Shown here in pieces: positions 1 to 64,000 of a DNA stretch of 64,000 nt. The notes beneath the pieces were generated by a model. It ran no database searches and was not told where the DNA came from. It was given only the letters and a program-made list of their open reading frames with translations. How positions within the stretch are numbered: the stretch's first letter is position 1; the number at the start of each line of letters is the position of its first letter. Origin of the DNA: Yersinia proxima (GTDB lineage: Bacteria > Pseudomonadota > Gammaproteobacteria > Enterobacterales > Enterobacteriaceae); the NCBI RefSeq assembly GCF_902170785.1, contig NZ_CABHYG010000004.1, forward strand, positions 372,001 to 436,000, read 5' to 3'. The position numbers and the translations under genes were made by a program.

Positions 1-414
1 TCCTCGCAGATCTCCAATGCCACCAATGGTATTGAACCACCGCGCGGCTATGTCAGTATCAAAGCCTCGAAAGATGGTATCCTGCGTCAGGTTGTCCCTG
101 AGTATGAGCGCTTGAAAGATGCTTATGAACTGCTGTGGGATATGCCAAATAACGATGGTTATCTGCAACTGGTTGGTTTGATGCAGAAATTCGTCGACCA
201 GGCGATTTCAGCTAACACCAATTATGACCCAACCCGCTTCCCGTCAGGCAAAGTGCCGATGAAGCAGTTGCTGAAAGATTTGCTCACCACCTACAAATTT
301 GGCGTAAAAACCCTTTACTATCAAAACACCCGCGATGGTGCTGATGATGTGCAGGAAGATATCCAAAGTCAGCCGGGTGATGACGACTGTGAAGGCGGTG
401 CATGTAAGATCTGA
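1..414 (+). CDS. nrdA: Ribonucleoside-diphosphate reductase 1 subunit alpha, C-terminal part (start outside window)
   Basis: This is the last 137 codons of the large subunit of class Ia ribonucleotide reductase, which reduces ribonucleoside diphosphates to deoxy forms in the cytoplasm. The frame is open from base 1 and reads SSQISNATNGIEPPRG, a sequence typical of enterobacterial NrdA. The protein ends in DDDCEGGACKI: the two cysteines of the C-terminal tail are the pair that shuttles electrons from thioredoxin or glutaredoxin to the active site. nrdB follows 85 bp downstream on the same strand, as in Escherichia. The 5' end lies outside the window, so nothing can be said about its promoter. 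Confidence 0.97.
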   Translation, partial: SSQISNATNGIEPPRGYVSIKASKDGILRQVVPEYERLKDAYELLWDMPNNDGYLQLVGLMQKFVDQAISANTNYDPTRFPSGKVPMKQLLKDLLTTYKFGVKTLYYQNTRDGADDVQEDIQSQPGDDDCEGGACKI

Positions 415-424
415 TTTTGAGTTC

Positions 425-464
425 AGGCCCTTCCGATGATCCCACAAGGGGTCATCACGGGCCT
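425..464 (+). promoter_or_regulatory. Intercistronic stem-loop between nrdA and nrdB
   Basis: AGGCCC (425-430) pairs with GGGCCT (459-464), and inside it GATGATCCC pairs with GGGGTCATC around an ACAA loop. There is no T-run after it, so it is not a classic terminator. It ends about 27 bp before the nrdB ribosome binding site. A role in mRNA processing or in setting the nrdA:nrdB ratio is inference. Confidence 0.5.
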
Positions 465-499
465 ATCTTCATTTGCCCTTTGCTGTCCCTGAGGAAATC

Positions 500-1630
500 A
501 TGGCCTATACCACTTTTTCGCAAAATAAAAACAATCAGTTACTCGAACCGATGTTCTTTGGTCAATCCGTCAACGTGGCACGTTTCGACCAACAAAAACA
601 CGCTATTTTCGAAAAACTGATTGAGAAACAACTCTCGTTTTTCTGGCGTCCGGAAGAAATTGATGTTTCCCGCGATCGTATTGATTACAACGCCCTGCCA
701 GATCACGAAAAGCACATTTTTATCAGTAACCTGAAATACCAAACGTTGCTGGACTCCATTCAGGGCCGCAGCCCTAACGTCGCCCTGTTGCCGCTTATCT
801 CTATTCCTGAGCTGGAAACCTGGGTTGAAACCTGGTCATTTTCAGAAACCATTCACTCACGTTCTTACACTCATATCATCCGTAATATCGTTAACGATCC
901 GTCGATTGTTTTTGATGATATCGTGACCAACGAAGAGATCCTCAAACGCGCAAAAGATATCTCAGCCTATTATGACGATTTGATTGAGATGACCAGCTAC
1001 TACCATCTGTTGGGGGAAGGCACCCATCAGGTGAATGGTAAGACTGTCGTGGTGAATCTGCGTGAGCTGAAAAAACAGCTTTATCTGTGTTTGATGAGTG
1101 TGAATGCGCTGGAAGCCATCCGTTTCTACGTCAGCTTCGCCTGCTCCTTTGCCTTTGCCGAACGCGAACTGATGGAAGGTAACGCCAAAATCATCAAAAT
1201 GATTGCCCGCGATGAAGCCCTGCATCTGACCGGTACTCAACATATTCTGAATCTGATGCGCAGTGGTGAAGACGATCCAGAAATGGCTGAAATTGCTGAA
1301 GAATGCCAGCAACAATGCTATGAACTGTTTGTTCTGGCCGCACAGCAAGAGAAAGAGTGGGCAGAATACCTGTTCCGTGACGGCTCGATGATTGGTCTGA
1401 ACAAAGAAATCCTGTGCCAATATGTGGAATATATTACCAATATCCGCATGCAAGCTGTGGGTCTGGGCATACCATTCAATACCCGTACCAACCCCATTCC
1501 ATGGATCAACTCCTGGTTAGTGTCTGATAACGTACAAGTTGCACCGCAGGAAGTTGAAGTCAGTTCTTATCTGGTCGGTCAGATTGATTCAGAAGTCAGT
1601 GCTGATGACCTGAGTGATTTCGAGCTGTAA
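500..1630 (+). CDS. nrdB: Ribonucleoside-diphosphate reductase 1 subunit beta
   Basis: Small, radical-carrying subunit of class Ia ribonucleotide reductase; it houses the diiron centre and the tyrosyl radical that is passed to NrdA. The product is 376 residues, the same length as Escherichia NrdB. Iron and radical residues fall in the expected motifs: D85 in LLDSIQG, E116 and H119 in SETIHSRSY, radical Y123 in the same motif, and E/H in [12 protein letters not shown]. The ATG at 500 (MAYTTFSQ) was chosen because GAGGAAATC precedes it and it matches the family start; an in-frame upstream start at 473 is not supported. yfaE follows after 3 bp. Confidence 0.98.
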
Positions 1631-1633
1631 TCC

Positions 1634-1891
1634 ATGAAATCTATTGTGACGTTGAGCACCAGCGGTGCTCGACTTAACCGCCCCGCTAACAGCCGTAACT
1701 TGCTAGAAACGCTTGAATATCATCAGGTGCAAATCGAATATCAATGTCGCTCTGGCTATTGTGGCTCCTGCCGCCTGCGCTTGCTGAAAGGCGAAGTCTG
1801 CTATCAGCAGCAGCCGCTGGCATTTATCCAGGCTGGCGAGATCCTGCCCTGTTGTTGTCAGCCAAAGGGCGATATTGAAATCGAGCTTTAA
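1634..1891 (+). CDS. yfaE: 2Fe-2S ferredoxin YfaE, diferric cofactor maintenance for NrdB
   Basis: An 85-residue plant-type [2Fe-2S] ferredoxin. Cluster cysteines are visible at C38, C43 and C46 (CRSGYCGSC) with the fourth in the CCCQP motif near residue 74. In Escherichia YfaE reduces the NrdB diiron site so that the tyrosyl radical can be regenerated. Its start lies 3 bp after the nrdB stop, so the three genes form one operon nrdA-nrdB-yfaE. The length is normal for the family. Confidence 0.95.
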   Translation: MKSIVTLSTSGARLNRPANSRNLLETLEYHQVQIEYQCRSGYCGSCRLRLLKGEVCYQQQPLAFIQAGEILPCCCQPKGDIEIEL

Positions 1892-2091
1892 TATACCCGT
1901 CATACTTCAAGCTGCTTGTGCGTTGGCTGCCTTCGTTCACCCCAGTCACTTACCAGTGTAAGCTCCTGAGGATTAATGAGCCTCATCCTTGAGGCTCACC
2001 CTGCGGGCTAGCATAAATGCTGTTCAAATCGGTTCCCGACCAATTTGTTGCTCAGTTGCCGCCTTCCTGCAACTCGAATTATTTAGGGTAT
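1892..2091. repeat. ERIC-type intergenic repeat, expanded copy
   Basis: The block starts TATACCCGTCATACTTCAAG and ends TGCAACTCGAATTATTTAGGGTAT, the typical inverted ends of Yersinia ERIC elements, and contains CACCCCAGTCACTTAC and TGTAAGCTCCTGAGG, close to the ERIC core used for ERIC-PCR. It is about 70 bp longer than the usual 127 bp: an extra segment (about 1978-2060, with TGAGGCTCACCCTGCGGG) sits inside it. It fills most of the gap between yfaE and ecotin. Confidence 0.85.
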
Positions 2092-2186
2092 CAAATAGAT
2101 AAATCAGCCAATCGGATTTCACCTATAATCAGCCTGTTGAATAGATGATATTTTTGCATCTGGAATTAAAATCATAGGGACAAAAG

Positions 2187-2693
2187 ATGAAAAGACTGTC
2201 AATCGCCATAACCAGCCTGTTAATGGCCGCCTCTGCCAGTACTATTGCCGCTACAGAGCCGCCACTTAATCAACAACAGCCGTTAGAGAAGATTGCGCCT
2301 TATCCACAAGCTGAAAAAGGCATGAGCCGCCAGGTCATTTTCCTCGAGCCACAAGAAGACGAAAGCCGCTTCAAAGTTGAATTGCTCATCGGTAAAACCA
2401 TTGAAGTTGACTGCAATCGCCATATGCTCGGTGGCAATCTGGAAACCAGAACCTTGTCGGGCTGGGGCTTTGACTATTTGGTGATGGATAAAATCTCCGA
2501 ACCCGCCTCAACCATGATGGCTTGCCCGGATAACACCCGCCGTCCACAATTTATCGCCGCCAATCTGGGTGATACCGCCATGCAGCGCTATAACAGTCGC
2601 TTGCCAATTGTGGTTTATGTACCGCAGGGCGTTGATGTGAAATACCGGATTTGGGAAGCAGGAAAAGACGTTAGAAGTGCGCAGGTGAAGTAA
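2187..2693 (+). CDS. eco: Ecotin, periplasmic serine protease inhibitor
   Basis: A 168-residue precursor of ecotin, a dimeric periplasmic inhibitor of trypsin-fold proteases. Residues 1 to about 22 form a Sec signal peptide ([18 protein letters not shown]...AA). The mature part has the ecotin signatures [30 protein letters not shown] and STMMACPD; the last carries the reactive-site methionine, and the two cysteines of the family disulfide are in VDCN and MACP. The C-terminus [21 protein letters not shown] is the dimer-forming strand region. The gene stands alone: an ERIC repeat lies upstream and a terminator follows. Confidence 0.97.
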
Positions 2694-2716
2694 ATCGCGC
2701 TAACAACGATATTAAC

Positions 2717-2746
2717 AAAAGGCAGAACACAGATTCTGCCTTTTTC
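2717..2746 (+). terminator. Rho-independent terminator after ecotin gene
   Basis: AAAAGGCAGAA, a short loop, then TTCTGCCTTTTT: an 8-bp G/C-containing stem with a T-run, 24 bp after the ecotin stop. The A-run on the left means it can also work for the convergent yfaY gene. Confidence 0.9.
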
Positions 2747-2755
2747 GTTGTCACG

Positions 2756-3973
2756 CTATAGTACCCGCAATGGTAGCCGCAAAGTCTCAACCACTTCCAG
2801 CCAGCCGTGCTGACCACAAATCGAGTCACTCTTTTTTAACCAGCGGCGCAACATATCTAATGCCAGCATGGCACTACTTTCCTGACGAATGCGCAAACCA
2901 TGTCGGCTGGCCTGATAACGCACCGTCTGAGCAAAAGTTCCATCAGGGGTATGCAGCGCAACACTCAGACAATCATGTTGCATGGCACCTACCGCCAGCA
3001 CCACTTGCGCACCACATAGCATCGATAATGACTGCGCGCGACCCGCCACCTCGGCTAATGGCTCCTGACAATGGGCCGGTAGCAGCTCGCCCCCAGCCAA
3101 GGGTGCTGCGGCGCTTTGTAATTGCCAGTGCAGCAAGCCAGCGGTAAATTGTTCACTAACTGCCAACAATAATCCACGGTGGGTCAATTGCTCACTCAAC
3201 AATGCCGGTAAACCGCGCGTGCCTTCGAATATCGTGCTATCACCCGCCACTGCCCTGACCTGCTGCCAGACCGCTTCCATCGCCGCTTGCTGCGAAGCTG
3301 GCCCGGTGAGTTTCAACTCAATAATAGGTGCAGATGAGCGATAGCCAAGCACTGCGCCGTCCGGGAGAGATAATGAGTCCAATTCGAGGGCCAAATCACT
3401 TTCTGAGCGACCAAAGGTGGTCATGCGCAAACACAATGGCGGCTCTGCCACATCAAAATGTTGACGTAAGCGCGGCATAATCTGCTGTTCAACCATCACT
3501 TTAAATTCTGACGGCACACCAGGGGTGAAAAACATCAGGCATTTATTGAGCCGTAAAGCGAAACCGCAGGCAGTTCCAACCGGGTTATCCAGCATTTCCG
3601 CATTCGCCGGAATATGGGCTTGTTTACGGTTAGTCGATGACATCACGCGACCGCGTTCTTGAAAGAAAGCCTCCATCCGCGCAATCCATTCTGGATGCTC
3701 AATCAGTTCCGTCCCGGCAGCACGTGCTGCTGCCAGCGCGCTCAAGTCATCACTGGTCGGCCCAAGGCCGCCATTAACAATCAACACATCAGCCACCTGA
3801 CTCCGCTCCGTCAGCACCTCAATAAGAGCGGAAAGTGAATCACCGACGGTTTCCCGACTGCTGATTGGCAATCCCTGATTAAATAGATAATCTGCCAACC
3901 ATGCCGCGTTGGTATCAATAATCTGCCCATGCAGCACTTCATCCCCGGTACTCAACATTTCAACTCTGATCAT
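2756..3973 (-). CDS. yfaY: CinA-like protein YfaY (molybdopterin-binding domain, PncC-related)
   Basis: A 405-residue CinA-family protein. The N-terminal MoCF-biosynthesis-like domain shows VEMLSTGDEVLHGQIIDTN and the motif NGGLGPTSDDLS; SNRKQAHIP and FTPGVPSEFK follow, as in Escherichia YfaY. The C-terminal part resembles the PncC (NMN deamidase) domain in position but its motifs are degenerate, so enzymatic activity there is doubtful, as in the Escherichia protein. The start ATG at 3973 matches the family N-terminus. It converges with ecotin and diverges from tyrP. Confidence 0.92.
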   Translation of the reverse strand: MIRVEMLSTGDEVLHGQIIDTNAAWLADYLFNQGLPISSRETVGDSLSALIEVLTERSQVADVLIVNGGLGPTSDDLSALAAARAAGTELIEHPEWIARMEAFFQERGRVMSSTNRKQAHIPANAEMLDNPVGTACGFALRLNKCLMFFTPGVPSEFKVMVEQQIMPRLRQHFDVAEPPLCLRMTTFGRSESDLALELDSLSLPDGAVLGYRSSAPIIELKLTGPASQQAAMEAVWQQVRAVAGDSTIFEGTRGLPALLSEQLTHRGLLLAVSEQFTAGLLHWQLQSAAAPLAGGELLPAHCQEPLAEVAGRAQSLSMLCGAQVVLAVGAMQHDCLSVALHTPDGTFAQTVRYQASRHGLRIRQESSAMLALDMLRRWLKKSDSICGQHGWLEVVETLRLPLRVL

Positions 3974-4092
3974 TTTCTTCTCCGTTGGTGCTTATACATT
4001 CACTTTATGAAGCTCCCTGCCTAAACACAATCGTTATCCATTATCAGAATGAATAACAATGGCAAAAGCCTCTATTTCCGCACCTGAATCAC

Positions 4093-4110
4093 CGTAATTA
4101 TAAGTTTACA
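4093..4110 (+). promoter_or_regulatory. Candidate TyrR box upstream of tyrP
   Basis: CGTAAT-N6-TTTACA resembles the TyrR box TGTAAA-N6-TTTACA: the right half is perfect, the left has 4 of 6, and the key G and C are 14 bases apart (4094 and 4109). TyrR control of tyrP is known in Escherichia; the site here is inferred from sequence only. Confidence 0.45.
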
Positions 4111-4127
4111 CCTTGCGTAACGCCGAT

Positions 4128-4156
4128 TTGACACAAATGGAGCGATCTACTACCCT
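4128..4156 (+). promoter_or_regulatory. Candidate tyrP promoter
   Basis: A perfect -35 TTGACA (4128-4133), 17-bp spacer and a weak -10 TACCCT (4151-4156). It lies just downstream of the TyrR-like box, the layout expected for a regulated promoter. Confidence 0.45.
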
Positions 4157-4202
4157 GCTGCACTCAATAATTTCAATAAATTGTCATGTAGTAGAGGAAA
4201 GC

Positions 4203-5411
4203 GTGAAGAATCGCACTCTGGGCAGTATATTTATCGTTGCTGGCACCACTATTGGTGCTGGCATGTTGGCAATGCCACTGGCGGCGGCGGGAGTCGGTTT
4301 CGGCGTCACCCTCGCACTATTAGTTTTTCTTTGGGTATTAATGTGTTACACCGCATTATTGTTGGTAGAAGTCTATCAGCACGAAGCGGCAGATACCGGG
4401 CTTGGTACTTTAGCCAAGCGCTATCTCGGCAATCGGGGGCAATGGCTCACCGGTTTTAGTATGATGTTTTTGATGTATGCGCTGACTGCCGCCTATATCA
4501 GCGGTGCCGGTGAGTTACTGGCTACCAGCATCAGCCAATGGACTCAACAATCGTTTCCGACCTACCTCGGCGTATTGTTGTTTACACTCGTGGCCGGCGG
4601 TGTGGTCTGTATCGGTACTCATTCTGTTGATTTATTCAACCGCATCTTATTCAGCGCCAAAATTATCTTCCTGATAGTCATGCTGTCACTGATGATGCCG
4701 CATATCGAAAAAACCAATTTATTGACGTTACCGCTGGAGCAAGGGTTAGCGCTTTCTGCTATTCCGGTGATTTTCACCTCATTTGGTTTTCATGGCAGCG
4801 TGCCCAGTATTGTCAATTATATGGGTGGCAATATTCGCAAACTGCGCTGGGTGTTTATTATCGGCAGCGCCATCCCATTAATTGCGTATATTTTCTGGCA
4901 GTTAGCGACATTAGGCGCTATTTCCTCCCATACATTTGTCGGAATATTGGCACAGCAAGCTGGTTTGAATGGTCTATTGCAAGCCGTACGCGATGTGGTG
5001 GCCTCCCCTCATGTTGAGCTGGCCGTTCACTTGTTTGCTGACCTGGCGCTGGCAACCTCATTCCTTGGGGTCGCCTTGGGTCTGTTTGATTATCTGGCCG
5101 ATTTATTTAAACGCCGTAATTCAGTGCGAGGCCGTCTGCAAACCGGCGCGATTACCTTTGTGCCACCGCTATTATTCGCGCTATTTTACCCACGTGGTTT
5201 TATTATGGCGCTGGGCTTTGCGGCGGTCGCATTATCCGTCCTGGCATTAATCCTACCCGCGATGCTGGCGTGGAAAGCACGTAAAATCCATCAGGGAAAT
5301 TATCGCGTTTGGGGTGGAAAACCGGCGTTGGCCGCCGTATTTGCTTGTGGTGTTCTGGTGATTGGCATTCAGGTAGGAATAGTGACCGGCGCATTACCCG
5401 CAGTCGGGTAA
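4203..5411 (+). CDS. tyrP: Tyrosine-specific transport protein TyrP
   Basis: Inner-membrane tyrosine:proton symporter of the aromatic amino acid permease (HAAAP) family, 402 residues, predicted 11 membrane segments. The N-terminal [20 protein letters not shown] and the segments [14 protein letters not shown] and [20 protein letters not shown] are near-identical to Escherichia TyrP. The start is taken at GTG 4203, preceded by AGAGGAAAGC and aligned with the family N-terminus; a longer reading from 4113 would overlap the promoter region. It is a single gene followed by a stem-loop terminator. Confidence 0.96.
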
Positions 5412-5428
5412 TTCAGTCCATAAATACA

Positions 5429-5465
5429 AAAAGGCGCATCTCCCGTCAGGAGTGCGCCCTGCTTT
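5429..5465. terminator. Stem-loop terminator after tyrP
   Basis: AAAAAGGCGCA ... TGCGCCCTGCTTT: a GGCGCACTCC-type stem (5433-5458) around a CCGTC-containing loop, 20 bp after the tyrP stop. The T-run on the plus side is short, but the A-run gives a good T-run on the minus strand. Confidence 0.7.
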
Positions 5466-5487
5466 AATCAACACCACCAATATATTA

Positions 5488-5611
5488 GCCAAAGTCATTG
5501 GCGTTACAGCTAGGCAGCAAATGAACAAATCCCGATGAGCTGACTCATGTCAGTGATTCGGGTGAGTGAATGCAGCTAACAACGCTGTAGCGTCAAGGAC
5601 GAAGGATAATC
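5488..5611. repeat. ERIC-like intergenic repeat (AAATCCCGATGAGCTGA variant)
   Basis: CCAAAGTCATTGGCGTTACAGC ... AAATCCCGATGAGCTGACTCA ... CAGTGATTCGGGTGAGTGA ... GCGTCAAGGACGAAGG is the same sequence family as 58778-58915 and, in reverse, 46016-46157. It lies between tyrP and yfaZ; its end reaches the last bases of yfaZ. Confidence 0.8.
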
Positions 5612-6152
5612 AGAAGTTCAGGCCAGCGCCGATATACACACCATCCGCTACGCGATTATCCCGATGCCCTTCTTTACCTTCCATATTGATATAGCGATAG
5701 CCGACATCAACAGTTAATGGGCGGAATACATTCCAGCGCAGGCCGCCATTGGCTTCACTGTAGGACTTCATCCCGCTGGTCAGTTCTTCAGGAGCGAAAT
5801 AGCCTTCACCGTACAAAGTAAATGATTTGTTGATTGGGTAAGTTAACCCGCCACCAATGGCGACTGCACCACCACTGCTGCCATCTTCCGGTGACATATA
5901 AATGCCTTTACCGCCGACAGTTGCCATCAATGGGCCAAGCGGTAAGTTAAAGCCCAAACCTAACCCATAAACATCACCATCGTGGTCACTGCGCGCCCAG
6001 TTGCCACTGATAGCCAGGCCGCCGGTGTTAGTGCCCATACCAAAACCGAGGTTGGAATAATCACTACCCACTTCACCATTAAAACTTATTGCACTGGCTG
6101 AACCTGCCACAAGCAGCAGACTGGCTGCGCACGCGGCTAAATATTTATTCAT
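5610..6152 (-). CDS. yfaZ: YfaZ family outer membrane protein
   Basis: A 180-residue secreted protein with a clear Sec signal peptide (MNKYLAACAASLLLVAGSASA, cleavage near 21/22) and a body rich in alternating hydrophobic and glycine residues ending in VYIGAGLNF: a C-terminal aromatic residue after beta-strands is typical of outer-membrane beta-barrels. The family is known as YfaZ; its function is not established. It sits next to yfaY and tyrP, as yfaZ is near yfaY in Escherichia. An ERIC-like repeat runs up to its 3' end. Confidence 0.9.
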   Translation of the reverse strand: MNKYLAACAASLLLVAGSASAISFNGEVGSDYSNLGFGMGTNTGGLAISGNWARSDHDGDVYGLGLGFNLPLGPLMATVGGKGIYMSPEDGSSGGAVAIGGGLTYPINKSFTLYGEGYFAPEELTSGMKSYSEANGGLRWNVFRPLTVDVGYRYINMEGKEGHRDNRVADGVYIGAGLNF

Positions 6153-6505
6153 ATTATTCTCTCATTATCCATGATGTCACCTGTGAACCCATTCTCACTC
6201 ACAGGTTTTTCCGCCCCGAGTTTAACCGAAAAAAACCACATAAACACACGTAAAAACCGATTAAATACCACAGTATTTCAAATGATTGTAAATACTCATG
6301 CAATTGACATGTCTTATGTTAGCAATAGTAACGATAAGGTGTGCCTATTTGCTGAATACAGGTAATAAGGCTACAACTAGTGTGGAGATCAAAGAATAAA
6401 CCGCTGATGTTGTTTAAGTTATTATTTTGCCAATCGGACTTTTGGCGAAATCTCATACTGCAAAATACCCGATACGCAATCAATTCAACAGCCATACTGG
6501 AGAAA
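6153..6505. other. Divergent intergenic region yfaZ / katA
   Basis: About 355 bp, AT-rich, holding the promoters of two divergent genes. No repeat or RNA gene was recognised. An in-frame extension of katA back to 6380 exists but lacks a ribosome binding site and family similarity, so it is treated as leader. No OxyR site can be claimed by eye. Confidence 0.6.
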
Positions 6506-6508
6506 ATG

Positions 6509-7948
6509 ATGAGCAAAAAGAAAGGATTAACCACCGCAGCTGGTGCTCCTGTCGTTGATAATAATAATGTTGTGACTGCTGGCCGACGTGGCCCGATGTT
6601 GTTGCAGGATGTCTGGTTTCTGGAAAAACTGGCCCATTTTGATCGTGAAGTAATCCCGGAACGCCGTATGCATGCTAAAGGCTCTGGTGCTTACGGTACT
6701 TTCACCGTCACCCACGACATTACCCAATATACTCGCGCAAAAATTTTCTCTGAGATTGGTAAACAAACCGAAATGTTTGTGCGCTTCTCAACGGTAGCGG
6801 GTGAACGTGGTGCGGCCGATGCCGAACGTGATATCCGTGGTTTTGCTATGAAATATTACACTGAGGAAGGTAACTGGGATTTGGTCGGCAACGATACGCC
6901 GGTATTCTATTTACGTGACCCGCTGAAATTCCCGGATCTGAACCACGTGGTTAAACGTGATCCACGCACCAACCTGCGCAATCCAACTTATAAATGGGAT
7001 TTCTTCTCCCAATTGCCTGAATCCTTACACCAGCTCACTATCGATTTCAGTGACCGTGGCCTGCCAAAATCTTATCGTCATATGCACGGATTCGGCAGCC
7101 ATACTTTCAGCTTTATCAATGCAGCCAATGAGCGTTTTTGGGTTAAATTCCATTTCCGCTGCCAGCAAGGTATTGAGAACCTTATGGATGATGAGGCTGA
7201 AAAGTTGGTTGGTCAGGATCGTGAAAGCTCCCAACGTGATCTGTATGACGCCATTGAACGCGGCGACTTCCCGCGCTGGAAACTACAAATTCAGGTGATG
7301 CCAGAACATGAAGCATCACAAACCCCATATAACCCATTTGACCTGACCAAAGTGTGGCCGCACGGCGACTACCCATTGATTGATGTGGGTTTCTTCGAAT
7401 TGAACCGCAACCCGGAAAACTACTTTGCTGAAGTGGAGCAGTCTTCATTCAACCCTGCTAACGTGGTGCCCGGTATCAGCTTCTCCCCAGACCGTATGTT
7501 GCAAGGCCGTCTGTTCTCCTATGGCGATGCAGCTCGTTATCGTTTAGGGGTGAATCATCATCAGATCCCAGTGAACAGTGCTAAATGCCCATTCCATAAT
7601 TATCATCGCGACGGTGCTATGCGTGTTGATGGTAACAGTGGTAATGGTGCGACTTATGAGCCAAACAGTTTTGGTCTGTTCCAGGAGCAACCTGATTTCA
7701 GCGAACCGCCATTAACACTGGAAGGCGCAGCAGATCACTGGAATCACCGGGAAGATGATGATTACTACTCCCAACCACGGGCATTATTTAACTTGCTCAG
7801 TGCAGAAGAGCATCAGCGGATGTTTACTCGTATTGCCGGTGAGTTGTCCCAAGTTCCGGAAGAGATCCAACGCCGTCAGGTAGCACTGTTTGAGAAAGTG
7901 CATCCAGATTATGGTGCTGGGGTGAAGAAGGCGCTGGGGTTAAATTAG
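6509..7948 (+). CDS. katA: Catalase KatA (clade 3 monofunctional haem catalase)
   Basis: A 479-residue small-subunit haem catalase that breaks down hydrogen peroxide to water and oxygen. Distal His55 lies in [12 protein letters not shown], the distal Asn in [10 protein letters not shown], and the proximal haem-ligand Tyr in [14 protein letters not shown]. The motif [22 protein letters not shown] precedes the proximal site. Length fits clade 3, which lacks the C-terminal flavodoxin-like domain of HPII. ATG 6509 is 6 bp after GGAG; ATG 6506 is only 3 bp from it. Escherichia has no equivalent here. Many yersiniae carry a KatA of this type. No terminator is visible; a repeat element follows. Confidence 0.96.
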
Positions 7949-7968
7949 GGTTATTGTTGTAGTCGATT

Positions 7969-8615
7969 AGGTGATCAGGATCGGTTGATGATTGTCAGGT
8001 GATCAGGTTCGGTTGCTTGGTGATCAGGTTCGGTTGTTAAAACTTCAGTGTTTACTTAACCTCCGATGAACCAACCGGCAAAGGGGCCATAAGCGTGGCC
8101 CCTTATGCAATCCCGCGCTTGCGCGAGATATTGCCCTACGGGTAAACCGCCTGCGTCTTTCGGGCTGACGAGCCAGCGCGATTCGCATCCATGCTCAAGC
8201 GCGCTTTTCGCGGCCATCCTTGGCCGCTCCCTCTACCCTCCATCCTTGTCGGCAATATCTCTGATTGCGCTCAAAATCAAAACCCTAGCCCTTAGATTTT
8301 GATTTTCTCTTTTGACTTTAAAAGCACATTTGAGCAGCCGAGTGAAGAATGAAGGTAGGACGCGAGGCAGGGATGCCGAGCAAGGGCCGCTTGAGCATGG
8401 ATGCGAATCGGCCCGGTCCGTCAGCGAAATGATGAGTGAGGGAACCCACGCAGTGGGCAAGCGATACGTGCGAAAGCGCGGGATTCCACAAGGGGGCCGC
8501 TGCCCCCTTTGGCGGTTGGTTCATCGGAGGTTAAGTTAACTCAGTTGCTCTAACAACCGAATCGATCACCCAATCACCCAATCACCCAATCGATTAACAA
8601 CCGAACCCGATCACT
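7969..8615. repeat. Long palindromic repeat element, copy A (complete)
   Basis: Core 8054-8536 (483 bp) is bounded by a perfect 24-bp terminal inverted repeat (8054-8077 and 8513-8536, ACTTAACCTCCGATGAACCA at the left). Outside it on the left are three 18-bp direct repeats (7970, 7998, 8019) ending in TCGGTTG; on the right are inverted CAACCGA motifs (8554, 8598) and four CAATCACC-like repeats. Inside are many short hairpins, for example GCGGCC-ATCCTT-GGCCGC (8210-8227), CCCAC-GCA-GTGGG (8445-8457) and AAGGGGGC-CGCT-GCCCCCTT (8490-8509). Related copies lie at 50310-51012, 51676-51997 and 29102-29248. It fills the whole katA-menE gap. No transposase is encoded; short ORFs in it are not supported as genes. 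Confidence 0.85.
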
Positions 8616-8618
8616 AAC

Positions 8619-10010
8619 TCAACTCAACTTAACCACAAAATCCGCCACCCCGCGCCGCGAGACCTTAATCCCCCCCGTTTTAAGCTCTGCCGGTAAACGA
8701 TAGAAAGCCACCGGGCGCTGGAATGCCGCCAATTGTGGCGCTAACCAATCCGCTAATACGGCGTCATTCACCGAATCATCAGCATCAAGCACAGCAACGG
8801 GCCGGTGACCGAATTCAGTATCAGCGACAGGAATAACAAAAGCCTGCTGTACCCCCGGATATTGCAGTAAAACGCGCTCAATATCTTCAGGTTGAATACC
8901 CTCACCACCGCTGAAAAATAGATTATCCAACCGTCCAAGAATACGTAATTCGCCTTGCTGCCATTCACCACGGTCACGGGTATGGAACCAACCATCACTG
9001 TCAGTCAAAGGTCGTAATTGCCCCTGCTGCCAATAACCGGCGGCCAGACACGCGGCTTTCACCCAGACTTCGCCCTCGACTAATTTCACCTGTCGCCCTT
9101 CCAGGGCGACACCAACACCAGGCAAACCATCAGCGCGCTTTGCACACACAGTTGAAGCTGATTCCGTCAGTCCGTAGCCACACCAGCAGCGAATTCCGCG
9201 CGCTTCTGCTTGCTCGGTCAGCGCAGTAGGGATAGTCGCCCCCCCGAGCAACACCTCTTTCAAGCTGAGTGGTTGTGCTGAACTTTCAAGCAAACGCCAA
9301 AGCTGGGTTGGCACCAACGAGGCATGGCTGCAACCTGCCAACGCATCAGATAACGGCACGCCCGTTTGTACAGCAAGAGTCGCTCCAGCACTTAACCAGC
9401 GCCAGACAATACCCTGTCCGGAGACATGAAATAGCGGTAATGATAGCAACCAGCAATCATTAGCGGTGAAATCCATCAGTCGCAATACGCCGTCGGCACT
9501 GGCCAGATGCGCTGCCGATGTATGTACTGCCGCTTTGGGTAATCCTGAAGAGCCAGAGGTCAGTGTCATGGTCGCCAGCCGTTGACTATCCCATGCCGGA
9601 GTATTTTCCGCTGCATGTGCTGGCGTGAAATTCAGTGGGATAAAGCACAATTGCGCAGGCAGTGGTTCGGCCAGATTCAGCATAAAATCAATATCAAGCT
9701 GCGGCAAAAGTTGCGTCAACAGTGATTCTGGCAATTGGGGGTTAAGCGGTAAAACACGCGCGGCGCACTGCAATGCCGCCAGATACGCCAGCAACAATGA
9801 ATAACTGTTTTTACCGCGCAACACCACGCCACAACCGGGGGTGACACCTTGCTGTTGAAAGCCAGCGGCCAGATTATTAATATCGGTGGCTAACTGTTGC
9901 CAACTGATCCGTTGCGCCCCCGAGCGAATTGCCGTCGCCCGAGGTTGCAGATTAGCCCAATGTTGCCATGGAAATAAATCCTTCCAAGGCCAACCAGTTA
10001 GCTGTGCCAT
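8619..10010 (-). CDS. menE: o-Succinylbenzoate--CoA ligase MenE
   Basis: ATP-dependent acyl-CoA ligase of menaquinone synthesis; it activates o-succinylbenzoate with CoA. The 463-residue protein has the AMP-binding core [13 protein letters not shown] (about residue 148-160), the A5-type motif [10 protein letters not shown] and the hinge motif [20 protein letters not shown], and near the C-terminus the lysine-bearing segment [12 protein letters not shown]. It is the last gene of the menD-H-B-C-E transcription unit and overlaps menC by 13 bp. Its stop is 3-4 bp from the edge of the palindromic repeat region. Confidence 0.96.
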
Positions 10011-10969
10011 AGCACATCCAATTGATCGACAGTCATCACCGGCAGCGTGCTATCCGGCCACTGACGGACACATTGCGCCTGCATCAGACTCAATGTATCC
10101 AACCCCGGCACTGTTGTTGGGGTTAGCCAATCCGCCAGGCGAGCCAACTGAGTTAGACCCAAACTCGACTCAATACTGGAGCTGATCACCGCCACCAATC
10201 CTGCTTGATGCGCTTGCTGCACCAATTGCTGGCAACGCGCGATACTGCCTACCAGCGTCGGTTTGATGACAATGGCTGCGACACCCGGTTCGGCTTCCAC
10301 CTGAAAATCCGCCTCGCGCACACTTTCATCCCAGGCAATAGCAATGCCGGTGTCACGGGCAAATTCACGGGATTCGGCGCGGGTTTTACAAGGCTCTTCC
10401 AGAAACGCAATGCGTGAGCGCAATTCAGGATTAACATATTTGGCAAAACCATCTGCTTTAGCCCGCGTCCAACTGCGATTGGCATCCAGCCGCAGTTTCA
10501 AATCAGGCAACGCCTCCAGCAGCACATTGACAATCATGCCATCGCGCACCGCTTCATATAACCCAACTTTCACCTTGGCAACTTTCTCGCCCGGTAATGC
10601 TTGTAACACGGCGAACAGCTCATCAGGGTCACCGGTACACAGCGGGGCTTTGCGGTAATCCGCCGACAGTGGCAATAATTTCTCAAGCTCCGCCAGCGCG
10701 CAACTGAGGCCAAAAGCCACCGAGGGCAAAGGGCTGAGATCAAACTCCTCGCCATTCACCCAGCGCTGTAACTCAACCATTGCAGCGGCTTGTGCCTCTG
10801 GTAACGTTTCCTGACTGAATTCCGGCAAGGGGGCAATTTCGCCCCAGCCGATCTGCTCGCCTTGCTGCAATTTCACCAACAATCCATCGCGACTTTTTAG
10901 CCGCTGATGCCGCAGTATCACCCCCGCTTCCATCGGGATGCTATAGCGGTAAAGTGTGGCCGCGCGCAT
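9998..10969 (-). CDS. menC: o-Succinylbenzoate synthase MenC
   Basis: Enolase-superfamily dehydratase that converts SHCHC to o-succinylbenzoate in menaquinone synthesis. The 323-residue protein shows the catalytic lysine motif KVAKVKVG, metal ligands in LRLDANRSW (Asp), FLEEPC (Glu) and AWDESV (Asp), and the second lysine in VIKPTLVGS. Its ATG overlaps the menB stop by one base and its 3' end overlaps menE, so translation is probably coupled. Confidence 0.96.
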
Positions 10970-11826
10970 TACGGATTACGCTTGAATTTGCTGAAGTCGG
11001 GCTGGCGTTTCTCATTGAATGCGTTACGCCCTTCCTGACCTTCATCTGTCATATAGAACAACATGGTGGCGTTACCGGCCAGTTCTTGCAAGCCCGCCTG
11101 CCCATCGCAGTCGGCATTTAATGCGGCTTTCAGGCAGCGCAGTGCCATTGGGCTGTTTTGCAGCATTTCACGACACCAGCGCACCGTCTCTTTTTCCAGA
11201 TCAGCAAGCGGTACTACCGTGTTCACCAGTCCCATATCTAATGCTTGTTTAGCATCATACTGACGGCATAAGAACCAGATTTCGCGCGCTTTTTTCTGAC
11301 CGACAATGCGAGCCATATATGCCGCCCCCCAACCACCATCAAATGAGCCCACTTTTGGCCCAGTCTGGCCGAAAATAGCATTATCAGCAGCAACGGTGAG
11401 GTCACACATCATATGTAATACATGGCCGCCGCCAATAGAATAACCGGCAACCATTGCTACAACTGGTTTAGGGCAAGTACGAATTTGGCGCTGGAAATCC
11501 AGTACATTCAGATGATGAGTACCGCTGGCATCCTGATAGCCGCCGTAGTCACCACGGACTTTCTGGTCGCCACCGGAGCAGAAGGCTTTTTCACCCTCGC
11601 CGGTCAAAATAATGACGCCGATATTGTCATCATAGCGGGCATCAGCCAGCGCCTGAATCATCTCTTTCACCGTTAATGGGCGGAATGCGTTACGCACTTG
11701 AGGGCGGTTGATGGTTATCTTGGCGATCCCATCACTGGATTTGTGATAACGAATATCTTCAAACCCAGCGGAGCAATCTTGCCATTCAATGGCGGCGTAC
11801 AGTTGTTCTTCGCTCGGATAAAGCAT
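10969..11826 (-). CDS. menB: 1,4-Dihydroxy-2-naphthoyl-CoA synthase MenB
   Basis: Crotonase-fold enzyme that cyclises o-succinylbenzoyl-CoA to dihydroxynaphthoyl-CoA. 285 residues, the same as the Escherichia enzyme. Family features are [11 protein letters not shown] (oxyanion hole region), [36 protein letters not shown] and the C-terminal [17 protein letters not shown]. It follows menH with a 12-bp gap and shares the TAATG junction with menC. Confidence 0.97.
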
Positions 11827-11838
11827 AGTAGCGTTCCT

Positions 11839-12645
11839 TTAACGGGAGGGTGGTAAAAATGAAGACTGTGATAAAAATGAAAGCACCTGCGCGGCAAAAG
11901 CACCGGGATTTACCCGATGCGCATTGTGCCCCGCACGGGCTAGTGTCCGTAATGGCAACTTATATTGATGAGCCAATTGCTGGAATTTGTAGTCACGCTC
12001 ACCACACAGATAGGTGTACGGGACACTCAGGCGTTGCAGAGCCGGTAATAGCCAGGGTTGATGCCCAAGTGAGGTGGCTTCGAGCATGTCCGCCACCGCC
12101 GGGCCATGATTATTGGCTCGCAGCGCGACCAATTGTTCCCGTTGCTGCGAATCCAAATCAGCAAATACCTCCTGCTGATACCAGTTAGCCAACACCTGTG
12201 GCAAAGGTTCGTGACGAAAACGCTGTGCCCATTGGCAATCTTGCTCAAAGCGCGCTTTTCGCAGCTCTTCGCTTTCCAGCCCGAGATTGCCCCCTTCGAC
12301 CAGCAGCCCTTGCAAACCAACCTGATGACCATAGCAGGCGTGATACATCGCAATTCTGCCGCCTAAAGAATAGCCCGCCAGCCAATATTCGCGAATACCA
12401 TTAGCCTGCAATGTTTCGGTTATCTGGCGGCTGATATCTTCAAAGCCAGTGGTCGTCAGAGCGACAGAGTTACCGTGTCCCGGCAAGTCGATAAGCAGTG
12501 AGGGATAATCGCCGCATAATTCCGCCACCGGTAGCCAGTCCTGACCACTGCCCAATAAACCATGCAACCAGACCAGCCACGGCCCGGTATGTTGCCGTGC
12601 CGGAGATTGGGGATGTGGATCGAGCTTACGGTATGCCAGCGTCAT
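11839..12645 (-). CDS. menH: 2-Succinyl-6-hydroxy-2,4-cyclohexadiene-1-carboxylate synthase MenH
   Basis: Alpha/beta-hydrolase that eliminates pyruvate from SEPHCHC to give SHCHC in the menaquinone pathway. 268 residues. The oxyanion region [12 protein letters not shown], the nucleophile elbow GYSLGGR and the catalytic histidine in [12 protein letters not shown] are all present. Its ATG overlaps the menD stop by 4 bp (ATGA), so it is coupled to menD. Confidence 0.95.
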
Positions 12646-14315
12646 AATTGGGCCACCTGTTGTACCAGTTGTTGCAGTGTTTCGGCTCCCTGACTCGACG
12701 GCACCTCTATTTCAATCAGTGTAACTCCACCGCGCAGCCAGCATTGATCGACTTGCTGTTTGAGCATCAACCAGCTTTCTGGCCGGGAATAACCTAAACC
12801 AAACATCGCAGCAGCATGTTCAAAACTCACATTCTGTGGCATGCAATAAAAACGCTGACGGTCAGCTTCAGGTGTCGGCAGCAGAGAGAAAATCTGCCCG
12901 CCATTATTGTTCACCACCAGTAGCACCGTAGGAGCGGAACTTTGACGCAATAGCGCCAGAGCATTAAGGTCATAAAGCGCCGATAAATCCCCAACTATCG
13001 CCAGCGTTGGCTTAGCGGTGGCGCGCTGGACACCGGCGGCGGTCGATAACAAACCATCAATCCCGCTGGCTCCACGATTACTGTAAACCGGATACCCCGC
13101 AGGCAACTGCCCCAGCGCATCAATCAAACGGACAATCAAACTGTTGCCGACAAAAAGTTGACCGTTTTCCGGTAACAACTCGGCCAGGCGATGGGCCACT
13201 GCCGCCTCGCTGAATTGTTCGTTCAACGCTTGTTCAACATGCGCATGAGCGTTTTCCGACCATATAATCAGCTCGGAAGCCCAGGGTGTGCGGCGTAGCG
13301 CCGGATGGTGTTCTAACCACTCATTCACCGGAGAGATAATCCGGCGACCACGGTGATTCGCCGGATCAAGACGACCCGCGATGTTATCCACCAGCCAGTA
13401 TTCTTGCGGCTGGCATTGTGCCTGCCACTGCAACAGACGTTTACCGGTTAAGCTACTGCCAAACTGTAAGACAATCTGCGCCTGAGCCAGCACCAGTTGT
13501 GCGCCTGGGTGTGCGAGCCACAGGTCGGCACAAGGTAGCGGTTGGCCGGTTTGCGACAGCACATCGCCAATCAGAGGCCAGCCGAGTAATTCGGCCCATT
13601 GCGCCAGTTGTTCGCCCTCTTCGGCGGTCATGCGCCCGGCAATCACCACGCCACGCTTTTGCCGCCAGAAAAACCAGTCGGCTTGCTCTGTTTGAGGTAA
13701 AGAACGGGATTGGCGCAGCCAGGGATGGCAATCTTGCCACCAGTCACCCAAAGCGGCAGACCAGTCGGCATAGCATTGTTCATCACCACCATACAGCGGT
13801 TCAGCAAATGGGCAGTTAATATGCAAGCCGCCGTGGTGCAATTGCGCCATTGCACTGTCGAGGGTAGAAACCAGCCAACTGGCAGAAATATCCGGTGTGG
13901 GGCGAGGCAAATTAAGGCTGACGGTCGGATGACTGGCAAACATGCCTTGCTGGCGAATCGCCTGATTAGCACCGCAATCAATTAATTCTGGTGGCCGATC
14001 GGCGGTCAAGAAGATTAAGCGCTCACCGGTCAGCCCGGCTTCAATTAAAGCTGGATAAAGATTGGCCGCCGCGGTGCCGGAAGTGACAATCACTGCCACC
14101 GGCTCAGTTGAGGCTTTCGCCAAACCCAATGCCAGATGCCCCAAGCCACGTTCATCAAAATGGGTATGGCAAACCAGCGACGGATTCGCCGCCGCCGCCA
14201 AGGTGAGCGGGGTCGAACGGGAACCCGGTGCGATACAGATATGACGCACACCGTGGCGACTCAACGCCTCCAGTAGTAATGCCGCCCAACGACGGTTAAA
14301 AACGCTTGTCGACAT
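12642..14315 (-). CDS. menD: 2-Succinyl-5-enolpyruvyl-6-hydroxy-3-cyclohexene-1-carboxylate synthase MenD
   Basis: Thiamine-diphosphate enzyme that joins isochorismate and 2-oxoglutarate. 557 residues, close to the family length. The N-terminal ThDP domain shows [13 protein letters not shown] and [15 protein letters not shown] (catalytic Glu region), and the C-terminal ThDP motif runs from [14 protein letters not shown] to [10 protein letters not shown]. Unlike the compact Escherichia arrangement, 211 bp separate it from menF, so it may have its own promoter. Confidence 0.97.
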
Positions 14316-14525
14316 GGTTCGCCCAAAAGTCAGTTAACAGACACTGCGACCCCGATGATCAGCGTGAGGAACCAAACTATTCGCTGAAAAAGCCCGGAGT
14401 GACTGATTAATGGTTAAATTTTTACCGTTATCTACAACAAAACCGGCGTGCATTGGCTCAGATTGACAGTTTACACCTGCTGCATGGGGGCGACAATCAG
14501 CCCACATAATGAGTGCGGTTAATTA

Positions 14526-15887
14526 TCATACTTCATGATTATTATCTGACTTCAAATTTGCCAGCAAAGTACGTAATCCCGCTGATTTATTATTAATTTC
14601 CTGCCATTCTTGCTCTGCGTCAGAACCAGCGACAATACCGGCACCGGCATACAGATGAATCTGTTTATCCTCTACCCAGGCCGAACGCAATGTCACACTG
14701 AATTCAGTTTGCTTGAGAGAAAGATAACCGGCAGAACCGGCATACCAACCACGAGAAAAAGGCTCGTTTTCTGTAATAAACTGCCGGGCAACATTGCGTG
14801 GTAACCCCGCCACCGCCGCCGTTGGTTGCAGTCGGTGCAAGCAGTCAGCATCATTGGCGCGGTTAAGTTGCGCATGGATACAGCGTCGCAGATGTTGTAC
14901 TTTCCGCAAGCGAATGACTTCAGGCGGCATGACATCCACCGCGACCACCCCGCCTTGTAAACGCTGGCAAATATCATCGACTACCAGCAAATTCTCGCGT
15001 TGATTCTTTTCATCATGCATCAACCAATCAGCCAATTCAGTGGCATGAACGATATCGTCATCATTTGACGCAGTTCCTGCCAGCGCTTCTGTTTCCAGAT
15101 GTTGAAGCTGGCGCAAATACAGGCGCTCAGGGCTGGAACCCAAAAATGCCCGCAAGCCATCAAAGCGCAGCATAAAGTGGAAACAGTGATGATTCACCTG
15201 ACGGCTGGCGGCCATAAAAGCCCCGCACGAGAGAGGCTTATCCAGCATCAAGCGAGTCGCCCGAGCCAGAACCACCTTCTCCATTTTTTGCTGCGCGATG
15301 TTGCCCAATGCCTGTTCAATCAGGTGATGCCACTGCGGGTATTCCGGCATATGGCTGGCAGCTTCAACCACCACATCCAATGCAGGCAAGGGTTTGGCGG
15401 CAACCAGTTGATCAATAAAGGCGATGGCGAGTAAGGCATCTTGCGCGAGGGAGTCGTCGCTGACCAGATTTAGGGTCAAATGGGTATGTTTACCACATCG
15501 TAAAATCTCAATACGCGGTAAAAACAAGAAACTGGTCTGGGTTTGTTGGGGCGAATCGGGAGAGGGTTCGACCATGCTGACTGGCTCAAAAGCATTTAGC
15601 CCCCAAACACGCAACCCCGCAACAGTGCGGTGCTGTTGAATAAATTGGTCTGCCGATAGTACATCGTTGAATTGCCGGGTTTGACCACAGGCTGCAGCCT
15701 CTTCATGACCTTCGCGATGATGCCAGTAGAATTGAGGAAAATGCCTTTGAGCCGCGAGCCACTCAAGCAATTGATTTCCCACTTGTCCCGGTGCAGGCAA
15801 GATAATTTGCCGAATACCGGCCTGGTCAGGGAAATTGGCGCGTAGCTTTTGCCGTAATTCGCCCAACAAACCAGAAAGTTGTTTCAC
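14526..15887 (-). CDS. menF: Menaquinone-specific isochorismate synthase MenF
   Basis: Chorismate-utilising enzyme that makes isochorismate, the entry step of menaquinone synthesis. The start used (GTG 15887, [11 protein letters not shown]) gives 453 residues and has GAGG five bases upstream; GTG 15893 is the alternative and adds two residues. Family motifs are [11 protein letters not shown] (with the base lysine), [33 protein letters not shown] and [12 protein letters not shown], plus the C-terminal [21 protein letters not shown]. It is first in the men series on the minus strand. Confidence 0.96.
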
Positions 15888-15893
15888 GACCAC

Positions 15894-16228
15894 CTCGGCA
15901 AATCAACAGAAAGAGTGGGATTATACGGGGCATGAATAATAAGAAAAGTCAGATTGAAAAGTTATTGTTAGTTATCACACTAATATTTGATATTGATGTT
16001 TTTATATACTCAACAAGGGGTATTTAGCAGGACGAGTTCAACTCTGTTTGTGAAAAGGGGCTGTAACCCGTCGAGGTAATGACAAGGTTGCTGATAGATC
16101 AGTGAGTGAAGGGTTTACCGCACCTTGGGGCACTTCGACGGCTTATGCCGTTACGACCCCAACGGCACGATTCCCCTTCATTTAACTTTATCAGCAATAG
16201 CAGCCCCTTTTGAGGTGGATGTTGTCTC
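15894..16228. other. Intergenic region menF / elaB
   Basis: About 335 bp. The menF-proximal half is AT-rich promoter-like sequence without a site that can be claimed. The other half is a palindromic repeat listed separately (16053-16211). Confidence 0.6.
16053..16211. repeat. Palindromic intergenic repeat of 159 bp
   Basis: Outer arms AAAAGGGGCTG (16053-16063) and CAGCCCCTTTT (16201-16211) are exact inverted repeats; further in, GTTGCTGATA and TATCAGCAAT and then GAAGGG and CCCTTC also match inverted. The centre is its own hairpin, TTGGGG...ACGGC-TTAT-GCCGT...CCCCAA (about 16125-16160). Size and shape are like the small palindromic (YPAL-type) elements reported in yersiniae, but identity to that family was not checked. 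Confidence 0.7.
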
Positions 16229-16537
16229 TCAACGCCGCGCCAGCAACAATCCAATAACCAATCCAACAGTTGCGCCAATTCCTACACTGCACCAGGGTTT
16301 GTCGCGCACATAATCATCGGTGCAACACGCCAACGCTTTTGCCCGTTTGATATAGCACTCACTGCGGCCACTCAAACGGTACTGCACCTCCTTTAACGCT
16401 TTCTCCGCGCGCGCTTTGATTTCTTTATAACTTTCATCCGCCGCATCACCAGAAGCACGCAGTACCTCTTCCAGGGTATCGGTTAACATGGTCAGATCGT
16501 CATCCAGCGAAGTTTGCTGTTCTTTATCTCGGTTCAT
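16229..16537 (-). CDS. elaB: ElaB/YqjD/DUF883 family membrane-anchored ribosome-binding protein
   Basis: A 102-residue protein of the DUF883 family. The N-terminal two thirds is charged and helical (coiled-coil-like, EEVLRASGDAADESYKEIKARAEKALKE), and the C-terminus GIGATVGLVIGLLLARR is a single tail anchor with the family's arginine end. In Escherichia, ElaB and YqjD bind ribosomes at the inner membrane in stationary phase. The ATG at 16537 has GGAG seven bases before it. elaB lies next to menF in Escherichia as well. A pair of adjacent cysteines (ALACCTDD) is unusual for the family. Confidence 0.9.
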   Translation of the reverse strand: MNRDKEQQTSLDDDLTMLTDTLEEVLRASGDAADESYKEIKARAEKALKEVQYRLSGRSECYIKRAKALACCTDDYVRDKPWCSVGIGATVGLVIGLLLARR

Positions 16538-16895
16538 GTGAATTCTCCATGAGTGAAAAAAGTGCATTCCTTAAGGTTAGTCGAAAATAATCAGCACAAG
16601 GGTTATTCACGGCAAGGATAGGGTTTTCCGGATTAATCCGGAGCAGGTGTCGACGGCGTGCTGACGATAGCGAACCCGTTTAGGTGTGGGTTTGTTGAAA
16701 ATACCAACAAATACTTCTCACGCTAATTAATTACATTGAAGAATTTTTAAGAAATTGTTAATTTATCTGAATAATAGTTAATGACCCTGCCCATCTCGCG
16801 GCCATCTAACCTCTAAAAACACTACAAAATATAAGAATAATTTATTTTTAGTCGCGACCACTTCGCGTAATCACCCGATCCAAGAGAAACTCTCG
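16538..16895. other. Intergenic region elaB / gluconate dehydrogenase operon
   Basis: 358 bp with divergent promoters. A perfect 16-bp palindrome TCCGGATTAATCCGGA lies at 16627-16642 and is a plausible regulator site. The rest is AT-rich and shows no gene. Confidence 0.55.
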
Positions 16896-17477
16896 ATGGA
16901 AAAAAACGCACCTGCCACGACCATTTTCAGTGATCAAAATGGAACCGGTTTTACCCGCAGAGAACTGTTAGTGGGCCTGGCCTCTACAATGGTTGCCACT
17001 TCCTTATTGGGCTATCCGTTTTTAACTCAAGCCGAGCAGCAGACCACCGCCGCTAACCCACTGGCTTTTGCCCGGTTCTTTAAATTGTCGCAAACCTTGA
17101 CCGAGCATCAGGATATTGACCAAGGCATGTCAGCGCGTATCTTCACCGCACTGCATAACAGCGACGGCCAATTCCCCTCTAAAATCAGTCGGTTGACGGC
17201 TCTCATGCAAGACGGACAAAGTGCTCAACAACTGCAAGCACTGGCGCAGCAGCACCAGCTACAAAAAACCGTCAGTGCAATTGTTGCTGCCTGGTATACC
17301 GGTACTGTCGGTCATGGGCAGCAAGCGATTTTGATTGCCTATAAAGATGCGCTGATGTACCGCCCCGCCAGTGACGCCTTGGTCGTCCCCACCTATTGCG
17401 GCAATGGCCCGCTGTGGTGGACTGCCACCCCGCCGGATATCAACCTGCCAAAACCTGTCAACGAGAGCCATTCCTGA
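16896..17477 (+). CDS. Gluconate 2-dehydrogenase subunit 3 family protein (Tat-exported small subunit)
   Basis: A 193-residue small (gamma) subunit of the FAD-dependent membrane-bound gluconate/sorbitol dehydrogenase type. A twin-arginine motif TRRELLVG (residues 21-28) followed by a hydrophobic stretch indicates export by Tat, probably carrying the flavoprotein along since that subunit has no signal of its own. The tail CGNGPLWWTATPPDI is typical of this subunit. The stop overlaps the next ATG (TGATGA), and three genes in a row form one operon. Substrate cannot be fixed from sequence; gluconate is favoured by the neighbouring gluconate genes. Confidence 0.88.
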   Translation: MEKNAPATTIFSDQNGTGFTRRELLVGLASTMVATSLLGYPFLTQAEQQTTAANPLAFARFFKLSQTLTEHQDIDQGMSARIFTALHNSDGQFPSKISRLTALMQDGQSAQQLQALAQQHQLQKTVSAIVAAWYTGTVGHGQQAILIAYKDALMYRPASDALVVPTYCGNGPLWWTATPPDINLPKPVNESHS

Positions 17478-19129
17478 TGAAAAAACCTATTTTTAGTGCC
17501 GACGGCAATGCCTCGGCAGATGTCATTATTGTCGGTTCCGGCATTGTCGGCGGCATGATGGCAGACCAACTGGTTGCTCAGGGCTACTCGGTATTGGTAT
17601 TAGAAGCGGGCTTGCGTATCGATCGCGGTCAGGCGGTTGAGAACTGGCGCAATATGCCTTTCGATAATCGAGCCGGTTCTGATTACCAAGGTTTATATCC
17701 ACAATCTGAATTTGCCACCGCCCCACTCTACTTCCCGGAAAATAACTATGTCGAGCTGACCGGCCCCAGTGCCAGCAGTTTTAAACAGGGTTATCTGCGC
17801 ACCGTCGGTGGCACCACCTGGCATTGGGCGGCCTCCTGCTGGCGGCACGTTCCCAACGATTTTCAGATGAAAACACTGTATGGCGTCGGTCGCGATTGGC
17901 CCATCTCTTATGATGAGTTGGAGCCCTATTATTGCCGCGCTGAAGACGAGATTGGCGTCGCCGGGCCGAACGATCCCAAGCTGCAATCCCCGTCAGAGCG
18001 TAGCAAGCCTTATCCAATGGATATGGTGCCTTGGGCGCACGGTGATATCCGTTTTGCCGAAGTGGTGAATCCACACGGTTACCAGTCGGTGCCTATTCCG
18101 CAGGGGCGCAGTACCCGCCCGTGGGAGGGCCGCCCAACCTGCTGTGGTAACAATAATTGCCAACCTATTTGCCCTATCGGCGCTATGTATAACGGCATCC
18201 ATCATATAGAACGTGCGGAAATGAAAGGTGCGGTGGTATTAGCCGAAGCCGTGGTTTACAAAATTGATACCGATGACCAAAACCAGGTTACTGCGGTCCA
18301 TTGGCTGGATAACCAAAAACTGTCTCATCAAGCGACCGGCAAAGTGTTCGCGCTGGCCTGTAACGGTATTGAAACCCCGCGTCTGTTGCTGATGGCTGCT
18401 AATGAGAAAAACCCGAACGGTATTGCCAATTCATCCGATCAGGTTGGCCGCAATATGATGGATCACTCCGGTTTCCACTGTACATTTTTAGCCAAAGAGC
18501 CGCTGTGGTTGGGGCGTGGGCCAGCACAAAGCAGTTGTCTGGTCGGGCCGCGTGACGGCGAATTCCGCAAAGATTACTCAGCAAACAAAATGATCCTCAA
18601 TAATATCAACCGTGTATTACCCGCCACACAACAGGCGCTGGAAATGGGGCTGGTGGGCAAAGCGCTGGATGAAGAGATCCGCCGCCGGGCTGCTTATGGC
18701 GCTGATTTGTCGATAAGCCTTGAACCGCTACCAGATCCAGACAACCGCCTGACATTAAGTAAAACCCGCAAAGATGCTCATGGCTTGCCCTGCCCGGATA
18801 TCCATTACGATGTCGGTGATTATGTGCGCAAAGGTGCCGAAGCCGCACATAAGCAACTGGAGCATATCGGCCAGTTGTTTGAAGCGGATGAATTCAAAAT
18901 CACCACCAGCCTGAATGCCAATAACCACATCATGGGTGGCACCATTATGGGCAGCAACCCGCAAGACTCAGTGGTTGATGGCAATTGCCGCACCTATGAC
19001 CATGCCAACTTATGGCTGCCCGGTGGCGGTGCTATTCCGTCAGCCAGTGTGGTCAACAGCACATTGACCATGGCTGCATTAGGGCTGAAAGCCGCCGATG
19101 ATATGGCGCGTTTACTGGCGGGCAAATGA
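17477..19129 (+). CDS. GMC family FAD-dependent dehydrogenase, gluconate 2-dehydrogenase flavoprotein subunit
   Basis: A 550-residue glucose-methanol-choline (GMC) oxidoreductase. The N-terminal dinucleotide-binding motif is VIIVGSGIVGGMMADQL with the downstream VLEAG; the segment TVGGTTWHWAASCWRHVPNDF, a cysteine-rich stretch TCCGNNNCQPICPIGAMYN, and the C-terminal NNHIMGGTIMG and VVNSTLTMAALGLKAAD are as in the large subunit of gluconate and 2-ketogluconate dehydrogenases. The ATG at 17477 overlaps the stop of the small subunit. Together with its neighbours it would oxidise the sugar acid in the periplasm and pass electrons via the cytochrome to ubiquinone. Confidence 0.9.
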   Translation: MKKPIFSADGNASADVIIVGSGIVGGMMADQLVAQGYSVLVLEAGLRIDRGQAVENWRNMPFDNRAGSDYQGLYPQSEFATAPLYFPENNYVELTGPSASSFKQGYLRTVGGTTWHWAASCWRHVPNDFQMKTLYGVGRDWPISYDELEPYYCRAEDEIGVAGPNDPKLQSPSERSKPYPMDMVPWAHGDIRFAEVVNPHGYQSVPIPQGRSTRPWEGRPTCCGNNNCQPICPIGAMYNGIHHIERAEMKGAVVLAEAVVYKIDTDDQNQVTAVHWLDNQKLSHQATGKVFALACNGIETPRLLLMAANEKNPNGIANSSDQVGRNMMDHSGFHCTFLAKEPLWLGRGPAQSSCLVGPRDGEFRKDYSANKMILNNINRVLPATQQALEMGLVGKALDEEIRRRAAYGADLSISLEPLPDPDNRLTLSKTRKDAHGLPCPDIHYDVGDYVRKGAEAAHKQLEHIGQLFEADEFKITTSLNANNHIMGGTIMGSNPQDSVVDGNCRTYDHANLWLPGGGAIPSASVVNSTLTMAALGLKAADDMARLLAGK

Positions 19130-20547
19130 TGAAAAAATTGATCGGAACCAGCCTGTTTTCACTGTTTTTATTCGCCACTGGCGTGTGTGCATCAGAGCAT
19201 ACATCACTCAGCGAACAGCAGTGGATCGAAAAAGGCGAACAAGTGGCTATCGCCTCTGACTGCCAGGCCTGTCATACCAAACCTGAGGGCGGAAAACCTT
19301 TCGCCGGCGGTTATGGTATCAGCTCGCCGATGGGGATGATTTATTCCACCAATATCACCCCATCCACAGTTGACGGAATTGGCAAGTACAGTGAAGCAGA
19401 GTTTGCTCGCGCGGTTCGTGATGGCATTCGTGCTGATGGCAGCCACCTCTATCCGGCGATGCCTTATACCTCTTACACCAAGCTAAGTGATGAAGACATT
19501 CACGCGCTGTATGTTTACTTTATGCAGGCGGTGCCAGCAATTGATGAAGAGAATATTCCCACCGAACTTCCCTTCCCGTTCAATATGCGCTTTGCCATGC
19601 TGGGCTGGAACATGATGTTCCTGGATAAAGGCCGCTTCGAACCGGATAGTAGTAAGAGTGATCAATGGAATCGCGGTGCTTATCTGGTTAATGGGCCGGG
19701 TCACTGTGATACCTGCCATACACCACGTAACTTATTGATGGGTGAAGATACTGGCAAAGCCTTTGCCGGTGGTATGGTCGGGCCGTGGTATGCACCGAAT
19801 ATTACGTCAGATGCCATCAGTGGCATTGGTGGCTGGAGTAATGCTCAGCTGGTGGAATACCTGAAAACCGGGCGCGTTACCGGTAAAAATCAGGCGGCTG
19901 GCGGAATGGCAGAAGCGGTACAAAATAGCCTGCAATATCTGCCGGAAAGTGATTTACAGGCGATCGCCCTTTACCTAAAAAGCACCACACCGGTACGTGA
20001 TCCGCAAGATACTCAACCCGCCGACAGTTTTGGCAAGGCGTTGAATGTGGAGATCGGCCTACGCGGCAAGCACCCGTCTACGGCGAATAACACGCTAGAC
20101 AGCGGTGCGGCGTTGTTCAGTGGCAACTGCGCCAGTTGTCATCAGCCCGACGGTAGCGGCAGTAAAAATCAGGCTTATCCTTCCTTATTCAATAACACCG
20201 CCACCGGCTCTTCTAACCCGGCCAATCTGGTTTCCGCCATATTGTTTGGGGTGGATCGTAAAGTGGGTGATGAGCATATACTGATGCCACATTTTGGCCC
20301 GCAATCTTATGTTAATCCGTTGAATGATAAACAGATCGCTCTGATTGCCAATTATGTTCTGCACAGTTACGGCAACCCAGCGGTCACCGTCAGTGAAGCG
20401 GATGTAGCAGAACTGCGTGCTGGCGGGCCTGTGCCACTGCTGGCAAGGCTTCAGCCCTATATGGCTCCGGCGATGATTGCGGCGGTGATAGTGCTGTTAG
20501 CGTTGATATTTGTTATAGGCAAAAAGCGCCGTAAAACCAAGAAATAG
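19126..20547 (+). CDS. Triheme cytochrome c, gluconate 2-dehydrogenase cytochrome subunit
   Basis: A 473-residue periplasmic, membrane-anchored cytochrome c. It has a signal peptide (to about residue 22), three haem-binding motifs, CQACH (46-50), CDTCH (194-198) and CASCH (335-339), and a C-terminal membrane anchor YMAPAMIAAVIVLLALIFVIGKKRRK. Three haems and a tail anchor are the hallmark of the cytochrome subunit of membrane-bound gluconate, sorbitol and alcohol dehydrogenases, which deliver electrons to ubiquinone. The ATG at 19126 overlaps the flavoprotein stop by 4 bp; ATG 19129 is an equally good alternative. Confidence 0.92.
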   Translation: MMKKLIGTSLFSLFLFATGVCASEHTSLSEQQWIEKGEQVAIASDCQACHTKPEGGKPFAGGYGISSPMGMIYSTNITPSTVDGIGKYSEAEFARAVRDGIRADGSHLYPAMPYTSYTKLSDEDIHALYVYFMQAVPAIDEENIPTELPFPFNMRFAMLGWNMMFLDKGRFEPDSSKSDQWNRGAYLVNGPGHCDTCHTPRNLLMGEDTGKAFAGGMVGPWYAPNITSDAISGIGGWSNAQLVEYLKTGRVTGKNQAAGGMAEAVQNSLQYLPESDLQAIALYLKSTTPVRDPQDTQPADSFGKALNVEIGLRGKHPSTANNTLDSGAALFSGNCASCHQPDGSGSKNQAYPSLFNNTATGSSNPANLVSAILFGVDRKVGDEHILMPHFGPQSYVNPLNDKQIALIANYVLHSYGNPAVTVSEADVAELRAGGPVPLLARLQPYMAPAMIAAVIVLLALIFVIGKKRRKTKK

Positions 20548-20557
20548 CGGTGATAAA

Positions 20558-20590
20558 CAGCGGCAAAGGAGTGAGCGCCCTTTGCCGCTG
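20558..20590. terminator. Stem-loop between convergent cytochrome c and edd genes
   Basis: CAGCGGCAAAGG (20558-20569) and CCTTTGCCGCTG (20579-20590) form a perfect 12-bp stem with a 9-nt loop. It lies between two convergent stops. The flanking T-run is poor, so it is a likely bidirectional terminator or mRNA end rather than a strong intrinsic one. Confidence 0.7.
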
Positions 20591-20598
20591 AACTCTCA

Positions 20599-22410
20599 TT
20601 AAAACCTAATACAGCACGCCCCCTGCTCTGCGCCAGTCAATTGTTCGCGCAACGCGCCAAACAATTCACGACCACATCCCACATGGAAAGCCGAGATATC
20701 GGGTAATGCTGGGTGGCGAGTGGCCAGCTCGGCGTCATCCACCAGCAGCGAAAGTTCACCGCTGACGCCATCAACCCGCACCCGATCGCCATTGCGGATT
20801 TTTGCCAGCAACCCACCACAATAAGCCTCTGGTGTCACATGAATGGCCGATGGCACTTTACCGGATGCACCGGACAAACGGCCATCCGTGACTAACGCCA
20901 CCTTAAAACCGCGATCCAGTAATACCCCCAGTGGCGGCATCAATTTATGTAATTCCGGCATACCAATGGCACGCGGCCCCTGATAGCGCACCACCACCAC
21001 GCAATCTCTGTCCAGCGCACCGGATTCAAACGCTGGCCCGACATCATGCTGACTATCAAACACCACGGCTGGCCCTTCAATAATTTGATGATCATGCGGT
21101 ACGGCTGAGGTTTTCATCACCGCTCTGCCCAGATTGCCACTCAACACTTTAGTGCCGCCATGAGGTGAGAAAGGTTTGCTCAGACTGGCAATGACGCTGT
21201 CATCCAATGAACGCTCTGGCCCACTGCGCCACTGCAACTGACCCGCGTCCAGATAAGGCTCTTGCGTGTAACGTTGCAGGCCGAACCCGGCCACCGTATG
21301 AACATCCTCGTGCAACAAACCGCCTTGCAATAACTCTTGTATCAACAAAGCCACGCCGCCTGCGGCCTGAAAATAGTTAATATCCGCCGGGCCATTAGGG
21401 TAAATACGACACAACTGCGGAATCACTTCCGACAGCTCAGAAAAATCATCCCAATCAATGATTATGCCCGCCGAGCGCGCCATCGCCACTAAATGCATGG
21501 TGTGGTTGGTCGAACCTCCGGTGGCCAGAAGCGCCACAATGCCATTCACCACCACTTTTTCATCCACCAACTGGCCGACCGGCAAATAATTACCACTGGT
21601 TTGCGTCAAGCGCGTAACTTGCCGTGCCGCCGCGGCGGTCAGTGCATCGCGCAGTGGCGTATCGGGCTGGATAAAAGAGGAGCCGGGCAAATGCAGCCCC
21701 ATCACTTCCATGACCATCTGATTCGAGTTGGCGGTGCCATAAAATGTACAAGTACCGGCGCTGTGATAAGAGGCAGACTCGGCTTCCAATAGTGCATGTC
21801 GGTCAACTTTGCCCTCGGCATACAGTTGGCGCACTCGCACTTTTTCTTTATTGGACAGGCCGCTGGCCATTGGCCCTGCTGGTACAAAAACCGCCGGTAA
21901 GTGGCCAAATGACAACGCCGCCATCAGCAACCCCGGCACAATTTTGTCGCACACACCGAGATACAATGCGCCATCAAACATATTGTGCGATAAGCCGATA
22001 GCTGCCGACATAGCAATCACATCGCGACTCATCAGCGATAATTCCATGCCATCCTGCCCTTGCGTCACGCCATCACACATTGCAGGAACGCCCCCCGCCA
22101 CTTGCCCGACCGCCCCCACTTGATGCAGCGCATCTTTAAGTTGTTGCGGATAATGCTCGTAAGGCTGATGAGCTGACAGCATGTCATTGTAGGAGGTAAT
22201 AATGGCGATATCGCTACGCACCATATTCTTCAGAGAAACTTTATCCTCGGGCTGGCAAGCGGCAAAACCATGAGCCAGATTGCCGCAGGCCAATTGTGAA
22301 CGGTGAACGGTATTTTCTTTTGCCGCACTGATGCGTTGCAGATAGGCGGTACGGGTCGGCGCAGAACGCGCAATGATACGCTGCGTCACACGGGTAAGAG
22401 TGGGGTTCAT
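20599..22410 (-). CDS. edd: Phosphogluconate dehydratase Edd (Entner-Doudoroff)
   Basis: [4Fe-4S] dehydratase that turns 6-phosphogluconate into 2-keto-3-deoxy-6-phosphogluconate. With the ATG at 22410 ([13 protein letters not shown]) it is 603 residues, the Escherichia length; AAGGA stands six bases before it, while the ATG at 22416 is too close. Motifs include [51 protein letters not shown] and the cluster cysteines in these segments, and [23 protein letters not shown]. It is the last gene of a minus-strand operon. No eda aldolase is seen in this window, so the next step must be encoded elsewhere. Confidence 0.97.
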
Positions 22411-22419
22411 CGCCATTCC

Positions 22420-22926
22420 TTATTCAGTCAGCGGAGCCAAAAGTTCAATACTGCCCGCAGGAAGGCCAATGAAATCCGCCAGTACCTGCAACAGCAAATT
22501 GTGATCATCCAAATGTGGCGCGCCGGAGACATTTACGCTGCCAATAATACCTGCTTGCTTAACCTGTAACGGGAAACCGCCGCCTAACGCGGCATAGTCA
22601 CGCAAGCTGACACCATACCGCTCCTCAAGGGAGGTTTGGCGCTGCTGTAACATCAACCCTGCGGCATAGGAGCTGGTGCCCAGTAACTCCACCACATTAC
22701 GTTTGCGCCGCAGCCAGTCAGCGTTTTCTGCACTGGTGCCCGGCATGGCGTAACTCAATAAAGTCTGCCCATTGACCTGGATATTGATAGCCAGCGCCAC
22801 CCCTTGCCGCTCTGCCTGTTGCTTGATTTTTTCGCCCAACTGCCAGGCGATTTCATGATTGAAATGGGTCAATTGCAGTCGTTGCTGATGCTGCTGGCTG
22901 AGGGTAAGTTGCTGTTGTAAATTCAT
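22420..22926 (-). CDS. UPF0303 / DUF336 (HbpS-GlcG-like) family protein
   Basis: A 168-residue cytoplasmic protein of the UPF0303 branch of the DUF336 family. Visible features are [27 protein letters not shown], the [19 protein letters not shown] motif, and the glycine-rich [33 protein letters not shown]. The fold is shared with haem-binding HbpS and GlcG, and a redox or haem-sensing role has been suggested for relatives, but no function is certain. It lies 9 bp upstream of edd and downstream of the MFS gene, so it is co-transcribed with sugar-acid genes. Confidence 0.85.
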
Positions 22927-22987
22927 GAGATTCTCCGGTGATAAATGGCGGCGGTCATGCCTGTTGCAATAAAGACCGCCTGGCGGC

Positions 22988-24304
22988 TTAAGCGCGTTTT
23001 ACTTTGGCTAAGCCTTTGTCAGCAATACCCTTTCCCTTCGCTGCGACTTCAACATCACACTCTTTTGGCAAGGTTAAGGTAATCAGCCCGGCAATAATTA
23101 ATGAGCCAGCTAACATGCAAACTGCTGCACTTTGGCCGTAGAAGAAAATCATGACACCAACCAGATACGGGCCACAGAACCCGCCCAAATTACCTAACCC
23201 ATTAATCACACCGCGAGCGCCACCGGCCACTTCTGGCACAGCAATACGGCCTGGAATAGACCAGAATGGGCTGGTTGCAGCTTTGAGGAAGAATCCGCAC
23301 ACCACCAGAGCCAGATAAGAGACCAATACGTTGTGGCGGAAAATAACGGATGTCACCAGACCCGCGGCAAAGCAGAACAGAGAAATCATTATCAGCAAAC
23401 GACGTTTACCGGTTTTATCTGATAGCGAAGAAATGACATAAATACCGGCGGTGGTAGCAATAAACGGCAGAATAGCCAGAATACCAACCGAGGCCATATT
23501 ACCGCCGGTCAGATTTTTCAAAATAGTCGGCAACCACAAGGTGTAGCCATAATCCCCGGTCTGATAAAAGAAGTTCAGAGCAACCAGTTTCATCAAACCT
23601 TTATTCAGAAATACCGCTTTTAATGGCGCATTAGTGACTGGCGCATCCAGCATCCGCTCTGCCCGCTCACGTGCCAGCTCGGTGACCAGATAATCGCGTT
23701 CTTTTTTCGACAGCCATTTAGCTTCTTCAGGTCGGTCACTGATAACAAACCACCACATAATCAACACGACGGCTGACAGTGAACCTTCGAGGAAGAACAG
23801 CCAGCGCCAATCTAACGCATTGATAATGAAACCAGATAAAGGCGCAGTGAACATGCCACCGATAGGGGCAAACATCATCACGAAAGCATTGGCGCGGCCA
23901 ATTTCGCGTTCAGGGAACCAGTTGCTGACCATGGTCAACACTACAGGCAACATACCGCCTTCAGAAACACCCAGCACAAAGCGCAGGAATAACAACTGAT
24001 AATGGTTAGTCACAAAGCCCGTCAAAATGGAAACGACAGCCCAGACGGCGAGGGAATAAGCAATGAATTTTCTGCCGCTGCCATGAACAGCAATACGGCC
24101 ACCCGGTACTTGTAAAAATAAATAACCAATAAAGAAAATACCACCGGCTAAACCAGCCATTTGGCTGGTAATAGCCAGATCGCTTTCCATACCACCAGGT
24201 AGCGCAAAACTAATATTTACCCGGTCCATAAAAGAAATAATACAAGCAATCATTATTGGCACAATAACACGGAACCAACGGGCATTAGGGATCTTACTGT
24301 CCAT
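22988..24304 (-). CDS. MFS transporter, anion:cation symporter family (likely ketogluconate/sugar-acid uptake)
   Basis: A 438-residue inner-membrane transporter with about 12 membrane segments. The N-terminus [15 protein letters not shown] and the loop [21 protein letters not shown] are typical of the ACS family (hexuronate, galactonate, tartrate and 2-ketogluconate carriers). A large central cytoplasmic loop (about residues 185-225) separates the two halves. Position between a 2-ketoacid reductase and edd points to uptake of 2-ketogluconate or a related acid; the substrate itself is inference. The protein ends in a lysine-rich tail. Confidence 0.88.
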
Positions 24305-24478
24305 ATAAACACGCCTCTTTCTCTAGCTGAATAATTCCCACACCATTCAGAAAATAGCGTAGAGAATGCCGCCAACAAATTAGGGTAATTTGCCAGTTAT
24401 TTAGAATGCACGATGTGGTCTTTTATTTTTATTATAATAATTTGAGGATCAATTTAATTAACCCTCATTTTTTCTTAA

Positions 24479-25444
24479 TTAGTAAGTAATAGCAGTGGGT
24501 GCTTTTTCACCCGCAAAGTGAGCTTGAATATTTGCAAATACAATATCACTCATTTGAATTCGGGTTTCGATGGTGGCGCTGGCGATATGGGGTAGTAATA
24601 CCACATTATCCATTTCGATTAATGCCTGCGGCACATTAGGCTCATCTGCAAATACATCCAAACCTGCTCCACCTATTTCTTTCTGTTGCAATGCACGGAT
24701 TAAATCATCCTGATTGACCATACTGCCACGAGCAATATTAATCAGCAGAGCATGATTTGGCATCGCAGCAAAAATGGTTTTATCAACCAGACCAACGCTG
24801 TCTTTGCCACCCGATATGGCTATAACCAGAATATCGCTTTGTCTGGCAAGGCTGATTAAGTCCGGAACATGCTGATATGGCAGGCTTTCAATTTTAGCTG
24901 TGTCGGTATAAGCAATTTGCATATCAAAACCAGCTGCGCGGCGGGCAATAGCCTGACCAATGCGGCCCATACCAAAAACACCCAGACGTTTGCCGGTGAC
25001 TTTAGAGGCCAATGGTAAGCTGCTGTGTGGCCACTGACCTGCACGCAGGAATTTATCCGCCTGACAGAGACGCCGTGAAGTGGCGATAATCAGCCCCAGA
25101 GCGGTATCGGCTACATCATCAGTCAATACGCCAGGGGTGGTGGTGACGATGATATTGCGCTCACGGGTATAGTCCAAATCGACCGCATCAGTCCCTACAC
25201 CAAATATTGAGATAATCTGTACTTCAGGTAATGAAGCCAGTACTTCGTTGGTCACACCAATATCACCACGGGTCACAATACCCTTAATATTCTCGCCTTG
25301 TTGTGCAAAAAATTCAGCAGTATCCGTAACGTCGAAGAGCTTATGAACAGTAAAATTCTGTTCCAGTTTCTCGGTCAAATAGTCCATTACCGGGGCAATA
25401 ATTAATACGGCCTGTTTGAAAGAAGATGGTTTGCTGTTTTTCAT
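24479..25444 (-). CDS. D-isomer-specific 2-hydroxyacid dehydrogenase (likely 2-ketogluconate reductase)
   Basis: A 321-residue NAD(P)-dependent dehydrogenase. The Rossmann motif is GVFGMGRIGQAIARR (about residue 152-166); the catalytic triad is Arg in LLINIARGSMV, Glu in LDVFADEPNVP and His in VLLPHIASAT. Relatives reduce glyoxylate, hydroxypyruvate or 2-ketogluconate. Genomic setting (gluconate dehydrogenase, ketogluconate-type transporter, gluconokinase, edd) favours reduction of 2-ketogluconate to gluconate. It is the first gene of the minus-strand operon and has an operator and CRP site upstream. The Gly/Phe-rich VGTDAVDLDYTRER loop is family-typical. Confidence 0.88.
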   Translation of the reverse strand: MKNSKPSSFKQAVLIIAPVMDYLTEKLEQNFTVHKLFDVTDTAEFFAQQGENIKGIVTRGDIGVTNEVLASLPEVQIISIFGVGTDAVDLDYTRERNIIVTTTPGVLTDDVADTALGLIIATSRRLCQADKFLRAGQWPHSSLPLASKVTGKRLGVFGMGRIGQAIARRAAGFDMQIAYTDTAKIESLPYQHVPDLISLARQSDILVIAISGGKDSVGLVDKTIFAAMPNHALLINIARGSMVNQDDLIRALQQKEIGGAGLDVFADEPNVPQALIEMDNVVLLPHIASATIETRIQMSDIVFANIQAHFAGEKAPTAITY

Positions 25445-25559
25445 AACGAGTACCTGATCATGTCAATAAATCAAAAACCAAAAATGGCAGTGGATAGTCA
25501 TCAGATGATTAAGCCATTTAGCGAATGTCATTATGAGACCTGTTTTCAATGTTTTATTT

Positions 25560-25575
25560 TGTGATGCAGGTCACT
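25560..25575. promoter_or_regulatory. Candidate CRP site upstream of the 2-ketoacid reductase operon
   Basis: TGTGATGCAGGTCACT fits TGTGA-N6-TCACA with one mismatch. It lies 116 bp upstream of the reductase start, between it and the GTTACCGGTAAC operator, as expected for a catabolite-controlled sugar-acid operon. Confidence 0.6.
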
Positions 25576-25597
25576 GTAAATCATGTTAAGAAAACGT

Positions 25598-25609
25598 GTT
25601 ACCGGTAAC
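25598..25609. promoter_or_regulatory. GntR/LacI-type operator
   Basis: GTTACCGGTAAC is a perfect 12-bp palindrome inside TGTTACCGGTAACG, nearly the Escherichia GntR/IdnR operator ATGTTACCGGTAACAT. It is the probable target of the LacI-type regulator encoded at 25827-26819. Confidence 0.75.
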
Positions 25610-25759
25610 GTGATCAACCTATCATTGCAGGTGCTGAATTGTTTCAGCTAAGCCAGCCAGCGTTAATGACTTATGTAATGCCTTAATCAAAATGTTATGG
25701 ATTGGCACAATTTGTTACGCCAGGGATATTATTATGGTGGGCTATCACAGAGGAGCATT

Positions 25760-25788
25760 CACTGCCATTCAATAACACAATGGCAGTT
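25760..25788 (-). terminator. Stem-loop after the LacI-type regulator gene
   Basis: ACTGCCATT (25761-25769) and AATGGCAGT (25779-25787) make a 9-bp perfect stem with a CAATAACAC loop, about 40 bp after the regulator stop. No T-run follows, so confidence is moderate. Confidence 0.4.
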
Positions 25789-25826
25789 ATGGATAATCTA
25801 AATGTATTTCAACAACCGCAGAAAAC

Positions 25827-26819
25827 TTAGATAGTTCCACCGAGTGAAATACGATAATGCAGGTCAACCTGTTCAATTGTCGGGATTTTTTTGATTTTCT
25901 TAATCAAAATTTCAGCAGCCACTTTGCCCATTTCAAAACGCGGAGTGGTGACACTGGCCAGTACAGGGGTAGTCGCCTGACCGATATCCAACCCATGAAA
26001 ACCGGAAATTGCTATTTCTGCTGGCACCACCATGCCCAATTTCAAGCATTCTTGTAACACGCCTACCGCCATATCATCATTGGTACAGAAAATAGCATCG
26101 ACTTGCGGATACATTTGTCGTGCCAATGCCAACATCCCGGCCCCAATAGAGACGGATGAAACTTTATTAGGTGTAATATGTAGTGGTGCAAACCCCGCGT
26201 CCGTCATTGCCTGGCTATAGCCTTGATAACGTTTACGATCTCGCACATCAGACATGGAACCGAAATAGACAACATTTTGCTTCCCGCTTGCCAGCAACGT
26301 GGCCGTCATATCATAAGCGGCCTGATAATTATTAAAACCGACCGTAATACGGTTGAACTGGGGCTCTAAGTCCATCACTTGCGCAACCGGAAGCTCTGAA
26401 GCATTCAGATATTTATCCGCACGTAAGGTATGTTCAGAATCAGTGAGTATCAGTCCGGAAATCTGGCAAGAAAGTAGATTAACTATTTGTTCTTCTTCGC
26501 GTTCTTTATTGTAGTTATAGTTAACAACCAGCGTTTGATAGCCACTGGCGGCAGTGACCGACTCAATGCCGGCCAGTAAATCAGAGAAAATTTGGTTATT
26601 AAAGGAGGGAACCAAGATACCGATTCTCGGGCTTTTTTGGTTGAGGCTAGTTTCTCCTTCGGAATCAGTACTGTAATTGACTTCAGCCATCACTTGAGCA
26701 ATACGTTCACCGGTTTCTGGAGCCACTTTTTCCGGCGTGCGTAAGTAGCGGCTGACAGTCATTTTAGTCACGCCTGCTAGTAACGCGATATCCTGTAACG
26801 TAACACGCTGGTTTTTCAT
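25827..26819 (-). CDS. LacI family transcriptional regulator, GntR/IdnR-like (gluconate utilisation)
   Basis: A 330-residue LacI-family repressor. The N-terminal helix-turn-helix is VTLQDIALLAGVTKMTVSRYLRTPEKV, close to Escherichia GntR; the effector domain begins at PRIGILVPSFNNQIFSDLLAGIE. ATG 26819 (MKNQRVTL) was chosen over an upstream start because it matches the family. Palindromes matching the GntR operator lie on both sides of the gene, upstream of the reductase operon and of idnO, so it probably controls both and itself. The effector is likely a gluconate or ketogluconate (inference). Confidence 0.9.
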   Translation of the reverse strand: MKNQRVTLQDIALLAGVTKMTVSRYLRTPEKVAPETGERIAQVMAEVNYSTDSEGETSLNQKSPRIGILVPSFNNQIFSDLLAGIESVTAASGYQTLVVNYNYNKEREEEQIVNLLSCQISGLILTDSEHTLRADKYLNASELPVAQVMDLEPQFNRITVGFNNYQAAYDMTATLLASGKQNVVYFGSMSDVRDRKRYQGYSQAMTDAGFAPLHITPNKVSSVSIGAGMLALARQMYPQVDAIFCTNDDMAVGVLQECLKLGMVVPAEIAISGFHGLDIGQATTPVLASVTTPRFEMGKVAAEILIKKIKKIPTIEQVDLHYRISLGGTI

Positions 26820-26893
26820 GGCATATACCTGGAACAAGAGTGTGGGATGGGATGAAGTGATTATGCACTGTTAGCGAAGATAATGAAAAGCAT

Positions 26894-26905
26894 GTTACTG
26901 GTTTA
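26894..26905. promoter_or_regulatory. Half-matching LacI-type operator upstream of the regulator gene
   Basis: GTTACTGGTTTA matches the left half of GTTACCGGTAAC and part of the right. It is 75 bp upstream of the regulator ATG, so autoregulation is plausible. Confidence 0.4.
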
Positions 26906-27039
26906 AAATGCAATAACAATCGTGATTCATATTATTGAGTTGTTTTATTATCAATAAGTTAAGTCACTACGCCCCCCATTGATGACCAAAGCCCACACAA
27001 ATATTCCTATTTTCTCGTCATCAAGGCGATGTCGCTCAC

Positions 27040-27064
27040 GTTAGCGGTAACAGTTTCCCGTAAC
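27040..27064. promoter_or_regulatory. Tandem LacI-type operators upstream of idnO
   Basis: GTTAGCGGTAAC (27040-27051) and GTTTCCCGTAAC (27053-27064) are two adjacent near-matches (11 and 10 of 12) to GTTACCGGTAAC, one base apart. They lie about 190 bp upstream of the idnO ATG. Confidence 0.6.
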
Positions 27065-27073
27065 ATGATTTAA

Positions 27074-27089
27074 AGTGATCTTCATCACA
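27074..27089. promoter_or_regulatory. Candidate CRP site upstream of idnO
   Basis: AGTGATCTTCATCACA fits TGTGA-N6-TCACA with one mismatch. It stands 9 bp downstream of the tandem operators and about 155 bp before the idnO start. Confidence 0.65.
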
Positions 27090-27243
27090 GTTTGATAAGA
27101 CGGAAAACGGTCTGATAAGCACATGTTTTCAAGCGGTGATGTTTGTTGGTAGTGCGCTATTTACTGACTAATTTAATTAAACAGTCATTAGTCAATTATA
27201 TTTATTTTATATGTCGCTTAATTCGCGTCATCAGGAATTAATT

Positions 27244-28008
27244 ATGAAAAATTTATTTTCGTTAGAAAACCGCAAAGTATTAATTACCGGTTCAGCTCAA
27301 GGTATCGGTTTTTTATTAGCAAAAGGTCTTGCTGAATTTGGTGCAGAAATAATAATTAATGATATAACTGCGGAACGAGCAGAGAAAGCGGTTGTTGAAT
27401 TACGTGCCAGTGGTTTTATTGCTCATGCAGCCGCTTTTAATGTGACTGACCATGATGCTGTGAATGATGCAATTGCACAAATTGAAAGTAGCATTGGTGC
27501 TATTGATATTTTAATTAATAATGCTGGCATTCAACGCCGCCATGCTTTTACCGAATTCCCAGAAAAAGATTGGGACGATGTCATTGCGGTAAACCAGAAA
27601 TCTGTATTCTTGGTTTCACAAGCAGTTTCCCGTTATATGGTTAAACGCCAACGCGGAAAGATTATTAATATTTGTTCAATGCAAAGCGAATTAGGTCGCG
27701 ACACTATCACGCCATATGCTGCCTCTAAAGGTGCAGTAAAAATGTTGACGCGTGGGATGTGTGTTGAACTGGCCCGTTACAATATTCAGGTCAATGGTAT
27801 TGCCCCAGGTTATTTCAAAACCGATATGACAAAAGCGCTGGTGGACGATAAGGCCTTCACCGATTGGTTGTGTAAACGTACGCCAGCTGCCCGTTGGGGA
27901 GATCCGGAAGAGTTGATTGGTGCAGCAGTGTATCTCTCCTCCAAAGCATCAGACTTTGTTAATGGTCATCTGCTGTTTGTTGATGGCGGGATGTTAGTTG
28001 CAGTCTGA
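27244..28008 (+). CDS. idnO: Gluconate 5-dehydrogenase IdnO (SDR family)
   Basis: Short-chain dehydrogenase that interconverts 5-ketogluconate and gluconate with NAD(P)H. 254 residues from the ATG at 27244, which has AGGAA seven bases before it and fits the family start. The cofactor motif is TGSAQGIGF, with NNAG, and catalytic Ser-Tyr-Lys appear in NICSMQSELG and PYAASKGAVK. Segments such as QVNGIAPGYFKTDMTKALV and ASDFVNGHLLFVDGGMLVAV are nearly identical to Escherichia IdnO. The first 11 codons of the longer reading (from 27211) are not supported. Gluconokinase follows after 19 bp. Confidence 0.95.
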   Translation: MKNLFSLENRKVLITGSAQGIGFLLAKGLAEFGAEIIINDITAERAEKAVVELRASGFIAHAAAFNVTDHDAVNDAIAQIESSIGAIDILINNAGIQRRHAFTEFPEKDWDDVIAVNQKSVFLVSQAVSRYMVKRQRGKIINICSMQSELGRDTITPYAASKGAVKMLTRGMCVELARYNIQVNGIAPGYFKTDMTKALVDDKAFTDWLCKRTPAARWGDPEELIGAAVYLSSKASDFVNGHLLFVDGGMLVAV

Positions 28009-28027
28009 TAAGCATCAGGGGAAAGTT

Positions 28028-28558
28028 ATGTCTGGGAAATGCATTATTGTGATGGGCGTATCCGGCACCGGTAAATCCTGTGTGGGGCAAGCGCTGGCAC
28101 AGGCACTTAACGCCAAATTTATTGATGGCGATGATCTGCACCCACGCGCCAACATCCAAAAGATGGCATCAGGTCAGCCGCTTAATGATAGTGACCGCGC
28201 TCCGTGGCTTGAACGTTTAAGTGACGTGGCATATAGCCTGCAACAAAAAAATGAAGTCGGTTTTTTAGTCTGTTCGGCGCTGAAAAAACAGTATCGCGAC
28301 CGTCTGCGCGAGGGCAATCAGGGTGTTCGCTTTTTGTGGCTAACCGGCGATTACGATTTGGTATTACACAGAATGCAGCAACGGGCGGGGCATTTTATGC
28401 CGGAAAGTCTGTTAAAGAGCCAGTTCGCGACACTGGAAGCACCCGATGCCCGTGAACCGGACATCATTCCAATCGATATATCGCCTGACATCGCCGGTGT
28501 TGTTAAACACTGTATTGCCGCGCTGGAGCAGGAAAATAACGTCAGTCACTGTGCTTAA
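28028..28558 (+). CDS. idnK: Gluconokinase (GntK/IdnK type)
   Basis: Phosphorylates gluconate to 6-phosphogluconate in the cytoplasm. 176 residues with the P-loop IVMGVSGTGKSCVG at the N-terminus, the substrate motif FIDGDDLHPRANIQKMASGQPLNDSDRAPWL, and CSALKKQYRDRLR, all diagnostic of gluconate kinases. ATG 28028 has GGGGAAAG before it. It is translated just after idnO. The choice of symbol between gntK and idnK rests on position next to idnO rather than sequence. Confidence 0.93.
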   Translation: MSGKCIIVMGVSGTGKSCVGQALAQALNAKFIDGDDLHPRANIQKMASGQPLNDSDRAPWLERLSDVAYSLQQKNEVGFLVCSALKKQYRDRLREGNQGVRFLWLTGDYDLVLHRMQQRAGHFMPESLLKSQFATLEAPDAREPDIIPIDISPDIAGVVKHCIAALEQENNVSHCA

Positions 28559-28598
28559 ATCCTCGGCATGATGCATACGCAGAAATATAGGAATAGTT

Positions 28599-29066
28599 AT
28601 GATACTTGATGAACTGAAAAGTGCGGTGAATAACCCATTTTACCCGGATGCTATTCGTCGCACACTGGCCGCCATCAGCAAGATGGATTTAGCCCATTTG
28701 CCCGCCGGTGAACTAGACATTGAAGGCCGTGAGATTTATTTAAATCACATTATTGCCTCATCTAAACCATTGTATGAGCAAGCACCTGAATTGCATCGTT
28801 ATTACATTGATATTCATATCCTGCTGGAAGGCAGTGAGGTAATTGGTGCTTCACCATCAGCTCAGGGTCAGCGCCCAACAATGGATTTTGATAGCGAACG
28901 GGATTACGGATTATTTGAAGGCATTACCACCGAAACTTTATTAACTTTAGCTCCAGGTGATATCGCCTTGCTGTTCCCAGGTGAGTTGCACCGCCCAATG
29001 GGCACATTAGGTGACGTTGCGCCGCTGCGTAAGATAGTGGTTAAAGTGGCAAATCATTTATTGTGA
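28599..29066 (+). CDS. YhcH/YjgK/YiaL family protein (EbgC-like cupin)
   Basis: A 155-residue protein of the YhcH/YjgK/YiaL family, a beta-sandwich related to EbgC. Visible signatures are LNHIIASSKPLYEQAPELHRYYIDIHILLEGSE and LAPGDIALLFPGELHRPMG, with the metal-binding His and Glu residues of the family. Relatives occur next to sugar-acid and sialic acid genes and may act as anomerases or sugar-binding enzymes; function is not settled. It lies 40 bp after gluconokinase with a good GGAATAG binding site, so it is in the idnO operon. Confidence 0.87.
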   Translation: MILDELKSAVNNPFYPDAIRRTLAAISKMDLAHLPAGELDIEGREIYLNHIIASSKPLYEQAPELHRYYIDIHILLEGSEVIGASPSAQGQRPTMDFDSERDYGLFEGITTETLLTLAPGDIALLFPGELHRPMGTLGDVAPLRKIVVKVANHLL

Positions 29067-29101
29067 TCCAGGGTAGTTCAGGTTTGATTTGGTGAAAATG
29101 T

Positions 29102-29248
29102 TTCGGTTGATATTGATTGGTGAATAGATTCGGTTGATAGTCGTTCAGTTATCCCCTTACCTCAGCGGCCTCAACCGAGCAGGAGGTCAAGTGAACACCG
29201 ATCTCATGTCAACCGAACCGATAACCTGAGCGAATACCAACCGAACCG
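29102..29248. repeat. Long palindromic repeat family, gutted copy D
   Basis: Two TTCGGTTGAT motifs on the left (29102 and 29129, 27 bp apart) and two CAACCGAACCG motifs on the right (29210 and 29238, 28 bp apart) flank CTCAACCGAGCAGGAGG, which equals the left edge of copy B, joined directly to GTGAACACCGATCTCATGTCAACCGAA, which equals the right edge of copy C. The several hundred bases of core present in copies A and B are missing. Confidence 0.7.
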
Positions 29249-29264
29249 GATCATCCAATCAACA

Positions 29265-29756
29265 TCAGCTATCAACAGAAGCTCCCAAGGGGCTACTCTC
29301 TTGCCGATCACGCCGCGCCGCCAACCACAACCCGCTATTTTTCATGGCGTAACCAAACACCACCCCGACTAACAGCGAAACTATCACCAGTTTCCAATCA
29401 CCATTACCGGCAAAGGTAGCACAGGCACCGATAAAGGTGCCGGGGACAAAGGATAACCACTGCTGGCAGGCCTGAATACACATCAAAAATGCCACGATGC
29501 CCGTCAGAACATAACCAAGGATCGCCCACTCCGGTTGCAAGGCACTTCCCTGAATAATCATCATCGCCCAAAACACCCCGCTCACACAGGTTAGCAGGGT
29601 GATAAGCAGCCCTTTCAAGCCACCTTGCGGGCAGGCAAAGTAGGCGGTGCAGCCCAGAAACCCAGCCCAACTGATAAGCCCCAGGCTGACCGCAACCCAA
29701 CCCCAGACACCTGAGAGAATGCCGGTGGTGATGGCAATCATCAGAATAATGTTCAT
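29265..29756 (-). CDS. ycdZ: DUF1097 family inner-membrane protein YcdZ
   Basis: A 163-residue integral membrane protein with four to five hydrophobic segments, family DUF1097. MNIILMIAITTGILSGVWGW, GFLGCTAYFACPQGG and FVPGTFIGACATFAGNGDWKLV match Escherichia YcdZ closely; the C-terminus is cytoplasmic and polar. Function unknown. It faces the YhcH-family gene across the gutted repeat. In Escherichia ycdZ is in a different chromosomal place, so position here is a Yersinia-specific arrangement. Confidence 0.88.
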   Translation of the reverse strand: MNIILMIAITTGILSGVWGWVAVSLGLISWAGFLGCTAYFACPQGGLKGLLITLLTCVSGVFWAMMIIQGSALQPEWAILGYVLTGIVAFLMCIQACQQWLSFVPGTFIGACATFAGNGDWKLVIVSLLVGVVFGYAMKNSGLWLAARRDRQESSPLGASVDS

Positions 29757-29911
29757 CAGTATTTACCTGCGCAAAACGTTAGAAGAGAAAATGCATTGAA
29801 TGAAAGTTGCGCAGCTTACCTGAACTGAGATGAATTTTATCGATTTATGTCACACTTCCAATGATAAAAATAATTGAATTACATCATAAGTGTGATTCTT
29901 GTCACAAAAAA

Positions 29912-31204
29912 TTAATTATTGGTCAAAACGATACCATCGCGTTTATTCTGAATGCCACTTTTATTCTGAATGCCTCTTTGCGATTGAAAAAACTTCAGTA
30001 GTGCCAGAGGAGGAACATTAAGATCTAATCGCTCACGGTAAAATTCATAATAATCTTCAGCGCATAACGAAATATCATTTTCAGTGAGATTTTTATTAAT
30101 ACTCAGTAAATAATTATTAACATCTTTATAAAGCTGGCTACTCTTCAAGTCCAGTGTTTCATCTACCACTAAATATTCTTTTTGTATCTCTGCAGTAGTT
30201 CTCTTCTTCTCCCCATTATTTTCACGATAAGTGCTAGCCCGTATTTTTGATGTCATCTGTTGCTGATGCTTCTTGCTAATGGCCGGGTCGAGTATGGCTT
30301 TAGAAATAATTCTATACGTATTGGATTCTTGATTAATAGAAGGTGATGCATTGTGAATGGATATTTCACTGTTTCTATAGATGGTTTCTATTATTTCATT
30401 CTGCACACGGTCAATAATTTCTTTGCTGGGTAACTTTTCTTTTTTACTATGGATTTTATAATAAGAATCAGCGATTGTATGCGTTATCTTTAAAGCTGGA
30501 TTTTCCCCACCAACTAGTTTCTGAATAAAAATCAAATCCTGACTCGCAAAAGTAAATATAACATTGGAAATAGGATCCATGCCTAAGCGATTTTTAGCAC
30601 CGTTATTTTTGTCTGTCGTCAAACCTAAGATGTACGATATTTGTGAAATAATATTTTCTTGCTTCTCTTGTTCTTTATTCGCTTCCCAAGCTGGCGAGTG
30701 ATTCTTTTTGTCAACAATGGATACTATTACATTTTGTATTCCTCTCGTTACTAATTTTCTAAGAGCCTGTTCACAAAGGGCTTCCCGGCGAAAATCGTCA
30801 AGAACTTGACTTTTTGACGAAGATTCCATACTCGAGTGTGTCAGGAGCCAGCGGTACTCTACCAGGAAACAACAGAGTGCTTCGCTGCGTTTACCTTTGC
30901 CTGCTTGAGCCTCCCATAACACATAATTACGATGGTCGTCACTTTTATTTATTTCATTCCAGAGTTGCAGATAAATAGGGAAATGTTTGTCATAGCTATC
31001 GTTGTAGTTAAATGTTTTCTCCAATTCGGAAATAATATTTTTTAAGTTCTGTTCTTCAAAACAGTTGAAATCTGTTTGTTGGAGTTGCTTGCTTTTGGAT
31101 GACTTTATTTCAGCAGGATGCTTTGGTGATTGAGTTATAGCGGTCAGTTTTTTATTAGAGGAGCTAACAAGAACTGTGGGCGAGGGAAAACATGATAGTT
31201 TCAT
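29912..31204 (-). CDS. Orphan AT-rich protein of 430 residues, function unknown
   Basis: Not recognised as any family. It starts at ATG 31204, five bases after AAGGA, with MKLSCFPSPTVLVSSSNKKL; a longer reading to 31240 is less likely. The base composition is clearly lower in G+C than the flanking ycdZ and nuoN, and codon choice is rich in AAA, AAT and ATT. The first ~45 residues are rich in Ser, Thr, Lys and Pro with few acidic residues; the rest is mostly charged and helical with no membrane segment or signal peptide. Near the C-terminus GIQNKSGIQNKRDG is a small tandem repeat. It stands alone between ycdZ and nuoN and looks acquired. Such an N-terminus is compatible with, but no proof of, a type III secretion substrate. 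Confidence 0.75.
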   Translation of the reverse strand: MKLSCFPSPTVLVSSSNKKLTAITQSPKHPAEIKSSKSKQLQQTDFNCFEEQNLKNIISELEKTFNYNDSYDKHFPIYLQLWNEINKSDDHRNYVLWEAQAGKGKRSEALCCFLVEYRWLLTHSSMESSSKSQVLDDFRREALCEQALRKLVTRGIQNVIVSIVDKKNHSPAWEANKEQEKQENIISQISYILGLTTDKNNGAKNRLGMDPISNVIFTFASQDLIFIQKLVGGENPALKITHTIADSYYKIHSKKEKLPSKEIIDRVQNEIIETIYRNSEISIHNASPSINQESNTYRIISKAILDPAISKKHQQQMTSKIRASTYRENNGEKKRTTAEIQKEYLVVDETLDLKSSQLYKDVNNYLLSINKNLTENDISLCAEDYYEFYRERLDLNVPPLALLKFFQSQRGIQNKSGIQNKRDGIVLTNN

Positions 31205-31320
31205 AAATATCCTTAAAAATAGAGTGAAATAATCGGCCATAACAATAACCGAATAAAATAGCTCTTCCCCTCAGTGCTTCGCCCTACGCCGCCTTGAATA
31301 ATCTTAAATACCTTATAAAA

Positions 31321-31355
31321 CAAAACCCCCTGCCAGGGTTGCTGACAGGGGGTTG
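31321..31355 (-). terminator. Rho-independent terminator of the nuo operon
   Basis: On the minus strand AACCCCCTGTCA, loop GCAACCC, TGGCAGGGGGTTTTG: a 12-bp stem with one mismatch and T-run, 23 bp after the nuoN stop. Confidence 0.9.
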
Positions 31356-31377
31356 GAATTATCGACTTAACACCGTA

Positions 31378-32835
31378 TTACATCAGCGGTTGTGCCAACT
31401 GAACCAGCGAAATCAGCGGTTGCGGATAGATACCCAGCACCAGTACCAAAATCGCGGAAATCAGCACTACCACACCACCGGCAGTCAATGCCCAGTTGCT
31501 TGGTGTATCACGAACCAGGGTTTCCGGCGCACTCAGATACAAGCTGACAGTCACGCGCAGATAGTAATACAGGCCGATGGCGCTACCCAATACTACAGCA
31601 CCGGTCAACCACCATAAGTTGGCGCTCACACCCATTGCCACGACAAAGAACTTACCGATAAAGCCTAATGTCATTGGGATACCGGCCAGTGACAGCATCA
31701 TCACCGTCATCACCGCAGAGAGAATGGGCTTATGCCAGAACAACCCACGGTAGGAGAACAGTGATTCCGCATCCGGGCCTTTGTACGGGCTGGACATCAA
31801 GCTGACTACACCGAAAGCCCCCAAGCTACTGAACAGGTAACCCGCCAGATAGACGCCAGCAGTCTCCAGTGCCAGTTGATGGGTTTGCACCGCCACCAAC
31901 GCAATCAGCAAATAGCCAAGGTGCGCGATAGAGGAATAACCCAGCAGACGCTTGATGTTGGTCTGGCTGATAGCCATCAGGTTACCAAACAGAATCGAGG
32001 CCACAGCAATCAGCGAAAGTACTAAACGCACCGCTTCACTGTCAGCGGCTGGCGTGTACAGGAACAAGCGCATCACCACCGCAAAGATGGCAATCTTACT
32101 GGCGGTCGCCAGGAAAGTAGATACCGGGGCAGGTGCGCCCTGATACACATCCGGCGTCCACAGTTGGAACGGCACCAGCGATAACTTAAAGCCAAGACCA
32201 ACAATCATCATCCCCAAACCTGCCAGGATCAGCGGTTGGTGAATCATGGAGTCGCTCAGGCTTTTGCCCAGGCCGGCGAATGACAAACTGCCAGATTCCG
32301 CATACAACAACGCCATACCAAACAGCAGGAATGACGATGCCGCCGCAGACAGCAGCATGTACTTGATGCTGGCTTCTAGTGAGCGCTTCTGGCGATAGGC
32401 ATAGCCGATCAGACCAAACAGCGGCAAGGATATCAGCTCGATACCCAGGAACAGCGATGCCAGATGATTGGCGCTGGCGAGCAAAATACCGCCCATAGTC
32501 GCAATCAGCACCAGCAGGTAGAACTCTTCGCGGTTATCCGGATAGCCATTGAGCCACGGATAAGCAAAGGTGCTGGTCGCCAGACTGGCAACAATCACCA
32601 GCCCGGTGTAGAACATCGCGTAGCCATCAACCCGCATCAGCGGTGTGACATCCATCGGCCCGACCTGGCCGACAAAGTAGAGTGACAGCAGCGCCAGGTT
32701 AAGCCCGATAACCGTCAGAGTGGCGTTGATAAAATGATCGCGTCGCCACGCAATGGACAGCATCACAACCACCACCGTCAATCCGACGATCAACAGCGGT
32801 AGCATTGCGATCAGTTGTTGAGGAGTTATTGTCAT
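31378..32835 (-). CDS. nuoN: NADH-quinone oxidoreductase subunit N
   Basis: Membrane proton-pumping subunit of complex I, homologous to Na+/H+ antiporters. 485 residues, about 14 membrane segments, as in Escherichia. [22 protein letters not shown] carries the conserved lysine and loop, and [17 protein letters not shown] is the antiporter signature helix. It is the last gene of the operon, 6 bp after nuoM, and is followed by a strong terminator. Confidence 0.97.
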
Positions 32836-32841
32836 GGCGAA

Positions 32842-34368
32842 TTACGGCCTTGTTGTTGGAATAATAGATGAAGCATTGAACCACTGCTGTACATTACTCA
32901 TCGCAGCATGGGATGTGTCGAGAATTGGCTGCGGATAAACCCCCAGCAATACTAACAACACCACTAACAGCAGGATGATGGACAGTTCCCTTGCACTCAT
33001 GCCCGGCAATGCTTCTTCAGATTTTGGCGCGCCGTAATAAGCACGCTGCATCATAATTAGCGAGTAAACCGAAGCAAAAACCAGCCCAAAAGTAGAAATC
33101 ACGGTAATCACCGGAACCACCTGGAAGCTGCCGAACAGGATCATGAATTCGCCGACGAAGTTACCAGTACCCGGCATCCCCAATGTTGCCACCGCGAAGA
33201 ACAGCGATAGCGCAGGCAAGTATTTGATTCGACCCCACAGGCCACCCATTTGGCGCATATCACGCGTATGCAGGCGCTCATACAGCTGGCCGCAGATGAT
33301 GAACATACCGGCGGCTGACAGGCCGTGGGCAATCATCTGGATAACCGCACCCTGGTAAGCCAGTTGGCTGCCGGTATAGATGGCAATCAACACAAAGCCC
33401 ATGTGCGATACGCTGGTGTAAGCGATCAGGCGTTTGATATCGGTCTGGCAGAAGGCCATCCACGCACCGTAGAAGATACCGATGACACCCAGCCACATAG
33501 CGATTGGCGCAAACTCATGCGAGGCATTCGGGAACAGTGGCAGGCTAAAGCGCAGCAAACCATAAGCTGCGGTTTTCAGCAAAATCCCCGCCAGGTCGAC
33601 AGAACCTGCGGTTGGTGCCTGACTGTGTGCATCTGGCAACCAACCGTGCAATGGCACAACCGGCATTTTTACCGCAAAAGCGATAAAGAAGCCCAGCATC
33701 AGCAACCATTCCACATTGTGGGACATCGGGGTTTTCAACAAATCTTCATAGTTGAAAGTCCAGATACCGGTGGCGTTGTAGTGCACGAACACCAGCCCCA
33801 AAATGGCAATCAGCATGATAAGGCCGCTGGCCTGGGTATAGATGAAGAACTTGGTGGCCGCCGCGATACGGGTTTTACCGTCTGATGCTTTGTGACCCCA
33901 CAAAGCAATCAGGAAGTACATCGGCACCAACATCATTTCCCAGAAGAAGAAGAACAGGAACATGTCGATGGCGAGGAACACGCCGATTACCCCACCCAGA
34001 ATCCACAACAGATTCAGGTAGAAGAAGCCCTGATTGCGCTGAATTTCACGCCACGAACAGAGGATAGCCAGCACACCCAACAGGCCGGTCAGCACCACCA
34101 TCAGCAGTGACAAACCATCTAAAGCCAGATGGAATGAGATGCCGAACCGTGGGATCCACGGCAAGGTGAATTCTGACTGCCACTGCGGGATACCCGCCGG
34201 GTTCATCAGTGAATAGTTGCCCTGCACCCACAACTGCAAGGAGAGCACCAATGTCAGCCCCATCGCGAGTAGCGCTATCCAGCGCGGAACTCTAGTACCG
34301 AAGCGCTCACACTGCCAAGACAGTAAGCCGCCGATAAAGGGGATAAGAATTAGCCAAGGTAATAGCAT
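32842..34368 (-). CDS. nuoM: NADH-quinone oxidoreductase subunit M
   Basis: Antiporter-like membrane subunit of complex I. 508 residues, 14 predicted segments. FFFWEMMLVPMYFLIALWG carries the key glutamate, AVKMPVVPLHGWLPDAHSQAPTAGSV the key lysine and loop, and RLIAYTSVSHMGFVLIAI the family helix. It lies 18 bp after nuoL. Confidence 0.97.
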   Translation of the reverse strand: MLLPWLILIPFIGGLLSWQCERFGTRVPRWIALLAMGLTLVLSLQLWVQGNYSLMNPAGIPQWQSEFTLPWIPRFGISFHLALDGLSLLMVVLTGLLGVLAILCSWREIQRNQGFFYLNLLWILGGVIGVFLAIDMFLFFFFWEMMLVPMYFLIALWGHKASDGKTRIAAATKFFIYTQASGLIMLIAILGLVFVHYNATGIWTFNYEDLLKTPMSHNVEWLLMLGFFIAFAVKMPVVPLHGWLPDAHSQAPTAGSVDLAGILLKTAAYGLLRFSLPLFPNASHEFAPIAMWLGVIGIFYGAWMAFCQTDIKRLIAYTSVSHMGFVLIAIYTGSQLAYQGAVIQMIAHGLSAAGMFIICGQLYERLHTRDMRQMGGLWGRIKYLPALSLFFAVATLGMPGTGNFVGEFMILFGSFQVVPVITVISTFGLVFASVYSLIMMQRAYYGAPKSEEALPGMSARELSIILLLVVLLVLLGVYPQPILDTSHAAMSNVQQWFNASSIIPTTRP

Positions 34369-34386
34369 GGCGTTTTGTGTCCCTAA

Positions 34387-36231
34387 TTAAACGAAAAGCA
34401 ACAGAGCCAGTACAACGACTGCACCCAAACCCATAGACGCGACATACCAACGCACCTGTCCATTTTCACTGACGGTCAGACCGCGATTACTCCAGCGCGA
34501 AAGAATCGCCGGGGTATTCATCAGTGAATTCAGCGGATCACGTTGCAACAATCTTGCAATCCACAGATACGGGCGGACAAATACGTTATGGTACAGCCAG
34601 TCGAAGCCCCACGCGTGGAACCACCAGACCGTAAAGAAGCGGCCCGGCGCACTTTGCGCGATGCTGTTGACCAGCTGACGTTTGCCCAGATACAGCATTG
34701 CAGCCAGTGCGATACCAATCACCACCAATACGCCGGAGAAGATTTCCAGCGGCATTTTGCCCTCTTCACCGAAATGAAGCTCTGGCAATACACCCGCCAG
34801 CGGCGGAGTTATCAGCGCGCCAACAAATGTCGATAGCACCAGCAACACGATCAGCGGCAGGCTGTGAGTGATCCCTTTGACCGGATGCGCTTTGGTTTTT
34901 GGCTCGCCGTGGAACACAATGAAAATCATACGGAAGGTATACAGCGCGGTGAGGAATGCCCCAACCAGCCCGGCGACCATCAGATTGATATGGCCACTGG
35001 CCAATGCGCCCCACAGAATTTCGTCTTTACTGTAGAAGCCTGCGGTGACGATTGGCAATGCTGCCAGCGCCGCGCCACCCACCAGGAAGCAGATATACAC
35101 CAATGGAATAGTCTTACGCAGACCACCCATTTTGAAGATATTTTGCTCGTGGTGACAGGCCAGAATCACTGAGCCAGAGGAGAGGAACAGTAACGCTTTA
35201 AAGAATGCATGAGTCATCAGGTGGAAGATAGCCGCATCCCATGCCTGAACGCCGAGCGCCAGGAACATGTAGCCAATCTGGCTCATGGTGGAATAGGCCA
35301 ACACGCGCTTGATATCGCTCTGCACCAGCGCGGCAAAACCGGCCAACACCAGAGTGACTGCCCCGATGATCCCCACCAGATGAAGCACTTCTGGTGCCAT
35401 CAGGAACAGACCGTGAGTACGGGCAATCAGATAGACACCGGCGGTGACCATGGTAGCCGCATGGATAAGTGCGGAAACCGGCGTTGGGCCTGCCATCGCA
35501 TCGGCCAGCCAGGTTTGTAACGGCAACTGCGCCGACTTACCCACTGCACCACCGAGTAACATCAGCGTCGCCCAGGTAATGGCGGTAGAGCCCATTTCCA
35601 GTTTCTGCGGTGCCAATACCATCAGCTCACGAATGTTCAGCGTGCCCAGTTCCTGATACAGGATGAACAGCGCGATAGCCAGGAACACGTCACCCACACG
35701 GGTCACGATAAAGGCTTTCATCGCCGCCGCACCATTAGCCGGATTGGTGTAGTAGAAACCGATCAACAGGTAACTGCACAGACCCACACCTTCCCAACCC
35801 AGATACATCAGCATCAGGTTATCGGCCAGCACCAAAACCACCATACTGGCGATAAACAAGTTGGTGTAGGCGAAGAAGCGGGAGTAGCCCTCTTCTCCAC
35901 GCATATACCAAGAGGCATACATATGAATAAGGAAGCCCACGCCAGTGACGACAGACAACATGGTTAGCGACAAGCCGTCCAGTGTCAGAGTCAACGGAAT
36001 GTTGAAGGTGCCAACCGACATCCAGTTCCACAGGGTTTGGTTAAACACCTGAACCCCGGTGGCTTTCTGACTGAGGAAGTCCACGGCAACATACAGTGTC
36101 ACCAGTGCCGTCAGACCAATCGATCCCACCCCGACAGTAGCAGAGGTATTTTCAGACCAACGCCCACGGGAGAATGCCAACAGCAAGAAGCCCAGCAGTG
36201 GCAGCAGAATTGTTAAATATAATAGGTTCAT
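34387..36231 (-). CDS. nuoL: NADH-quinone oxidoreductase subunit L
   Basis: Largest antiporter-like subunit of complex I, with the long lateral helix at its C-terminus. 614 residues. [21 protein letters not shown] carries the conserved glutamate, [30 protein letters not shown] the lysine and loop, and [19 protein letters not shown] the family helix. Its start overlaps the nuoK stop by 4 bp. Confidence 0.97.
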
Positions 36232-36530
36232 CCGCGCATCTCACTGACTGTGTCAATATTCAGAGTATGACGGCGACGATACAGCTGTAACAGCAGTGCC
36301 AGACCAATACTGGCCTCCGCCGCCGCCAGCGTGATCGCCAGGATATACATCACCTGACCGTCAGCCTGACCCCAATAACTGCCCGCCACCACAAAGGCGA
36401 GCGCCGCCGCGTTGATCATCACTTCAAGGCTTATCAGCATAAACAGCAGGTTGCGACGAATAATCAACCCCGTCAGCCCCAGCACAAACAGAATGGCCGC
36501 TAAAATCAGGCCATGTTGTAGAGGGATCAT
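36228..36530 (-). CDS. nuoK: NADH-quinone oxidoreductase subunit K
   Basis: Small three-helix membrane subunit of complex I, homologous to MrpC. 100 residues, the Escherichia length. The conserved membrane glutamates are in [12 protein letters not shown] and [12 protein letters not shown]. It overlaps both nuoJ and nuoL by 4 bp, so translation is coupled. Confidence 0.97.
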
Positions 36531-37072
36531 GCTTGTTCCTCCGTTTTTCTTTTCGCGCTTTCGCTTGCGCCCAGCACTTCACCCGGCTTGTGTTCACGCC
36601 CGATATGGAAGGCAACCACCAGACCGGCCAGCAGCAGCATTGAAGCCAGTTCCACCGCCAGTACATAAGGGCCGAACAGGCTGATACCGACTGCTTTGGC
36701 ATCGACCATTTCACCGCTAATGCCGGAATCAGTGACTGAACTGATGGCATAAATCAGCACGGTAAGCAGTACCAATGCCAGTAAACCAGGGCCAATCCAC
36801 AAGCTTGGTTTCAGCCAATCGCGCTCTTGTTGCTCGACATTGCCCAGGTTCAGCATCATCACCACGAACACGAACAGCACCATAATGGCACCGGCGTAAA
36901 CAATGATTTCCAACGCACCGGCAAAGTAAGCCCCCAGTGAGAAGAACACGGCCGAAATAGCCAGCAAAGAGATAATCAGGTACAGCAGCGCATGTACCGG
37001 GTTGGTGTGAGTGATAACGCGAATAGTCGCCACCACTGCCACCAATGCTGCAATATAAAATGCAAATTCCAT
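36527..37072 (-). CDS. nuoJ: NADH-quinone oxidoreductase subunit J
   Basis: Five-helix membrane subunit of complex I. 181 residues (184 in Escherichia). [19 protein letters not shown] begins the protein and [25 protein letters not shown] is the conserved third helix with a pi-bulge. The C-terminal tail is polar and lysine-rich. It lies 12 bp after nuoI. Confidence 0.97.
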
Positions 37073-37084
37073 GGACGCTGGCTC

Positions 37085-37627
37085 CTAAGGCATCAGACCT
37101 TTAACGTCGATCGGTTTGGCTTCATTTTCGGCTTCGCCTTTCTGCTTGCCGTCAATCGCCATACCGGACATCCGGTAGAAGTTATATTCCGGATATTTAC
37201 CCGGCCCCGAGATCAACAAGTCTTCTTTCTCATACACCAGATCCTGGCGTTTGAACTCACCCATTTCGAAATCCGGCGTCAGCTGGATAGCGGTGGTCGG
37301 GCAAGCCTCTTCACACAGGCCACAGAAAATGCAGCGAGAGAAGTTGATACGGAAGAACTCCGGATACCAGCGGCCATCTTTGTGCTCGGCTTTCTGTAAT
37401 GAAATACAGCCGACCGGACAGGCAACCGCACACAAGTTACACGCAACGCAGCGCTCTTCACCGTCGGGATCGCGCGTCAGCACGATACGGCCACGGTAGC
37501 GCGGCGGCAGATAAACCGGCTCTTCCGGATACATTTGGGTTTCGCGCTTGTGGAAGGCATGAAGGCCAATCATCCACAGGCTGCGCACTTGGGTGCCGAA
37601 ACCAACCACTAACTCTTTCAACGTCAT
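37085..37627 (-). CDS. nuoI: NADH-quinone oxidoreductase subunit I
   Basis: Peripheral-arm subunit with two [4Fe-4S] clusters (N6a and N6b). 180 residues, the Escherichia length. The two cluster motifs [15 protein letters not shown] and [15 protein letters not shown] are complete. It lies between nuoH and nuoJ with short gaps on each side. Confidence 0.98.
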
Positions 37628-37641
37628 GGTTCATTCACCCC

Positions 37642-38619
37642 TTATTGAGCGTTGTACAAAATGACCGCGGCAGTCGCCAGCAGATTCAGCAGGGTCAACG
37701 GCAGGCAAACTTTCCAGCCGAATGACATCACTTGGTCATAACGTGGGCGCGGCAAGGATGCACGGATCAGAATGAACATCACCATGAAGAAAGCCGTTTT
37801 CAGCGCAAACCAGATAAATGGCGGCAAGAACGGGCCTTGCCAGCCGCCGAAGAATAAGGTGACTATCAGTGCAGAGACAGTCACGATACCGATGTATTCA
37901 CCGACGAAGAATAAACCGAATTTCATACCGGAATATTCAATGTGGTAACCATCGGCCAGTTCTTGTTCAGCTTCTGGCTGGTCAAAGGGATGACGGTGAC
38001 AGACGGCAACACCCGCAATGGCAAAGGTCACAAAACCAAAGAATTGCGGGATAACATTCCAGACGTGCTCCTGAGAGTTAACAATATCCTGCATGTTAAA
38101 TGAGCCAGCTTGCGCCACTACGCCCATCAAGGATAAGCCGAGGAACACTTCATAGCTCAGGGTTTGCGCTGAAGCACGCATCGCCCCTAACAGAGAATAT
38201 TTGTTATTACTGGACCAACCGGCGAACAGCACAGCGTATACCGCCAGCCCCGCCATCATCAGGAAGAACAAAATACCGATATTCAGATCCGCAACTGCCC
38301 AGGTCGGGCTGACCGGGACGATGGCAAAGGAGAGCAGCAGCGAGGTAAAGGCAATCACCGGTGCCAGGGTAAAGATAGCCCGGTCAGAGAAGCGCGGCAC
38401 CCAGTCTTCTTTGAAGAACATTTTGATCATGTCAGCCACCAGCTGCAATGACCCGCCCCAACCGACACGGTTTGGCCCGTAACGGTTCTGGAACAAGCCC
38501 AGCAAGCGACGCTCGCCGAAGCTCATAAATGCACCGCAAGTCACCACGACCAGCAGAATCACTACCGCTTTCAGGACAGAGATTAAAATCTCAATCAATT
38601 CAGGGGTAAACCAGCTCAT
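37642..38619 (-). CDS. nuoH: NADH-quinone oxidoreductase subunit H
   Basis: Membrane subunit at the quinone-binding interface between the two arms. 325 residues, eight predicted helices. [40 protein letters not shown] and the glutamate-rich loop [24 protein letters not shown] are conserved. The start overlaps the nuoG stop by 4 bp. Confidence 0.97.
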
Positions 38620-41360
38620 AGTACTGCCTCCCGCAGATTCTCAACGCGCGCACCCACCATAATCGGTGGAATACCCGGTAAGCCAAGCGGCAAGCCGACC
38701 TGACCCTGAGCCAAGGTTTCACTCAAACGCACTGGCAGACGCAAGGTCTGACCGGCACAGTTGAACTCCACCAGCGTACCGAGGTTTACCCCGAGACGGG
38801 CCGCATCAGCAGGATTGACCATCACATAAGGTGCTGGCATACGCTGCTGGATGACATCTGAACGCTGAGACATCTCTTCACTACCAAACAGATGGTAGTA
38901 AGGGGCAATCTGCCAGTTTTCGCCGTTGGCGGTAAAGGCGGCGGGTATAGAATCAAAGTAACCGAGCGTTCCCTCCCCCGCTTCAATCAAACGTACACCC
39001 GGATCACCAAAGCGCAGCTTACCGCCCACTTCAGCCTGGAATTTGTTCCATGCTTGCGGTGAGTTCCAGCCCGGTGCCCAGGCAAATGGGATCTGCTGAC
39101 GATCAGCCAGTGGGCTGTTATTCCCTTCCATTGAGAAGGCAAACGGCGTGTCGATATCCTGCGGTTGGCGCGGTTCGTGCACACTGATATCCGCACGCAT
39201 GGCAGTACGGCCACTGTAACGAATTGGTGAACGAGCCAGTTTCTGACCACGGATACGGAAGCTGGCATCTGGTGCGGCTTCAACAATCCCTTCCAACTGC
39301 GGCAATGCTGCAACACAGGCGGCAATCACATGATCAAGCTGTGTCCAGTCCACGTGGCGGCTGGTATAAGTTGAGTGCAGGGAATGCAGCCAACGCCAGC
39401 TTTCCAGCATGATGCTGCGGCTTTCTGGTTTTTTCGGGTCGTCATAATAAGTTGGGTCATAAACCTGGAAGAAGCGCTGAGCACGGCCTTCCTGATTGAC
39501 CAGCGTACCGTCACTTTCAGCAAAACTGGCCGCTGACAGAATTAAGTTCGCTTTATCCATAATGGCGGTGCGTTGATGATCAACCACGATCAGGTTGGCC
39601 ACTTTATCCAGCGCCGCATCAACTTTGTCTTGCGCCGCGTGGCGATAGAGATCGTTTTCCATCACGATAACGCTGTCTGCATCGCCTTGAGTCAACGACT
39701 CCAGCGCTTGATCCAGAGAACCGCCGCCGATCATAGCAAGACCGATGCTGTTAGCCGCACTGGCAACGAAAGTAATACCGACATCCGAACCACGGCCTTT
39801 CAGGGCTTTCGCCACGTTAGCTGCAGCTTCAATGATGGCATCGCTGCCGGCACTGCTGCCGGTAATAATCAGTGGTTTCTTCGCACCCGCCAGGGCTTGC
39901 ACGATGATATCCACTTTACCTTTCAGATTACGATCCAGGTCAGCTACTGCAGGGGCAGATTCATCCAATGCATGCGCAATGGCGAAACCTAACCGGGCCT
40001 GATCATCCACTGGCGCACGATAGTTCCATGCCGCGATATCATCCATGCGGGTGTTATCAACGTTGGTGATAAACAGCGGATGTTTGGCATGCTGGCCGAT
40101 GTTCATGATGGCAGCAATCTGCCAGTCAGCCACTTTCTGTGCCGCCGCCATTTCACGGGCTTTACCTTTCACTGCCTGGCGAACAGACAGTGCGATACGG
40201 GCACCCGTCTGAGTCAAATCTTCACCCAGAATCAGCACGGCGTCGTAGCTTTCAATTTCACGTAATGCTGGCGTGTAGATACCGCTTTCGCGCAGCACTT
40301 TCAGCATCAGTTGCAGGCGTTGTTGTTCGCTTGCGGCGATGCCGGTATAGAAGTTTTCCGCACCCACCAGTTCACGCAACGCAAAGTTGCTTTCCAAACT
40401 GGCACGTGGTGAGCCGATACCGATGGTTTTCTTCGCCTGACGCAGAATATCTGCTGCACCTTGCATCGCCTGTTCGGCGTTCAGGTGGATCCAATCATTG
40501 CCACGCAATTGCTGCGGCTGACGTGGGCGGTCTTTGCGATTGACGTAGCCATAACCAAAGCGGCCGCGGTCACACATAAAGTAGTGGTTCACGCTGCCGT
40601 TGTAGCGGTTTTCGATACGGCGCAATTCACCATAACGTTCACCTGGGCTGGTGTTACACCCTACGCTGCACTGCTGGCAGATACTTGGCGCGAACTGCAT
40701 ATCCCATTTACGGTTATAACGCTCGGAATGGGTTTTGTCGGTGAATACACCGGTCGGGCACACTTCTACCAGGTTACCGGAGAACTCGCTTTCCAGCGTG
40801 CCGCTCTCGGTGCGACCAAAGTAGACGTTGTCATGCGCACCGTAGACACCAAAGTCAGTGCCATCAGCATAATCTTTGTAATAACGTACACAGCGATAAC
40901 AGGCGATACAGCGGTTCATTTCATGAGAGATGAACGGGCCGAGATCCTGATTTTGGTGAGTCCGTTTGCTAAAGCGATAGCGGCGGAAACTGTGGCCGGT
41001 CATCACTGTCATATCTTGCAGATGACAGTTACCCCCTTCTTCACAGACCGGGCAATCGTGTGGGTGGTTAGTCATCAACCATTCAACCACACTCTCACGG
41101 AACGCTTTGGCTTCACCGTCATCAATGGAAATAAAGGTTCCATCGGTGGCTGGCGTCATACAGGACATCACCAAACGCCCACGCGTGTCGTCCGCGTTTT
41201 GGTATTGCTTTACCGCACATTGGCGGCAAGCGCCGACGCTTCCCAGCGCCGGATGCCAGCAAAAGTAAGGAATATCGAGTCCCAGGGAGAGACAAGCCTG
41301 TAACAGATTGTCGGCCCCGTTTACGTCGTATTCTTTGCCGTCTACATGAATCGTAGCCAT
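38616..41360 (-). CDS. nuoG: NADH-quinone oxidoreductase subunit G
   Basis: Large iron-sulfur subunit of the NADH module, 914 residues from the ATG at 41360 (MATIHVDG); an in-frame ATG at 41366 is closer to the ribosome binding site and adds MH. The N-terminal [2Fe-2S] motif is [15 protein letters not shown]; the histidine-ligated cluster follows in [12 protein letters not shown]; a [4Fe-4S] motif CIACYRC and the extra N7 cluster CQQCSVGC are present, N7 being limited to some bacteria. The rest is a molybdopterin-oxidoreductase-like domain that binds no cofactor in this subunit. A leader of 83 bp separates it from nuoF. Confidence 0.96.
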
Positions 41361-41443
41361 ATGCATGCTTCCAAATGACCTACCTTACGGCAGGCGTTAA
41401 TCCAAAATTCTGACCCCACGGCAAAACCGTAAGGGTATCTATG

Positions 41444-42811
41444 CTACCAGCGCGCTTTTAACAGGTTTGGTTGAATACCGGCTATGGCTCGGGTGTTGCC
41501 ATAGTCTTTCGCTGCGATCCCGGCTTCGAATTCTTCCCGGAAATATTTGATCGCACTTTGTAGTGGTTCAACCGCGCCCGGCGCGTGAGCACAGAAGGTT
41601 TTGCCCGGCCCCAGGAAACGGCAAAGCTGCTCCAGCGTCTCGATGTCGCCCGGCTGACCTTCGCCGCGCTCCAGTGCACGCAGGATCTTCACGCTCCACG
41701 GCAACCCATCGCGGCAAGGTGTACACCAGCCACAGGATTCACGGGCGAAAAACTCTTCCAGATTACGTACCAGCGGAACCATACCGATTTCGTGGTCTAC
41801 CGCCATAGCCAATGCAGTCCCTAAACGGCTGCCAGCTTTAGCGATATTTTCAAAATCCATCGGTAAATCCAGGTGGTCGGCGGTCAGGAAGTCAGTACCT
41901 GCTCCACCCGGCTGCCAGGCTTTGAATTTCAAGCCATCGCGCATGCCACCGGCGTAATCTTCCAGAATTTCGCGAGCGGTGATACCAAACGGCAATTCCC
42001 ACAGACCCGGATTTTTCACCCGGCCAGAGAAGCCCATCAGTTTAGTACCCGCATCGTTACTTTTACCGGCGGTAATTCCCTGATACCACTCCACACCATG
42101 CTCAAGAATGGCTGGAACGTTGCACAGAGTTTCAACGTTGTTAACGCAAGTCGGTTTGCCCCAAACACCAGAAGATGCCGGGAAAGGTGGCTTGGAACGT
42201 GGGTTGGCACGGCGGCCTTCCAGCGAGTTAATCAGTGCAGTTTCTTCACCGCAAATATAACGACCCGCCCCGGTATGAACAATCAGCTCAAAATCAAAGC
42301 CGCTGCCCATGATGTTTTTGCCCAGCAAGCCTGCTTCAGTCGCTTCAGCGATGGCACGGCGTAAGTGCACGGCAGCTTCGATATATTCGCCACGCAAGAA
42401 GATGTAACCGCGGTAGGCTTTCAGCGCAAAGGCACTGATCAGCATCCCTTCCACCAGCAAATGAGGCAACTGCTCCATCAGCAGGCGGTCTTTATAGGTG
42501 CCCGGTTCCATTTCATCAGCGTTACACAGCAGATAGCGGATATTCATGCTTTCGTCTTTTGGCATCAAACTCCACTTCAAACCGGTGGAGAAGCCAGCAC
42601 CACCACGCCCTTTCAGGCCGGCGTCTTTGACTAAGCTAACAACATCAGGTGCTGCCATGCTTTTTAAGGCTTTTTCCGCGCCGACATAACCGTTTTTGCT
42701 GCGATATTCATCCAACCATACTGGCTGTTTATCATCGCGCAAACGCCAGGTCAGCGGATGCATTTCCGGTGTACGGACGACTTCTTTGGTAAAACCTGAG
42801 TGGGCTGTCAT
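41444..42811 (-). CDS. nuoF: NADH-quinone oxidoreductase subunit F
   Basis: NADH- and FMN-binding subunit of complex I, 455 residues. The glycine-rich [20 protein letters not shown] binds [22 protein letters not shown] is family-conserved; [12 protein letters not shown] with a later cysteine binds cluster N3. It overlaps the nuoE stop by 4 bp. Confidence 0.97.
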
Positions 42812-43371
42812 GGATATTGCTCCAGTAACTTCTCAATATCTTCAGGCTTCAGGTAGCTGTGCGTATCGTCATCGATCATCATGGTCGGGCCACGATCACA
42901 GTTGCCCAAACAGCAGGTCGGCAGCAGCGTAAAGCGGCCATCAAAGGTAGTTTGACCTGGCTGAATGCTGAGTTTTTTCGAAATCGCAGCTTGGATCCCC
43001 TGATAACCAGTGATGTGGCACACCACGCTGTCACAGTAGCGGATCACATGACGCCCAACCGGTTGACGGAAGATCTGGCTGTAGAATGTCGCCACACCTT
43101 CAACATCACTGGCTGGGATGCCCAATACTTCAGCAATGGCGTGAATCGCCCCATCCGGCACCCAACCGCGTTGTTTTTGCACAATTTTCAGTGCTTCAAT
43201 TGACGCGGCGCGGGCATCTTCGTAATGGTGCTTTTCATGTTCGATAGCATCACGTTCTTCAGCACTCAACTCGAAAACTTCTGCTGTGGTCGCCGGTTCA
43301 GCCGCATTGACTGCCAGGTTCGCCACATTTTGGCTTTCGTTACTCACCTGAGTATCTTTTTGGTTGCTCAT
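42808..43371 (-). CDS. nuoE: NADH-quinone oxidoreductase subunit E
   Basis: [2Fe-2S] (N1a) subunit of the NADH module with a thioredoxin-like fold. 187 residues; cluster cysteines are in [11 protein letters not shown] and [11 protein letters not shown]. It is about 20 residues longer than the Escherichia protein at the N-terminus, where [22 protein letters not shown] is low-complexity and probably disordered. The start codon lies 2 bp before nuoCD ends its stop. Confidence 0.96.
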
Positions 43372-43373
43372 AA

Positions 43374-45170
43374 TTAGCGGTCCACATCAGACATTACAAA
43401 ATCGATACTGCCCAGATAGACGATCAAGTCAGATACCAGGCTGCCACGGATAACCGATGGGATCTGCTGTAAATGGGCATAGCTTGGAGTACGTATCCGG
43501 GTGCGATAGCTCATGGTGCTGGCGTCACTGGTCAGATAGTAACTGTTGATCCCTTTGGTCGCTTCAACCATCTGGAATGATTCGTTAGCTGGCATCACTG
43601 GGCCCCATGAAACTTGCAGGAAGTGAGTGATCAGCGTTTCGATATGTTGCAGCGTGCGTTCTTTCGGCGGCGGAGTGGTCAGTGGGTGGTCTGCCTTGAA
43701 TGGGCCTTCTGGCATATTTTTATAACATTGCTCCAGAATGCGCAGGCTTTGACGCAACTCTTCCACTTTCAACATCACGCGGTCATAACAGTCGCCGTTG
43801 TTACCGACGGGAACTTCGAAATCGAAGTTTTCATAACCGGAGTACGGACGCCATTTACGCACGTCAAACTCAACGCCAGTAGCACGCAGGCCTGCTCCGG
43901 TTACACCCCATTCCAATGCTTCTTTGGAATTGTAGGCAGCAACACCGATAGAACGCCCTTTCAGGATACTGTTCTGCAATGCCGCTTTGACGTAGGAATC
44001 CAGGCGTTTTGGCATCCAGTCAAGGAAGTCACGCAGTAGACGTTCCCAGCCACGCGGCAGGTCGTGTGCCACACCACCAATACGGAACCAGGCCGGGTGC
44101 ATACGGAAACCAGTAATCGCTTCTACCAAATCGTACACTTTCTGCCGGTCGGTAAAGGCGAAGAACACCGGTGTCATTGCACCGACGTCCTGGATAAAAG
44201 TACTGATATACAGCAAGTGGCTGTTGATGCGGAACAATTCAGACAACATCACGCGGATGGTTTTAACGCGATCCGGCACTTCTATACCAGCCAGTTTTTC
44301 AACTGCCAGCACGTAAGGCATCTCGTTAACGCAACCACCCAAGTACTCAATACGGTCGGTATAAGGAATGTAGCTGTGCCAGGATTGGCGCTCGCCCATC
44401 TTCTCCGCACCACGGTGGTGGTAACCCACATCTGGCACGCAGTCGACAATCTCTTCACCATCAAGTTGCAACACGATACGGAACGCACCGTGTGAAGAGG
44501 GGTGGTTCGGGCCGAGGTTAAGGAACATAAAGTCCTCATTTTCGGTCCCGCGTTTCATACCCCAATCTTCCGGTTTGAAAGTCAGTGATTCCATTTCCAG
44601 ATCTTCTTTCTGCTTGGTCAGCACAAAGGGATCGAATTCTGTTGCACGGGCTGGGTAATCTTTACGCAGCGGGTGGCCTTCCCAAGTCTGCGGCATCATG
44701 ATGCGCGTCAGATGAGGGTGACCATCGAAGGTAATACCGAACATTTCCCAAGTTTCGCGCTCATACCAGTTGGCATTAGGGAAAATCTTGGTCGCTGTGG
44801 ACACGTGCAAGTCTTTTTCAGACAGTGCCACTTTCAGCATGATGTCGCGGTTACGCTCAATGGAAAGCAGATGATAGAAAACAGAAAAATCCGCGTCAGG
44901 CAAGCCCTGGCGGTGGGTACGAAGACGTTCATCTACACCATGCAGGTCAAACAGCATGACATACGGCTTCGGTTGTTTTCTCAGAAACGACATTACTTCC
45001 AGTAATTGTTCACGCTTCACCCATACCACGGGCATACCGGTACGAGTTGCCTGAACAACAAAGGCCTCTGGCCCAAAACGGTTCGACAGTTCACCAATCA
45101 CCGGATCATCAAGATGGTCTCGGGTCTGCCATGCTGACTGGGTGCTGTCGGACGTCGTTAAATCGGTCAT
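43374..45170 (-). CDS. nuoC: NADH-quinone oxidoreductase subunit C/D fusion
   Basis: A 598-residue fusion of the NuoC and NuoD subunits, as in other Enterobacterales. The N-terminal third (to about residue 190) is NuoC ([23 protein letters not shown]), the rest is the 49-kDa-like NuoD with [24 protein letters not shown] and the quinone-site segment. It lies at the junction to the membrane arm. In front of its ATG a 12-bp sequence containing the ribosome binding site is tandemly duplicated (45177-45204). Confidence 0.97.
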
Positions 45171-45176
45171 TATTTA

Positions 45177-45204
45177 TTCACCACACTGTTTTTTCACCAC
45201 ACTG
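45177..45204 (-). repeat. Tandem duplication of the nuoCD ribosome binding site segment
   Basis: On the minus strand CAGTGTGGTGAA occurs twice, 16 bp apart, ending 6 bp before the nuoCD ATG. The GGTGA in the proximal copy is the likely Shine-Dalgarno; the distal copy is 16 bp further upstream. Confidence 0.6.
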
Positions 45205-45309
45205 AATGTGTCATTTTGTGGTCATTTGCCGCACACATGTTCTGGAAGAAAAACGGTTCTCTCCAAAAACAAATCACTTACGCACCAAAATCTTATGCCT
45301 AAAGGCACA

Positions 45310-45987
45310 TTAGATTTCGTCAGGTGTACGCAGGTTAGTTACTGCAATTCGTTCAGCATGCTTACGTTCTCTTTCTGGCTGCATATTGGCGCGGTAAACA
45401 CCTTGATCACCCACAACCCAAGAGAGAGGACGGCGCTCTTTACCGATAGATTCCTGTAGCAGCAACAATGCTTGCATATAGGCTTCCGGGCGCGGTGGGC
45501 AGCCAGGGATATACACATCTACCGGTAGGAATTTATCCACGCCTTGCACTACAGAATAGATATCGTACATGCCGCCGGAGTTAGCACAGGCGCCCATGGA
45601 AATAACCCATTTTGGCTCCAACATTTGTTCATACAAACGCTGAATAACTGGGGCCATCTTGGTAAAGCATGTACCGGCAACCACCATAAAGTCGGCCTGA
45701 CGCGGGGAGGCACGCAATACTTCTGCACCGAAACGTGCCACGTCATGCACGGCGGTGAACGAGGTCACCATCTCCACATAACAGCAGGAAAGACCGAAGT
45801 TATACGGCCAAAGAGAGTTCTTACGCCCCCAGTTCACCATGTCATGCATGGCATTCTCAAGTTTACCCATGTAAACACTACGGTGGACATGTTGCTCGAG
45901 AGGGTCGCCGCTGACGGTTTCCTGAGTTTGCAGGGGGTAACGGTCGTTCTCACCGTTAGGGTCTATGCGGGTGAGCGTATAGTCCAT
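45310..45987 (-). CDS. nuoB: NADH-quinone oxidoreductase subunit B
   Basis: Carries the terminal [4Fe-4S] cluster N2 that reduces quinone. 225 residues. The cluster cysteines are in SCCYVEMV (adjacent pair), [12 protein letters not shown] and [11 protein letters not shown]. Unlike the tight rest of the operon it is separated by 139 bp from nuoCD and 123 bp from nuoA, the latter gap being mostly an ERIC-like repeat. Confidence 0.97.
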
Positions 45988-46015
45988 GTTAATGCCTCGC
46001 TGTATTTATTGACCA

Positions 46016-46157
46016 CTATACCCTTTGTACTTAAAGCCGCAGGGTTGTTAGCTGTGCGCGTTCACCCCAATCACTTACCTGTCTTAAACTATAGATAAGT
46101 TCATCGGGATTTATTTGCTGGTAGCCGTACTTTCAACACCACGTTCTTTGGGTATAG
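46016..46157. repeat. ERIC-like repeat overlapping the 3' end of nuoA
   Basis: Reverse-complement alignment to 58778-58915 runs end to end: ACTATACCCTTTGTAC, AAAGCCGCAGGGTTGTTAGCTG, CACCCCAATCACTTACCTG, TTCATCGGGATTTATTTGCTGG, and CTTTGGGTATAG. The last 47 bp lie inside nuoA, so the repeat supplies its final codons and stop. Confidence 0.8.
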
Positions 46158-46602
46158 CTTGCGGATGATTGCTGGCGTATTTAACTATGCTTGGTTTACT
46201 CACGCGGCGATTAGAACGCACAGGAGTCCAATCCAAAGCGCCAATACGCACCAGATAAACCAAACCAGCCAAGAGCACCAAAATGAAAATGGTTGCTTCG
46301 ATGAAGCCTATCCAGCCGCTCTCACGGATAGAAATTGACCATGCATACAGGTACAGCGCTTCAACATCGAAAATAACGAAGAACATGGCGACCAGGTAGA
46401 ATTTCGCAGACAAGCGCATGCGCGCGGAGCCTACTGAATCAATACCAGACTCATAAGGGACGTTTTTGGCACGGGCCCGAGCTCTCCCACCCAGGAAGAA
46501 CGCACCTAGCAGCATCAAACCGCACAGCCCGATTGCGCCGATCAGGAATACAGCGAACGCCCAATGATGAGCGATAACTTCAGTGGTTGTTGACATACTC
46601 AT
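46111..46602 (-). CDS. nuoA: NADH-quinone oxidoreductase subunit A
   Basis: Three-helix membrane subunit at the quinone cavity, first gene of the operon. 163 residues; the core [41 protein letters not shown] is highly conserved. After GALDWTP the sequence leaves the family and is about 16 residues longer than in Escherichia; the final part [15 protein letters not shown] and the stop codon are encoded by an ERIC-like repeat (46016-46157). The start MSMSTTTEV matches Escherichia, so the ATG at 46602 is preferred over 46596. Confidence 0.96.
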
Positions 46603-47278
46603 TGCTTACTCATCAAAAGTGGTGTCGGACATCCTGCTCTTGTGTTGGCAGTTAGTGCACCACATCGATTCAAAGGGAAGGATAAAAACCACACAAAACA
46701 CACTGTCTTTACAACTGTTTAGCCAGTGTTTTACTGTGGGCTTTTTACTCCTTTCAGTAACCTTTTGTCAACTTTGACAAAAGTAACTACAGATTAATTT
46801 ACAAACGCACGATCTTACTTAACATTTGATGCGAACCAGCCAGCTTAATCGAGTCAGTAATTTGTTAAGCCAGAACATACACATATAAACCAACATGGAT
46901 AGTTCCTACTAACTATACCATTGTCTCAGGAATAACCGGTTCTTCCACTCACTAGCTAGGGGTATTTTTTTGATCCAGAACACGTTTTGAGTGTTATTTC
47001 ATAAATATTCGGTATGAAAAGTTGTATTTTTTTATTCAAAAAATATGAAACGGTGTTTTAATAAAAAACAAATAGATAATAATAAATATGGATATTAACC
47101 ATTCTATTAATCAGGTTTATTCCCTGCAATCTACTCATGAAAAATCTCTGTTTGTGGAATAAAACAACGTTTTATGAAAAAAATTAACTGAGGTAGGATA
47201 AAATAGGACTTTTGTTCAAAATGAAAACAAAAAAGCCCCTAAAATAAGGGGCTTATAATTAATTATACAAATAATTTA
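46603..47278. other. Intergenic region lrhA / nuoA (nuo promoter region)
   Basis: 676 bp, AT-rich, mostly without gene-like sequence. It should hold the nuo promoter and its regulator sites, which in Escherichia include ArcA and NarL sites; none can be claimed by eye. The lrhA terminator lies at its far end. Confidence 0.6.
47229..47256 (-). terminator. Rho-independent terminator of lrhA
   Basis: On the minus strand AAGCCCCTTATTTTAGGGGCTTTTTTG: an 8-bp perfect stem and T-run, 26 bp after the lrhA stop. Confidence 0.92.
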
Positions 47279-48211
47279 TTAACTTTGATCGTCGATTAAA
47301 TAATCAGAGTCTAATATTAAATCCGTGCCAGATTGCAATCCATGTTGATGACCGGTCTGCATCGCATCGAAAATAGCCAAGGCCAATTCATTACTACACT
47401 GACTGGCTTTACATAATGAATAATGGGTTTCAGGCAGGCGAGGTAGCCCTTCTGTTTCACCCAATACACGTAAATCAGGACTCATCATCTCAATCGGTCT
47501 GGCAGTGATGCCCACCCCGGCCCTCACTGCCGCACGAATGGCAGAAAGCGAGGAAGCAACATAAGCGATACGCCATGCAATACCGGCTCTGGTCAGATGT
47601 TCTATTGCCATATCACGGAACGGGCTTGGCTCATCCATAACGACTAAAGGTACTGATTCGCCGGGTTGGAATTGGTAATCGGCGGAGCAATACCACAGCG
47701 TCGGTGATGTCCTTAAAATCACATGGGGATGGTTGTCGACCTTGGCGGTGGTAATTGCCAGATCCACTTCACCCTGGCTCAGCATGTCAGCAATGAGTGG
47801 GCTACGTTTTACCCGCACATCGATGGCCAGCCGAGGATATAGTGTCGCCACTCGGTTTAGCAGGAAAGGCAGCAGCGTATCGGCAGTATCATCAGATGCG
47901 CCGATAATGAGTGACCCTTCTATATTGCTATACATCAGTGACGTACAGGCTTCATCGTTGAAACGCAAAATTTTTCTGGCATAGCCAAGTAACTGGAGAC
48001 CATGTTCAGTGAGCAATTTGTTACGCCCGTGACGGGCAAATAACTCCTTACCAACTAACTGTTCTAACCGTTGCATTTGTTGGCTAACTGCTGACTGTGT
48101 TCGACAAACCGCTGCCGCAGCAGAGGCAAACGTATTTAAGTCAGCAACAGCTACAAAGGTTCTAAGCAGATCGAGGTCGAGATTAATTATCGGACGATTT
48201 GCATTTGTCAT
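47279..48211 (-). CDS. lrhA: LysR-type regulator LrhA (RovM of Yersinia)
   Basis: A 310-residue LysR-family transcription factor, nearly identical at its N-terminus to Escherichia LrhA ([25 protein letters not shown]). The helix-turn-helix lies in [23 protein letters not shown]; the rest is the substrate-binding co-inducer domain. In Yersinia the ortholog is RovM, which represses the virulence regulator gene rovA and affects motility and nutrition-linked control; in Escherichia LrhA represses flagella and type 1 fimbriae. Its place between nuo and alaA is conserved. A very long upstream region separates it from alaA. Confidence 0.96.
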
Positions 48212-49078
48212 AGTGTATTCTTCACTTTTTTGAATTCTAATTACAAACTACCCTGGTGTTTATGTATTAGCGCCATCAATAAGGGACAACGCTAAGTATG
48301 ACAGTACCCCACTCATTCGAGTAGGGCAAAAAATTTACTTATATTTCGTTACCGCTATCTCTTTTTAAAAAAAACTATTGGCTCAATTCTGTCTATGTTT
48401 GTGAGTGACGTCATAAAAAAACGCTAAATCTTCGATAAATGAAGATTTTTTCCTTTAGAAATCCTGATTTTTTTAGCTTTTTATAAAGAGACACACCTTC
48501 ATTTTAATAAAACCAGCAAGACTAACCAACCGAGAAATATTAAAAGATATCAATATATTTCTACCCAGTTTTCTTATCTAATCCAGTCAGTTAAGGTAGT
48601 AACATTTGATAATTGATAAAATCTCATCGAATAATATTAGATATTCTTAATAGTTTTCCTATTTACAAATTTACCTCTTTTTTGCTCCACCATATATGTA
48701 TGATGATATAAACTGTTGAATTCAGATCATGCCTCGTAAAATACAGAGCAATTGAGTGCCCATACTTGCCATATATCCCTTTCTTTAATGCAGCAGCAAA
48801 AATGCCCTTCCTCTACTGTGAAAACTATCTTTTTGCTAACACCGGTATCAATTCAGGTTGGACAGAGAAAAACTTAAGACAAACTCATCAATCACACATC
48901 CAATCTGTAGGTTTGAGCGCAAAAGCACGGGCAAAACCACCTGCATTTTTCCGCCAACAGTCATTTGCACTAAAGATGTGCATACAGCTTCAAAAATCAA
49001 TGGCGTCGGAGTACATTGAACACCTTGCAGTGTTCCATGCTGAGGACACGCTTTTACCAGCAAAAGGCTCAATTTTTT
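48212..49078. other. Long divergent intergenic region lrhA / alaA
   Basis: 867 bp, markedly AT-rich near lrhA. No coding frame is convincing: a 108-codon frame at 48766 has no ribosome binding site and a non-typical composition. A long region here is also found in Escherichia, where lrhA has a long mRNA leader. It should hold the promoters of both genes. Confidence 0.65.
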
Positions 49079-50293
49079 ATGTCCCCCATTGAGAAATCCA
49101 GCAAACTGGACAACGTCTGTTACGACATTCGTGGCCCAGTGCTAAAAGAAGCTAAGCGTCTTGAAGAAGAAGGTAACAAGGTTCTGAAACTCAACATCGG
49201 CAACCCTGCCCCGTTTGGTTTCGATGCACCGGATGAAATCCTGGTGGATGTGATCCGTAATTTGCCGACTGCACAGGGCTATTGCGACTCCAAAGGCCTT
49301 TTTTCGGCGCGCAAAGCCATTATGCAGCACTATCAGGCCCGCGATATGCGCGACCTGACGGTAGAGGATATCTACATTGGGAACGGTGTTTCTGAGCTGA
49401 TCGTGCAATCCATGCAAGCATTGCTAAACCTTGGCGATGAAATGCTGGTCCCGGCTCCGGACTATCCATTATGGACAGCGGCAGTATCGCTTTCGAGCGG
49501 TAAAGCTGTGCATTATATGTGTGATGAAGAATCAGGCTGGTTCCCTGATTTGGATGATATTCGCAGTAAAATCACCCCACGGACTCGCGGGATAGTGATT
49601 ATCAACCCAAACAACCCGACTGGCGCGGTCTACAGCAAAGAATTGTTGCTGGAAATTGTCGAAATCGCTCGCCAGAATGATCTGATTATTTTCGCCGATG
49701 AGATCTACGATAAGATTTTATATGACGAAGCTCAGCACCATTCGATTGCTGCACTGGCACCTGATCTACTGACTGTGACCTTCAATGGTTTATCCAAGAC
49801 TTACCGTGTTGCCGGTTTTCGTCAGGGCTGGATGGTACTGAATGGGCCGAAGAAACACGCCAAAGGTTATATTGAAGGTTTGGAAATGCTGGCATCTATG
49901 CGATTGTGCGCTAACGTGCCCATGCAGCATGCGATTCAGACTGCATTAGGTGGCTATCAGAGCATCAGCGAGTTTATCCAACCTGGCGGGCGTTTGTACG
50001 AACAACGCGACCGGGCTTGGGAGTTGATTAACCAGATACCTGGTGTTTCCTGTGTTAAACCTCAGGGCGCGCTCTATATGTTCCCGCGTATTGATCAGAA
50101 GCGTTTTAACCTGAAAGACGATCAAAAGTTGGTATTGGATCTCCTGTTACAGGAAAAAGTCTTGCTGGTACAGGGCAGTGCTTTTAACTGGCCATATCCT
50201 GATCATGTGCGGATCGTGACATTACCGCGCGTGGATGAGTTGGAGATGGCTGTTGGGAAACTGGGGCGATTTTTGGAAACATACCATCAGTAA
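49079..50293 (+). CDS. alaA: Glutamate-pyruvate (alanine) aminotransferase AlaA
   Basis: PLP-dependent class I aminotransferase that makes alanine from pyruvate and glutamate. 404 residues from the ATG at 49079, the family N-terminus MSPIEKSSKL. The PLP lysine is in FNGLSKTYRVAGFRQGWM; NPNNPTGAVYS and FADEIYDKILYD are cofactor-binding motifs. It is monocistronic and its 3' side borders repeat copy B. Confidence 0.97.
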   Translation: MSPIEKSSKLDNVCYDIRGPVLKEAKRLEEEGNKVLKLNIGNPAPFGFDAPDEILVDVIRNLPTAQGYCDSKGLFSARKAIMQHYQARDMRDLTVEDIYIGNGVSELIVQSMQALLNLGDEMLVPAPDYPLWTAAVSLSSGKAVHYMCDEESGWFPDLDDIRSKITPRTRGIVIINPNNPTGAVYSKELLLEIVEIARQNDLIIFADEIYDKILYDEAQHHSIAALAPDLLTVTFNGLSKTYRVAGFRQGWMVLNGPKKHAKGYIEGLEMLASMRLCANVPMQHAIQTALGGYQSISEFIQPGGRLYEQRDRAWELINQIPGVSCVKPQGALYMFPRIDQKRFNLKDDQKLVLDLLLQEKVLLVQGSAFNWPYPDHVRIVTLPRVDELEMAVGKLGRFLETYHQ

Positions 50294-50309
50294 TTTGTTG
50301 ATTTCGTGA

Positions 50310-51012
50310 TTAGTTCGGTTGAGATTTAATCATGTAATTGATTCCGTTGTTAGGGCAGATCGAATCATTTTTTCGGTTGATAATCCTTCAGTTATGACCT
50401 GACCACCGTAGACTCAACCGAGCAGGAGGGCAAGCCGGCCCTCCTGCACCTGCGGCTTGCGCGAAATATTACTGCTATTCGCAGTCCCCTCCGGCAGCCG
50501 TTGGCCTTATCGAGCCAGCGCGAGTCGCGTCCTGCTCCAGCGCGCTTTTCGCCGCCGTCCATGGCGGCTCACTCGGGCCATCGTCTTTGTCGGTAATATT
50601 CCTGATTGCGCTCAACATCAAAAGCCAAAAACCACGGTTTTGACCTTGATATTAAAAGCACATGTGAGCTGCCGAGTGAAGAATGAAGGTAGGACGCGAG
50701 GCATGGATGCCGAGCGAGGGCCGCTTGAGCATGGATGCGACAACACTGCGTAGCAGTTTTGAACAACGCTTGCGTTGGCCCGAAGGGTTGCCTCGAAGAG
50801 GCTATAATCGGCCCGGTCCGTCTGCGTAATGATGAGTGAGGGAACCCACGCAGTGGGCAAGCGATACGTGCGAAGCGCGGGATTCCACAAGGGTGCGCGC
50901 CCGCACCCTTTGGCGGTTGAGGCATTGGAGGTTAGATGAGCGATGAAGCTCTAACAACCGAACCTAATCACAAGACCGAATATCAACCGAAACCAGATCC
51001 GATCAACTGAAA
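50310..51012. repeat. Long palindromic repeat element, copy B
   Basis: Core about 50411-50935, ending CGGTTGAGGCATTGG and starting GACTCAACCG, flanked on the left by TTCGGTTGA motifs (50314 and 50372) and on the right by CAACCGAA-like motifs (50955, 50974, 50984, 51004). Internal stems seen are GCAGGAGGGC/GCCCTCCTGC (50422-50447), GCCGCC/GGCGGC (50551-50568), CCCAC/GTGGG (50845-50857) and AAGGGTGCG/CGCACCCTT (50889-50910). A 66-bp module (50741-50806) made of tiny hairpins is absent at the matching place in copy A. It fills the alaA-yfbR gap. Confidence 0.85.
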
Positions 51013-51070
51013 CCCAATCTGATAAACTACCCCCTATTGCCTGCCTTAAAAGAACAAAAGAGAGAAAACT

Positions 51071-51664
51071 ATGAGTCACTTCTTCGCTCACCTATCCCGC
51101 TTAAAACTCATCAATCGCTGGCCGCTGATGCGCAATGTCCGCACTGAGAATGTTTCTGAGCACAGTTTGCAGGTGGCATTTGTCGCTCATGCATTGGCTA
51201 TCATCAAAAATCGGAAATTTAATGGCAATCTTAATGCCGATCGTATTGCTCTGCTGGCGATGTACCACGATGCCAGTGAGGTGATAACCGGTGACTTGCC
51301 AACTCCTATCAAGTATTACAACCCACAAATTGCTCATGAATATAAAAAGATAGAAAAAGTTGCGCAGCAGAAGCTGATTGAAATGTTGCCCGTCGAGTTA
51401 CAACATGATTTTCGTTGTCTGCTGGATGAGCATTATTACAGCGAAGAGGAAAAAGCACTGGTTAAACAGGCAGATGCCCTGTGTGCTTATCTCAAATGTT
51501 TAGAAGAATTATCCGCCGGTAACAATGAGTTCATCCAAGCCAAAGCACGGCTGGAGAAGACCCTCGCCATGCGTCAAAGCCCAGAAATGGATTATTTTAT
51601 GGAAGTTTTCGTCCCCAGCTTCAGCCTGTCATTAGACGAAATCAGCCTTGATTCACTGGATTAA
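51071..51664 (+). CDS. yfbR: 5'-Deoxynucleotidase YfbR
   Basis: HD-domain phosphohydrolase that removes phosphate from deoxyribonucleoside 5'-monophosphates. 197 residues. Metal ligands are in the segments [16 protein letters not shown] (His), [18 protein letters not shown] (His-Asp) and [12 protein letters not shown] (Asp). It lies in its conserved position between alaA and yfbS but is flanked on both sides by copies of the palindromic repeat. Confidence 0.96.
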
Positions 51665-51675
51665 AGTTGAAGTTG

Positions 51676-51997
51676 ATTTTCAAAAGCACATTTGAGCTAC
51701 CGCGCGAAGAGTATAGGCAAGGAAAACGGGCAGGACGCCCGTTTTAGGCGTCACGCGGAGGGACCCACGACAACACTGCGAAGCAGTTTTGAACAACGCT
51801 TGCGTTGGCCCGGAGGGTAGCCTCGAAGAGGCTATAATAGCCGTCCGTCAGCCGAAACGATGAGTAAGGGAACCTGCGAAGCAGGCCGCGATACGTGCGC
51901 TAGCGCGGGGATTCCACAAGGGGTCACGCGCTTGTGACCCCTTTGGCGGTTGAGGCACCAAGGGGCAAGGTGAGCACCAATCTCATATCAACCGAAC
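51676..51997. repeat. Long palindromic repeat family, half copy C
   Basis: It begins with AAAAGCACATTTGAGCTACCG, the middle of copies A and B, and continues to the right end, GGCGGTTGAGGCACC, plus one ATCAACCGAAC motif (51987-51997). It has the 66-bp hairpin module (51771-51836) also present in copy B. Right-end stems are CCTGC-GAA-GCAGG (51873-51885) and AAGGGGTCAC/GTGACCCCTT (51918-51943), which pair despite having other sequences than in A and B. The left half and left motif array are missing. It starts 12 bp after the yfbR stop. Confidence 0.8.
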
Positions 51998-52028
51998 TAA
52001 ACACAACTCTTACCCTGTAGCATCCCAA

Positions 52029-53864
52029 TTAAAAAGGAAAAAGTATCGGCACCACCATCACACTCACGATCATCACCAACAGGGTAAACGGCACCCCTAT
52101 TCGGATAAAATCACCGAATTTATAGCCACCGGGGCCTAAAACCAGGGTATTAACCGGGGATGAGACTGGAGTCATAAAGGCGGCTGATGCGGCAATACCG
52201 ATAATCATCGCGAATGGATACGGGGAAAGTGACATTTCACGAGCGGCAGCGATGGCGATCGGTGCCATCAACACCGCCGTCGCGGTATTGGAGATAAATA
52301 GCCCGATGGTGGCGCACAGCACAAATAAGCACAGCAACATCACCCTTGGCCCCATACCACCAGCAACATCCATCAAACCACGAACTATCAAATCTACCCC
52401 GCCAGTTTTTTGCAGCGCTTGTGCAAAGGGCATCATCCCGATAATTAGAATCAAACTTGGCCAATGGATTGAGCGATAAGCACTTTCCATATCAATACAG
52501 CGGAATTGCCCCATCAACAAACATGCCACCAACGCCGCTATCACATTCGGTACTTCGTCAGTTAGCATCATCGCCACCATCAGCGCCAGACAGAACAAAG
52601 CATGGGGCGCTTGTGAGATAGCAGGTGCTACTTCATCAACTTCAGCCGGTAAATTCAGCACGATAAAATCACGGGTTTTCTGCTGCAATTGACGAATCAA
52701 TTTCCAGTCGCCGATCACCAATAAGATGTCGCCAAACTGTAATTTATCATCGACCAGTTTACCTTCCAGCGTCTTACCATTGCGGCGAATACCCACAACA
52801 TTCAGACCATAGCGGGTACGGAAAGTGACTTCACGTAAACTTTTTCCCAGCAGGGAAGAGTCTGGAATAAGAGAAACTTCGGCCATCCCGACGTTACGCG
52901 CCTGTTCAGAGAAATACTCACCACGCAACACCATCGGCTCTAGCATCTGCTCAGTACAAAATTCGCGTAAATCCACATCACAATCAGACATATCAATCAG
53001 CAAAACATCATTTTCGTGCAGCTCAGACGAGCCGGTCGCACTGACCATGACCCGCCGAAAACGTTTCCAGCGTTCAATCCCAACCACGTTCGCGCCATAG
53101 CGGGCGCGCAGATGCAGTTCATCAAGAGAACGACCAATCAAAGGGGAATCGTGGCGAATCGCCAGGCGGCGGGCGCGGCCGGTAAGTTTATAATCGCGGA
53201 TAAGATCACGAAAGGTACGGCGCTTCCATTGCTGCTCTTTTTCTGAACTTTCCGGTTTTCCCCCCAACCAGTGGCGGGCAACCAACATGTAGCCAACCCC
53301 CATCAGCAAGATGATAAGGCCAATCGGCGTCACGCCGAAGAAACCAAAACCTTTAATACCTTCGCGCAGCAACTCACTGTTCACCACCATATTGGGTGGT
53401 GTCGCGACCAGAGTCATCATGCCACTGATCAGCCCGGCAAAACTCAGCGGCATCATTAATCGACCGGGCGAAATCTTCATTCGACTGGCGACACTTAGTA
53501 CTACCGGGATAAAAATCGCCACCACGCCGGTTGAGCTCATAAAGGCTCCCAACCCCGCCACAGTGACCATCAGTAACGCCAGCATTTTGGTTTCGCTGTG
53601 GCCGGCAACTTTTACCAGCCAATCCCCCACCTGATAGGCGACGCCGGTTCTCACTAACCCTTCACCAATGACAAACAATGCCGCAATCAAGATGACATTA
53701 GGGTCACTGAAGCCGCTGGTCGCCTCCCCTAATGACAGCGTGCCGCTCATAACAAAGGCAATAATGACCAATAATGCCACGACATCCATCCGCAGTTTAT
53801 TGGTGGTAAACAGCACAATAGCTATCAGAAGTAGCGTCAACACCCACAATAGTTCGCTGTTCAA
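52029..53864 (-). CDS. yfbS: SLC13 family permease with RCK (TrkA-C) domains YfbS
   Basis: A 611-residue inner-membrane protein of the DASS/SLC13 type with two cytoplasmic TrkA-C domains between the membrane halves (about residues 200-400). Segments [17 protein letters not shown] and [18 protein letters not shown], and [15 protein letters not shown] with [18 protein letters not shown], are the paired re-entrant motifs of the family. Substrate is unknown. The start used is TTG 53864 (MNSELLWVL), which has GAGG before it and fits the Escherichia start; a longer reading runs into an ERIC repeat. It converges with yfbR. Confidence 0.9.
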
Positions 53865-53902
53865 AATGGCCTCGTTGGCAAAAAGTGAAAAGGGATATCC
53901 AG

Positions 53903-54034
53903 CTATACCCAAAATAATTCGAGTTGCAGGAAGGCGGCAACTGAGTGAATTCCCAAGAGCTTACACAAGTAAGTGACTGGGGTGAGCGAAGGCGGCCAAC
54001 GCATATGCAATTTGAAGTATGAAGGGTATATGGT
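53903..54034. repeat. ERIC repeat next to yfbS start
   Basis: TATACCCAAAATAATTCGAGTTGCAGG ... AAGTAAGTGACTGGGGTGAGCG ... GAAGTATGAAGGGTATA; the middle part is an exact match to the standard ERIC2 primer site. Inverted ends TATACCC and GGGTATA are present. It lies about 40 bp upstream of the yfbS start codon, so it may be within its promoter or leader. Confidence 0.92.
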
Positions 54035-54285
54035 AGTAAATCATCAAATTAAGACACTACCGCTGTTTGAGATCAATAATGACTGTAAATTTATGCGCTT
54101 ACCATCCCACAACGGCATTAATTGTATTTTTTTCTGAAAAATAATTAACCAATTTGTGATGCAGTATTCGCCAGTAAAAAAAATCCGCCGGAAACATTCT
54201 GATATTCAATAGGATTTAACCGCCTGACTATACTGATAATACTAAGTGGCAATCCATCATTGGGGTTATTTGGCTGGAGCGGTGA

Positions 54286-55083
54286 ATGATCGATATCACA
54301 GACTACCCGATTGTACTTTTTCTGCTGTCATGTGCCCTGTTGTATAGTTCAGCTTATGTCGGTCAGGCCTTTTTCCGACGAGGGCGGGATCTGGATGATA
54401 ATATTCGCGAGAATTTTACCGTCATTCAAGGGGCAACACTTACCTTGCTGGGCCTGATTATCGGTTTTAGTTTTTCGATGGCGATCAGTCGCTATGATTT
54501 GCGTAAAAATTACGAAGAGGCGGAAGCCAACGCGATTGGGACTGAATATCTGCGCGTCGATTATTTGCCAGCCGCATCCAGTGTCACGACTAAGGCATTA
54601 TTAATACACTATCTTGATCAGCGGATACTTTTTTATACCACGCGCAATGAAAACCATCTGGCCGAGATTAATGACCGAACTAATCAACTGGAAAATGCGT
54701 TGTGGGCCGAGTTACTCGGGCCGGTGAGTCAGCGCCCAGACCCTGTTATGGCGTTGGTCGTATCCGGTATGAATGATGTGTTGAACTCAGCGGGTTACAC
54801 CCAAGCAGCGTGGTGGAACAGAATCCCGCATGCAGCCTGGTTACTGATGCTGATTATCGCGATTTGCAGTTGTACTCTGGTAGGGTATGGCTCAAAGCAG
54901 GGTAAAAAAGGTAAGGTGATGACGTTGATATTGCCGCTGGTTATCTCATTCTCTTTTATGCTCATCGCCGACATTGATAGCCCGCGCGGGGGGATTATTC
55001 GGGTAAAACCACAAAACCTTCACAGTCTGGAAGACAGCTTAGCGCCGCCGTCCTCCATACAATCACTTCCCCAGTCGCGCTAA
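54286..55083 (+). CDS. DUF4239 (bestrophin-like) membrane protein
   Basis: A 265-residue membrane protein with two hydrophobic segments at the N-terminus (YPIVLFLLSCALLYSSAYVG, VIQGATLTLLGLIIGFSFSMAI) and two near the C-terminus (AAWLLMLIIAICSCTLVGYG, ILPLVISFSFMLIADIDSPRGG), typical of DUF4239 proteins. The IDSPRGGIIRV motif is conserved in the family. Function unknown. The ATG at 54286 has GGAG seven bases before it. It is not part of the Escherichia yfbS-yfbT neighbourhood, so it is an insertion relative to that genome. Confidence 0.82.
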   Translation: MIDITDYPIVLFLLSCALLYSSAYVGQAFFRRGRDLDDNIRENFTVIQGATLTLLGLIIGFSFSMAISRYDLRKNYEEAEANAIGTEYLRVDYLPAASSVTTKALLIHYLDQRILFYTTRNENHLAEINDRTNQLENALWAELLGPVSQRPDPVMALVVSGMNDVLNSAGYTQAAWWNRIPHAAWLLMLIIAICSCTLVGYGSKQGKKGKVMTLILPLVISFSFMLIADIDSPRGGIIRVKPQNLHSLEDSLAPPSSIQSLPQSR

Positions 55084-55142
55084 AAGCAAAAGAGCGCCAT
55101 CAAGCGCACTGAGGTTAACGACAAAGTGCCTGTATCGGTGAA

Positions 55143-55232
55143 AGCAGGTAGATCGTAAAGACGCCGTAAAATCGTCCATGATGGCTCGACCCGCGCCATC
55201 CCTGGCGCGGACGCTTTACTCTTCTACCTGCC
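55143..55232. repeat. Palindromic intergenic repeat
   Basis: GCAGGTAGATCGTAAAGACGCC (left) pairs inverted with GGACGCTTTACTCTTCTACCTGC (right), with GGCTCGACCCGCGCC...GGCGCGG in the middle. Similar palindromes occur in enterobacterial intergenic regions. It lies between the DUF4239 gene and hxpA. Confidence 0.65.
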
Positions 55233-55274
55233 CTCACCTTACATAGATCGAGCCATTTGACTTTGTCAGCACTC

Positions 55275-55298
55275 TGAGAGCTCCATCAGGCGCTCTCA
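55275..55298 (-). terminator. Stem-loop after hxpA
   Basis: On the minus strand TGAGAGC-GCCTGATGGA-GCTCTCA, a 7-bp perfect stem, 22 bp after the hxpA stop. No T-run follows, so this is tentative. Confidence 0.4.
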
Positions 55299-55319
55299 AT
55301 AACATACTCACCAAAGTGA

Positions 55320-55976
55320 TTAGCCGATAAAGCGAACTGCAGCGCCATTGGCTGTCTTTTCAACAGCGATATGTTCAAGTGAGCTGAGAACTAAATTAAC
55401 TTGATCCAGTTTTGGTGTATCGGCAGGTGCATTCACAGCGACCACCTGGCAACCCGCCGCCAGCCCTGACAATATTCCCGCGGGTGCATCTTCCACCACA
55501 ATGCAATCCGCCGGAGCCAGGCCTAAACGTTCAGCACCCAGCAGGTAAGCATCAGGCATAGGTTTACCATGTTTCACCTGTTCAGCAGTGACGAATACTT
55601 TTGGCTCAGGTAAATGGCCCGCCGCACGGCGCGCAGAAGCAACGGGTACAGAGCCGGAAGTCACGATCGCCCATGGAATAGACAAGCTGTTCAGCCGCTC
55701 CAGCAATGACACTGCTCCCGGCAGAGCAGTTACACCATCAGTGTCATTGGCTTCAATCTGCTCTAAAGCCAAAAATTCTGCTTGAAGCTCGGCATCACTC
55801 GCACCCGGCATAAAATGACGAAGAGAGGTAATTGCTTGTTTCCCGTGGATAAACTCCAGAACTTCCGATGGATCAATGCCGCGACTTTGCGCCCAGCCAA
55901 TCCAGGCTCGCTCCACAGCAGGTAATGAATCAACCAGAGTCCCATCCAAATCAAAAAGAAAACCTTTACACTCCAC
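55320..55976 (-). CDS. hxpA: Hexitol/sugar phosphatase YfbT (HAD family)
   Basis: HAD-superfamily phosphatase of 218 residues that dephosphorylates sugar phosphates. The nucleophile motif is CKGFLFDLDGTLVDS at the N-terminus, then VTSGS, and KHGKPMPDAYLLGAERLG with VVEDAPAGILSGLAAG for the Lys and acidic metal ligands. The start is GTG 55976 (MECKGFLF), eight bases after GAGG, close to the Escherichia start; a TTG at 55997 is less likely. Previously named yfbT. Confidence 0.92.
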   Translation of the reverse strand: MECKGFLFDLDGTLVDSLPAVERAWIGWAQSRGIDPSEVLEFIHGKQAITSLRHFMPGASDAELQAEFLALEQIEANDTDGVTALPGAVSLLERLNSLSIPWAIVTSGSVPVASARRAAGHLPEPKVFVTAEQVKHGKPMPDAYLLGAERLGLAPADCIVVEDAPAGILSGLAAGCQVVAVNAPADTPKLDQVNLVLSSLEHIAVEKTANGAAVRFIG

Positions 55977-56022
55977 AAGCACATCCTCGTTAGTCAATCC
56001 AGGTCTTGATCATTACGCACTA

Positions 56023-56517
56023 TCAGGCATTGATAATTTGCGAAATCTCAACAGCACTCAAGTGATACTGGCGCGGGCATGATTGCCAGATAGCCAGCAT
56101 ACGTTGGTATTTGTCCCACATTGGGGTTTGGGAATTGAAGCCGTGTGTTCCTGAGTCAAAATGGGTATAACGGCCTTCGGTATTCACCATAAAGCGCACA
56201 TAACTCAGGTAACGCGATTCAGTAGCAGCATCAAAACCAAGGAACGCAATACGGCGCTCATCTAAATCTTGTTTGTCTTTCAGGTTATCCCAAGAGACTT
56301 GCAGTGCGTGATGCATCTCCATGATATTAATGATAGTACGGCAAGTATCTTCGCTCATTTCACCAAAATCACGATCCAGTTCACGCATCTGCAAACCAAA
56401 GCCACGTTCGACGATGGTTTGTTGGCGGCGATAGCGCTCTGCGTTTTCCGGATCCAGCATGGTCATCATTTTGTACTGATTCGACAGAATCAGTCGTTGG
56501 GCGTTTGTCATATCCAT
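56023..56517 (-). CDS. yfbU: YfbU family protein
   Basis: A 164-residue soluble protein of the YfbU family, the Escherichia length. The family segments [42 protein letters not shown] and [27 protein letters not shown] are present. Its molecular role is not established; it has been linked to cell-death phenotypes. ATG 56517 has AGGAG seven bases before it. Gene order hxpA-yfbU-yfbV-ackA is the same as in Escherichia. Confidence 0.94.
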
Positions 56518-56686
56518 CACTAAACTCCTAAGACATAAATAATGAGGAAATCATCGCATACAGAGTTGGGCCATACTTTGATTTGACAGGGGATTTTACG
56601 CTGCTGTTTATCAGATACATAAAAAGCCCCGGTTGCTGATAAAGCCCCGGTATCGATTCCCGACATTGCCCAATCAAAGATCACCG

Positions 56687-57142
56687 TTATAAATCATCAA
56701 GAAATGTTTTATCTAACTGCTTGAAGGCACGCTTAAGCACGTCTGCCAAAGATTGGTAAGTTGGTGTTTGTTCAACGGGGGCGACGGCTTGGCCGGCTTC
56801 AGTCAATTTATTCCGCACCTCGTGGAACCACTGTAATAATGTTGGCGGTAACGGCGTAATAGCACGTTTACCTAACCACCATAATCCTTGCAGCGGTAAA
56901 CCGCAGGCAAACAATGCTGTGGCAATGGCTGGCCCTAATTGCCCGCCCAGAGCTATCTGCCAGGTCAGCGTAAAGATAGCCAACGGCGGCATAAAGCGGA
57001 TACCAAAGCGGGTCGCGGTCGCCACACGATTCTCGGGAAACACCGGTGCCAGGCGTTTATCAGCAGGCCAGGTCTTCATATAATGCTGGCCGCGTTGCAG
57101 TACCTGAAACCAACTTACGGTATCAGAGGGTTTTGTTGTCAT
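56687..57142 (-). CDS. yfbV: UPF0208 membrane protein YfbV
   Basis: A 151-residue protein with two adjacent membrane segments ([17 protein letters not shown] and [22 protein letters not shown]) and a polar C-terminus, of the UPF0208 family. In Escherichia YfbV has been reported to help keep the Ter macrodomain separate from flanking [33 protein letters not shown] is the conserved N-terminus. It diverges from ackA across 420 bp. Confidence 0.94.
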
Positions 57143-57562
57143 GGCTCACCTCAACTTCACAAGCAAAGATTAAAATTTTTTTTGTAATCCACTAACTAAA
57201 AATTAGTCTGTTAAATATATTTTGTTTTTAGGCGGCGCTATCGGTATCCTAGTCCGGCCTTTTGGCCGCTAGAAGATGACGCTAAATATGTCAACTTTTT
57301 GCAGCATTTAAATCAATTTTGTTAAATCGCGCAGGCTTTTACCACCAGGCATTAACGTTCTATCAGCGATTTTTCCATCATCATGCCTTTTTCGCTATCG
57401 CATGATGTTAATCATTAATGTCGACGCCAATATGCGCTACGCTTTTGGACAGATTGACGTTTTATTAACCACGTGTTTTTCGCTGTTTTTGTCCTCTCGA
57501 TGCAATATAGGTATCGGTCATACAAAAACAAATGTCGAACACGACTATAAATAGGTACTTCC
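57143..57562. other. Divergent intergenic region yfbV / ackA
   Basis: 420 bp holding the ackA promoter region. AT-rich with no repeat, RNA gene or operator recognised. Confidence 0.6.
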
Positions 57563-58765
57563 ATGTCGAGTAAGCTAGTACTGGTTCTTAACTGCGGTAG
57601 CTCTTCCCTAAAATTTGCTATCATCGACGCGACCAATGGTGAAGAACACCTCTCTGGTTTAGCCGAATGCTTCCACCTGCCGGAAGCCCGTATCAAATGG
57701 AAACTGGACGGCAGCAAACAGGAAGCAGCATTGGGTGCTGGTGCAGCACACAGCGAAGCACTGAATTTCATTGTTAATACTATTCTGGCACAAAAACCAG
57801 AGCTTTCCGCTCAGTTGACGGCTATCGGTCACCGTATTGTTCATGGTGGCGAGAAATTCACTGCATCAGCTATCGTTACTGAAGAAGTTATTCAGGGTAT
57901 CAAAGATTCCATCCCGTTTGCACCTCTGCATAACCCAGCGCACCTGATTGGTATCGCTGAGGCATTGAAATCCTTCCCGAATCTGGCTGATAAAAATGTT
58001 GCAGTTTTTGACACTGCCTTCCACCAGACCATGCCGGAAGAGTCTTATCTCTACGCCCTGCCATACAACTTATACAAAGAGCACGGTATCCGTCGCTACG
58101 GCGCACACGGCACCAGCCACTTCTACGTAAGCCAGGAAGCAGCAAAAACCCTGAACAAACCACTGGAAGAACTGAACGTGATTACTTGCCATTTAGGCAA
58201 CGGCGGCTCAGTCACTGCAGTGCGTAACGGTAAATGTGTTGATACTTCTATGGGCCTGACGCCACTGGAAGGTCTGGTCATGGGCACCCGTAGTGGTGAT
58301 ATTGACCCAGCTATCATTTTCCATCTGTATGATGCGATGGGCATGAGCATGGAACAGATCAGCAAACTGTTGACCAAAGAATCTGGTCTATTGGGTCTGA
58401 CTGAGGTCACCAGCGACTGCCGTTATGTTGAAGACAACTACGAAACCAAAGCTGATGCACGTCGCGCAATGGATGTGTTCTGCCACCGTCTGGCGAAATA
58501 CATCGGCGCTTACACTGCACTGATGGATGGTCGTCTGGATGCAGTGGTATTCACCGGCGGTATCGGTGAGAACGCAGCAATGGTGCGTGAACTGACCTTG
58601 GACAAACTGGGCCTGTTGGGCTTTGAAATTGACCATGAACGCAACCTGGCAGCACGCTTTGGTAAATCAGGCACCATCACCAAAGATGGCAGCCGTCTGG
58701 CTCTGGTTATCCCAACCAACGAAGAGTTGGTTATCGCACAAGACGCCGCTCGTCTGACCGCATAA
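57563..58765 (+). CDS. ackA: Acetate kinase
   Basis: Converts acetyl phosphate and ADP to acetate and ATP. 400 residues, as in Escherichia. The ASKHA motifs are [13 protein letters not shown] (phosphate 1), the substrate loop [11 protein letters not shown], the catalytic [20 protein letters not shown], and [15 protein letters not shown] and [14 protein letters not shown] for nucleotide binding. It pairs with pta downstream. An ERIC-like repeat lies between ackA and pta. Confidence 0.98.
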
Positions 58766-58777
58766 GATTTTTTGACA

Positions 58778-58915
58778 TATACCCAAAGTCATTGGAGTTG
58801 CAGGTAGGCGGCAAGCGAATAAATCCCGATGAGCTGACTCAGGTCAGTGATTCGGGTGCATGAGTGTAGCCAACAACCCTGCGGCTTCAAGGACGAAGGG
58901 CATAACCGAAGAGGT
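58778..58915. repeat. ERIC-like repeat between ackA and pta
   Basis: ATATACCCAAAGTCATTGGAGTTGCAGG ... AATAAATCCCGATGAGCTGACTCAGG ... TGATTCGGGTGCATGAGTGTAGCCAAC ... CGGCTTCAAGGACGAAGGGCAT. It ends about 13 bp before the pta ribosome binding site, inside the ackA-pta mRNA. Same family as 5488-5611 and 46016-46157. Confidence 0.85.
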
Positions 58916-58921
58916 TTAGCC

Positions 58922-61075
58922 GTGTCCCGTACAATAATGTTGATCCCTACCGGCACCAGCGTTGGTTTAACCAGCGTCAGCTTGGGTGTCATCCGTTCCA
59001 TGGAACAAAAAGGTGTACGCCTGAGCGTATTCAAGCCAATCGCGCAGCCACGTGCTGGTAACGATGCACCTGACCAAACCACCACCATCATTCGCGCGAA
59101 CTCCAGCATCACTGCTGCCGAGCCGCTGAATATGAACCATGTGGAAAACTTGCTGAGTTCTAACCAGCAAGACGTGTTGATGGAAGAGATTGTTGCCCGT
59201 TACCACGAAAATACCAAAGACGCCGAAGTGGTTCTGGTTGAAGGTTTAGTGCCAACGCGCAAACATCAGTTTGCTAATGCGCTGAACTACGAAATCGCCA
59301 AAACGCTGAACGCAGAAATCGTGTTTGTTATTGCGCTGGGTAATGACTCACCAGACCAATTGAAAGAGCGTATCGAACTGGCTCGTTCCAGCTTCGGTGG
59401 CAGCAAAAACAAAAATATCACTGGCGTTATCATTAACAAACTGAATGCGCCAGTTGATGAGCAAGGCCGCACCCGCCCTGACCTGTCTGAAATCTTTGAT
59501 GATTCCACCAAGGCCAGTGTCGCGAGCATCGATCCAAAACAGCTGTTCGCCAACAGCCCGCTGCCAGTTCTGGGTTGCGTGCCATGGAGCTTCGAGCTGA
59601 TTGCGACCCGTGCGATTGATATGTGTAAACACCTGAATGCACGCATTATTAACGAAGGCGATATCAAAACCCGCCGCGTTAAGTCTGTGACATTCTGTGC
59701 GCGTAGTATCCCACACATGCTGGAGCACTTCCGTCCGGGTTCTCTGCTGGTGACCTCAGCAGACCGCCCAGACGTGTTGGTTTCTGCTTGTTTGGCAGCC
59801 ATGAATGGCGTTGAAATCGGTGCCATTCTGCTGACTGGCGGTTATGCGATTGATGAGCCAATCAAAAAGCTGTGTGATCGTGCCTTCCAAACTGGCCTGC
59901 CAGTATTTATGGTTGATACCAACACTTGGCAGACATCCCTGAGTCTGCAAAGTTTCAATCTGGAAGTACCAGCAGATGACCATGAACGTGTTGAGAAACT
60001 GCAAAACTACGTTGCCAGCCATATCAGCAGTGAGTGGATTGATTCTCTGAGCGCCACATCCGAACGTTCACGCCGCCTGTCTCCTCCAGCATTCCGCTAT
60101 GAGCTGACCGAGTTGGCGCGTAAAGCTGGCAAACGTATCGTGCTGCCAGAAGGTGATGAGCCACGTACAGTTAAAGCTGCGGCTATCTGTGCTGAGCGCG
60201 GTATTGCGACTTGTGTGCTGTTAGGTAATCCAGATGAGATCCAACGTGTTGCTGCGGCTCAAGGTGTAGAGCTGGGTAAAGGCGTTGAGATCATCGATCC
60301 GGTTGCTGTGCGTGAGCAGTATGTTCCACGTCTGGTAGAACTGCGTAAGAGCAAGGGGATGACCGAAGTGGTTGCTCGTGAGCAACTGGAAGACAACGTG
60401 GTTCTCGGCACGCTGATGCTGGAGAAAGGCGAAGTTGATGGTCTGGTGTCTGGCGCTGTTCATACTACCGCAAACACTATCCGCCCACCGTTGCAGTTGA
60501 TCAAAACTGCACCGGGCAGTTCACTGGTCTCTTCTGTATTCTTTATGCTGCTGCCTGACCAGGTTCTGGTTTACGGTGACTGCGCGATTAACCCAGATCC
60601 AACGGCTGAGCAACTGTCAGAAATTGCTATCCAATCAGCTGATTCTGCGGCGGCATTCGGTATCGAACCGCGTGTAGCGATGATCTCTTACTCCACCGGT
60701 AACTCTGGTGCAGGTAGCGACGTAGAAAAAGTGCGTGAAGCAACTCGTCTGGCACAGGAAAAACGCCCAGATCTGATCATCGATGGTCCGTTGCAGTATG
60801 ACGCGGCAATCATGGCAGATGTGGCTAAATCCAAAGCGCCTAACTCGCCAGTTGCCGGTAAAGCGACAGTGTTCATCTTCCCTGATTTGAATACCGGTAA
60901 CACCACCTATAAAGCGGTACAACGCTCTGCCGACCTGATCTCCATCGGGCCGATGCTGCAAGGCATGCGCAAGCCAGTTAACGACTTGTCTCGTGGTGCG
61001 TTGGTAGACGATATCGTCTATACCGTGGCGTTGACCGCAATTCAATCAGCTCAGGCTGACGCTAGCGCATCTTAA
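58922..61075 (+). CDS. pta: Phosphate acetyltransferase
   Basis: Converts acetyl-CoA and phosphate to acetyl phosphate. 717 residues (714 in Escherichia). The N-terminal part is the BioD-like P-loop domain ([20 protein letters not shown]) and a DRTGG domain; the C-terminal ~320 residues are the catalytic PTA domain ([55 protein letters not shown]). The start GTG 58922 (MSRTIMLIP) has GAGG seven bases before it. A reading from further upstream would run through an ERIC-like repeat and is rejected. Confidence 0.97.
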
Positions 61076-61104
61076 TTTCACGATTAAGTATGTATAAGAA
61101 ACAC

Positions 61105-61133
61105 CAACGCCAGCCTCGTGCTGGCGTTTTTAT
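61105..61133 (+). terminator. Rho-independent terminator after pta
   Basis: AACGCCAG (61106-61113), loop CCTCGTG, CTGGCGTT with a T-run (61121-61131). It follows the pta stop by 30 bp. Confidence 0.92.
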
Positions 61134-61169
61134 TGCGGGCTTTTTATTGTATTAGGGCAAGAATAGGCA

Positions 61170-61196
61170 CAAAAAAACCGCCATAAAGACGGTTTT
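61170..61196 (-). terminator. Terminator of the candidate small RNA
   Basis: Minus strand AACCGTC-TTTAT-GGCGGTTTTTTTG: 7-bp stem with one G-U pair and a strong T-run. On the plus strand it also reads as a hairpin with five T, so it may terminate both ways. Confidence 0.8.
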
Positions 61197-61267
61197 TCTG
61201 CGCTGGTCCGGTAAGCGGCCTTTCCAGCAGATTTGTATTGCCGTTGTAACGCAAGCACACTCTCGTG
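61170..61267 (-). ncRNA. Candidate antisense small RNA (type I antitoxin-like)
   Basis: The minus strand has a -35 TTGACA (61297-61302), a -10 region (CAATAT after 17 bp, or TATACT after 20 bp) and, about 90 bases on, an intrinsic terminator (AACCGTC-TTTAT-GGCGGTT followed by seven T). Predicted RNA is about 98 nt. Its 5' part, CACGAGAGTGTGC, sits in a small AGCAC-loop-GTGCT hairpin and is complementary to 61406-61423 in the mRNA of the neighbouring small ORFs (18 bases, one as a G-U pair; about 16 if the 5' end is at 61267). Divergent placement and partial complementarity resemble IstR-tisB and OrzO-zorO. Expression has not been shown. Confidence 0.55.
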
Positions 61268-61423
61268 CTGAGTATATTGTCTCGCTTGTGGTTGATTGTC
61301 AAATGCTGAACAACTCAATATTGGTGTACAATCGCGCTGGGCCTTTTCGCCGCCCTAAGCAAGCGGGCATCGGTTTAAGGAAAGGAGTTCCAATGGCCGT
61401 AAACACAGGCACACTCTCGTGCT
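61252..61423. repeat. Direct repeat pair: antisense source and its target
   Basis: CA(A/G)GCACACTCTCGTGCT occurs at 61252-61269 and at 61406-61423, 154 bp apart, identical except for one A/G. Each is able to form a GCAC-ACTCTC-GTGC hairpin. The first lies in the 5' end of the candidate small RNA (transcribed leftward), the second inside the leader ORF (codons 5-11). Confidence 0.85.
61327..61332 (+). promoter_or_regulatory. Candidate -10 box of the small-ORF mRNA
   Basis: TACAAT, five of six matches to TATAAT, 61 bp upstream of the leader ATG. No good -35 is visible at the usual spacing, so the promoter may need an activator or be weak. Confidence 0.4.
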
Positions 61424-61470
61424 TGTATTCACGGCAGTGTCGCCGATGGTGCTGGCGTGAAGCGGTCTAA
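61393..61470 (+). CDS. 25-codon leader ORF upstream of small hydrophobic peptide
   Basis: ATG 61393 is preceded by AAGGAAAGGAG-TTCCA, one of the strongest ribosome binding sites in the window. It encodes MAVNTGTLSCLYSRQCRRWCWREAV, rich in Cys, Arg and Trp and of no known family. The stop at 61468-61470 is 2 bp before the ATG of the next ORF, which has a poor site of its own. The antisense target lies in its codons 5-11. The layout, a well-translated leader coupled to a hydrophobic peptide, is like mok-hok. Peptide production is unproven. Confidence 0.5.
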   Translation: MAVNTGTLSCLYSRQCRRWCWREAV

Positions 61471-61472
61471 GC

Positions 61473-61604
61473 ATGGACCGCACAATGAAACGATACTTTT
61501 GTATTGTGCTCGTTGTATTTGGTGCGTTGTTAACATCCTGGAATGGGGGTTGGAGTATTTTCAACAACTCAATCACGGTAATCATCAACACATCAGGCAA
61601 GTAA
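61473..61604 (+). CDS. 43-residue hydrophobic peptide, candidate type I toxin
   Basis: ATG 61473 (or in-frame ATG 61485, 39 residues) opens MDRTMKRYFCIVLVVFGALL followed by TSWNGGWSIFNNSITVIINTSGK. A short basic start is followed by one hydrophobic helix (YFCIVLVVFGALL) and a second weakly hydrophobic strand-like part. Size, single helix and basic N-terminus are like membrane-acting type I toxins, but the sequence is not Hok, Ldr, TisB, Ibs or ShoB. It lies just after the leader ORF and is followed by a stem-loop terminator. Confidence 0.5.
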   Translation: MDRTMKRYFCIVLVVFGALLTSWNGGWSIFNNSITVIINTSGK

Positions 61605-61611
61605 AACAGAT

Positions 61612-61635
61612 AGCCGCCTTTCGGGGCGGCTTTCC
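61612..61635. terminator. Stem-loop after the small ORFs
   Basis: AGCCGCC (61612-61618) pairs with GGCGGCT (61625-61631), loop TTTCGG, followed by TTCCTT. It lies between the small ORF stop and the convergent LacI-type gene, so it may serve both. Confidence 0.75.
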
Positions 61636-61653
61636 TTCAGAGTTTGTCTATCT

Positions 61654-62679
61654 TCATGTGCTTTGCCGCAACTCAAATTTATAGCTGAAATTCTGGCTTA
61701 GAGGTTCACCCTCTTCATCATTATCCAATAGCTCAATCAGCATTTTGCCAGCTTCTTTGCCCATTTTTTTGTAATCAATACGCATTGAAGTCAAGGTCGG
61801 ATGGGTTTGATCACAGCTGTCAGAGCCGTCTAAACATGCTACCGCAATACCACTGGGGATTTTCAACAGCCGCCGCTGGCATTCAAATAACACACCGAGC
61901 GCGATATCTTCGTGACTGCATATCACCGCATCCAATTCTGGCTGGCGCTGGAGTATTTCTGTCAGTGCATAGCGCCCAAACTGCAAGCTGGCCGTCTCCG
62001 GTGTTGTGACGGTCTGATCCGCATTTTTATAGTGCTCTAACATCGCCTTATGCCAACCATTCAACTGCTGACGTTGTAGACGGTTATCCATATGAGCGCC
62101 GATAAAACCAATATTCTGGTAGCCTCGCGCCAACAAATGGCGGCTCAGTTCATAGGCCGACTCAAAAAAAGCCGCTTCAAGAGTAATTTTGGCCCCTTTG
62201 AAATAAGAACCGACCACGTTGACCGTCGGGATATTGGCACGTTCCAGTAATTGATAGGTTTTATCTGCCAGCTGTGAGCCAAATATCACCACTGCTGCCG
62301 GATTACTTTGCAGCAAGGTCATCAATATTTCCGCCTCTTTGCGTTGGTTATATTCATGGCAACCTAGTAATAACTGGAACTCATTTTTATTTAGAATCTG
62401 TTGCAGCGCCTGCATAAATCGGGAACTGGCTTTGTCCGTTAATGACGGAATTAAAACAGCGACGGTATCGCTGTGAGCCGAGGCCAATGCTCCGGCTGCC
62501 CGGTTTGGAATATAGCCAAGAGTTTCAACCGCTTGTTCTATTTTTTCACGTAATTTATCTGAAACCTGCTCCGGCGTTCGCAGCGCTCTGGAAACAGTCA
62601 TCGACCCTACCCCGGCATAATTCGCCACATCGGATAGAGTGACCCGCCCGGTATTACGGCGCTTGCGCGTTTTTTCCAT
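61654..62679 (-). CDS. LacI family transcriptional regulator of the adjacent PTS operon
   Basis: A 341-residue LacI-family repressor. HTH: VTLSDVANYAGVGSMTVSRALRTPEQVSD with the hinge helix NRAAGALAS; the periplasmic-binding-like effector domain begins DTVAVLIPSLTD. The start ATG 62679 (MEKTRKRRNTG) has AGGAAA before it. Three palindromic operators lie between it and the divergent PTS genes. It probably represses those genes and itself until the sugar is present; the inducer is unknown. Confidence 0.92.
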   Translation of the reverse strand: MEKTRKRRNTGRVTLSDVANYAGVGSMTVSRALRTPEQVSDKLREKIEQAVETLGYIPNRAAGALASAHSDTVAVLIPSLTDKASSRFMQALQQILNKNEFQLLLGCHEYNQRKEAEILMTLLQSNPAAVVIFGSQLADKTYQLLERANIPTVNVVGSYFKGAKITLEAAFFESAYELSRHLLARGYQNIGFIGAHMDNRLQRQQLNGWHKAMLEHYKNADQTVTTPETASLQFGRYALTEILQRQPELDAVICSHEDIALGVLFECQRRLLKIPSGIAVACLDGSDSCDQTHPTLTSMRIDYKKMGKEAGKMLIELLDNDEEGEPLSQNFSYKFELRQST

Positions 62680-62799
62680 GCTGATTTCCTGCCTGATTAA
62701 AATTCTTGTCTGAGTAAAACTTTCCCACACTGGCCCTCGACAATACATTGCATTGTATATGGCTTATTTGGAGATAGCCAAAGCCCTTGGTGTGACAAA

Positions 62800-62847
62800 T
62801 GATAGCGCTATCACAAATTTTGATAGCGCTATCAGGTAGCGCTATCA
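62800..62847. promoter_or_regulatory. Triple LacI-type operator array
   Basis: TGATAGCGCTATCA occurs at 62800-62813 and 62821-62834 (centres 21 bp apart, two helical turns), and a third copy GGTAGCGCTATCA at 62835-62847. The motif is the classical LacI-family central CG palindrome. It lies between the divergent regulator and PTS genes. Confidence 0.85.
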
Positions 62848-62924
62848 ATTGAGATATTCATCACATTAATACCAGTGATAAAAATCTACTCTCACGTTAA
62901 CAGTCATCGGGAGTCATATATATC

Positions 62925-63368
62925 ATGTTAAAAACACTGTTAACGCCAGACGTCATTCAGGTCGTCAGCCAGGCAAAAGACTGGCGTGATGCCATCGCGA
63001 TTTCATGTCAGCCATTGATTGATAATGGCTCGATTGAAGCCCGTTATGTCGAGGCAATCTATCGCTCCCATGAGGCTATTGGCCCTTATTATGTTGTTGG
63101 GCCGGGCATTGCCATGCCACATGCCCGCCCGGAAGAAGGTGCCAATAAACTCTCTCTGGCCTTAACCGTCATCACCGAGGGCGTCACTTTCAATGCTGAA
63201 GGTAACGATCCGGTAAAACTGCTCATAGTGTTAGCGGCGACAGACAGTACTAGCCACATCGAGGCTATTTCTCAACTCGCTCAGTTGTTCGATAACGATA
63301 ACGATGTACAAGCCCTACTTAATGCCAAAACGCAGCAGGATATCTTATCCGTTATTGCGCGTTATTAA
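62925..63368 (+). CDS. PTS IIA component, ascorbate/SgaA class
   Basis: A 147-residue phosphotransferase IIA of the mannitol-fructose fold. Phospho-acceptor His66 is in GPGIAMPHARPEEG; LLIVLAATDSTSHIEAISQLAQLF is also family-typical. It passes phosphate from HPr to the IIB encoded next. First gene of the operon; GGGAG is upstream of the start. Confidence 0.92.
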   Translation: MLKTLLTPDVIQVVSQAKDWRDAIAISCQPLIDNGSIEARYVEAIYRSHEAIGPYYVVGPGIAMPHARPEEGANKLSLALTVITEGVTFNAEGNDPVKLLIVLAATDSTSHIEAISQLAQLFDNDNDVQALLNAKTQQDILSVIARY

Positions 63369-63410
63369 TCTCAGCATTGAATTCGGATAATAATTTCAAG
63401 GGGAAAGAAA

Positions 63411-63698
63411 ATGAAAATTACAGTGGTTTGCGGCAACGGCTTAGGTACAAGCCTGATGATGGAAATCAGCATCAAAAATATTCTGAAAGAATTGGCGGTC
63501 AATGCAGAAGTGGATCATGTGGATCTCGGTTCCGCCAAAGGAACACCCAGTGACATTTTCATCGGTACTAAAGATATCGCTGAGCAATTAATTGCTCAGG
63601 CTGTTGGCGGAAAAATCGTGGCACTGGACAATATGATCGACAAGAAAGCCATGAAAGAGCGCTTGTCTGTAGCATTAACCGAATTAGGCGCTTTGTAA
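63411..63698 (+). CDS. PTS IIB component, ascorbate/SgaB class
   Basis: A 95-residue IIB subunit. The phosphorylated Cys7 is in ITVVCGNGLGTSLMMEI, the P-loop of ascorbate- and galactitol-type IIB proteins. It lies 42 bp after IIA with a good GGGGAAAG site. It phosphorylates the incoming sugar bound to IIC. Confidence 0.93.
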   Translation: MKITVVCGNGLGTSLMMEISIKNILKELAVNAEVDHVDLGSAKGTPSDIFIGTKDIAEQLIAQAVGGKIVALDNMIDKKAMKERLSVALTELGAL

Positions 63699-63710
63699 CA
63701 GGAGGCTGGC

Positions 63711-64000
63711 ATGGATTTCTTTCGCTTTTTAATGAGTGATGTTCTTTCCGAACCGGCAGTGCTGGTCGGTCTGATCGCTTTAATCGGCCTTATTGCACAG
63801 AAGAAACCGGTCACGGAGTGCATTAAAGGCACCGTAAAAACCATTATGGGTTTTGTGATTTTAGGTGCCGGTGCTGGCCTGGTGGTTTCATCTCTGGGTG
63901 ATTTCGCCAACATCTTCCAACATGCATTTGGTATTCAGGGCGTTGTGCCAAATAACGAAGCCATTGTGTCTGTGGCACAAAAGAGTTTCGGTAAAGAAAT
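63711..64000 (+). CDS. PTS IIC component, ascorbate/UlaA (SgaT) class, N-terminal part (runs off window)
   Basis: Start ATG 63711 has AGGAGG before it. The first 96 codons read MDFFRFLMSDVLSEPAVLVG and continue with LIALIGLIAQKKPVTECIKGTVKTIMGF and VILGAGAGLVVSSLGDF, which matches the first membrane helices of UlaA/SgaT transporters. The 3' end is beyond base 64000. The substrate of such IIABC systems is ascorbate or another unusual sugar and cannot be told here. Confidence 0.9.
   Translation, partial: MDFFRFLMSDVLSEPAVLVGLIALIGLIAQKKPVTECIKGTVKTIMGFVILGAGAGLVVSSLGDFANIFQHAFGIQGVVPNNEAIVSVAQKSFGKE

What the first reader, a model, noticed from the sequence alone, without database searches (positions are those of the whole stretch)
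61170..61635. Candidate new type I toxin-antitoxin locus downstream of pta
A small minus-strand RNA with a TTGACA promoter element and an intrinsic terminator diverges from a small mRNA. The mRNA has a strong ribosome binding site at a 25-codon leader ORF, then, 2 bp after its stop, a 43-residue peptide with a basic start and one hydrophobic helix. An 18-base segment (61252-61269) near the RNA 5' end is repeated in the leader ORF (61406-61423), so RNA and mRNA can pair over up to 18 bases, one as G-U. This is the layout of tisB/istR and hok/mok/sok, where the antisense RNA blocks translation of a leader coupled to the toxin. The peptide does not resemble any toxin family I know. Existence of both transcripts, toxicity and pairing are inference.
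Basis: partly seen in the sequence, partly recalled or inferred. Interest (0 to 1): 0.87.

Follow-up and report, generated by a model that had tools for sequence, protein, structure and literature searches.

The report
Yersinia copy of timPR toxin-antitoxin locus

Summary
The sequence features are real, and the type I toxin-antitoxin reading is right in kind but not new. The plus-strand transcript matches Rfam ryfA over its full length (RF00126, 268.5 bits). RyfA is the timP mRNA, and the divergent RNA is TimR (mBio 2020, PNAS 2024; a Yersinia enterocolitica sequence is in the PNAS alignment). Two details of the finding are doubtful or wrong. First, translation most likely starts at the second ATG, 61485, giving a 39-residue TimP; the ATG at 61473 lies in SL4 and is absent in 12 of 26 loci, though present in all 10 two-armed Yersinia loci. 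Second, coupling to a leader ORF is not supported: its ATG is present in 4 of 10 Yersinia loci, and only the window combines it with a 25-codon frame. What is conserved is the published SL1-SL3 pseudoknot (100% paired in 17 distinct sequences) and the TimR/target match, which changes together: 26 loci, 0 of 10,000 permutations as good. Of 17 inner differences, 16 keep a G-U pair. By-products: plasmid copies, tandem copies with different seeds, and two copies deleted between the repeats.

The parts
61163..61270 (-). timR: antitoxin sRNA, about 104-108 nt; ends inferred (5' end near 61270, 3' end at the terminator)
   Evidence: terminator 61203-61167; fold z -4.29; same layout in the 10 two-armed Yersinia loci
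61252..61269 (-). TimR 5' arm that pairs with the timP leader
   Evidence: 17/18 identity to 61406-61423; co-variation
61297..61302 (-). TTGACA, probable -35 of timR
   Evidence: TTGACA present in 10 of 10 two-armed Yersinia loci and in 19 of 26 loci
61327..61332 (+). TACAAT, probable -10 of timP
   Evidence: TACAAT or TACACT in 10 of 10 two-armed Yersinia loci
61337..61637 (+). timP mRNA (RyfA), whole transcript by family model
   Evidence: Rfam RF00126, 268.5 bits, model 1-296/296
61342..61385 (+). SL1; lower stem 61342-61348 with 61379-61385 (the 'strong RBS' is its 3' arm)
   Evidence: 100% paired in 17 distinct sequences, 3 pairs with changes on both sides; not in the single-sequence minimum-energy fold
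61368..61374 (+). pseudoknot strand in SL1 (CAUCGGU), pairs with 61442-61448
   Evidence: 7 pairs, 100% paired, 3 with changes on both sides; published as essential in Salmonella
61442..61448 (+). pseudoknot strand in SL3 (GCCGAUG)
61405..61426 (+). SL2, holds the TimR-binding site 61406-61423
61428..61461 (+). SL3
   Evidence: 85.9% of cells paired
61462..61481 (+). SL4, stem-loop just before the start codon
   Evidence: 78.4% of cells paired
61393..61470 (+). 25-codon leader ORF; not conserved, probably not functional
   Evidence: ATG plus 25 codons in 1 of 10 two-armed Yersinia loci
   Evidence: NCBIfam NF040796 E 3.9e-9, below cut-off; this frame intact in 10 of 10 two-armed Yersinia loci; start as annotated in E. 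coli
61612..61637 (+). timP terminator stem and U-rich tail
   Evidence: sequence; end of Rfam match

Best explanation
This is timPR of a Yersinia species. The plus-strand RNA is timP mRNA (RyfA) encoding a 39-residue, probably toxic inner-membrane protein. Its start region is closed in stem-loop 4. Translation most likely needs the SL1-SL3 pseudoknot. The minus-strand TimR pairs through its 5' arm with the SL2 loop, upsets the pseudoknot and stops translation. Shown here: homology, conserved structure, co-changing arm and target. Inferred from Salmonella work: both transcripts, toxicity, pseudoknot-dependent translation. The leader ORF most likely plays no part.
For: Rfam ryfA full length, E 3e-74. 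blastn finds the locus in 5376 of 5426 E. coli genomes, and the 20 rows listed are annotated timP. NCBIfam toxic_TimP E 3.9e-9. A 42-pair structure on 17 distinct leaders has 92.7% of cells paired and 16 pairs with changes on both sides, 0 of 500 shuffles; the pseudoknot is 100% paired with 3 such pairs. Own arm-target matches across 26 loci sum to 396, best of 10,000 permutations 312. 16 of 17 inner arm/target differences keep a G-U pair in the TimR x timP orientation. Published mechanism: PMC7667032, PMC11228461.
Against: No expression data were examined. TimP scores 36.6 bits against a curated cut-off of 45 and has no Pfam match. The ATG at 61473 is present in all 10 two-armed Yersinia loci and in L016, L016b and L017, so a 43-residue start is not excluded. 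SL4 pairs in only 78.4% of cells, partly because rows L019-L022 are placed one base off. A whole-RNA duplex energy for the window (-79.1) did not stand out from shuffled leaders (mean -60.4, lowest -81.7 of 300). The single-sequence fold of the window leader does not give the SL1 lower stem. Arm and target fit poorly without a gap in L022 (10 of 17), and L004's arm fits a relative's target better than its own.
Confidence: 0.95

Rival explanations
1. A hok/mok/sok-like system: TimR blocks translation of the 25-codon leader ORF, whose translation is needed for the toxin.
For: In the window the ORF has a Shine-Dalgarno-like stretch and stops 2 nt before the ATG at 61473. In the E. coli locus L016 a 31-codon ORF at the same place overlaps the timP ATG as ATGA. 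Four more Yersinia loci keep the 25-codon frame open, though with ACG.
Against: The leader codon is ATG in 7 of 26 loci, 4 of 10 in Yersinia; ACG, ACA, ACT, CTT, TTG or GTG elsewhere, of which TTG (2) and GTG (1) could be weak starts. Only the window has ATG plus a 25-codon frame among the 10. The uORF start mutation in Salmonella had no effect. The SD-like stretch is an SL1 arm.
Confidence: 0.04
2. RyfA is a trans-acting regulatory RNA in Yersinia and the peptide is incidental.
For: RyfA is treated as a regulatory sRNA in Shigella and pathogenic E. coli papers (passages of PMC5333039; titles and abstract starts).
Against: The TimP frame is intact in 10 of 10 two-armed Yersinia loci, where the proteins differ only at residues 19, 20 and 24. 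Translation and toxicity are shown in Salmonella. A double role is not excluded.
Confidence: 0.05
3. A new type I toxin family.
For: No Pfam match; NCBIfam score below cut-off.
Against: Full-length Rfam match and shared arm, target, pseudoknot and start position with E. coli timP.
Confidence: 0.01

Closest known systems
timP/TimR (ryfA) of Salmonella and E. coli, Rfam RF00126, NCBIfam NF040796
   Same: Divergent gene order, start position near +147, four stem-loops, SL1-SL3 pseudoknot, TimR 5' arm against SL2, TimP N-terminus
   Different: Sits between pta and a LacI-type regulator gene, not between sseA and sseB as in E. coli; TimP diverged (49% identity to the E. coli L016 protein)
RyfA1/RyfB1 and RyfA2/RyfB2 of Shigella dysenteriae (PMC5333039, passages)
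   Same: About 100-nt divergent RNA; RyfB1 has 16 of 18 complementary bases over the variable region of RyfA1
   Different: Two tandem copies there, one here
tisB/istR-1
   Same: Divergent antisense RNA acting far upstream of the toxin start
   Different: As described in PMC7667032: tisB needs mRNA processing and a standby site; timP does not undergo processing
hok/mok/sok
   Same: Small membrane toxin; a leader ORF in the window
   Different: Leader ORF not conserved here; sok overlaps its target gene (recalled)

Membership tests
timPR (RyfA/TimP with TimR) | RNA family RF00126 over its gathering score | tested here: met
   268.5 against 80 bits
timPR (RyfA/TimP with TimR) | TimP-like ORF starting near +147 | tested here: met
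   start at +149, intact in 10 of 10 two-armed Yersinia loci
timPR (RyfA/TimP with TimR) | TimP protein over the curated NCBIfam cut-off (an annotation threshold) | tested here: not met
   E 3.9e-9 over positions 4-40 of 40, but 36.6 bits against 45; a diverged homologue, so membership rests on the RNA family and layout
[quoted passage not shown]
timPR (RyfA/TimP with TimR) | SL1-SL3 pseudoknot | tested here: met
   100% paired, 3 of 7 pairs with changes on both sides
timPR (RyfA/TimP with TimR) | start region closed in SL4 | tested here: met
   GCGGUC/GACCGC in the window fold; 78.4% of cells over the family
timPR (RyfA/TimP with TimR) | toxicity and TimR repression in vivo | not testable with these tools
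   experiment needed
hok/mok/sok-type leader coupling | conserved leader ORF overlapping or abutting the toxin ORF | tested here: not met
   ATG in 4 of 10 two-armed Yersinia loci, ATG plus 25-codon frame in 1 of 10
tisB/istR | TisB-like toxin sequence | not tested
   no Pfam family matched TimP; TisB not compared directly

The most novel reading that the evidence does not exclude
timPR is a small mobile module whose TimR arm and timP target are direct repeats that renew themselves together. After duplication the toxin stays identical while the seed changes in both places, making copies that do not cross-repress. Recombination between the same two repeats removes both promoters and SL1 in one step, a built-in safe way to lose the toxin. 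On plasmids the module may serve plasmid maintenance.
Probability: 0.3. Interest if true: 0.5.

Novelty: already known. Interest (0 to 1): 0.2.

Why it matters
It corrects the claim of a new system and names the locus; its TimP falls below the NCBIfam cut-off, so annotation may miss it. The comparison adds sequences that fit the published pseudoknot model and speaks against leader-ORF coupling in Yersinia. Seed differences between tandem copies and the plasmid-borne copies give a testable case of how antisense antitoxins become specific.

Tried and rejected
Leader-coupling (hok/mok) model: set aside on leader conservation and the published mutation. Start at 61473: set aside, since that ATG is missing in 12 of 26 loci and lies inside SL4; but it is present in all 10 two-armed Yersinia loci, so it is not excluded. 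Pure gene conversion as the cause of the arm/target match: weakened, since 16 of 17 inner differences are of the G-U kind that RNA pairing would favour (the rows are related, so the binomial value 0.0003 is too small). Four rows identical in target and arm to a listed one (L005, L007, L008, L010) and the gapped L022 were left out of that count, so 21 of 26 loci. Phage records: only 31-base matches to the TimR terminator stretch in 2 records. Fused (L011, L012), degraded (L013) and partial (L014, L015) copies, and weak matches L024-L031 and the cut L072, were left out of the structure and arm counts. The whole-RNA duplex energy was uninformative.

Full report
Observation. All sequence elements named in the finding exist at the stated places. 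The repeat matches at 17 of 18 bases, and the one difference gives a G-U pair (read).

Identity. The plus-strand RNA 61337-61637 matches Rfam RF00126 ryfA over the full model (268.5 bits, gathering 80, E 3e-74), and the genome has one such locus. A blastn search with the region finds a counterpart in 5376 of 5426 E. [quoted passage not shown] The 39-residue peptide from 61485 matches NCBIfam toxic_TimP (E 3.9e-9, 36.6 bits, under the curated 45) and no Pfam family up to E 1. Of PMC7667032 I read part 1 of 7 (abstract, introduction, start of results), the discussion and passages; of PMC11228461 parts 1-3 of 5, passages and the alignment section. They report for Salmonella that RyfA encodes TimP, that overexpression damages the membrane, that TimR represses by pairing with the 5'UTR, that the SD is trapped in SL4 and that an SL1-SL3 pseudoknot is needed for translation. 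Y. enterocolitica 8081 is in the 2024 alignment.

(1) Start codon: the E. coli protein is annotated from the second ATG. The ATG 12 nt upstream is absent in 12 of 26 loci but present in all 10 two-armed Yersinia loci. The window TimP is therefore most likely 39, not 43, residues; the longer form is not excluded. (2) Leader ORF: at the leader start position 7 of 26 loci have ATG, and 4 of 10 two-armed Yersinia loci. Four Yersinia loci have the same 25-codon frame with ACG in place of ATG, three with ATG stop after 14 codons, and two have TTG with a shifted frame that runs on. Only the window has both ATG and 25 codons. The authors also noted the lack of conservation and found no effect of the start-codon change. 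(3) The Shine-Dalgarno-like GGAAAGG is the 3' arm of SL1, paired with CCUUUUC or its counterpart in 17 of 17 distinct sequences.

Structure. On 18 leaders (17 distinct) I set out 42 pairs from the published scheme and the window sequence. 92.7% of cells pair, against 85.5% in shuffles and 41-49% when slid by 1 to 3 columns. 16 pairs have changes on both sides, with 0 of 500 shuffles reaching this. The seven pseudoknot pairs are formed in every distinct sequence, three of them with changes on both sides. The structure was chosen with knowledge of these sequences, so the slid control flatters it. The single-sequence fold of the window leader gives SL2, SL3 and SL4 but not the SL1 lower stem.

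TimR and its target. In 26 loci (22 distinct targets) the own arm-target matches are 13-17 of 17 in 25 loci and 10 in the gapped L022. They sum to 396; the best of 10,000 re-assignments is 312. Close relatives can fit as well as own: L004's arm fits a relative's target better than its own. Of 33 differences in 21 non-redundant, ungapped pairs, 23 are G-U compatible; of the 17 in the inner 13 positions, 16 are. This direction is what pairing of a minus-strand RNA with the plus-strand mRNA predicts.

Genomic setting. All 25 Yersinia genomes searched have pta next to the LacI-type gene. 11 of 25 carry timPR between them, 10 of these with both arms. A ryfA match exists in 13 of 25. In a sample of 394 genomes of the order, 16 match, own genome included, 8 over the cut-off, with stricter filters that lose weak matches. 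No call named the window's own species.

By-products. Tandem copies in Erwinia phyllosphaerae (L076) and an E. coli strain (L016) encode identical TimP proteins but have different seeds. Own arm-target matches are 15-16 of 17, crossed ones 10-12. Shigella's RyfA1/RyfA2 'variable region' (PMC5333039, passages) is the same phenomenon, and RyfB1 acting on RyfA1 only is already reported there. 36 of 72,556 plasmid records match; of the 20 listed, 4 are over 1 Mb and 10 are Escherichia plasmids of 46-50 kb. Two were looked at for arm and target and have both: a conjugative Serratia plasmid (L063) and a 48-kb E. coli plasmid (L062). A search for papers with RyfA, plasmid and phage-plasmid found none, and among 20 of 74 papers listed for timPR terms only three concern this system; this is a weak basis for calling the plasmid copies unpublished.

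Verdict. Ordinary in kind and already known: the Yersinia timPR locus.

Noticed in passing
L011 (1501-1785) and L012 (1501-1784): timPR copies deleted between the TimR arm and the timP target (direct repeats): both promoters and SL1 gone, TimP frame still open.
   Followed up: partly
L076 573-1440; L016 1688-2650: Tandem timPR copies with identical TimP protein but different, internally matched arm/target seeds; crossed pairing is predicted weaker.
   Followed up: yes
L063 3169-3471; L062 3015-3313: timPR with arm and target on a conjugative Serratia plasmid and on a 48-kb E. coli plasmid with Rha and ParA genes; no gene listed there in the (incomplete) PLSDB table.
   Followed up: partly
L016 1742-1837: In this E. 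coli locus a 31-codon leader ORF ends ATGA on the timP start codon; the second tandem copy keeps the frame with a GTG start.
   Followed up: no
window 58777-58900: Weak match to Rfam V_AS5 (50.1 bits, below gathering 96) around the gap before pta.
   Followed up: no
L035 (G007), about 1995-2750: About 700 bp with a transposase-like ORF of the IS200/IS605 kind (recalled likeness, not tested) between pta and timR in one Yersinia genome.
   Followed up: no
L056 (G022) after pta and L012 upstream of timP: A similar repeat of roughly 150 bp occurs in the pta-lacI gap and beside the displaced timP copy in Y. similis; it may mark how the copy moved or was lost.
   Followed up: no
L013 and L064: A degraded timP copy in one Yersinia genome looks the same as a copy on Y. 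ruckeri plasmid pYR4, near an Abi family gene.
   Followed up: no
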